Assembly (NCBI GenBank): GCA_003228735.1
Contig: QIFG01000047.1
Coordinates: forward strand, 1-36,803
Reading direction: 5' to 3'
Length of the DNA stretch: 36,803 nt
Origin: Zetaproteobacteria bacterium
Lineage (GTDB): Bacteria > Pseudomonadota > Zetaproteobacteria > Mariprofundales > Mariprofundaceae
Part shown: positions 1-36,803 of the stretch, piece after piece
Layout: every line of letters starts with the position of its first letter
How positions within the stretch are numbered: the first letter of the stretch is position 1
Made by a program: the position numbers and the translations under genes
The notes under the pieces: model-generated
Told to the model about the DNA's origin: nothing
The model's database searches: none
What the model saw: the letters and a program-made list of their open reading frames with translations, nothing else

Positions 1-110
1 GGCAAGGGAACAACCATTCCCTGCGCACCGTGCCTTGATCCGAACCACCTGTGGAACTCTGCATGTGGCTTTATTTATGAAGGTATTAGTAGCTTCACTT
101 GCGTCAGTTC
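1..110. repeat. Partial copy of the hypC/hypD intergenic element
   Basis: Positions 1-25 match positions 1473-1497 of the element between hypC and hypD at 23 of 25 bases. Further similarity to its right half (tgtgg, ctctg and tttat blocks) is weaker and gapped. The copy is cut by the window edge, so its far end and terminal repeat cannot be seen. It lies just downstream of hypD, so two related elements flank that gene. No gene is seen in 1-177. Confidence 0.5.
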
Positions 111-115
111 TCCCC

Positions 116-141
116 CGCCATCTCCCATGATATGGGCGGCG
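116..141 (-). terminator. Hairpin downstream of hypD
   Basis: An inner stem CCCAT (124-128) / ATGGG (132-136) with a 3-base loop is extended by an outer CGCC (116-119) / GGCG (138-141). It lies about 40 bases past the hypD stop. No T run follows on the minus strand, so it may be an RNA-processing or pausing structure rather than an intrinsic terminator. Confidence 0.25.
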
Positions 142-177
142 CAAACCAAGAAGGGGCCGAAGCGGCATAGCGCCTGC

Positions 178-1290
178 TCATGCCGCACTCCTGAAACGGC
201 CATAGCTGTAGTAGGCCGCGCATGAGCCTTCGGCCGACACCATGCATGAGCCCATCGGATTGTCCGGCGTGCAGATCGTGCCGAACAATTTGCAGTCCAG
301 CGGCTTCTTTTGCCCGCGCAGGATAGCCCCGCATTCGCAGCCTTTAACATCTTTGGCCGGTTTCTGTTCGACATCAAAGCGCTTCTCGGCATCGAATGCT
401 TTATATTCTTTTCGGATACTCAGCGCGCTGTCTGGAACTTCGCCCAGGCCACGCCACTCAAAGCTCGGCCGCAATTCAAATATCTCAGCCATCAATTTTT
501 GAGCTTTGAGATTGCCGTCACGGCCGACGGCGCGCGCATATTCGTTCTCGACCTCGGCTCTCTCCTCGTTGACCTGACGCACAAGCATGAGGATGGCCTG
601 CATGATATCCAGCGGCTCAAAGCCTGCGATAACGACGGGTTTCTTGAAATCGGCTGCGAAACACTCATATGCCCTCGTGCCAATCACTGTGCTGACATGG
701 GCCGGGCCGACAAAGCCGTCCAGCGGCACGACATCCTTTGTGTCGAGAATGCTGCGGATGGCGGCAGGTGTGAGCACATGGTTGCAAAACACCGAGAAGT
801 TGCTTAATCCCTCCTGCTTCGCCTGCATGATGGCGACCGCAGTCGGCGGCGTGGTCGTCTCGAAACCGATGGCGAAGAACACGACCTCGCTGGCCGGGTT
901 ATCGCGCGCGATCTGCAGGGCATCCTGTGTTGAATACACCATGCGCACATCCGCGCCCGCAGCCTTTGCTTTATTGAGGCTGGCGCGATTTGAGCCGGGC
1001 ACGCGCAGCATGTCGGCATAGGTGCAAAGGATGATGTCTTCCCCGGATGCAAGCGCAATGGCCTGATCGATGCGGCCGATCGGCAGCACGCAGACCGGGC
1101 AGCCCGGCCCATGCACCATCTCCACTTCGGGCGGCAGAAGATCCTGCACGCCATAGCGGAAGATTGCGTGCGTATGGCCGCCACAGAACTCCATCAGCCG
1201 GTATTTACGATCCGGCTTCACCTCGGCGGCGATATCGGCCGCCAGCTTCTTAGCCAGCGAGCGCTCCCGGAATTCATCGATGTATTTCAC
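178..1290 (-). CDS. hypD: HypD, [NiFe] hydrogenase Fe(CN)2CO cofactor assembly
   Basis: 370 aa, the usual HypD length. HypD is an iron-sulfur protein that with HypC forms the scaffold on which the Fe(CN)2CO group of [NiFe] hydrogenases is built in the cytoplasm. Family motifs are clear: Cys36 followed by GGHTH (37-41), GPGCPVC (61-67), the GFETTTP stretch near 142-148, and a cysteine-rich C-terminus that holds the [4Fe-4S] cluster. The start is GTG at 1290. The upstream Shine-Dalgarno AAGGAG (minus strand, about 1300-1305) lies inside the terminal repeat of the inserted element at 1297-1562. It is the last gene of the operon in view. hypE, normally nearby, is not present here and could lie left of position 1. 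Confidence 0.97.
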   Translation of the reverse strand: MKYIDEFRERSLAKKLAADIAAEVKPDRKYRLMEFCGGHTHAIFRYGVQDLLPPEVEMVHGPGCPVCVLPIGRIDQAIALASGEDIILCTYADMLRVPGSNRASLNKAKAAGADVRMVYSTQDALQIARDNPASEVVFFAIGFETTTPPTAVAIMQAKQEGLSNFSVFCNHVLTPAAIRSILDTKDVVPLDGFVGPAHVSTVIGTRAYECFAADFKKPVVIAGFEPLDIMQAILMLVRQVNEERAEVENEYARAVGRDGNLKAQKLMAEIFELRPSFEWRGLGEVPDSALSIRKEYKAFDAEKRFDVEQKPAKDVKGCECGAILRGQKKPLDCKLFGTICTPDNPMGSCMVSAEGSCAAYYSYGRFRSAA

Positions 1291-1296
1291 GATTGG

Positions 1297-1562
1297 GTAC
1301 TCCTTGAAGATGATAAATTGGGGTGCAGCCAGTCGGGAAGCGGTTAGCCGCTAGGCGCGCGAGCGCAGGACTAGCCATAGCTAATTCAAGTGAGTGCAAC
1401 AACGCGGATGACCGCTTCCCGGCAGGCCTGAAGGGAGTCACCCACATCGACCAATGCGGCGTTGCAGCCCTTGGCAAAGGAACAACCTTTCCCTGCGGTC
1501 TGCGTCTTGCCTTGGCCGATGTGGGTAGCTCTGAACCCCAATTTATCATCTTCAAGAAGTAC
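1297..1562. mobile_element. MITE-like insertion between hypC and hypD
   Basis: A 266-bp element bounded by inverted repeats at 1297-1324 and 1535-1562, 28 bp each with one mismatch. Inside are further paired segments: 1334-1351 with 1404-1421, and the blocks around 1439-1453 with 1511-1525, so the transcript would fold into several hairpins. No transposase is encoded. Both ends carry TA within GTAC, consistent with a TA or GTAC target duplication. Joining the flanks with a single copy restores an in-frame hypC stop overlapping the hypD GTG start. The right repeat now supplies the hypC stop codon and the left repeat the hypD ribosome-binding site. The element's transposon family is not recognised. 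Confidence 0.8.
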
Positions 1563-1767
1563 TAGCCTCGGCAAACAACGCCAATGTGGCTGCCGCTTCC
1601 TCAGGATCGAGCCGGCTTAAGGCGAAGCCGACATGCACGATGACGTAATCGCCAACGCTTATATCCTCGACAAGGGCCAGCGAGATTTCCTTGTGCACGC
1701 CATCAAGCGACACGGTTGCCATATCACCATCAATGGCGACTACCTCGGCTGGAATGGCCAGGCACAT
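1552..1767 (-). CDS. hypC: HypC, hydrogenase maturation chaperone
   Basis: 71 aa, typical HypC/HupF size. The start at 1767 is set by the invariant N-terminus MCLAIP; Cys2, the residue that carries the Fe cofactor intermediate, becomes accessible after loss of Met1. HypC shuttles the Fe(CN)2CO unit between HypD and the hydrogenase large-subunit precursor. The start lies 1 base after the hypB stop. The last codons and the TGA come from the terminal repeat of the element at 1297-1562. The pre-insertion protein would have ended in STQS rather than STS, so function is probably unharmed. Confidence 0.95.
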   Translation of the reverse strand: MCLAIPAEVVAIDGDMATVSLDGVHKEISLALVEDISVGDYVIVHVGFALSRLDPEEAAATLALFAEASTS

Positions 1768-1768
1768 G

Positions 1769-2527
1769 TCAGCCGGCGGCCTTCTGTGCGGTCTCGACGA
1801 ACGCTGCGGCCCGGGTCCGAATCCACTCCATCCATGCTTCGATGCCGTCGCCGGTGGTGGCGGACAGTTGCAGCACCTCGATATCGGGATTGATGCGCCG
1901 TGCATACTCAATACAGCGTCCGACATTGAAATCGACATGCGGCAGCAGGTCGATCTTGTTGATGATCATCAGATCGGCGGCATGGAACATGTCCGCATAC
2001 TTCAGCGGCTTGTCCTCGCCCTCGGTCACCGAAAGGATGACGACCTTGTGCGCCTCGCCGAGATCGAAGGCGGCCGGACAGACAAGATTGCCGACGTTCT
2101 CGATGAACAGCACGCCGGGTGCCGCGGGCGCCAGCGCCTCGACAGCGTGGCCGACCATGTGCGCATCCAAGTGACACCCCTTGCCGGTATTGATCTGCTG
2201 CACGGGCACGCCGGTCTGCCGAATGCGTTCGGCATCAAGGCTCGTCTGCTGATCGCCCTCGATCACCGCAGCCGACAACCTAAGGGTCTCAATAGTCCGG
2301 ACAAGTAATGTTGTCTTGCCCGAGCCGGGACTCGAAACAAGATTCAGGGCAAAAATCCCCTGCTGCGCAAAGTAATCCCTGTTGGCTCTCGCAAAGGCAT
2401 TGTTCCGGGACAGGATGTCCATCTCGATTTTGATGTGGCGCGAACCTTCATCCGCTCCATGCTCGTGATCATGGCTGTGATGATGGAGGTGCGCGTCGGG
2501 CTGGCCGCAACCGCAGTATGTACACAT
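1769..2527 (-). CDS. hypB: HypB, nickel-inserting GTPase
   Basis: 252 aa. HypB is the GTPase that works with HypA to deliver nickel to the large-subunit precursor after the Fe group is in place. Visible features are the N-terminal metal site MCTYCGCG (Cys2, Cys5, Cys7), a short His-rich stretch at about 13-23 (possible nickel storage), the P-loop SPGSGKTT at 66-73, and an NKID guanine-binding motif in the C-terminal half. The hypA stop and hypB start share one base (TGATG), suggesting translational coupling. Confidence 0.97.
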
Positions 2528-2868
2528 CAGATCACCTCCAGTTCCTTAATCCTGAGTTCTTCACCGCCAAGAATGTTGAGGCGGAAGCTACCGCATTCGG
2601 GACATTGCGCGTATCGCTCCAGGGCCTCGAAAGATGCCCTGCATTCAAGACATTCGGCCTGCCCCGGCGCCTGCTCAATATTAAGGGCCGCTCCCTCGGC
2701 CACGGAATCACGGGCGGCGGACTCAAAGCTGAAGCACAATGCCTCCGGCTCAATACAGGATAATTGCCCGATCTCGACCCACAATGCCTTCACGCGATTA
2801 AAGCCCTGCACTTCGGCCTGCTCCTCCAGCAACTCCACCAGACCAGTACAGACCGACAGCTCATGCAT
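2527..2868 (-). CDS. hypA: HypA, nickel metallochaperone
   Basis: 113 aa. The start at 2868 is chosen because it gives the conserved MHELS N-terminus, whose His2 binds nickel. A zinc site is formed by Cys73, Cys76, Cys89 and Cys92 in two CxxC pairs. HypA passes nickel to the hydrogenase large subunit together with HypB. The start lies inside the last codons of hypF (8-base overlap). A longer frame extending upstream is just hypF sequence in another frame. Confidence 0.96.
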
Positions 2869-5200
2869 GAGCGCCCTCCAGCACGTTTGCCGCCACCCAG
2901 GCCTGACCAAGGCTGATGGCCGCATCGCCGGGCGGCAACTTCTCTGGCATCCATATCTGGAGACCCTGGCTTTGAAGCGTAGTCCTCAGCCCCTCTGCCA
3001 AAACAGCGTTCGCCATGCAACCACCGCACAGGACAACATCAGAAATTCCCGTTTCTCCGGCTGATTCCTTTACCAGTTCGGCAAAACCCTGAATGCAACC
3101 GGCATGGAAGGCCGTGGCCAGCCTTGCAATAGATGCTCCTGCCAGCCGCTTATTGGCAATCTCAATCAGGGCGGGTGTAAAATCCAATTCGTTCAGACAA
3201 CCTGTTCTCTCCAGCGAGAATGAAAGTTCCGCACCATCAGGACTTTCACAAAGAGACTCCAGCTCTATGGCCGCCTGCCCTTCATAACTTGAGAGGTGGC
3301 AACCGGCGATGATTGCAGCGGCGGCATCAAAAAGCCGTCCGGCACTGCTGGTTCGGAGCGTACGGTCACATTGGCAGAGTTGCAGAACCGCCTGACGCAT
3401 AGGGTTATCGGGAAACAGCCTCGCTGTGAGTTCCTCCGCACCATCTCCAAGCCCGGCCTGCAGGAAGGAAACAGCCATACGCCAGGGCTGGCGCGCTGCC
3501 ATATCACCTCCAGGCAAAGGCACGGGCCTCAGCCGCCCCACACGAATCATGCCTTCTGCATCAACGCGCAGTAATTCCCCACCCCATACCGTGCCATCCT
3601 CGCCAAAACCAAAACCATCCAGCGCCAGGCCGAGTATCGGCCCGTTAAGATGATGTTCGGCCATGACAGCGGCAACATGGGCATGATGATGCTGAATCCT
3701 GTACAGGGGGATATTGAGACCTGCCGCCAGTTTTTCCGCCAAACGGGTTGAAAAGAAATCAGGGTGTAAATCCGCTGCTACAGCTTCAGGCCTGATGTGC
3801 AATAAGTCGCAGAGCCGGGAATACGTATTCTCCGCCAGGGAAAAGACATCCGGGTGCTGCATATCGCCAAGGTGTGGAGAAACAAAAGCAATATCTTTCT
3901 TGCTCAGCGTTAGTGTTGTTTTGAGGTCTGCTCCCATAGCTGCTATGGAAGGCATACTGTCTGCAAGTTGTATTGCCTGGGGGGAAATGCCGCGCGCCTG
4001 CCGCAGCCAGACAGCTTTTTTGCCATGCAGGCACAGAAGCGAATCGTCGGCACGATTCAGAATGTCGCGGTCATGCAGCAAAAAACCGTCGATCTTACCT
4101 GCAAATTCGGCAAGGATCTCGGCATTTTCCGCGGCAAGCACGCCGCCGCTGATGTTGGCGCTTGTTGCCACCAGAACCTGTGAAGAAGCCTGGTCTAAAT
4201 AGTCTGTGGCCGACGGCCTGCCATCAAGTTCATGGAGCAACAAATGATGTAGGGGGGTGTAGGGCAACATCCAGCCTAGCCAGGCTAGCCTCGGAGCAAC
4301 TGCCTGCATCCATTTCTTCTCTGCGCTCTTTTGCAGCAACACAACAGGCCTGGATGTGGATTTCAGCATATTCGCTGCCGCCTCGTTGAACGTGCCGTAT
4401 CTGGCAAGACCTGCAGTATTGCGGCACATGACGGCAAGCGGTTTGTCCGGACGCTGCTTGATTTGCCTTAAACGGTGCACCGCCTCGGTATTTTTTGCAT
4501 CGCAAACCAGATGGAATCCGCCTATACCCTTAACAGCGATAATGCCGCCTTTTTTTACAACGGATGCGCCCATGCTGATGGCATCACCGGGATTTTCATC
4601 CCCATTTTTATCGGCAAATAAAAGCTGAGGGCCGCAGTCCGGACAGGCCTGTGTTTGCGCATGGAAACGGCGATTATTGGATGTCTCAAACTCCCTGTGG
4701 CATGGCCTACAGAGTGCGAATGCGGATTGGCTCGTATTGCCCCGGTCATAAGGCATATCCCGCATGATGGTATAACGGGGGCCGCAATCAGTGCATGAGA
4801 TAAATGGGTAACGATAGCGCCGGTTGGAAGGCGTCAATAACTCCATGGTACAGGCGTTACAGCATGCCTTATCGAGTGATAGCAATGCCAGGTGCTTGTC
4901 TGACACGGACTTACTGGTAATGATCGAGAATTCCTTTCCGCCCTGCGGTTCTGTCGCAACGCTCCGTATGGCGTGTATTTCAGCCTGTTCCGGCAACTCT
5001 GTTTGCATGGCATTCGAAAATGCCTGGATCACATCCTCGCGACCCTCTACCTCAATACTCACCGCATGACCATTGCAAACCCAGCCGCTGAGTCCAAACC
5101 CGGATGCCAGCCGATGGATAAAAGGCCTGAAGCCCACACCCTGGACGAAGCCGGACACTTCAATATGGCGGCGAATTATTTGCCCGGAATTGCCACTCAT
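2861..5200 (-). CDS. hypF: HypF, carbamoyltransferase for cyanide ligand synthesis
   Basis: 779 aa, full length. HypF uses carbamoyl phosphate and ATP to carbamoylate the HypE C-terminal cysteine, from which the cyanide ligands of the active-site iron are made. Domains in order: acylphosphatase (about 10-95, with GFVQGVGFRPF), two zinc fingers (about 111-141 and 162-190, CxxC pairs), a YrdC-like nucleotide-binding domain (about 200-395), and a Kae1/TobZ-like C-terminal domain with the metal-binding HHHAH motif. The start overlaps the protease stop as ATGA (5197-5200). Confidence 0.97.
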   Translation of the reverse strand: MSGNSGQIIRRHIEVSGFVQGVGFRPFIHRLASGFGLSGWVCNGHAVSIEVEGREDVIQAFSNAMQTELPEQAEIHAIRSVATEPQGGKEFSIITSKSVSDKHLALLSLDKACCNACTMELLTPSNRRYRYPFISCTDCGPRYTIMRDMPYDRGNTSQSAFALCRPCHREFETSNNRRFHAQTQACPDCGPQLLFADKNGDENPGDAISMGASVVKKGGIIAVKGIGGFHLVCDAKNTEAVHRLRQIKQRPDKPLAVMCRNTAGLARYGTFNEAAANMLKSTSRPVVLLQKSAEKKWMQAVAPRLAWLGWMLPYTPLHHLLLHELDGRPSATDYLDQASSQVLVATSANISGGVLAAENAEILAEFAGKIDGFLLHDRDILNRADDSLLCLHGKKAVWLRQARGISPQAIQLADSMPSIAAMGADLKTTLTLSKKDIAFVSPHLGDMQHPDVFSLAENTYSRLCDLLHIRPEAVAADLHPDFFSTRLAEKLAAGLNIPLYRIQHHHAHVAAVMAEHHLNGPILGLALDGFGFGEDGTVWGGELLRVDAEGMIRVGRLRPVPLPGGDMAARQPWRMAVSFLQAGLGDGAEELTARLFPDNPMRQAVLQLCQCDRTLRTSSAGRLFDAAAAIIAGCHLSSYEGQAAIELESLCESPDGAELSFSLERTGCLNELDFTPALIEIANKRLAGASIARLATAFHAGCIQGFAELVKESAGETGISDVVLCGGCMANAVLAEGLRTTLQSQGLQIWMPEKLPPGDAAISLGQAWVAANVLEGAHA

Positions 5201-5673
5201 GGAGTGGCTTCAGCCGCCAGGCTTTGCTGAACGGCGTTTTCAACCTCCAGCAGCAGTCGCGGCATGTTTTTCTCAACCTCAGCGCTGAGACCCGCACCCA
5301 ATTCGGCCTGCGCAATTTCGATGCCGAAGATGCGCATATGCCGGACGGGCTGGCCGAGCTTTACAGCCAAGGCAGCCCAGTGGGCCAGACCGAGACCATG
5401 GGAAGAGCAGTGCCTTAAGCCTGCCCCGGCAATATCATCCGGAGCAAAGCGGTGGATCGTGCCGGAGGCAGCACCCCCCATTACGGCATCAATAACGATC
5501 AGGACATCATCCTCGCCCAAACGCTCGAACATATCCCAGTCAGGCTTGTCGCGCCATTCGACATGCACATCGGCGGGAAGGCTCTGCCGCAGCTTTCTGG
5601 CGGCGATTAAGCCCGCAGCATCATCGCCCGCCAGTTCATTGCCGAGCCCGACGACATAAACCAAGCCAGTCAT
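5197..5673 (-). CDS. Hydrogenase maturation protease (M52 family)
   Basis: 158 aa from the ATG at 5673, which forms an ATGA overlap with the large-subunit stop. A longer frame exists, but its extra N-terminus is large-subunit sequence in another frame. M52 proteases (HyaD/HybD/HycI-like) clip the C-terminal peptide of the large subunit after nickel insertion. The N-terminal GLGNELAGDD, Asp62 in VIDAV and His92 in SSHG match the positions of the three metal-binding residues known from HybD. Its place directly behind the large-subunit gene suggests it is the dedicated protease for this enzyme. Confidence 0.93.
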   Translation of the reverse strand: MTGLVYVVGLGNELAGDDAAGLIAARKLRQSLPADVHVEWRDKPDWDMFERLGEDDVLIVIDAVMGGAASGTIHRFAPDDIAGAGLRHCSSHGLGLAHWAALAVKLGQPVRHMRIFGIEIAQAELGAGLSAEVEKNMPRLLLEVENAVQQSLAAEATP

Positions 5674-6965
5674 ATCCTCTTGATATTCAGCTTCAGGAAG
5701 TGGGTGGCGCACGAGATACACGGATCGTAACAGCGGATCAGGCGCTCACATTCGAAGGCGATTTCTCCGTCCTCCCTGTCCAGCAATGTGGGTAGAAGAT
5801 TGCGCATGTCTTCTTCGATGCGAGCCTGGTTCTGTGAGGTCGGCGGCACGATCTTCGCCTCCTCAATCAATCCTTCCGCATTGACGCGATAGCGATGATA
5901 CAGCAGCCCGCGCGGCGCCTCGGTGGCCGCCATGCCGGTGCCTCCCTTCACTACCACATGCTCGGCAGGTACGGCAGGCGCTTCATAGGCATCAATAATT
6001 TCGATGGCTTCATCAACAGCCTGCAGTATCTCCAGGCTGCGCACGATAATGCTCTGGTGTGGATTGGTGACGCTCGAATTTAACCCGACATCAGCCATCG
6101 CCTGCTTCACGATGGGGCGCAGGCGCTGATGATTCAGGCACAGCCGCGCCTGCGGGCCAACCAGATACGGCTTGCCATGCAGGTGGCTGTGCAGGGCTGT
6201 CGAATGCGGCTCCTGATGCTCCTCGCAATGCTCCTCAAAGAGCGAGGCGGGCGCCTTCAGGCCATTGCTTGCCGCCACATCGCCCTCATTCATCGGATAT
6301 TCGGCTTCCGATTGCAGCGCCACAAAGGTGTAATCCTGAACCAGATTCGGAAAATCAAATCCGCCCACCCAGCGCACCGTATCCAGCGCCGCATCCCTGG
6401 CCCATTTCAGATCTTCCAGCAATGTCCGCAACTCACTCACGGGTGGCACACGCGAAAAACCGCCGACACAGACTGAAACCGGATGCACGGCGCGTCCGCC
6501 CAGCAATGTCAGAATGATATCACCCGCCTTTTTCAGCCTGAGTCCCCTCTGCAATATCTCCGGCTCACTGGCTGCCAGGTCAAGCGCGCCATCTACCCCC
6601 AAAAAATCCGGCGCATGCAGCATGTAGACATGCAGGGCATGGCTCTCGATCCATTCACCGCAATACAGCAATCGCCTGAGAGACCTGATCGAATCACCGA
6701 CATCGACATCGAACAGCGACTCCAGCGCATGCACCGCACTCATCTGGTAGGCCACCGGGCAAATGCCGCAAATGCGCGCCACGATATCCGGCACCTCCGT
6801 ATAATGACGCCCCTTAAGCAAAGTCTCGAAAAAGCGCGGCGGCTCGAAAATCCGCAGGTGCACATCGCGCACTTCGTCTCCGGCCAGCGTGACATCAAGC
6901 GCCCCTTCGCCTTCAACGCGCGCCAGCACATCCACCTTGATCTTTCTTGTCCGCGGCTCAGCCAT
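5670..6965 (-). CDS. hydA: [NiFe] hydrogenase large subunit, group 3b type
   Basis: 431 aa from ATG 6965; a second ATG at 6968 is equally possible. This is the catalytic alpha subunit that binds the NiFe centre. The N-terminal cysteine pair is Cys66/Cys69 in RICGICPVAYQ. The C-terminal pair is Cys416/Cys419 in DPCISCATH, followed by His422 and a 9-residue tail (FLKLNIKRI) that the M52 protease should remove. The fourth residue after Cys69 is Tyr, where many other hydrogenases have His. The N-terminal ARVEGEG and the four-subunit order beta-gamma-delta-alpha place it in the bidirectional NAD(P)-linked group 3b (sulfhydrogenase-like). No Tat signal is associated with the complex, so it is cytoplasmic. 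The start overlaps the small-subunit stop. Confidence 0.95.
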   Translation of the reverse strand: MAEPRTRKIKVDVLARVEGEGALDVTLAGDEVRDVHLRIFEPPRFFETLLKGRHYTEVPDIVARICGICPVAYQMSAVHALESLFDVDVGDSIRSLRRLLYCGEWIESHALHVYMLHAPDFLGVDGALDLAASEPEILQRGLRLKKAGDIILTLLGGRAVHPVSVCVGGFSRVPPVSELRTLLEDLKWARDAALDTVRWVGGFDFPNLVQDYTFVALQSEAEYPMNEGDVAASNGLKAPASLFEEHCEEHQEPHSTALHSHLHGKPYLVGPQARLCLNHQRLRPIVKQAMADVGLNSSVTNPHQSIIVRSLEILQAVDEAIEIIDAYEAPAVPAEHVVVKGGTGMAATEAPRGLLYHRYRVNAEGLIEEAKIVPPTSQNQARIEEDMRNLLPTLLDREDGEIAFECERLIRCYDPCISCATHFLKLNIKRI

Positions 6966-7764
6966 CATCTTCCCATTTGGCGGCAGTCTGTTTGAACGGA
7001 TCCATATAACCGTGAATGCCGCGGAAATGGCGCACAACATCGGCTGCATCCATCTTCAGCGCTTCATGAAAGTGAAGGGCCAGCGCATCGCTGTTGGCCT
7101 GGCTACGCCCCGGTGGGAAACTCGCATCGGCAGGGCCGAAACAACCGTAGCAACCCCGACTCATGCCTGGACATATGGCGCCACAACCGGTTCGTGTCAC
7201 CGGGCCCAGACATGCCTCACCCCTGGCGACAAGCACGCAAGTTCGCTGCCTGCGCTTGCATTCGATACAGACACTGCTGCCCGGCAACCGGGGCTTCACG
7301 CCTGCCAGGAGATCGCCAAGAACCAGTGCAAGCTGTTGCTTGTCAATGGGACAACCCCAAAGCTCAAAATCGACATCCACATGCTCGGAGATCGGCGTCG
7401 ACGTCGACAGCGTGTCGATGTATTCAGGACTCGGATATACGGCGCTGACATCAAGATCAATAAAATTGCGCAGCGCCTGAATGCCGCCGGAGGTGGCGCA
7501 GGCGCCGATACTGACGAGCTTGCCGCACTGCTCACGAACGGCGGACAGGCGGTGCACGTCCTCAGGCGTCGATACCGAGCCTTCAACCAGGCCGAGATCA
7601 TAGGGGCCGTCCAGCATACGGCTGGAGGCCTCAGGGAAATAGGCAATGTCTACCTTGCCACCCAGAACAAGCAGGTCTTCTTCCAGACTCAGCACCGAAA
7701 GCTGGCAACCGTCGCAGGAGGCGAACTTGAATACGGCCAACCGTGGTTTAGGCACTTCAGACAT
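6958..7764 (-). CDS. hydD: [NiFe] hydrogenase small subunit, group 3b type
   Basis: 268 aa. The start at 7764 is chosen because it precedes the conserved N-terminus with Cys17 and Cys20 (SCDGCQLS), ligands of the proximal [4Fe-4S] cluster. Upstream frame sequence belongs to hydG. Further cluster ligands are seen in GACATSGG and a C-terminal ferredoxin-like cysteine cluster (about 185-230), enough for three [4Fe-4S] clusters. This delta subunit passes electrons between the NiFe site and the flavin subunit. There is no Tat signal peptide. It overlaps the upstream gene by 8 bases. Confidence 0.95.
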   Translation of the reverse strand: MSEVPKPRLAVFKFASCDGCQLSVLSLEEDLLVLGGKVDIAYFPEASSRMLDGPYDLGLVEGSVSTPEDVHRLSAVREQCGKLVSIGACATSGGIQALRNFIDLDVSAVYPSPEYIDTLSTSTPISEHVDVDFELWGCPIDKQQLALVLGDLLAGVKPRLPGSSVCIECKRRQRTCVLVARGEACLGPVTRTGCGAICPGMSRGCYGCFGPADASFPPGRSQANSDALALHFHEALKMDAADVVRHFRGIHGYMDPFKQTAAKWEDDG

Positions 7765-8584
7765 CCCTGCCCAGGAATGGGGCGATTCTGTCGTAGCGCA
7801 TGACCGGACCATCCTTGCAGGCGAAATACGGCCCGATCTGGCAATGGCCGCACAGACCGATGCCGCACTGCATATTGCGCTCCATCGAAAGATACATGCG
7901 CTCACGAGGTACGCCCCGCCGACCCATGTGCTCGGCCGCCAGCCGCATCATCACCTCCGGACCGCACATCATGACGATGCTGCGTTCAGGCTCCATCTCA
8001 ACCTCATCAAACAGCTCTGTCACCACGCCGATATGGTAGTGCCATGTTCTGCCGGCCACATCACTGGCCAGCAGCACTTCGGTATCCGGGTGCTGGCGCC
8101 AGGCATCGAAGCGCTCGCGGAAAAGAAGATCGCGTGGCTTCTTGACGCCATGCATAATCTTAACGCTGCCGTATTGCTCACGGCGCCGGAAAATATACTC
8201 AATGGCGCCCGCCACCGGAGCACAACCAAGACCGCCAGTCACGACCAGCACATCCCGACCACGCGCCTCATCCAGCGGCCAGCCATGGCCGAATGGCCCG
8301 CGGATACCGAGCGTATCGCCCTCCTGCAAATTGCCCATCACCTCACTGACCCGGCCGACAACACGGATTGTGTGATCAAGCTCGCGGGCACGATCCGGAT
8401 CCGAAACGATGGAGATCGGAATTTCGCCGACCCCGGCCACATACAGCATATTGAACTGGCCACCGGCAAAGGCAAAAGCGCTCGCCACCGCTTCGTCCTC
8501 AAATAGTAGCCGGAACGTGTAGATGCCGGGCGCCTCCTGAATCTTTTCGGCGATGCGGGCAGCATGGATCGCGTACGGATTCAT
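7757..8584 (-). CDS. hydG: Hydrogenase FAD/NAD(P)-binding diaphorase subunit
   Basis: 275 aa. The gamma subunit is a ferredoxin-NADP reductase-like flavoprotein that exchanges electrons with NAD(P)H. The N-terminal FAD-binding barrel (about 1-100) is followed by a nucleotide-binding domain starting with [11 protein letters not shown] (about 113-123) and CGPEVMM near 210. A C-terminal [2Fe-2S] motif CGIGLCGHC with a further Cys about 7 residues on is typical of this subunit and of dihydroorotate dehydrogenase electron-transfer proteins. It overlaps hydB as ATGA (8581-8584). NADP versus NAD preference cannot be read by eye. Confidence 0.93.
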
Positions 8585-9687
8585 GCGTCCTTCTCCAGCA
8601 GGGCCGCAACCTCGGCTGTCAGATCAATGCCGACAGGACACCAGGTGATACAGCGCCCGCAACCCACGCATCCACTGCTGCCGAACTGGTCAATCCATGC
8701 GGCAAGCTTGTGGGTCAACCACATGCGGTAACGCTCGCGCGTCGCTGGCCGCATGTTCTTGCCGTGGATATAACCATGCTCGGGCGTAAAGCAGGAATCC
8801 CAGACGCGGATACGCTCGCTTTCGTCACGCGACAGGGTGGGAACCTCCTCTACGGCATGGCAGAAACAGGTCGGGCAAACCATCGTGCAGTTCGCGCACG
8901 ACAGGCAGCGGCTGGCAATGTCATCCCAGTGCGGATGATCATGCGCCGCATACATCGCCTGCGGCAGTTGCTCCGTATTGATACTGCGCGTTTGGCTGGC
9001 GGCACAGGCTTCAACGGCCTGCCTTGCCTCTTCCTGTTCAGGCTCGCCTGCCGCATCCAGGTTCAGAGATGCAATAATCTCCTCACCTGTCCGGCTGCCG
9101 GCGGCAACCAGAAACCCCTCTTCGAGTTCGGTCAGCACCAGATCAAAGCCGGACTCGGCAGCGGGGCCGGTTCCCATCGAGGCACAGAAACAGGTTGGCT
9201 GCGCACGCGTGCAGTTTACGGCCACCAGCAACAGCTTCTCGCGTCTGGCCTTGAAATACGGGTCGGCATATTCCCCTTCGATGAAAATGCGCTCCTGCAT
9301 TTTAAGCGCCGCCAGATCGCAGGCCCGCACACCGATAACGGCTGTCGGCTTTGACTCCGCTGCTTCGCTATCGAATGTGAGACCGTCATCGCCACACCGC
9401 ACATGCACCAGCTTCTGACGCGGTGAAAATGTCAGGGATTTGAGTGATTGCGGGCCGTGCGTTACTTCAAAACAGCGTTCGGGATGCCCTGCTTCCAGAC
9501 GGTACGAGCCCGGCGCCTGGCTATCCGCCTTGCCCCATGCCAACTCCCGGCTGCCTTCAATCTCCCCCCACATGACGGAGCCATCGCGTTCGACAGGCGC
9601 CAACAGCAGATAATTCCGCTGCCGAATAGCCTGCAAAAGATCATCAAACCTGTCTCTGGGCAGCTTGAACGCACACCTGTCAGTCAT
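8581..9687 (-). CDS. hydB: Hydrogenase iron-sulfur subunit, HydB (sulfhydrogenase beta) type
   Basis: 368 aa. The beta subunit of group 3b hydrogenases, related to anaerobic sulfite reductase subunit A, is an electron-transfer protein with two [4Fe-4S] clusters. These are visible in the C-terminal third as [16 protein letters not shown] and [15 protein letters not shown] further cysteine group occurs mid-protein ([11 protein letters not shown]). In Pyrococcus enzymes this type of subunit is linked to sulfur/polysulfide reduction in vitro; whether that applies here is unknown. The start overlaps the ppsA stop as ATGA (9684-9687), so its translation is likely coupled to PEP synthase. Confidence 0.93.
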
Positions 9688-12098
9688 GTGTTGTCATGCG
9701 CCTGTCCGAGCCCTTTTTCCGCTTCCAGTATATGCATGGTCGCTGTCAGTACGCTGTCCGGGTTCAGTGAAATGGATGTGATTCCCTGGCGCACCAGAAA
9801 CTCCGCCACATCGGGATAATCGGATGGCGCCTGGCCGCAAATGCCTACATATTTGTCCCGTTTCCTGCAGGCGGAAACTGCCATGCGCAGCATCTCCAGC
9901 ATGGCCGGCTGGCGCTCATCAAAGATATGCGCCACCAGCGCCGAATCCCGATCGACCCCAAGCACCAGTTGGGTCAGATCATTGGAGCCGATGGAGAAAC
10001 CATCAAAGTGGTCGAGGAACGCATCGGCATCCAGAATATTGGCCGGCACCTCGCACATCATGTAAACCTCCAGGCCATTCTCGCCACGCTTCAGGCCGTG
10101 TTTGCCCATTTCCTGCAATACCTTCTTAGCTTCCTGAGGCGTACGCACGAATGGCGCCATCAGGCAGACATTGGTAAGCCCCATCTGTTCTCGCACCAGG
10201 CGCATGGCGCGGCATTCAAGCGCAAAGGCCTCACGGAAATCTTGCGAGTAATAACGCGAGGCGCCACGGAAGCCGAGCATCGGATTTTCCTCCTCCGGCT
10301 CAAACAGGCTTCCTCCCAGTAGATTGGCGTATTCGTTCGATTTGAAATCGGACAGGCGCACGATGACCTTTTTCGGATAAAAAGCGGCGGCAATGGTTCC
10401 CACCCCCTCCGCCAGCTTCTCGACATAGAAACTGACCGGATCGGAGTAGGCGGCGGTACGGCTGCTGATTTTTCCCCTGAGTTTTTCATCCTGCAGCTTA
10501 TCGAATTGCAACAGGGCATTGGGATGAATGCCGATCGTGCTGCTGATGATGAACTCCACCCGGGCCAGGCCAACACCATCGTTCGGGATCAAGCTGAAGC
10601 CGAAGGCGCGCTGCGGGCTGGCCACATTCATCATCACCTTGGTGTGGGGATGCGGGAACTTGCCGAGATCGACCTTGTTGACCGAATAGGGCAACTCATC
10701 CTCATAGACGAGGCCTGTCTCCCCTTCGGCACAGGAAACGGTCACCACCTGCCGATCGTCGATCTTTGCGGTGGCGTCAATAGTTCCCACTACGGCCGGG
10801 ATGCCAAGCTCACGGGCGATAATGGCGGTATGGCAGGTGCGACCGCCGCGATTGGTGACGATGGCCGCTGCAATCTTCATGATCGGCTCCCAGTCCGGGT
10901 CCGTCATCTCCGTGACCAGCACATCGCCCGGCTGCAATCGCTCCAGATGCGTAGCATCCCTGATGATGCGGGCGCGGCCGGCGGCGATTTTCGAACCCAC
11001 ACTCTTGCCCTTCACCAGAACATGACCGCGCTGCTGCAATACATGCTGTTCCAGTGTCGTCTTCTTGCGCCCGGCGTGCACCGTCTCGGGCCTCGCCTGC
11101 ACGATGAACAACTCACCGCTGAGCCCGTCCTTGGCCCATTCGATATCCATTGGGCGACAGCAACCCGAAAGCTGTGAATAGTGCTCCTCGATGATGATGG
11201 CATAGCGGGCGAGCGTCAGAACCTCATCATCCGTCAGGCAGAAGCGCCTGCGCTCTTCCTGCGGCACGCTGACGTTCCTGGTCGGATGCTTCAGCGAATC
11301 CGAATAAACCATCCTGATCTCTTTTTCGCCAAGGTTGCGGCTGAGGATGGGGCGTAAATCGCCTCTCAGTGTCGGTTTGAAAACATGGAACTCATCCGGG
11401 CTGACCGCACCCTGTACGATATTCTCGCCCAGTCCGTAGGCGGCGGTGATAAGCACAACATTCTGAAAACCCGTTTCGGTATCAATCGAAAACATGACGC
11501 CGGCGGTAGCCAGATCGCTGCGCACCATTGTCTGGATACCGACAGACAGGGCGACATCCATGTGGTTGAAGCCCTTGTCGACGCGATAGGAGATGGCGCG
11601 GTTGGTAAACAGCGACGCGAACACACGCTTGGTGCAGGCCACAACCTGCTGCTCACCACAGACGTTCAGATAGGTTTCCTGCTGACCGGCAAAGGATGCG
11701 TCCGGCAAATCCTCGGCCGTTGCCGAACTGCGTACGGCCACATCCAGAACCTTGCCGCCGGAATCCGACTGCAATTTGCGGTATGCCTGGATAATCTCTT
11801 CCTCAAGATCGGGCGGCATGGAGGCATGCGCCAGCAGGCTGCGAATGTGGGCGCCGCGATGGGCCAGATCCTGCACATCTGAAGTATTTAACCCTTCAAG
11901 GCTGTGCTGGATTTCATCACGCAGACGATTGTGATCGAGGTAGCGCCAGTAGGCCTCGGCTGTAGTGGCGTAGCCGCCCGGCACCCGGATGCCCTTGCCC
12001 GTGAGATTCCGGTACATCTCTCCGAGCGAGGCATTTTTGCCGCCAACCAGCGGCACGTCATCCATCCCCAGTTCATCAAAAAAGCGGATATAGCGCAT
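9684..12098 (-). CDS. ppsA: Phosphoenolpyruvate synthase
   Basis: 804 aa, full length. It converts pyruvate and ATP (plus water) to PEP, AMP and phosphate, the entry step of gluconeogenesis. The N-terminal ATP-grasp domain (VGGKNASLGEM at 18-28, AVRSSATAEDLP at 121-132), the swivelling phospho-histidine domain (GGRTCHTAIIARE, His423) and the C-terminal PEP-binding barrel with its catalytic Cys in GICGQAPSD are all present. The Shine-Dalgarno AGGGAG lies 5 bases before the ATG, at the edge of the palindromic element at 12110-12274. It is the first gene of the hydrogenase operon, and its stop overlaps the hydB start. Confidence 0.97.
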   Translation of the reverse strand: MRYIRFFDELGMDDVPLVGGKNASLGEMYRNLTGKGIRVPGGYATTAEAYWRYLDHNRLRDEIQHSLEGLNTSDVQDLAHRGAHIRSLLAHASMPPDLEEEIIQAYRKLQSDSGGKVLDVAVRSSATAEDLPDASFAGQQETYLNVCGEQQVVACTKRVFASLFTNRAISYRVDKGFNHMDVALSVGIQTMVRSDLATAGVMFSIDTETGFQNVVLITAAYGLGENIVQGAVSPDEFHVFKPTLRGDLRPILSRNLGEKEIRMVYSDSLKHPTRNVSVPQEERRRFCLTDDEVLTLARYAIIIEEHYSQLSGCCRPMDIEWAKDGLSGELFIVQARPETVHAGRKKTTLEQHVLQQRGHVLVKGKSVGSKIAAGRARIIRDATHLERLQPGDVLVTEMTDPDWEPIMKIAAAIVTNRGGRTCHTAIIARELGIPAVVGTIDATAKIDDRQVVTVSCAEGETGLVYEDELPYSVNKVDLGKFPHPHTKVMMNVASPQRAFGFSLIPNDGVGLARVEFIISSTIGIHPNALLQFDKLQDEKLRGKISSRTAAYSDPVSFYVEKLAEGVGTIAAAFYPKKVIVRLSDFKSNEYANLLGGSLFEPEEENPMLGFRGASRYYSQDFREAFALECRAMRLVREQMGLTNVCLMAPFVRTPQEAKKVLQEMGKHGLKRGENGLEVYMMCEVPANILDADAFLDHFDGFSIGSNDLTQLVLGVDRDSALVAHIFDERQPAMLEMLRMAVSACRKRDKYVGICGQAPSDYPDVAEFLVRQGITSISLNPDSVLTATMHILEAEKGLGQAHDNT

Positions 12099-12109
12099 GG
12101 CTACTCCCT

Positions 12110-12274
12110 AGGGGTCTGTCGGACTTATGGGAAGTGTTGCGAGCAGGTGGGAGAGCGAGTCAAAATATTCACGGATATGAGGCGCATAGTGGCGCCTATG
12201 TAATAAATATCCGGGGATATTTGGGCCGCTTTCCCTGCCGCACAGTAGATTCATCATAAGTTCGACAGACTCCT
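12110..12274. mobile_element. 165-bp palindromic MITE-like element in the ppsA leader
   Basis: Terminal inverted repeats of 20 bp with two mismatches lie at 12110-12129 and 12255-12274. Much of the interior is also an imperfect inverted repeat, with nested pairs such as GGATAT (12173-12178) with ATATCC and GGCGC with GCGCC around 12181-12196. The whole segment could fold into one long hairpin. No coding potential is seen. It is unlike the element at 1297-1562 and has no clear target duplication. Confidence 0.65.
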
Positions 12275-12281
12275 GAAATCA

Positions 12282-12300
12282 GGCGGCTCACTCCGCCGCC
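12282..12300 (-). terminator. GC-rich hairpin between nhaA and ppsA
   Basis: Perfect 6-bp stem GGCGGC (12282-12287) / GCCGCC (12295-12300) with a 7-base loop, followed on the minus strand by TGATTT. It may terminate nhaA transcription. Because it lies downstream of the predicted promoter at 12313-12321, it would also sit near the 5' end of the ppsA transcript, where it could attenuate it. Confidence 0.4.
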
Positions 12301-12312
12301 TTCTCGCAGCCC

Positions 12313-12321
12313 ATTATAGCA
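12313..12321 (-). promoter_or_regulatory. Extended -10 promoter for the ppsA-hydrogenase operon
   Basis: On the minus strand the sequence reads TGCTATAAT, a perfect -10 hexamer with the TGn extension. No good -35 is present at 16-18 bases upstream, as is common for extended -10 promoters. It points at ppsA and lies about 215 bases before its start codon, so the leader RNA would include the palindromic element. Confidence 0.5.
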
Positions 12322-12327
12322 GAGATT

Positions 12328-13710
12328 CTATTGCCTCAGAGCACTTCTGGTCGTCGCCAACAGCCACAGGCAGCCCGCCACGCCAGCCGCTAATGAGGCT
12401 ACGAGCACGCCTGTTTTTGCCATCAGCAGGTATTCGGGGCTGGCCTTGAAGCCGAGTTCTGCAATAAAGATGGACATCGTGAAGCCAATGCCGCCAAGCA
12501 GGCCCACACCAATGATATGACTGAAGCGCGTACCGGCCGGGAGCTGGCCAAAGCCCATCCTTAATGCCAGCCAACTGACACCGGCAATGCCAATGAGCTT
12601 GCCCAATATCAGGGCCATAACCACACCTATGGTCACCGGGTGCAGCATCGTATCTTCCAGGCTCTCCACCGCAATCGGAATACCGGCATTGGCCAGAGCA
12701 AAAACGGGAATGATGATGAATGCCACAGGCAGATGCATGCTGCGCTCCAGCCGCTGCAATGGCGTCTCCACCATATGCACGCTGTTTTCCAGCGTTTGCA
12801 CGATGGAACACTGCGCCTCGTTCATCATCAGGTTTCTCAACTGCAGGCAGTTGGCGTCGAAGCGCTGCATCAGGCCTTTCACATGTCGGCTGAAATGGGC
12901 CGGATCATATTTCGGCCAGGCCGGAATGGTCAGCGCCGTGAGTATGCCGGCCAGCGTGGCATGAATGCCGGACTGCATCATGGCCAGCCACATGGCAATG
13001 CCAACCATGAAATACGGCAGGGGGTTGCGCACACCGGCGCGGTTGAAGATGGCCAACACAACCAGCAGCGCGATGGCTGCCGCCAATGCCTCCCAAATGA
13101 TCTTGTCGGTGTAAAACAGGGCAATGACGATGACGCCGCCCAAGTCGTCGACAATGGCCAGCGCCACCAGAAACGTAATCAATGATTTGGGAATGCGGCG
13201 GCCCAACAGCACCATAACGCCGACCGCAAAGGCAATGTCGGTGGCCATCGGAATGCCCCAGCCCAGCGCGGCATCGCTGCCGGCATTGATGGCATAATAG
13301 ATGCCGGCCGGAATAACCATGCCACCAAAAGCCGCTGCAATCGGCAAAACAGCCTGTTTCGGCTCGGCCAGTTCCCCAACCAAAATCTCACGCTTGATCT
13401 CCAGCCCCACGACGAAGAAAAACAGCGCCATCAGACCGTCATTGATCCAGTGGTGCAGACTCATGTTCAAATGCCAACTGCCGATCGCAATACCGATGCT
13501 GGTATGGAAAAAATGGTGATAGCTGTCTGCCAGAGCCGAATTCGCCAGAACCAGGGCGAGCAGGGCGCAGGCGATCAGCAGCAGGCCACTGGTTGTCTCA
13601 TGGTGGATAAACTCTTCAAACGGAGAAATAACCTTGCCGAGACGCTTCTCCCAGGGGGCATAGCGCTCAAAACTTGTACTGGTTTCAGCGGCTTTATTTT
13701 GCTCTGTCAT
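12328..13710 (-). CDS. nhaA: NhaA-type Na+/H+ antiporter
   Basis: 460 aa inner-membrane protein, longer than the 388-aa E. coli enzyme. It exchanges external protons for internal sodium, supporting pH and salt tolerance. The sodium-site aspartates are visible as Asp158 in PMATDIAF and Asp178/Asp179 in IVDDLGG (E. coli Asp133, Asp163, Asp164). The extra length comes from an extended hydrophilic N-terminus and a hydrophilic loop with many charged residues in the middle (about 275-320), as seen in a longer NhaA subfamily. It follows the DUF502 gene by 10 bases, so the two are probably co-transcribed. Confidence 0.95.
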   Translation of the reverse strand: MTEQNKAAETSTSFERYAPWEKRLGKVISPFEEFIHHETTSGLLLIACALLALVLANSALADSYHHFFHTSIGIAIGSWHLNMSLHHWINDGLMALFFFVVGLEIKREILVGELAEPKQAVLPIAAAFGGMVIPAGIYYAINAGSDAALGWGIPMATDIAFAVGVMVLLGRRIPKSLITFLVALAIVDDLGGVIVIALFYTDKIIWEALAAAIALLVVLAIFNRAGVRNPLPYFMVGIAMWLAMMQSGIHATLAGILTALTIPAWPKYDPAHFSRHVKGLMQRFDANCLQLRNLMMNEAQCSIVQTLENSVHMVETPLQRLERSMHLPVAFIIIPVFALANAGIPIAVESLEDTMLHPVTIGVVMALILGKLIGIAGVSWLALRMGFGQLPAGTRFSHIIGVGLLGGIGFTMSIFIAELGFKASPEYLLMAKTGVLVASLAAGVAGCLWLLATTRSALRQ

Positions 13711-13720
13711 GGAACCCTGC

Positions 13721-14395
13721 TCAGGAGCTTTGATCGGACGATTGTGTGGAAACTACTCCGCTGCCAGACACAGCGCTTCCTTCCGGCGGCCACGGAGGGC
13801 TGACAACGCCGGCTGAAATCACGCATTTCATGCCCTCTTCCACCGACATCGCCAAGGCAATGACATCGGATTCCGGCACATAAAGAAGAAAGCCTGAGGT
13901 TGGGTTTGGGGTCGTCGGCACAAACACGGCAATGACGTTATCGCTGGTCTTGTGCTGAACCTCGCCCTGATCCGTGCCGGTCACAAAAGCGATCGCATAT
14001 ACACCCTTGCGCGGATATTCGATCATCACCACGCGCCGGAAGGTATCCTTGTTGTTGTACAGGATCGTTTCGAGCACATGTTTGAGTGAGCCGTAAACAG
14101 CACGAACCAGCGGTATCCTGGCCAGGATGCGTTCGCCCAAGCGTACCAGGCGCTTGCCGATGAAGCTGGCGCCAATCATGCCGGTCACCAGCACGATCAA
14201 CAGGGTCAGGATGAGTCCCAGGCCGGGAATATCGAAGCCGAGCAACTGCACCGGCTGATACTGCTGAGGAATGAGATTGATCATGCCGTCCATCGTGCGC
14301 ACGACTGCGGCCAGCAGATAGAAGGTCACCACTACGGGAACCAGCAGGATGATTCCGGTGATAAACCAGCGTCTTAAGCGAGAACCAGTCTTCAT
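13721..14395 (-). CDS. DUF502 family membrane protein
   Basis: 224 aa from the ATG at 14395, which has GGAG 8 bases upstream; a GTG three codons earlier is less well placed. Two N-terminal membrane segments (about 10-35 and 55-80) are followed by a soluble domain containing the family's conserved stretches RIPLVRAVYGSLKHV, VMIEYPRKGVYAIAF and FVPTTPNPTSGFL. The function of DUF502 proteins in bacteria is unknown. The C-terminal tail is rich in Ser, Gly and Val. It leads a two-gene unit with nhaA. Confidence 0.88.
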   Translation of the reverse strand: MKTGSRLRRWFITGIILLVPVVVTFYLLAAVVRTMDGMINLIPQQYQPVQLLGFDIPGLGLILTLLIVLVTGMIGASFIGKRLVRLGERILARIPLVRAVYGSLKHVLETILYNNKDTFRRVVMIEYPRKGVYAIAFVTGTDQGEVQHKTSDNVIAVFVPTTPNPTSGFLLYVPESDVIALAMSVEEGMKCVISAGVVSPPWPPEGSAVSGSGVVSTQSSDQSS

Positions 14396-14543
14396 GTTCC
14401 ACACTCCCTGTTACTTCCAAACTGACCCGGAACATCATCCATGACATTCGCAGAAATTGGAAGTGGTGCAGCACCTGCGACGCCGGCCTTTAGAATTTCA
14501 GCTACACTGATAGGCTTCTCGTAAACATTGATGGGGGTGCGCC

Positions 14544-14993
14544 ATGGCCTGGACAGATAAGGAAAAAGAACTGGTCGCCGTCGGCGCCTCAGTCGCCGTT
14601 GGCTGCAGACCTTGTACGGATTATCACTTCAACAAGGTACGTGAAACAGGCGCAACAGATGATGAGATCAGGCAGGCGATGGCGATTGGCATCCGTGTGC
14701 GTAACAGCGCCACAAACATCATACGGGCCTTTGCCTATAGTCACGTGGATGCAGAGATTGATATTCCCGCTGCACAGGATGCCATCGAGAACTCTCGCAT
14801 CGGTGTGATGGTCTCCATCGGTGCTGCCTTTGCAGTAAATTCCACCGCCGATCTGGAGAAACATCTGACCACTGCCAAAGCCATGGGCATCACGGATACG
14901 GAAGTAAAAGCGGTGGCGAAACTCGCCCTGATGATCAAAGGGGTTGGCAGTTCACACGTGGAGAAGATGGTCGGGATAGAGAAAAAAGACTAG
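14544..14993 (+). CDS. Carboxymuconolactone decarboxylase-like (AhpD-fold) protein
   Basis: 149 aa. The CMD/AhpD fold is indicated by GCRPCTDYHFNKV (about 20-32), with the CxxC and downstream His typical of the redox-active members. A second, cysteine-free repeat lies in the C-terminal half (KAMGITDTEVKAVAKLA). Such proteins often act as peroxidase partners with disulfide chemistry, but the substrate here is unknown. A GGGGGTG ribosome-binding site precedes the ATG. It is transcribed alone, divergent from the DUF502-nhaA pair. Confidence 0.8.
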   Translation: MAWTDKEKELVAVGASVAVGCRPCTDYHFNKVRETGATDDEIRQAMAIGIRVRNSATNIIRAFAYSHVDAEIDIPAAQDAIENSRIGVMVSIGAAFAVNSTADLEKHLTTAKAMGITDTEVKAVAKLALMIKGVGSSHVEKMVGIEKKD

Positions 14994-15028
14994 GGCCAAA
15001 CCGGTTCTGAACCCTTAAATTTGACCCT
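14992..15028. terminator. Inverted repeat between convergent genes
   Basis: AGGGCCAAA (14992-15000) pairs with TTTGACCCT (15020-15028) at 8 of 9 positions, with a 19-base loop. It lies exactly between a plus-strand gene and a minus-strand gene that converge, where a bidirectional terminator is expected. No T run follows on either strand. Confidence 0.35.
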
Positions 15029-15056
15029 GGCCTTCGTCTTGAAACATCAAGCCCGC

Positions 15057-15287
15057 TCAGTCCTTGCCCATGGCTATCATCATGAAGATTCCAACCAAAC
15101 CCATCAGCACGATCAGGCTAGAGCCAATCAGCCATAATATGCGGATAATCTCAGTACTCAGCAGGAATCCAAGCAGGAAAAGAATGGAACCCAGCACCAA
15201 GGGGATGAAGGGGCGCCACCTTCCCCGTTTGCGGCAACCGCAACCCGCCTCTGATTTGTTTTTATCCGTATTGCAGCATCCAGACAT
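15057..15287 (-). CDS. Small Cys-rich two-helix membrane protein, unknown
   Basis: 76 aa from the ATG at 15287, which has GGAGG 7 bases upstream. The cytosol-facing N-terminus is short and cysteine-rich (MSGCCNTDKNKSEAGCGCRK), followed by a basic stretch and two predicted membrane helices (about 25-47 and 51-72). I do not recognise a family. The Cys pairs could bind a metal or a cluster. It follows tRNA-Arg on the same strand after about 200 bases. No function is proposed. Confidence 0.6.
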   Translation of the reverse strand: MSGCCNTDKNKSEAGCGCRKRGRWRPFIPLVLGSILFLLGFLLSTEIIRILWLIGSSLIVLMGLVGIFMMIAMGKD

Positions 15288-15494
15288 ATTCCGACCTCCA
15301 TGCAACAGCTGGCAAGGCTGGTATCGGTCAATCTCATGCATCGCCGTAATTTGGTCGAACTTCTGACCAGACCCGCACCACCGCCTAAGCGGCAATCAAC
15401 CATAAATCAGTGGCAAATGTGTTTGGTCAGTGCTTAACCGGACAGTAGTGACCCATACTGTTGAATTTCAATAAAATGAGTTGCTTTGGGGAAA

Positions 15495-15571
15495 TGGCGC
15501 GCGGTACAGGATTCGAACCTGTGACCTCAGCCTTCGGAGGGCTGCGCTCTATCCAGCTGAGCTAACCGCGC
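15495..15571 (-). tRNA. tRNA-Arg (CCG)
   Basis: 77 nt including an encoded CCA. Acceptor stem GCGCGGT pairs with ACCGCGC. The anticodon stem CAGCC/GGCTG encloses the loop CTCCGAA, giving anticodon CCG for the CGG codon. The T arm has the TTCGAAT loop. It lies 43 bases downstream of smc on the same strand and could be processed from a read-through transcript. Confidence 0.97.
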
Positions 15572-15614
15572 TATTTGAGGCGCGCATCATAGGGATGAAG
15601 GCATGCGCCCGCAA

Positions 15615-18600
15615 TCAGGCGGCGGCAGCCTGCGTTTCGTAATCCCTGACATCCACGCCGACGATGCGGGACACGCCCGGCTCCGGCATGGACACGCCGA
15701 TCAGGCAGCTTGCCATTTGCATGCTGATCTTGTTGTGAGTGATGGTCAGAAACTGAACATCCCGGGACAGCTCTTCCAGCATCTCTCCAAAGCGTTGCAC
15801 ATTGGCGTCATCCAGCGGCGCATCGACCTCATCGAGAATGCAGAACGGCGCCGGCTTCAGCCTGAAGATCGAGAAAACCAGCGCCACGGCGGTAAGCGCC
15901 TTCTCGCCACCCGAAAGCAGGCCGACATCCTGAAGGTGCTTGCCCGGCGGCTGCGCGATGATTTCCACACCGGCCGTCAGCGGATCGTCTGAATCCAGCC
16001 TGAGCTCGGCCCGGCCACCGCCAAACAGACGCGGGAAGGTTTCCTGGAAAAAGGCGTTCGTACGTTCAAAAGCATCGGCAAAACGATCCCTTGTGGTGCG
16101 ATCGATGCGGTTAATCGTGTTCATCAGGGTCTGCAGGCTGGCATCCAGGTCCTTCGCCTGCTCATCGAGAAACTTCTCGCGCTCGGCCACCTGCCCGTAT
16201 TCCTCGATGGCCAGGAGATTCACCGGCCCGAAACGCGCCAGCCTCTCTTCCAGTTGCTGAGCCTTGGCCAGAATATCCTGCTCGTCCACCGGCTCTTCCA
16301 TGGCTTCCAGTGTCTGCAACAGCTTCTCGGGCGAAATCCGGCAACGTTGCTTGATCTCCTCTGACAAATCCTGAAGACGCGTCTGCTCGGTAGCCAGGTG
16401 CAACTCAATCTTCTGCCGCTCTTCTGCCGCCTGTTGCTGACGGGTTCTTACTTCCCGTTCATCCCTCTCCGCCTCATGCGCTGTCTGCTGCAACTGGGAA
16501 CCGTGCTGGCGAAGATGGTTGAGCTGCCGGTGAATCCGATCCCCCTCAAAGGCCGCTTCCCTTAATGCCGCATCCATCTCGTCCTGCTTCTCGGCCGATG
16601 ATAATTCAGCCTCTGCCTCCTGCAGGCGCGACTTATCCTCTTCGGTCTGATGCGTAAGACGCTGTTGTTCGGAAGCAACACGCTGCTCTTCAGCCTTTAA
16701 TGACTGCATGGCCTGCTGCTTGAGCGCCAATGCCTGTTCAGCGGAGGCCAGTGCAGCCCTGGACTGATCGAGCTGATCCTCTGCCTGTTGCTGGATGTCT
16801 GTCTGCTCATACAAGGCCTGCCTGGCCGCATCGATCCTGCCGGTATCCGTCTGCACTTCACCGGTAAGCTGTCCGCGCCAGTGCTCCAGATCGGCTTCGG
16901 CCTCATGATGATCTTCCGCCAATCGCGCTATGCGCGTCTGAATGGACTCCTGCTCTCCCTGCAGGCGCTCGGATTTGGCCTGCGAGGACTGCCTCTCGCT
17001 TTGCGCTTCCGTCATCGCCAGATGCGACTCCTGCCAGTCGCTCTGCCGCTGATTCAGGGTCTCATCCGCCTGCTGAAAGGCCTGATGCAGAGAGGCAAGC
17101 TGCTGCTCCGCCTTGGCCAATTCACCGACGCGTTCGCGCAGATTTCTCTGCAACATCAGACGGGTAGCCGTGCGCTTGTGCGCCGGCGGCGAAAGCCAGC
17201 CGTTTTGTTCCATCCGCCAGCCGCCCCGGCTGACCGCCGTAGTGAAGCCGCTGCCATCCAGATTTGCCCGCAAGATGTCGTCAACCAGCAATACGCTTGA
17301 GAACATGTCATACATGGGATGGTCGTGGGCCAAGCCAAGATGTTCGGAAAGACTGCCGGAAACCGCCCTACCCTTAGAGCCCGTAAAGAAGGCGATGGGC
17401 GAATCCTCAACCTGCTGGAAGGTCTCGCGCCAGTCGCTGAGATTAGAAGCCGGAATACGCGCGTCCGCTCCCTGCCCCCTGAGCGCCGCCGCGACGGCCA
17501 ACTCCAGACCTTCGGGCGCCCGCAGCGCCTCATCGACCCAGATCGCACCCCTGTCGCGAATGCGGTCGCGCACTTCCCCGGATACATCGCGGCTATCAAG
17601 CCTTGCCTTCAACTCTTCGGCATCACCCTTGAGCCGGCGTACCATCGCTTCCTGGTCGCTCAACTCGAGCTGCGCTTTTTCCCGTCCGGCTCTGGCCGCA
17701 TCAAGCTGTTTCTGCGCCAGGTTCAGCTTCCCTACAGCTTGCTCCTGCTGGTTCCTGGCTGCTTCGGCATTCTCCTTCGCTTTGGCAAACAACTCTTCGG
17801 TGTTCTGCAATTGCTGCCTGGCCTCTGCCTGCTGGGACTGCATAGCGGCAATACGCGCCTCTAATCGCTCCACTGCCGCCTCGGCCTGCTTTCTGCCTGT
17901 TTCAACATTTTCCTGTTCACCGCGAAGCCGCTCGTATTCGGCCAGCAACTCATCCCGCCGCTGTCTTTCCTTTGCGTGTTTTTGGAGCGCTTCATCTACC
18001 TGGACATGCGCCAGTTCAAGGGCGGCCTGCAACTCAGCATCGTCCTGCTCGGCAGTTCGGGAAGCCAGCTCTGAAACCTGTTTAGCAAGCTGAACCTTCC
18101 GCGCCTCGGCCTCTTTAAGCCGTTCATTCAGGCTGGTTTTGCGCTCAGCCAGCAGGCGCCGCTCACCGGCCAGGCGTTCGGCCTTCTGCTGCAACTCGGC
18201 ACGCTGCTGTTCGGCGGCACGCAGCTTGTCCTGCTCGGCCTGGGCTTCGGCTTCATGCGCAATCAGGGCATCGCGGGCTTCTGCAAGCTGCCGCTCCATA
18301 CCTGCCTGCTGCCCTGCCACTTGATCTTCCCTGGCCCTGGCCTGCTGGATTTCCTGCTCCACGGTCGTGCAGGCCTGCTTCTGCCTGCGGTAACGGATAC
18401 CCATGCTGAGCGACTGCACATGCTGCAATTCATCCTGCTGCTTTTTGAAGCGCTCGGCGCGGGAAGCCTGCTGCTTGAGACTGCGGCACTGCGTGCGCAC
18501 CTCCTCCAGCAGATCAAGCACGCGTTCCAGATTGATCCGGGTGTCTTTCATCTTGCGCTCGGCCTCACGTTTGCGGGCCCGGTATTTCATCACGCCCGCT

Positions 18601-19100
18601 GCTTCTTCGAGCATCAGCCGCCGTTCTTCCGGCTTGGCCGTAAGCATGCGTGCAATCGAGCCCTGTTCGACGATAGCATAGGCGCGAGTGGACACGCCGG
18701 TATCCAGAAACAGATCGACGATATCCTTGATGCGCACCATCTTGCCGTTGATAAAGGCATCGCTGCCCGACTCACGGTGCAACCTGCGGCGAACACGAAT
18801 CTCTTCCATTTCATGATACGGAGGAGACAACTGGCCGGGGTTTACGGAAAAGGTCAGCTCGACATCGCACATGGCGACAGGAGGACGCGTCTGCGAGCCC
18901 TGAAAAACCAGGTCATCCATGACGCCGCCGCGCAGATGCTTGGCCGAATGTTCGCCCAACACCCAGCGGATGGCGTCTACGATATTGGATTTACCACAAC
19001 CGTTAGGGCCAACGATGCCGGTAATGCCCTCACCGAGATCAATCTTCGTCGGATCAACAAAGGATTTGAAACCGGCCAGCTCGACGCGCTTCAGGCGCAT
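15615..19100 (-). CDS. smc: Chromosome segregation protein SMC
   Basis: 1161 aa, full length. SMC is the ATPase of the bacterial condensin (with ScpA and ScpB) that organises and separates chromosomes. The N-terminal head has Walker A GPNGCGKSN (31-39). Two long coiled coils rich in Gln, Glu, Ala and Arg flank the hinge (about 510-660). The C-terminal head has the signature LLSGGEKALTA and Walker B CILDEVDAPLDD. The start overlaps the fetB stop by 10 bases and has AAGGAA upstream. Presence of SMC rather than MukB argues against an enterobacterial host. Confidence 0.98.
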   Translation of the reverse strand: MRLKRVELAGFKSFVDPTKIDLGEGITGIVGPNGCGKSNIVDAIRWVLGEHSAKHLRGGVMDDLVFQGSQTRPPVAMCDVELTFSVNPGQLSPPYHEMEEIRVRRRLHRESGSDAFINGKMVRIKDIVDLFLDTGVSTRAYAIVEQGSIARMLTAKPEERRLMLEEAAGVMKYRARKREAERKMKDTRINLERVLDLLEEVRTQCRSLKQQASRAERFKKQQDELQHVQSLSMGIRYRRQKQACTTVEQEIQQARAREDQVAGQQAGMERQLAEARDALIAHEAEAQAEQDKLRAAEQQRAELQQKAERLAGERRLLAERKTSLNERLKEAEARKVQLAKQVSELASRTAEQDDAELQAALELAHVQVDEALQKHAKERQRRDELLAEYERLRGEQENVETGRKQAEAAVERLEARIAAMQSQQAEARQQLQNTEELFAKAKENAEAARNQQEQAVGKLNLAQKQLDAARAGREKAQLELSDQEAMVRRLKGDAEELKARLDSRDVSGEVRDRIRDRGAIWVDEALRAPEGLELAVAAALRGQGADARIPASNLSDWRETFQQVEDSPIAFFTGSKGRAVSGSLSEHLGLAHDHPMYDMFSSVLLVDDILRANLDGSGFTTAVSRGGWRMEQNGWLSPPAHKRTATRLMLQRNLRERVGELAKAEQQLASLHQAFQQADETLNQRQSDWQESHLAMTEAQSERQSSQAKSERLQGEQESIQTRIARLAEDHHEAEADLEHWRGQLTGEVQTDTGRIDAARQALYEQTDIQQQAEDQLDQSRAALASAEQALALKQQAMQSLKAEEQRVASEQQRLTHQTEEDKSRLQEAEAELSSAEKQDEMDAALREAAFEGDRIHRQLNHLRQHGSQLQQTAHEAERDEREVRTRQQQAAEERQKIELHLATEQTRLQDLSEEIKQRCRISPEKLLQTLEAMEEPVDEQDILAKAQQLEERLARFGPVNLLAIEEYGQVAEREKFLDEQAKDLDASLQTLMNTINRIDRTTRDRFADAFERTNAFFQETFPRLFGGGRAELRLDSDDPLTAGVEIIAQPPGKHLQDVGLLSGGEKALTAVALVFSIFRLKPAPFCILDEVDAPLDDANVQRFGEMLEELSRDVQFLTITHNKISMQMASCLIGVSMPEPGVSRIVGVDVRDYETQAAAA

Positions 19101-19780
19101 GTGTGTGTTCCTTGTAACCGGCTCAACATATACCGGCAGGTTACACAGGCGGTGAAGGTGGAGGCAACTATCATGTACAGCACCACCAGTTGCGCTCCGG
19201 CAGCTTCAAGGGGTGCTGCGCCTGCCAGCAGCATGCCAACAAAGATTCCCGGCAGGTGCACAAGCCCGACGACACGCAGGGTATCCACCGGCGGAATCAA
19301 TGCGCCTTTGATGCTGGCGCTAACCTCCTGACCGCTGTCGATGCGATCAAGCATCAGCGAGACCGCATTCATGGCATTGGCTACAACCATGCTGGACAGT
19401 GGAATCAGCGCCCGGCTCTCCTGACTGATGGCGCCGGAGAACACAAGCCAGGGAAGCGTTGCCAGACATGCAAGGACAAGGCCGGTTGATGCTGATACCC
19501 AGGCTGGGCCGGTTGCGGAATAATGCCCGGCGCTGACGCGTGCTGCGATCAGGCAAAGCAACAGAACGATACCCGCCTGAGCGGCGATATGGTTGATATC
19601 GAAAATGAAGTGAAGAACGGATACGACCACCAGCAACTGCAACAGGCCACGCAGCGAGGCCATAAGCATACGCTTCGTAAGTCCCAGCTTTTCGCGGCCT
19701 GCCCAAAGGCTGGCGGCAAGCAACAACAACCATGCCGCCAGAAGGCCCGTCAGTGTTTCGGCGTCCGGCAGTGCAATCAA
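19091..19780 (-). CDS. fetB: FetB/YbbM-like ABC permease (UPF0014)
   Basis: 229 aa, about seven hydrophobic segments. It resembles the UPF0014 family, whose E. coli member FetB exports iron with the ATPase FetA. Family features include GLLQLLVVVSVL, a conserved SSMVVANAMNAVSL and GALIPPVDTLRVVGLVHLPGIFVGMLLAG. The start is TTG at 19780, overlapping the glyS stop (TTGA). No FetA-type ATPase is adjacent; the partner must be elsewhere or missing. Its place between glyS and smc looks like operon packing rather than shared function. Confidence 0.85.
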   Translation of the reverse strand: MIALPDAETLTGLLAAWLLLLAASLWAGREKLGLTKRMLMASLRGLLQLLVVVSVLHFIFDINHIAAQAGIVLLLCLIAARVSAGHYSATGPAWVSASTGLVLACLATLPWLVFSGAISQESRALIPLSSMVVANAMNAVSLMLDRIDSGQEVSASIKGALIPPVDTLRVVGLVHLPGIFVGMLLAGAAPLEAAGAQLVVLYMIVASTFTACVTCRYMLSRLQGTHTCA

Positions 19781-21933
19781 AGCCGGGAGATGTCCGCCAG
19801 CTTAAGGAACAGTTCGCGCAGGCGCGCCAGCAGAGCCAGCCGATTGTTGCGCAGCTTTTCGTCATCGGCCATAACCATGACGTCATCAAAGAACTGATCC
19901 ACCGGTTCACGCAGTCCAGCCAGCACTTCCAGTTGGGCTTCCGGCTCCTCCGGAAAACCGGCTTCAGCCTTCTGCAAGGCATTGAACAATGCCGATTCGG
20001 CATCTTCTGCAAACAATGCCGCATCCACCTTGGCAGACTTCAATTCTGCCTTTTTCAGAATGTTTGCAATGCGCTTGTTGGCGGCGGCCACAGCCTGCCC
20101 GGTTTCGGAATCGGCAAAGCCAGCTAAAAGACGCGCCACGGCGGCATGTTGATAAACAGGCCGATCAATGGCCGCCGCGAATGCGGCTTCAATGGCCGAC
20201 TTCCGCACCCTGATGATACTCATGCGTTCGGCTATAAATGACTCAACCTGTTGTAGCGTCTTATCCGAAATGGCAATGGTTACACGCTGCTGGTTCCACT
20301 GTTTGGCCGCCTCCCTCAGCACACACTTCAGAGACATCTTCACTGGCTTCTTCTCATCGGCCAACAACAGAATCAGTCCCATAGCAGCACGCCGCAGACC
20401 ATATGGGTCGGCACTCGCTGTCGGGACACGGCCGAGGTGGAAATAGCCAAGCAGTTTGTCGGCACGCTCGGCAACAGCGATAGCGCGGGCAATCGGACTC
20501 TTTGGCGGTTTATCGCCAGCATGCATCGGGTGATAATGCTCAGAAATGGCCTGTGCCACATACTCATTCTCGCCACCAAGCCGTGCGTAAATACCACCCA
20601 TGTAACCTTGTAATTCAGGAAATTCGCCAACCAAACCAGTGGTCAGGTCGGATTTACACAAATAGGCGGCTCGCTGTGCATCATTGGCGTCCACGCCCAA
20701 TGCGTTTGCATTATCCAGCGCAAAGCCGCGCAAGCGGCGCACCTGATCGCCAATCATCCCCAGGCCTTCCTGAAATACTACCTCGTTCAGCTTTTCAACC
20801 CGATCTTCCGGAGACTTCTTTGGATCACGTTCAAAATAAAAGGCTGCATCGGCAAGCCTGGCATTGACAACTCGCGCATTTCCTTGGGCTACCTGTGATG
20901 GGTCTTTAGATTCAATATTAGCCACAGCAATAAATTTATTAGAGATCATTCCGTCTTTGTCACAGGTAATAAAACAGCGCTGATGCTTTCTCAATGTGAT
21001 TTGGATGACCTCTCTGGGTAAGCGCAGAAACCCTTCGTCGAACTCACACAGTATTGGCGCCGGCCACTCAGTTAGGTCGGCCACTTCTTCAAACAATTGC
21101 TCATCATCTACAAGGGTAAGGTTTGCATCTTTCGCCAAGCTATCCATCTTTTCTTTGATAGTGTCCAATCGGCCTATCGATTCATTGGGAAAACCGGCAG
21201 TTGCTGCCTGGCTTGGCGAAAGCCCTTGTCGCTTGGCTATGACATAGCGCTCATACAACCAACCCAAAGGATGTTCGATATTGATTTCACCAATCAACTC
21301 CTTTGGGCCTCGACTCCCTTTCTCACTAAATTCCCCAAAAGGAATACGATGGCCCCGACTCAACTTATCGGCTTTCACTCCGGCAAAGGAGAATGGAATC
21401 ACCTCATCGCCCAAGCGGGCCACAATCCAGCGAACCGGCCGAATAAAGGCATCATCTCGATTTTCGCCGTCATTCCATCTCATCTGTTTCGGGCTAGGAA
21501 GCTTGCGCAGGATACTCGGCATAGCTTCAGCAATAATATCCGCCACCTTGCGGCCTTTGACTGTTTGTACCGCCTTCATATACAGCCCTTTACTATCAGG
21601 CTTATCGGCAAGTTCAAAATCCGAAATGTTCAGCCCCGATTTCTTGGCAAAACCTTCGGCGGCCTTGGTCGGTTTCCCCTCACTGTCAAAGGCAACTTTC
21701 TCCGGTGGCCCCCAGATGGTCTCCTCCCGATCTTCCTGAATCACAGGGCATTCATCGATATGTATCAATAGCCTACGAGGGGTGACTCCCCTGCTAATTC
21801 CGCTCACGTTAATTTTAGCGGACTGTAGTAGTTCATCAATTTTGTCGCCCAACTCTTCGCACATCTTCGGGGCAACGAAGGCCGGGATTTCCTCGGCGCC
21901 AATTTCGATCAGAAGTGGAGCGGTCTTATTCAT
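19777..21933 (-). CDS. glyS: Glycyl-tRNA synthetase beta subunit
   Basis: 718 aa, close to the usual 690-720. It is the beta chain of the bacterial alpha2beta2 glycyl-tRNA synthetase, needed for tRNA recognition. The N-terminus [12 protein letters not shown], the TFNG-free RGVTPRRLL stretch and a C-terminal anticodon-binding-like region (about 600-718) match the family. The start overlaps the glyQ stop as ATGA, favouring balanced production of the two chains. Confidence 0.97.
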
Positions 21934-22787
21934 TCATCCACCCCCGCATAAGCACGAGCCACGGTACGGGCAAGGCCGCGAACCCGACCAATAAAGCGCT
22001 GGCGCTCTGCTACGGAAATGGCGCCACGGGCATCAAGCAGGTTGAAGGCATGCGATGCCTTCATCACTTCCTCATAGGCTGGCAGCACGAGTCCCTTCTC
22101 ATTAAGACGCATGCATTCGGACTCGGCATGGTCGAACTGTTCATGCAGCCAGGATGCGTCGGACTCATCGAAATTGTAGGTTGAAAACTCGACCTCGTTG
22201 CGGTGGAAGACTTCGCCGTAGGTCACCTTGCCACCATCGGGATTCTCTACCCATGTCAGATCGAAAACATTCTCCACGCCCTGCAGATACATGGCCAATC
22301 GCTCCAGACCATAGGTGATCTCACCCGGTGTTTGAGTCAATTCCACACCGCCGACCTGCTGAAAATAGGTGAACTGCGTGATCTCCATGCCGTTTAGCCA
22401 GACTTCCCAGCCCAGCCCCCAGGCGCCAAGCGTCGGCGATTCCCAATCGTCCTCGACAAAGCGGATATCGTGGACTTCAGGATCAATGCCGATCACGCGC
22501 AGCGATTCGAGATAAAGGTCGACAATATTGTCCGGGGCTGGCTTCAGGATGACCTGAAACTGATAGTAATGCTGCATGCGGTTCGGATTCTCGCCGTAGC
22601 GCCCGTCCGCCGGGCGGCGGCATGGCTGCACATAGGCCGTTTTCCATGCCTTGTCATCGAGTACGCGCAGGAAGGCGGCCGGGTGAAAGGTGCCTGCCCC
22701 CATCTGGGTATCATACGGCTGCTGCACAACGCAGCCTTGTTTGGCCCAGAAATTCTGCAGGGTCATAATTAAATCTTGAAAGGTCAC
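21930..22787 (-). CDS. glyQ: Glycyl-tRNA synthetase alpha subunit
   Basis: 285 aa. The alpha chain holds the class II catalytic core that activates glycine. Conserved segments are [18 protein letters not shown] at the N-terminus, [28 protein letters not shown] and [19 protein letters not shown]. The start codon is GTG at 22787 with GGGGAG 12 bases upstream, rather distant. It heads the glyQ-glyS-fetB-smc run. Confidence 0.97.
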
Positions 22788-22860
22788 GGCAGTGTTTTCT
22801 CCCCGGTCAATGATCGGGTGAAACCTAACGGTGCCTGCCGATGCTGACCAGACTGGAAGA

Positions 22861-24696
22861 CTAGAAAGAAAGCAGGCTGGCTTCTACGCGCGGCCCTAAA
22901 CCACCAAGGTGTGGTGACGGCTCCCATAACATGGGGTAAACGATGCTGATTCTGGCCGGGGAAACTCCTCGGCGGATCAGCGTTCGGCGCACATTCCGGG
23001 CGCGCTGGGCTGCCAGTTCCTTGTATCTTTTGGCCGAAGCCTGATCCCCGTCTCTGCCGGGGGCGGCACAACCCCTGAGCTCCAGCCTTAGCTCCAGCTG
23101 TTGCCGGAGTGCATGGGTGAGATGCCTTACCGTACGCTGGCCAGCATCGGAATATCTGAGGGCCGCATCCCTGAAGCCGATAACCTTATGTTTGGCGGCC
23201 TTGATATCGCTGAAGGCGCTGATCAGCATGCTGACCGGAAGTCCAAGAGAACTGAGCACGGCGTTGCCAACCGCCTGGTGAACAGCGTCAGTAATGGAAA
23301 TTTCCGGTGAAGCATAATCGCCCGTGATGTGAACGGGGAAATGCGTGTGCCCATCCATACTGGTCAGCGAAGCCACAGCAGCCCGCATGGGAAGAAGTTC
23401 ATCGCTTGCCCCCATTGGTATCGGCGGGCCGATCACAAAGTCTTTAATATCCATATCCACAGTGACATCAAGATTGCGGCCCTGGAGTGAGCCGCTCAGC
23501 TCGGCATCGGCCGAGCCATGATGGATGCGGTGATTTGTTATGGCCAGTGAAAGCCTGTCCAGATATTTCATGTCCAGGCCCTTGAGCCTGCCTGTGATTC
23601 CACCGTTCCTGAGCCGGGCGGCAAACGCGCCTCCAGGCAAAAGACCGCTGATGCTGAGCGACTTCGGAATAAGGCTCTTTTCCTGCATACGACGCGCACT
23701 TAACTTGATTTTCCTCAACGGCAGCTCGATCAAGCCCACCTGACTGTGGCGCAGCAGCGTGATGGCGGTATTATGTGCGACCAGTTTCTCAATGCTCACC
23801 TGACGGGAGCGGTTGACCGGAATTTGTACTGTTTGCCTGCTGCGGTACAGGCGCAATTGAGGATCGTGCACATCAACAGTTCGCAACTTCCAGACATCCT
23901 TCAGTAAATCAACAACCCCTTCGATATAAACAGATCCGATTTTCTGCTTTTCAGGCTGGCCGGACATCTTCGCAACGATGTCGCTGCCACGAACATGGCC
24001 ATCTACGGTCAGAGAAGGAGACAAAAAGGCTGCCTTGATTTTCAACTCTGCCGCTGCCTTGCCCTGCAGCAAAGTTATGGCTGCGCGATCCTGCTGGAGA
24101 AGCAACTCGCTGAGCGGAATGTCCGTAGCCGTGACGTTGAATGTTGCACCTTCCGCATCTATGACGCCTTTCACCCGCGCCGTGCCTCCTGCCATGCCAA
24201 GCACCGCCTGTGTCTGCCATGAGTTCCGGCTCTCAATGTCGCGCTCACTTGTCAGACTGACATGAAGCTGCTTTGCCAATGGCCTGTCTCCCCGCTGAAA
24301 AATCAGTGTGCCATCGTTAATCTGAACCTCATGCAATGACGGCAGTTCGATGTCCTGGCCGCCACCCCAGGGTTTGTCGATAGCAATGCTGATTGAGGGC
24401 TTGTCGATGGTCAGGTGTGAAATATCGAAACTCCCGCCCAAAAGCGAAAACATATCAACGCCGACATCCAGACGGGAGACTTCGACGGACACGCCACCGC
24501 TTACATAGCGGATGCCATAGATATGCAGCATCCGATTCAGCGGATTAAGCTGCACATGGTTAAACTGGGCACCGGGCACAGCCTGGCGCAACAGATTGGC
24601 AGTCAATGCATTTGCAAGCCATGACACACAAACCAGAACGCCGGCAACAACCAGGCCGATAAACAGGAAACGTTTCTGAGGCCCGTTCAAAGTCAT
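22861..24696 (-). CDS. DUF748/AsmA-like envelope protein with OmpA-like C-terminus
   Basis: 611 aa from the ATG at 24696; a TTG four codons upstream is the longest alternative and neither has a clear ribosome-binding site. One N-terminal membrane anchor (about 10-30) is followed by a long beta-rich region with AsmA/DUF748 character: short repeated amphipathic strands and [19 protein letters not shown] near 465-485. The last 110 residues resemble an OmpA-type peptidoglycan-binding domain ([28 protein letters not shown]). AsmA-like proteins are thought to act in lipid transport or outer-membrane homeostasis from the inner membrane. The combination suggests a periplasm-spanning role, which is inference. 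Confidence 0.75.
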
Positions 24697-24763
24697 GGCC
24701 TCATACAAGAGAAAACCAACGCCTGAAACCGTGACATAGCTAACGTTTGAAAGCGCCCCGGGC

Positions 24764-24793
24764 TTGCCTGATCTCTGCGAACGGCCTTATGCT
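24764..24793 (+). promoter_or_regulatory. Candidate promoter for the miaB operon
   Basis: TTGCCT (24764-24769) and TATGCT (24788-24793) are separated by 18 bases, each matching 4 of 6 consensus positions. The pair lies between divergent genes and about 45 bases before the miaB start region. Confidence 0.35.
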
Positions 24794-24837
24794 TGGGCGT
24801 CCAACCAACCTGGATACCGGTTTAACACGAGGAATCA

Positions 24838-26166
24838 ACGACCCTGGACACTCTCTTTATCAAAACCTACGGCTGCCAGATGAATGAATACGACTCGTCG
24901 CGCATGGCGGGCCTGATGAAAAAAGCCTACGGACTGCGCCTTGTGGCCAGCCCCGAAGATGCAGATGTACTGCTGCTGAATACATGTTCCGTGCGTGAGA
25001 AAGCGGAAGAAAAAGTGTATTCCGAACTCGGCCGTTTCCGGAAAATCAAGAAGGATCGGCCCGATATCATTATCGGCGTTGGTGGCTGCGTGGCCCAGCA
25101 GGAGGGTGAACGCATCCAGAAGCGTGCGCCCTATGTTGACCTTGTCTTTGGCACCCAGACCTATCACAAGCTGCCCGAACTGGTGAACCAGATTCGCCGT
25201 GAGCGCGTCAACATCACCGCTCTGGACATGCCGGAAATTGAGAAGTTCGATCATCTGCCGCAGCCCGAAGCCAAGGGGATATCCGCCTTCGTCACTATCA
25301 TGGAAGGGTGTGACAAATTCTGCACATACTGTGTTGTGCCTTATACGCGCGGCCATGAAATTTCACGCCCTGTTGAGGATGTCCTGGCCGAATGCCGTTG
25401 CCTGCTGGCGCAGGGCGTGGTTGAAATCACCCTGCTCGGCCAGAACGTCAACTCCTACAAATTTACTCTGGGGAACGGCACTGTCTGCGACTTTGCCAGC
25501 CTGTTATATCAGGTGGCCGAACTTGATGGCCTGAAGCGATTGCGGTTCACCACAAGCCATCCGCTGGATATGAGCGAAAATATGATCCGGGCCTTTGTTG
25601 AAATCCCTGAGCTGATGCCCTTTCTGCATCTGCCGGTGCAATCCGGCTCCGACCGTATCCTCAAACGCATGCATCGTGGCCACAAACGGGCGCAATACCT
25701 CGAAACCATTGAGGCCCTGCGAAAGGCACGGCCGGATATTGCCCTTTCATCCGACTTCATTGTCGGCTTTCCAGGGGAAACGGAAGCAGACTTCGAGCAA
25801 ACCCTCGATCTCGTACGCCAGATCGGCTTTGATTCGGCTTACTGTTTCAAATATTCGCCGCGGCCACACACACCGGCCACACGCATGAAGGAAACCGTAT
25901 CCGAAGAGGTCAAGGACGAACGCCTGCAACGCCTGCTTGCACTGATGCGTGAGCAAAGTCAGCAGGCGCTCAAGGCCCAGCTCAACAAAACAGTGGAGGT
26001 GCTGGTGGAGCGCCGGAGCCGAACCAGAGAGGACATGCAGGGCCGCACACCGGACTTCAAAATCGTACACTTTACCGGCAAACCGCGCCTGCTGGGCCAG
26101 CTCATGCCTGTGCACATCACCAAGGCCTACGGCCAATCCCTGCGCGGCGAACCGATCCTGGCCTGA
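24838..26166 (+). CDS. miaB: MiaB, tRNA-2-methylthio-N6-dimethylallyladenosine synthase
   Basis: About 442 aa. MiaB is a radical SAM methylthiotransferase that modifies A37 of tRNAs reading UNN codons. The first ATG in frame (24880) would cut off the conserved KTYGCQM segment, whose Cys is a ligand of the auxiliary [4Fe-4S] cluster. The frame is open back to a TAA at 24823 but has no ATG, GTG or TTG there. ACG 24838, 5 bases after GAGG, or CTG 24844 are the best candidates. From ACG, auxiliary-cluster cysteines fall at 13, 50 and 84, and the radical SAM motif CDKFCTYC has cysteines at 158, 162 and 165. A C-terminal TRAM domain is present. It leads the miaB-phoH-ybeY-corC-lnt block. Confidence 0.93.
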   Translation, partial: TTLDTLFIKTYGCQMNEYDSSRMAGLMKKAYGLRLVASPEDADVLLLNTCSVREKAEEKVYSELGRFRKIKKDRPDIIIGVGGCVAQQEGERIQKRAPYVDLVFGTQTYHKLPELVNQIRRERVNITALDMPEIEKFDHLPQPEAKGISAFVTIMEGCDKFCTYCVVPYTRGHEISRPVEDVLAECRCLLAQGVVEITLLGQNVNSYKFTLGNGTVCDFASLLYQVAELDGLKRLRFTTSHPLDMSENMIRAFVEIPELMPFLHLPVQSGSDRILKRMHRGHKRAQYLETIEALRKARPDIALSSDFIVGFPGETEADFEQTLDLVRQIGFDSAYCFKYSPRPHTPATRMKETVSEEVKDERLQRLLALMREQSQQALKAQLNKTVEVLVERRSRTREDMQGRTPDFKIVHFTGKPRLLGQLMPVHITKAYGQSLRGEPILA

Positions 26167-26178
26167 GGGTTTGATTTG

Positions 26179-27132
26179 ATGAGCACCCACCTTCAACTCG
26201 CCGATCTGGACAGCAAGGCATTGCAGTTGTTGTGTGGTGCGGGCAACCGGGTACTGAACCGCATTGAGGCCTATTTCGAGGTCAGCCTGCTGGGCAAGCC
26301 AGGCGACTGGAGAATCGAGGGGGCCAAGGCTCAGGCCGCAACTGAAACTCTGAAACGTCTTGCCGCTTCAGCCAAAGCGGGCAGTCTGGATGATGCACAT
26401 GTTGAAATAATGTTGCGCGACAGCGAGGTAGAAGACGTGAAGGACACAGCGCCAGACTCAAGCGAAGAAAATATCCTGACAGCCGGGCGCCGCTGTATTC
26501 AGGGGAAAACCAAAAACCAACGGCGATATCTGGAAACAATCCAGAAGCAGGTGATGACGCTGGCCATTGGCCCGGCCGGTTCAGGCAAAACCTATCTGGC
26601 CGTGGCAGCTGCTGTAGCCTCGCTCAAAGCGCATGAAGTCGACCGGATCATTCTGACCCGGCCTGCCGTAGAAGCCGGGGAACGACTCGGCTTTCTGCCC
26701 GGAGACCTGCAACAAAAAGTCGATCCCTATCTTCGTCCGCTGTTCGATGCCCTGGCTGAAATGCTGGGGCTGGAGACCATGAACACGATGATGGAAACAG
26801 GCCGCATCGAGATTGCGCCACTGGCATACATGCGCGGCCGTACGCTTAACAATGCCTTCGTTATTCTCGACGAGGCGCAGAATACGACCAAGGCGCAAAT
26901 GATGATGTTCCTGACTCGGCTGGGCTTTACCTCCAGGATGGTGGTGACCGGCGATATCACACAGGTGGATCTGGAGCACAAGCGCAGCAGCGGACTGATA
27001 CACGCCCTGAAGGTGCTGGAAGGCGTTGATAATGTCGGCATCTGCCGCATGACTGGCAGGGACGTGATCCGGCATCCTCTGGTTGAACACATCGTAAGGG
27101 CCTATGAGCAGGCCGAGAAGAGCGAGGATTGA
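26179..27132 (+). CDS. phoH: PhoH-like ATPase
   Basis: 317 aa from ATG 26179, preferred over the TTG one codon before it. PhoH/YbeZ-type proteins are cytoplasmic ATPases that partner with YbeY in RNA metabolism. An N-terminal KH-like region (about 15-70) precedes the ATPase domain with Walker A IGPAGSGKTYLA (about 133-144) and Walker B VILDEAQNTT. The ybeY start overlaps its stop, in line with a shared function. Confidence 0.95.
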   Translation: MSTHLQLADLDSKALQLLCGAGNRVLNRIEAYFEVSLLGKPGDWRIEGAKAQAATETLKRLAASAKAGSLDDAHVEIMLRDSEVEDVKDTAPDSSEENILTAGRRCIQGKTKNQRRYLETIQKQVMTLAIGPAGSGKTYLAVAAAVASLKAHEVDRIILTRPAVEAGERLGFLPGDLQQKVDPYLRPLFDALAEMLGLETMNTMMETGRIEIAPLAYMRGRTLNNAFVILDEAQNTTKAQMMMFLTRLGFTSRMVVTGDITQVDLEHKRSSGLIHALKVLEGVDNVGICRMTGRDVIRHPLVEHIVRAYEQAEKSED

Positions 27133-27590
27133 TCGACCTGCTGGTGGATGAGGGCATTGATCCTGCCGAACTGCCGGATCAGGCCTCTCTCCAGGCTGCT
27201 GTTGATGCGGCCTGCCGGTCAGCCGGGCTTAATCAAAGCGCCATTCTCTGCCTGAGGTTTGCCAATGATGATGCCGTGCACGCACTCAACAAACAGTGGC
27301 TGGGAGACGATGCCGTGACCGATGTGCTTTCCTTCCCGATGCAGGATGGCCCGGACTTTGATCCCGATGAATCAGCGGGCGACATCATTCTTGCCTGGCC
27401 GTTCGTGAAACGGGAGGCTGAGCGCCTGGGTCTTGAGCCCCATCCGCATGTATTCCATCTGGTCATCCATGGCATCTTGCACCTCCTGGGGTATGATCAC
27501 CTGGAGGAGGATGAAACGAAACGGATGCGGTCTGCCGAACAGCGCGCCATGCGCGCGCTTGACCTGCACGACCCTTATGCCGGAAAATAA
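27129..27590 (+). CDS. ybeY: YbeY endoribonuclease
   Basis: 153 aa, TTG start overlapping the phoH stop by 4 bases. YbeY is a zinc-dependent RNase involved in 16S rRNA 3' maturation and ribosome quality control. The metal motif is clear: His114, His118 and His124 in HGILHLLGYDH, exactly at the numbers of the E. coli protein. The N-terminal NxxWLGDDAVTDVLSFP stretch is also conserved. Confidence 0.96.
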   Translation: MIDLLVDEGIDPAELPDQASLQAAVDAACRSAGLNQSAILCLRFANDDAVHALNKQWLGDDAVTDVLSFPMQDGPDFDPDESAGDIILAWPFVKREAERLGLEPHPHVFHLVIHGILHLLGYDHLEEDETKRMRSAEQRAMRALDLHDPYAGK

Positions 27591-27610
27591 CCTTATGGTG
27601 GGGGCTTTCA

Positions 27611-28432
27611 TTGTTTGACCAACAGCGAAACAGACTCCGTAAGCTTCTGCTTCAACGGCTGCGACCCGGCCGCAATCAGCAGGAGTTGCTAAGCCTGATC
27701 AACCGCGCCGAGGCCGTACAATCCGATGACCTGCGCAGCATGCTCGTTCGCCTGATTAATTTCAGCGACTTCCGCGCCCGCGAATGCATGATCCCCCGTC
27801 TGGACATACAGACGCTGGAAATCGGTCTTCCCCTCGATGAGGCCGCCAGACGTATCGTCGAAAGCGGCTTTTCCCGGCTGCCTGTCTATGCGGGAGATCT
27901 GGATCAAATACAGGGTATTGTACATGCCTGGGATGTATTTTCCGCCCAGGCGCATGGCGAAACGCCGAGTCTCGCAGAATTGCTACTGCCTTGTCCGAAG
28001 GTGCCGGAAACACAATTGGCGTTCGGACTGCTTTCGCGCATGCAGCAGGAAGGCATCCATATGGCGATTTTGCTGGATGAATATGGTGGTACAGCTGGGC
28101 TGGTAACCCTGTCGGACCTGCTGGAAGAGATTGTCGGCTCGATGGACGAAGTCGTGGACGCCGAGGAGGAGGAAGAGTGCGTGCGGCAGCCGGATGGCGA
28201 TTTGATCGTTCTGACGCGCATGCATGTGGAGGAACTCGAAGAAGCCCTTGGCCGCACCTTGCCGCATGGCGATTTCGATACGGTTGGAGGATTGATCACC
28301 AGCGAAACCGGACGCATTCCCCATACCGGTGAGCACTTGAAAATTGCCGGACTGGACATCCACGTTCTCAAGGCATCTCCCCGGCGCCTGTATAAAATCC
28401 GAATCAAGCAGGGTGACACCGCTGAGTCATAA
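27611..28432 (+). CDS. corC: CorC/YbeX-type CBS-domain protein
   Basis: 273 aa with a TTG start; the ribosome-binding site is only a G-rich stretch. It has two CBS domains (about 45-105 and 110-165; MIPRLDIQTL and ILLDEYGGTAGLVTLSDLLEEIVG) and a C-terminal CorC_HlyC domain (about 185-265). No membrane segments. E. coli CorC was linked to Mg/Co efflux and YbeX more recently to ribosome metabolism, which fits the phoH-ybeY context. Confidence 0.93.
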   Translation: MFDQQRNRLRKLLLQRLRPGRNQQELLSLINRAEAVQSDDLRSMLVRLINFSDFRARECMIPRLDIQTLEIGLPLDEAARRIVESGFSRLPVYAGDLDQIQGIVHAWDVFSAQAHGETPSLAELLLPCPKVPETQLAFGLLSRMQQEGIHMAILLDEYGGTAGLVTLSDLLEEIVGSMDEVVDAEEEEECVRQPDGDLIVLTRMHVEELEEALGRTLPHGDFDTVGGLITSETGRIPHTGEHLKIAGLDIHVLKASPRRLYKIRIKQGDTAES

Positions 28433-28439
28433 CAGGTCA

Positions 28440-29909
28440 ATGTTCCTATCAAATGCTATACCTTGGGGAAGGTTGCTCCTGTCGCTGCTTCTCGGCGGAC
28501 TCATGCCTTATGCCTTCGCCCCTTTCAATCACCAGTGGCTCGCCGTCCTTGCCCTGGCCGGCTGGCTTTATTTGTTCACACGCGGCCATGCCGGGCTTTG
28601 CGGCCTGGCCTTCGGCCTCGGCTGGTTCGGCCTCGGCGCCTGGTGGCTGGTGGAAACCTTCTATCTTTACGGTGGGATTCCATACCCCTTCGCCATTCTG
28701 GCCGTGGCCTTTGTCGGTGCAGCCCTGGCCTGCTTTCCCGCCCTGCTGGCCTGGCTTTGTTTCAGACTTGCCGGTTCAGGCCCATGGCTGCTGGCGGTCT
28801 TCCCCGCTGCGATTGTCGGCATGGAGTGGCTGCGCGGCTGGCTGTTTACGGGACTTCCGTGGACTAGCCTGGGCAATCTGCTGCTGGACACGCCGGCTGT
28901 CGGCTGGGCGGCATATGCGGGCGTCTATGGCGCCGCCATCCTGCCTGCCCTTCTGGCCGTTTCCCTGTATTTGCTCAGTCAGCGCTCTTGCTGGCGCCAG
29001 GGGCTCACCGGGCTTGGCTGCGCCGCTGTGCTTGTTTTCCTCGCCCCGGCTCCATTTGAAGCAACGGGGGAGAAGCAACATGTGGCACTGGTACAGGCCA
29101 ATATTCCGCAGGATCAGAAATGGGATGCAACCTTTTTGAACGAAACCATGCAGCGTTATGTCACTGCCTCCGCACAAGCGGCAGGCAAGAGCGATGTGAT
29201 CATCTGGCCTGAAGCGGCCGTGCCGTTTTTTCTCTCAAAGACACCGGGCTGGAACGACTGGCTGAACGGACATATGCAGGCTTGGAACCTTCCCGTGCTG
29301 TTCGGCGGCATCAAGCTGCTGGATGATGGCAGGCAGGCGAATAACGGCCTGTACCTGTTTGACTCGGATTCGAAGACCCGCAGTTTTGCCGGAAAACAGC
29401 ATCTGGTGCCGTTCGGCGAATATGTGCCGGCCTGGATTCCGTTCCTGCAGGCACTGGTGCCCAACATCGCCGATTTTCGCCCCGCCGCAGACCCGGGCCT
29501 ATTGTCCGCACGAGGTGTGAGCTATGGTTCACTGGTGTGTTACGAAGCCATCTTCCCGGAACAGGCGCGCGCCCGTGTGGCGGGTGGCGCCAATGTTCTG
29601 GTGAACGTGACCAATGACGCCTGGTACGGAAAAACCACTGCGGCCTGGCAACATCTGCAGTCCGCCCGTATGCGGGCGGTGGAAACAGGCCGCTATCTGC
29701 TCAGGGCGGCCAATACGGGCATCTCGGCCGTTATCGCGCCGAATGGCGATATGATTGCGACCGTGCCCTGGTTTACCGAGGATGTCGTCTATGCCGAATT
29801 TCGCACCTCTGATGTGATTACGCCTTATCAGCGCTGGGGTAACTGGCCGTTAATGGTGCTGTTGCTGCCATTGCTTCTGAGTGGCTGGCGGCAGGCAAAG
29901 GAATCGTGA
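28440..29909 (+). CDS. lnt: Apolipoprotein N-acyltransferase
   Basis: 489 aa from ATG 28440 with AGG just upstream; a longer frame begins inside corC and is not used. Lnt adds the third acyl chain to lipoprotein N-terminal cysteines in the inner membrane. About six N-terminal membrane segments are followed by a periplasmic nitrilase-like domain with the Glu (IIWPEAAVP), Lys (KQHLVPFGEYVP) and Cys (LVCYEAIFPE) catalytic segments, then a final membrane helix. It follows corC by 7 bases. Confidence 0.96.
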   Translation: MFLSNAIPWGRLLLSLLLGGLMPYAFAPFNHQWLAVLALAGWLYLFTRGHAGLCGLAFGLGWFGLGAWWLVETFYLYGGIPYPFAILAVAFVGAALACFPALLAWLCFRLAGSGPWLLAVFPAAIVGMEWLRGWLFTGLPWTSLGNLLLDTPAVGWAAYAGVYGAAILPALLAVSLYLLSQRSCWRQGLTGLGCAAVLVFLAPAPFEATGEKQHVALVQANIPQDQKWDATFLNETMQRYVTASAQAAGKSDVIIWPEAAVPFFLSKTPGWNDWLNGHMQAWNLPVLFGGIKLLDDGRQANNGLYLFDSDSKTRSFAGKQHLVPFGEYVPAWIPFLQALVPNIADFRPAADPGLLSARGVSYGSLVCYEAIFPEQARARVAGGANVLVNVTNDAWYGKTTAAWQHLQSARMRAVETGRYLLRAANTGISAVIAPNGDMIATVPWFTEDVVYAEFRTSDVITPYQRWGNWPLMVLLLPLLLSGWRQAKES

Positions 29910-30901
29910 TGGACAAACCGTCTGTCTGCGTACTGGGTGCTGGCTCGTGGGGCACGGCACTGGCCATCGTCCTGTCCGCGCAGGGGCGACAGGTTTGCCT
30001 GTTGGCGCGCGATACCGGCAAGGCTTCCCGCATGCAGCAGGCGCGCGAGAATTCGGCATACCTTCCGGGTATGAACTTTCCCGACAGCCTTACGGTTACC
30101 GCCGATCTGGACGAGGCCATTGCCGATTCGGCTGCTGCGGTCATCGCCCTGCCATGTGCCGTGGCGGAAGATTATGTCAAACGACTGTCTCAAAATTACG
30201 CTGGCCCAATGATTGCCGCCTGCAAGGGCCTGCACCCGGAAACCCTGCAGCGCACCGACGAAATGCTGGCGAATCATGTCGGGGAGAATCAGATCGCCAT
30301 TCTCTCCGGGCCATCGTTTGCCCCGGAGGTGGCGCGCGGGCTGCCTACCGCCATTACGATGGCGGCCCGGGATGTCGATCTGGCCAGTCAGGCGGCAAGC
30401 CTGTTTGACGACACAAGCCTGCGCGTCTACACCTGTACGGATGTGGTCGGCGTAACGCTCGGCGGCGCTTTGAAAAACGTCGTTGCCATTGCCGCCGGCA
30501 TCGCCACCGGACTGCAACTGGGACACAACGCCACCGCCGCCCTGATCACACGCGGCCTGCCCGAGATTTCACGGCTGGCCTGCGCCTGTGGAGCGAATGC
30601 TGAAACCATTCACGGCCTGTCCGGCCTGGGGGATCTGGTGCTGACCTGTACCGGGGATTTGTCGCGTAACCGGCGCTTCGGTATGGCATTGGCCCAGGGC
30701 ATGGATGTGAAATCTGCCAAACAGCATATCGGGCAGACGGCTGAAGGCGTGCGCACAGCCGAGGCTGCGTACAAGCTGGCAACGAGACACAACATCGACA
30801 TCCCGATTATGCAAGCGGTTTATGAAGTGATCAGTGGCCAGGCCACGCCTATGGATGCGGTTCAATCCCTGCTGGCCCGGCCTTCAAAATCAGAATATTA
30901 G
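29909..30901 (+). CDS. gpsA: Glycerol-3-phosphate dehydrogenase [NAD(P)+]
   Basis: 330 aa from ATG 29909, which overlaps the lnt stop (TGATG) and has AAGGA upstream; a GTG one codon earlier is possible. GpsA reduces dihydroxyacetone phosphate to sn-glycerol-3-phosphate for phospholipid synthesis. The N-terminal Rossmann motif LGAGSWGTALA, the CKGLHPE and SGPSFAPEVARGLPTA stretches, and the catalytic GGALKNVVAIAAG lysine region are all present. Confidence 0.97.
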   Translation: MDKPSVCVLGAGSWGTALAIVLSAQGRQVCLLARDTGKASRMQQARENSAYLPGMNFPDSLTVTADLDEAIADSAAAVIALPCAVAEDYVKRLSQNYAGPMIAACKGLHPETLQRTDEMLANHVGENQIAILSGPSFAPEVARGLPTAITMAARDVDLASQAASLFDDTSLRVYTCTDVVGVTLGGALKNVVAIAAGIATGLQLGHNATAALITRGLPEISRLACACGANAETIHGLSGLGDLVLTCTGDLSRNRRFGMALAQGMDVKSAKQHIGQTAEGVRTAEAAYKLATRHNIDIPIMQAVYEVISGQATPMDAVQSLLARPSKSEY

Positions 30902-30910
30902 GGCCTAGCC

Positions 30911-31438
30911 ATGGCGGACGATGATGAATTGTTCCGGCAGACCATGCGTGGCATTCGGAAGATCAATGTCAAAGACCGTGTTAATCCAGCCAGACCAAAG
31001 CCTCGCAACCCACCTTCAAATCCCGAAATGATCAGCCCGCCGCCAACTGCCAGTTCATTTGGCGGTCCCAGTCGTACCGCAACACCCTGGGTGCTGAAAG
31101 AGGACGGGGTATCTGCTAACCGGTTACGCCAGTTAGCGGCCGGCCGCCCTGCCGTAGATGCCGAACTGGATTTGCACGGCATGATTCGCGACGAGGCTTT
31201 TGCCGCCCTGGCGAAATGCATGGAACAAGCCGCCAGCAAAAACTGGCGCGTGCTGTGCGTCATTCACGGCCGCGGGCTGCATTCGAGTCAGGGCAAGCCA
31301 GTGTTAAAAGAAGCGCTCTACGGCTGGCTGGAAAACGGCCCCCATGCAGGCCATGTGCTGGCAGTTGTTCCCAAGCCGGGAACAGCCGGAGGCTCTTGTC
31401 TGGTTTTGTTGCGCCGCCAGCGCCAGGCGACTAAATAA
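30911..31438 (+). CDS. Smr-domain protein (SmrA-like)
   Basis: 175 aa. A charged, Pro-rich N-terminal half (about 1-85) precedes a C-terminal Smr domain with the LDLHGMIRDEA motif and IHGRGLHSSQGKPVLK. Smr domains bind or nick nucleic acids; stand-alone proteins of this size in proteobacteria (YdaL/SmrB types) include ribosome-rescue nucleases, but the role here is not established. It ends by overlapping 8 bases tail-to-tail with the next, opposite-strand gene. Confidence 0.88.
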   Translation: MADDDELFRQTMRGIRKINVKDRVNPARPKPRNPPSNPEMISPPPTASSFGGPSRTATPWVLKEDGVSANRLRQLAAGRPAVDAELDLHGMIRDEAFAALAKCMEQAASKNWRVLCVIHGRGLHSSQGKPVLKEALYGWLENGPHAGHVLAVVPKPGTAGGSCLVLLRRQRQATK

Positions 31439-31997
31439 ATGTCTCGGGCAGGGAGATGCCTGAATCTGATGCCAATTTGATCAGAAGCAGAATCAATACC
31501 AGCAGAGACAGGCCGAAAATAACAAAGGCAACCAGGATGAACATCAGCGCCGCACCGCCGCCAACCCGGGCATGGGAAACCAGGCCCTGCCAGTTCAGGT
31601 ACAGGCTCCAGACATAAGCAATCATTCCGAATACGGGCACCCACGATAAAAGCAGGGGTGCGGCACCATAGGCGCATATCTGGAAGGCGTCCGCCGTCCC
31701 CAGATCAACCTTGCAAAAAGTGCGGCTGGCCCAACCCAGATACCAGGCCCACAGCCATGTGTTGAGAATGCCGAAAATCAAAGTGACAGGAAGAATAAAA
31801 ATAATGGTCACAACGCCACTGAAAAGGCTAAGCGCCAGGGCGGGAACAACCAGATAGACAGACAATAGCATAAGGCTGTTTTTGTAGTCGGTCGCCCTGG
31901 GCATGGCCTCGAAAAAGCCTGCCGGGGAACCCAGGATGCCCTTGGTGGCAGCCACCAGGGTTTCACCCACACGCTCGCTGGAGAAGTAAGTCGACAT
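31431..31997 (-). CDS. Yip1-type membrane protein
   Basis: 188 aa from ATG 31997, set by GGAGG 8 bases upstream; a GTG five codons earlier lies in that site. About five hydrophobic segments. A soluble N-terminus with ATKGILGSPAGFFEAMP precedes the membrane core, as in bacterial Yip1/DUF1282 (YohC-like) proteins. Function is unknown. It is transcribed alone against the gpsA-smr unit. Confidence 0.75.
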   Translation of the reverse strand: MSTYFSSERVGETLVAATKGILGSPAGFFEAMPRATDYKNSLMLLSVYLVVPALALSLFSGVVTIIFILPVTLIFGILNTWLWAWYLGWASRTFCKVDLGTADAFQICAYGAAPLLLSWVPVFGMIAYVWSLYLNWQGLVSHARVGGGAALMFILVAFVIFGLSLLVLILLLIKLASDSGISLPETFI

Positions 31998-32130
31998 ATC
32001 TGTTTCCTCCACTTCTAATCAAGCCATCGTAACGCCAAACCGGCAACGTGAGAACTATGCCGGGATTGTAACATGGGACATAGGTTTATCTGGATGCTGC
32101 AATCGCACCATGTCCGGCTATACTGCCGGT

Positions 32131-32541
32131 ATGAGATTTCTGATCGCTTTGCCTGCTCTGCTTGTCATATCCACACTGACCGTTCCGGCTATCGCTGCGG
32201 ATGACGAACCCATACTGGCGCCACCCACAGGCATTCACGATACGCCCGAAGCGCGCGAGACCGTTCATGCTTCGGACTCCGATGGAGACCTGAGTAAGGA
32301 ATTCAGCTCCCCTGAGCCAGGCGGAGATGGCGTGGAGGTGCGCTCTTTTAAGCGTAAGGACGGCGCCACCGTAACCGAATACGCCATCAGGGGAGAGGTC
32401 TATATGGTGCGTGTTGAACCGGGGGCGGGAATGCCTGCTTATTATCTGTACGATAACGACGGCGATGGCGTCTTTGAACGGCGTCTGCCGGGCGGCTACA
32501 AACCCATATCGCCGCCGCAATGGGTCATCAAGCGCTTCTGA
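32131..32541 (+). CDS. DUF2782 secreted protein
   Basis: 136 aa from the ATG at 32131, chosen because it begins a clean signal peptide (RFLIALPALLVIS, cleavage likely after AIA near 22). The mature part carries the DUF2782 signature: EVRSFKRKDGATVTEY, YMVRVEPG and YYLYDNDGDGVFERR. The DNDGDG stretch resembles a calcium loop. The family is common in proteobacteria and has no known function. Its 3' end overlaps the next gene by 22 bases. Confidence 0.82.
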   Translation: MRFLIALPALLVISTLTVPAIAADDEPILAPPTGIHDTPEARETVHASDSDGDLSKEFSSPEPGGDGVEVRSFKRKDGATVTEYAIRGEVYMVRVEPGAGMPAYYLYDNDGDGVFERRLPGGYKPISPPQWVIKRF

Positions 32542-33146
32542 TTCCCAGACTTATTCTGATTACAGACCGCTCACGCATCGAAGGTGAGCGTTTCTTCGAG
32601 GTTGTTGATGCTGCCCTGGCAGGCGGCGTTGATGCGGCTCTGGTGCGTGAAAAGGATATGACGAGCGCCAAGCTGCTTTCTTTCTGCGCCAGGATTCGGA
32701 CGCTGACGAACAAGCATCACGCAAAATTGATCGTACATTCGCAGGCCGATGTGGCGAAGGCCGTGGGAGCAGACGGCGTGCACGTGGCTGCCGCAGCTAT
32801 TGATGAGATTCCACTTATCCGTCAGTGGCTCAACGATTCAAACATCCTGCTTTCCGCCTCATGCCATAATGAAGAGGAGCTTGCTGCCGCCTCCAGCCAT
32901 GGCGCAGATTTCGCCCTGCTTTCGCCCGTATTTCCAACCGGGAGCCATCCGGGCGCGCCGCACCTGGGTGCCAACCGATTTCATGAAATCGCAAAACACT
33001 CGCCTATGCCGGTGATCGGCCTGGGCGGCATTTCGGTTGAAAATCGGAGTGAGATTGCGGATTTCGGCGCAGCAGTGATCGGCGCCATTCTGGATGCCAG
33101 CGACCCGGAAGCCGCCGCAAGGCTGCTTTCGGCTTCCAGCCGGTGA
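32520..33146 (+). CDS. ThiE/TenI-like thiamine phosphate synthase-fold protein
   Basis: 208 aa TIM-barrel protein of the ThiE/TenI superfamily. ThiE joins the thiazole and pyrimidine halves of thiamine. Seen are LILITDRSR, LVREKDM, HSQADVAKAVGADGVHV, SASCHNEEEL, SPVFPTGSHPGAPHLG and VIGLGGIS. The SHPGAPHLG segment differs from the TPTK-type phosphate loop of true ThiE and is closer to the ThiE-like domain found in MutT-ThiE fusions, so enzymatic identity is uncertain. The ATG at 32520 lies inside the DUF2782 gene without a ribosome-binding site; coupling is likely. Confidence 0.75.
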   Translation: MGHQALLIPRLILITDRSRIEGERFFEVVDAALAGGVDAALVREKDMTSAKLLSFCARIRTLTNKHHAKLIVHSQADVAKAVGADGVHVAAAAIDEIPLIRQWLNDSNILLSASCHNEEELAAASSHGADFALLSPVFPTGSHPGAPHLGANRFHEIAKHSPMPVIGLGGISVENRSEIADFGAAVIGAILDASDPEAAARLLSASSR

Positions 33147-33175
33147 GGGTCAGCAGGAAAAGGCAATCCGCTCTA

Positions 33176-33195
33176 TGCAGGCTGCCGGGCTTGCA
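33176..33195. terminator. Hairpin between convergent genes
   Basis: TGCAGGC (33176-33182) pairs with GCTTGCA (33189-33195), one wobble, with a 6-base loop. It lies between the convergent thiE-like and RRM genes. No T run on either side. Confidence 0.35.
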
Positions 33196-33199
33196 GTGA

Positions 33200-33481
33200 C
33201 TACCAGCGTTCGCCGCGTCCGCCGCCGCCACCACCGCGTGGTTCACGAGGCTTGGCCTCATTCACGCGCAGGCTGCGACCGCCAAACTCGGTCCCGTCCA
33301 GGGCTTCAACTGCCTCGTCCGCACCCGATTCCATCTCGACAAAACCAAAGCCGCGCGGGCGGTTTGTTTCGCGATCCGCAATGAGTTTCACAGATGTTAC
33401 GGCACCGTGCTGTTCAAACAGATCCTGAATTTCTTCTTCTGTAGCGCTGAAGGGCAGATTGCCCACATAAATGGTCTTCAT
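33200..33481 (-). CDS. RRM-domain RNA-binding protein
   Basis: 93 aa. A single RRM with RNP2 IYVGNLPF (4-11) and RNP1 RGFGFVEM (43-50), followed by a short Gly-Arg tail (RGGGGGGRGERW). Small proteins of this type (Rbp family) bind single-stranded RNA and in several bacteria are induced by cold. The start has AGAGGAG about 12 bases upstream. An 8-bp inverted repeat lies about 90 bases upstream (33569-33592). Confidence 0.93.
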   Translation of the reverse strand: MKTIYVGNLPFSATEEEIQDLFEQHGAVTSVKLIADRETNRPRGFGFVEMESGADEAVEALDGTEFGGRSLRVNEAKPREPRGGGGGGRGERW

Positions 33482-33568
33482 AATGACATTGTTCTCCTCT
33501 TGTTTAATCCCTCCCTCACAACCATGAACCGAATACGGCGACGATCTGCAAGGTCTAACTCGCTGGCA

Positions 33569-33592
33569 GCATATAGAAAAAACCCTATATGC
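33569..33592. repeat. Inverted repeat upstream of the RRM gene
   Basis: GCATATAG (33569-33576) and CTATATGC (33585-33592) are perfect complements separated by 8 bases. Read on the minus strand, the loop is GGGTTTTTT-like. It could be an operator, a hairpin in the leader of the RRM mRNA, or the terminator of another transcript. Which one is not decided. Confidence 0.55.
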
Positions 33593-33666
33593 GCCATGCG
33601 TTGTTAGGTTTGTTTGCTTGATGCAATTGGCCTTCTGCCCGGCACCCTCAGGAGATGGCGGCCAGC

Positions 33667-34077
33667 CTATTCTGCGACGAACTGTTCGATGCGTACCCTG
33701 ATCTGATCCCGAACGCGGCGGAACTCGGCCATGATTTCCTCCTCGTTGCCGCTGGCCTTGGCCGGATCATCGAACGGCCAGTGCTGCTTTTCACAACTTG
33801 CCGGAACAGCCGGACAGGTTTCATCGGCATTGCCGCAGACGGTTACGAGCAGGTCGAGCTTATCCAAAATGGCCGGATCAAGCGCCTCGGACTCCTGGCC
33901 GGAAATATCCACACCGGCCTCATGCATCACGGCAATGGCGCGCGGGTTTTTTCCATGCGCCACAATGCCGGCTGAAAAAACCTCGAAGCGGTCACCGCCC
34001 AGATATTTGAGCCAGCCTTCGGCCATCTGCGAACGGCAGGAATTGCCCGTACAGAGAAATAAGATGCTCTTTTTCAT
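33667..34077 (-). CDS. arsC: Thioredoxin-coupled arsenate reductase ArsC
   Basis: 136 aa, low-molecular-weight phosphatase fold. It reduces arsenate to arsenite using thioredoxin. The P-loop [10 protein letters not shown] has the nucleophile Cys9 and Cys14, and the relay cysteines are Cys81 and Cys88 in [10 protein letters not shown], with a further Cys95. [11 protein letters not shown] follows as in the family. The start overlaps the ACR3 stop (34074-34077, ATGA), so arsenite made here is exported by the neighbouring pump. Confidence 0.95.
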
Positions 34078-35132
34078 TCTTTTCCCCTCTCGATCTTCAT
34101 ATCCGATTCATACCACGTCCTGCTGCGATTCACGATACCGACCACCGTCAACATCACCGGCACCTCGACCAGCACGCCAACCACGGTCGCCAGCGCGGCT
34201 CCTGATTCAAAGCCGAACAGGGCAATGGCCGTAGCCACGGCCAGCTCGAAGAAATTCGAGGCGCCGATCAGAGCCGATGGCGCAGCCACCGAATGGGCAA
34301 CACCGAGCTTCCGGTTCAGCAGATAGGCCAGGCCCGAATTGAAATAGACCTGGATGATAATGGGAATGGCCAGCAGCAGAATAACGACCGGCTGGGCCAG
34401 AATCTGTTCGCCCTGAAATCCGAACAGCAGCACAATCGTAACGAGCAGCGCTGCCATCGAAATCGGGTTCATGGTATGCAGCGCGTCATCGAGTTTGCCG
34501 CGCGCCAGCAGAAGCTTCCGCCCTGCATAAGCAAGCAATACCGGCACCACGATATAAAGCAGCACGGACAGGAACAGCGTATCCCAAGGCACGGTAATCG
34601 CAGCGGCCCCAAGCAGCAGCCCGACAATCGGCGCAAAGGCAAACACCATGATGACATCGTTCAGCGCCACCTGGGTCAGCGTGAAATGCGCATCGCCACC
34701 GCACAGGCGCGACCAGACAAACACCATTGCCGTGCAGGGCGCGGCGGCAAGGATGATAAGCCCGGCAATATAGGAATCGATCAGTCCCGGATCGAGCCAG
34801 GGAGCAAAAAGATAGCGCAGGAAAATCCAGCCCAGCAGCGCCATTGAGAATGGTTTGACCAGCCAGTTGATGCCGAGCGTGACCATGATGCCGCGCTTGT
34901 GTTCCCAGACCTCATGCAGGGCCGAGTAATCGATCTTCAGCAGCATCGGCAGGATCATGGCCCAGATCAGCACGGCCACCGGCAGGTTGATGTGCGCGAT
35001 CTCCATGCCTCCCAGTGATTGAAAGACAGGAGGGAAGAACGTGCCGAGCGCAATGCCGGCAGCGATGCACAGGAACACCCAGACTGTAAGATACCGGGCA
35101 AAGATTCCCATGCTCTGGCTTTCCCTGGACAT
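34074..35132 (-). CDS. acr3: ACR3-type arsenite efflux permease
   Basis: 352 aa, about ten membrane helices. It exports arsenite from the cytoplasm. The conserved cysteine of helix 4 is in [14 protein letters not shown], and the second half carries [18 protein letters not shown]. It is of the ACR3 family, not ArsB. The start at 35132 has AGGAGG 6 bases upstream, inside the inverted repeat at 35133-35158. No arsR repressor gene is in the window. Confidence 0.95.
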
Positions 35133-35158
35133 ATTGCGCCTCCTGAACCGGGCGCAAT
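35133..35158 (-). promoter_or_regulatory. Hairpin covering the acr3 ribosome-binding site
   Basis: ATTGCGCC (35133-35140) and GGCGCAAT (35151-35158) are perfect complements with a 10-base loop. In the mRNA the stem includes the second half of the AGGAGG Shine-Dalgarno and ends right at the ATG. It could hold translation low until the structure is opened. Confidence 0.5.
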
Positions 35159-35180
35159 CATATCCGCCTATGCGGATGTG
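35159..35180. promoter_or_regulatory. Palindromic candidate operator upstream of acr3
   Basis: A 22-base dyad with 9 of 11 symmetric pairs, core ATCCGC/GCGGAT. It lies 27 bases before the acr3 start. ArsR/SmtB repressors bind imperfect palindromes of this size near ars promoters, so it may be the arsenic-responsive operator. No regulator gene is adjacent. Confidence 0.45.
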
Positions 35181-35437
35181 TAAATGCCTTTTCTTTCAGG
35201 ATGCTTTCAGGACGCACTTCTGTGTTCGAGCAGAATGAATGCTGTGGGAACCCCAAAATGGGCGTACTCCGCCACAATAATATGAAGTGCTATAAGGAGT
35301 TTCTTTGTATGCTCTCTATGAAAATATTCTAGCAACCCATATTTTCAGCTAAGTACCAGCGTAAGAGGGAGTTTTAATCAGCTTTTCTGTTCAAGTAAAC
35401 TTTACCGATATAGCGTGAGCAAGTTGGAGGAATATAA
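35181..35437. other. AT-rich non-coding stretch, boundary of transferred DNA
   Basis: No credible gene. The sequence becomes visibly AT-richer to the right. A short direct repeat CTTTCAGGA occurs twice at about 35193-35212. GGAGG at 35426-35430 serves the methyltransferase ATG at 35438. No clear promoter or control-protein box is seen. Confidence 0.5.
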
Positions 35438-36571
35438 ATGCCTGAGTGCTATGAATTTTTTGCAGGTGGGGGCATGGCTCGCTTGGGGCTTGGCAATTAA
35501 TGGGATTGCACTTTCTCAAATGATATTGACCCGAAAAAAGCAGCCTCTTATGGCCAACACTTTGGTACTAATAATTTACATGTCCGAGATGTTCGGGCGG
35601 TAAAGTTGAAAGACCTACCAGGTCATGCTGCTTTGGTTTGGAGCTCTTTTCCGTGCCAAGATCTGTCGCTCGCTGGGAAGGGTGAAGGCCTGACAGGTGA
35701 TAGAAGCGGGACATTTTGGCCCTTCTGGAATCTCATGAATGGACTGTATCGCGAAGGCCGTGCACCAAGTCTTATTGTGCTTGAAAACGTGTGTGGCACG
35801 ATCACCTCCAATAACGGCAAGGACTTTTCTGAAATCGCAAGGGCTATCGTCGAGATGGATTATAGCTTCGGAGCTCTGGTGATGAATGCAGCTCATTTCC
35901 TCCCGCAGTCTAGACCCAGACTATTCATAGTGGCTGTTGCTCCCAGCATTCCACTGCCAGAAGAGATTACTCGTGCCGACCCAAATGTACTGTGGCATTC
36001 TCGAAACTTAGTCGAAGCGAAATTTAAGCTTCCTAACCGTGAGCAAAGTCGTTGGGTATGGTGGAATCTTCCGACCCCAAATGTTCGGCAAACAGTATTG
36101 GCAGACCTCATTGAGGAACATCCACATGGAGTAGATTGGAATACGGAAATTGAGACGCAAGCACTGCTACGTATGATGTCGCTCTTGAATCGTGCAAAGG
36201 TTCGCTCTGCACAAAGAGAAGGAGTATTGCGTACTGGCTCCCTTTACAAACGCACGCGCAATGGCGTGTGCCGCGCAGAGGTGAGGTTTGATGATATGGC
36301 CGGATGTTTGCGTACACCTTCAGGAGGATCGAGTCGTCAGACGATTATTGTAGTTCAAGGAGAGTCTGTTCGAACCCGACTTCTGTCACCTCGAGAAGTT
36401 GAACGCCTCATGGGGTTGCCGGAGGACTACGTATTACCTGAAAACTATAACGATGCTTACCGGTTAGCTGGCGATGGTTTGGTCGTACCTGTTGTGTCCC
36501 ACTTGGCAACTAATTTACTAACCCCTATCGGGCAAGCAGTTGTACAACAGCATCAACCGATAGCTGCGTAG
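35438..36571 (+). pseudogene. DNA (cytosine-5) methyltransferase with in-frame TAA
   Basis: One frame of 377 codons plus stop, interrupted by TAA at codon 21 (35498-35500). The ATG at 35438 has GGAGG upstream. C5-methyltransferase motifs lie on both sides of the stop: motif I EFFAGGGMARLGLG before it; then NDID, motif IV SSFPCQ with catalytic Cys73, motif VI ENV (116-118), motif VIII QSRPR (157-161), a target-recognition region, REVERLMGLPEDY (IX) and GDGLVVPVVSHLATN (X). Restart after the stop would lack the SAM-binding motif I, so the gene is probably inactive unless read through. Alternatively it is a sequencing error of a GAA, CAA or AAA codon. Composition is AT-richer than its neighbours. 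Confidence 0.85.
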
Positions 36572-36587
36572 CGAGAGAGCGAGAAGA

Positions 36588-36761
36588 ATGCCGATTCAGT
36601 CATCTGACACTAAGTCACCCCCATTCGAGACGGAAGAACTGCGTCGAAAATTAACAGCGTTTCTTGATCAAGAAGTTGAAGACCCGATCTCTGGCCAACC
36701 AAGAGTTTTGGGGGGTCTCCGCGGAAGCGTGTGGGTAAATTTAACATTAGAGCAGGCGTAA
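36588..36761 (+). pseudogene. Probable N-terminal remnant of the partner restriction endonuclease
   Basis: 57 codons (ATG 36588, TAA 36759-36761), beginning 16 bases after the methyltransferase. The segment FETEELRRKLTAFLDQEVED and RVLGGLRG resembles, from memory, the N-terminus of GIY-YIG-type restriction enzymes found beside C5 methyltransferases, in which the nuclease motif would follow directly. Here the similarity stops at about codon 47 and the remaining sequence to 36803 has stops and no nuclease motif, so the gene appears cut by a deletion or insertion. The family assignment is inference. Confidence 0.4.
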
Positions 36762-36803
36762 GGCATTGAAACCGTGTAGATATTCATGGATTTTATGCCG
36801 ATA

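What the first reader, a model, noticed from the sequence alone, without database searches (positions are those of the whole stretch)
35438..36571. Cytosine methyltransferase with a stop codon between motif I and the rest
All main C5-methyltransferase motifs are intact except for a TAA at codon 21. If the stop is real, the enzyme is dead or depends on read-through. Lack of other damage suggests a recent event, possibly phase-like on/off silencing.
Basis: seen in the sequence. Interest (0 to 1): 0.5.

Follow-up and report, generated by a model that had tools for sequence, protein, structure and literature searches.

The report
Dead, island-borne restriction-modification system
The cytosine methyltransferase with an early stop codon is one gene of a wrecked bacterial DNA-defence system whose cutting-enzyme gene is also broken in two next to mobile DNA, so this looks like ordinary gene decay rather than a switch.

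Summary
Window 35438-36571 is a full-length C5-cytosine methyltransferase (M) frame with one in-frame TAA (codon 21, 35498-35500); of 33 other related loci aligned, 32 cover that codon and none has a stop. On/off switching is not supported (no repeat at the stop), nor read-through (no TAA-reading tRNA among 44 found).

The next gene (36588-36712) is the start of a GIY-YIG nuclease (R). It ends at the terminal repeat of an insertion sequence (36713), where the contig stops. The rest of R, followed by an open vsr, lies on another contig of the same genome (C24). The genes beside the two pieces, acr3 here and arsR on C24, are direct neighbours in 16 of 27 relatives with an acr3 match. So a vsr-R-M island was inserted between arsR and acr3 and later decayed: R broken, M carrying a nonsense codon.

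Best reading: a dead type II restriction-modification system in an insertion-sequence-rich genome; R loss probably came first (inference). A sequencing error or strain polymorphism at one codon cannot be excluded, but would not restore R. New member of a known kind; low interest.

The parts
34074..35132 (-). acr3, arsenite efflux transporter: host gene at the island's edge
   Evidence: NCBIfam TIGR00832, 376.1 bits, cut-off 282.8; next to an ArsR gene in 16 of 27 relatives with a match
35438..36571 (+). C5-cytosine methyltransferase gene (M) with a nonsense codon
35498..35500 (+). in-frame TAA, codon 21 of M
36588..36712 (+). 5' piece of the GIY-YIG nuclease gene (R), 41 codons and two bases; the 3' piece is on contig C24 (C24:22494-23045, minus strand)
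   Evidence: matches L025, L030, L031; own-genome search with L025 R gives this place and C24 only
36713..36803 (.). end of an insertion sequence: terminal repeat 36713-36736, then the element up to the contig end
   Evidence: 91 bases identical to an end of C14, 90 to an end of C38; terminal repeat at 28 contig-end places

Best explanation
This is the M gene of a decayed type II restriction-modification system with the order M - R (GIY-YIG nuclease) - vsr, which had been inserted as an island between the host genes arsR and acr3. R was broken at about codons 41-43, at an insertion-sequence end, by an insertion or a rearrangement; its two pieces lie on two contigs. M carries a nonsense codon at codon 21 that leaves a 20-residue peptide without a catalytic centre; vsr remains open. 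Shown: the stop, the split R, the insertion-sequence end, the synteny with relatives. Inferred: that both activities are lost, and that R was lost before or together with M, because a live R without M would cut the host's DNA.
For: Single TAA in a frame homologous on both sides. Constraint in the rest of M: differences from L021 by codon position 77/59/218, dN 0.20, dS saturated; no excess on the window's branch with 7 outgroups, chi-square 0.33-3.13. R 5' piece ends at a repeat shared with other contig ends. L025's R finds two places only: residues 10-52 at the window's end, 44-225 on C24. Vsr follows R on C24; L025 has M-R-vsr in that order. ArsR gene 70-457 bases upstream of acr3 in 16 of 27 relatives with an acr3 match. 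No second M match in the genome. No TAA-reading tRNA in 44 places. G+C 0.52-0.65 before the island, 0.43-0.51 in it.
Against: No reads: the TAA could be an error or a minority variant. The gap between C10 and C24 is not assembled: C24's R piece abuts a MORN-repeat frame and an insertion-sequence end whose target duplication pairs with contig C98, not with the window, so the break is not a simple insertion. No partner end or duplication was found for the window's element, and no PF01610 transposase in the genome. L021, the closest M relative, has vsr after M but no match to this R within its 5 kb flanks; only 9 of 50 related loci have an R match at 1e-8, four of them weak, so M of this family is not always paired with this R. 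In 7 of 27 relatives arsR and acr3 are unlinked or arsR was not found.
Confidence: 0.85

Rival explanations
1. The TAA is a sequencing or assembly error, or a minority allele in a mixed population; M is intact in most cells as a solitary methyltransferase while R is broken.
For: The rest of M is conserved and constrained; the genome is a 100-contig draft and the gene lies 232 bases from a contig end.
Against: Nothing in the sequence points to an error; R is independently broken, as expected for a dying system.
Confidence: 0.12
2. M is made by read-through or phase-like switching at codon 21.
For: Few further lesions in M.
Against: No repeats at the site; no UUA-anticodon tRNA in 44 places; none of the 32 other loci covering the codon has a stop there.
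Confidence: 0.02
3. A split methyltransferase: translation restarts after the stop and the fragment is active alone or with the 20-residue peptide.
For: An open frame of 321 codons starts at TTG 35606; split C5 methyltransferases exist (M.AquI, recalled).
Against: That fragment lacks motif I and everything before about residue 57; no related locus shows a split here; the known split lies elsewhere in the protein (recalled).
Confidence: 0.01

Closest known systems
Disrupted restriction-modification loci of Mycoplasma agalactiae (PMC2824730; search listing and found passages seen)
   Same: An insertion sequence lies between a dcm-type M gene and its Sau96I-like R gene in strain 5632; several M and R genes are listed as pseudogenes in strain PG2
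   Different: There the insertion lies between the two genes, and the hsdR stop in PG2 comes from a poly-A tract; here R itself is cut and M has a nonsense codon outside any tract
Eco29kI, a GIY-YIG type II restriction endonuclease (PMC1952068; abstract and found passages seen)
   Same: GIY-YIG nuclease as the R partner of a DNA methyltransferase
   Different: This R family shows no sequence or profile match to any solved structure; recognition site unknown here
M - GIY-YIG R - vsr locus in L025 (Woeseiaceae MAG) and M with GIY-YIG R on plasmids
   Same: L025 has the same three genes in the same order and strand; in 5 plasmid stretches fetched, of 14 records hit by R, an M match lies nearby
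   Different: Those frames are open; here M and R are broken. In L079 and L080 M is on the other strand, and L082's M is only 34% identical

Membership tests
C5-cytosine DNA methyltransferase | Match to the family model over the curated cut-off | tested here: met
   PF00145 110.9 bits, cut-off 22; TIGR00675 112.7 bits, cut-off 100.65, for the part after the stop
C5-cytosine DNA methyltransferase | Uninterrupted frame through the SAM-binding motif and the catalytic PCQ motif | tested here: not met
   TAA at codon 21, between them; motif names recalled
Type II restriction-modification system | Methyltransferase gene next to an endonuclease gene | tested here: met
   M followed by the 5' piece of R; the 3' piece plus vsr on C24; same order in L025
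Type II restriction-modification system | Cleavage and methylation at the same site | not testable with these tools
   Needs an experiment; both genes are broken here
GIY-YIG nuclease | GIY-YIG domain match and conserved residues | tested here: met
   PF01541 over the cut-off for relatives L025 and L031; the C24 piece departs at 2 of 68 columns invariant in 7 relatives; the 5' piece alone has no Pfam match
Eco29kI-type endonuclease | Sequence relationship to Eco29kI | tested here: inconclusive
   No Eco29kI chain among phmmer or profile matches in the PDB; whether an Eco29kI chain is in that library was not checked, and Eco29kI itself was not compared directly
ISL3-like insertion sequence | Terminal repeats, 8-base target duplication, ISL3 transposase (criteria recalled) | tested here: inconclusive
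   Two related repeat forms (11 and 11 places) give 9 pairs with exact 8-base duplications; none for the window's form; no PF01610 match in the genome
Phase-variable methyltransferase | Slippery tract or invertible repeat at the lesion | tested here: not met
   None found

The most novel reading that the evidence does not exclude
M is still functional in part of the population (the TAA being polymorphic) and works as a solitary methyltransferase paired with the open vsr after R was destroyed at a mobile element: decay of a restriction-modification island caught while still segregating.
Probability: 0.06. Interest if true: 0.35.

Novelty: new member of a known kind. Interest (0 to 1): 0.15.

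Why it matters
It is a legible case of how a restriction-modification island dies: the endonuclease gene is cut at a mobile element, the methyltransferase takes a nonsense codon, and vsr is left behind. It also shows why a lone stop codon should be judged together with the neighbouring gene and the other contigs. It does not change current understanding.

Tried and rejected
Phase variation: no repeats at the stop. Suppressor tRNA: none reads TAA in 44 places; the draft is 95.6% complete and the tRNA list lacks some expected ones, so a missing one is not strictly excluded. Filing R as Eco29kI-like: no match to solved structures by sequence or profile, so left at GIY-YIG. Identifying the insertion sequence by transposase: no PF01610 match in the genome; that its body is unassembled is inference. 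Pairing the window's element end with its other side by target duplication: not found; C14 and C8 share only a 7-base near match seen by eye. The 28-place repeat count allows one mismatch; the reversed control pattern gave 1. dS is saturated, so the stop cannot be dated. Viral contigs gave two relatives, one of them the same contig as L028. Rows dropped before the column counts: L051 (duplicate of L028), L046 (alignment in two pieces), L047 and L048 (partial). In the relative-rate count I gave 7 of the 28 possible outgroups. Papers: a six-term search gave five, one of which bears on this; another listing of six was not read further.

Full report
The stop. The frame 35438-36571 encodes a C5-cytosine methyltransferase of 377 codons, one of them an internal TAA at codon 21. 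It starts with ATG behind GGAGG. The part after the stop alone matches PF00145 (1.1e-31) and TIGR00675 above its cut-off. The closest relative found is L021, a Desulfovibrionaceae MAG, 70% identical. Of 51 loci searched by tblastn at 1e-30, 34 match; only the window's own copy has a stop, and 32 of the 33 others cover codon 21. In an alignment of 30 sequences (4 loci dropped: one duplicate, one split, two partial) the stop's column is variable and the next column is W in all 30. At 72 columns invariant in the other 29 the window departs at one; at 99 columns with at least 95% agreement it departs at three. The relatives depart at 0-5 and 0-14.

Constraint. Against L021 the differences by codon position are 77, 59 and 218; dN is 0.20 and dS is saturated. 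A relative-rate count with seven outgroups gives chi-square 0.33-3.13, so no significant excess on the window's side. The stop is therefore likely to be recent compared with the split from L021, but cannot be dated.

Not a switch, not read-through. There is no repeat of 12 bases or more in 35150-35750 and no run longer than six bases in 35438-35700. The genome gave 44 tRNA places; ARAGORN on loci covering them found no UUA anticodon. The list lacks some expected tRNAs, so it is not complete.

The partner. The next frame, from 36588, matches the N-terminus of GIY-YIG nucleases in L025, L030 and L031 (E 6e-7, 1.7e-4 and 4e-7 within the 51 loci). The match ends where a repeat begins at 36713. The last 91 bases of the window are identical to an end of contig C14, and 90 of them to an end of C38. 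They open with a 24-base terminal repeat that occurs, in three main forms and with up to one mismatch to the pattern, at 28 places of the genome, each 61-74 bases from the end of its contig (reversed control 1). Two forms, at 11 and 11 places, are the two ends of one element: nine pairs share exact 8-base target duplications. The window's form (6 places with its variants) gave no exact pair.

The other half. A search of the same genome with L025's R gave two places only: residues 10-52 at the window's end and 44-225 on contig C24. On C24 the R piece is followed by an open vsr of 137 codons. M-R-vsr is the order seen with open frames in L025. The C24 piece departs at 2 of 68 columns invariant in 7 other R sequences; those depart at 0-12 of 66-78. 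Upstream of the C24 piece come an in-frame TAA, a MORN-repeat frame (PF02493) and another insertion-sequence end. That end's duplication pairs with contig C98, which carries a tRNA-Thr, not with the window. A string of six bases, TTTGGG, adjoins the break on both contigs (by eye).

Synteny. The flanking window gene is acr3 (376.1 bits, cut-off 282.8) and the C24 gene next to vsr is an ArsR-family regulator. Of 40 relatives searched, 27 have an acr3 match at 1e-60. In 16 of the 27 the ArsR match lies 70-457 bases upstream on the same strand; in 3 (G016, G046, G052) 1.2-1.5 kb; in 1 (G004) 4.0 kb; in 7 (G013, G017, G041, G042, G043, G047, G049) it is unlinked or absent from the list. The sequence before acr3 in the window resembles the arsR-acr3 spacer of G012 (by eye). 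C10 and C24 are thus most simply the two sides of one locus, in which an island on the opposite strand separated arsR from acr3. G+C is 0.52-0.65 in 30000-35199 and 0.43-0.51 in the windows from 35000 on.

Against it. L021, the closest relative of M, has vsr after M but no match to this R in the DNA held. Of 50 related loci, 9 have an R match at 1e-8, four of these only 27-32% identical; 22 have a vsr match. So this M family is not tied to one R, and the pairing here rests on adjacency in the window, on the C24 piece, on L025 and on the plasmid stretches.

Model. The island arrived with M, R and vsr. R broke at about codons 41-43 at a mobile element. Because an active R without M would cut the host's own DNA, R was probably lost first or together with M (inference from established knowledge of such systems). 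M then took a nonsense codon. Vsr is left without a second methyltransferase of this type, since the genome shows no other match to M. How the MORN gene and C98 came to lie beyond the R piece is not resolved; a rearrangement at insertion sequences is the likely kind of cause.

Known or new. Insertion sequences in restriction-modification loci and pseudogenised M and R genes are described, for example in Mycoplasma agalactiae (PMC2824730, passages seen). GIY-YIG type II endonucleases are known from Eco29kI (PMC1952068, abstract and passages seen), but this R family shows no match to solved structures, and I assign no recognition site. The finding is an ordinary case of decay; interest 0.15.

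Noticed in passing
window 36713-36736 and 27 other contig-end places of the genome: The genome is rich in insertion sequences; 28 terminal repeats lie 61-74 bases from contig ends, and nine pairs of contig ends share exact 8-base duplications, which lets those contigs be put in order.
   Followed up: partly
L064 4046-4459 (contig C24): An open vsr gene survives although its methyltransferase is broken; an orphan Vsr might affect mutation (inference).
   Followed up: no
window 34074-35438 and L064 3585-4046: The island separates arsR from acr3, which are neighbours in 16 of 27 relatives; the sequence before acr3 still resembles a relative's spacer.
   Followed up: partly
L064 5061-5609 (contig C24): A MORN-repeat frame lies directly upstream of the broken R piece; its origin is unexplained.
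   Followed up: partly
window M, column 158 of the alignment: The one departure from a column invariant in 29 relatives is D to N, possibly a second lesion in M.
   Followed up: no
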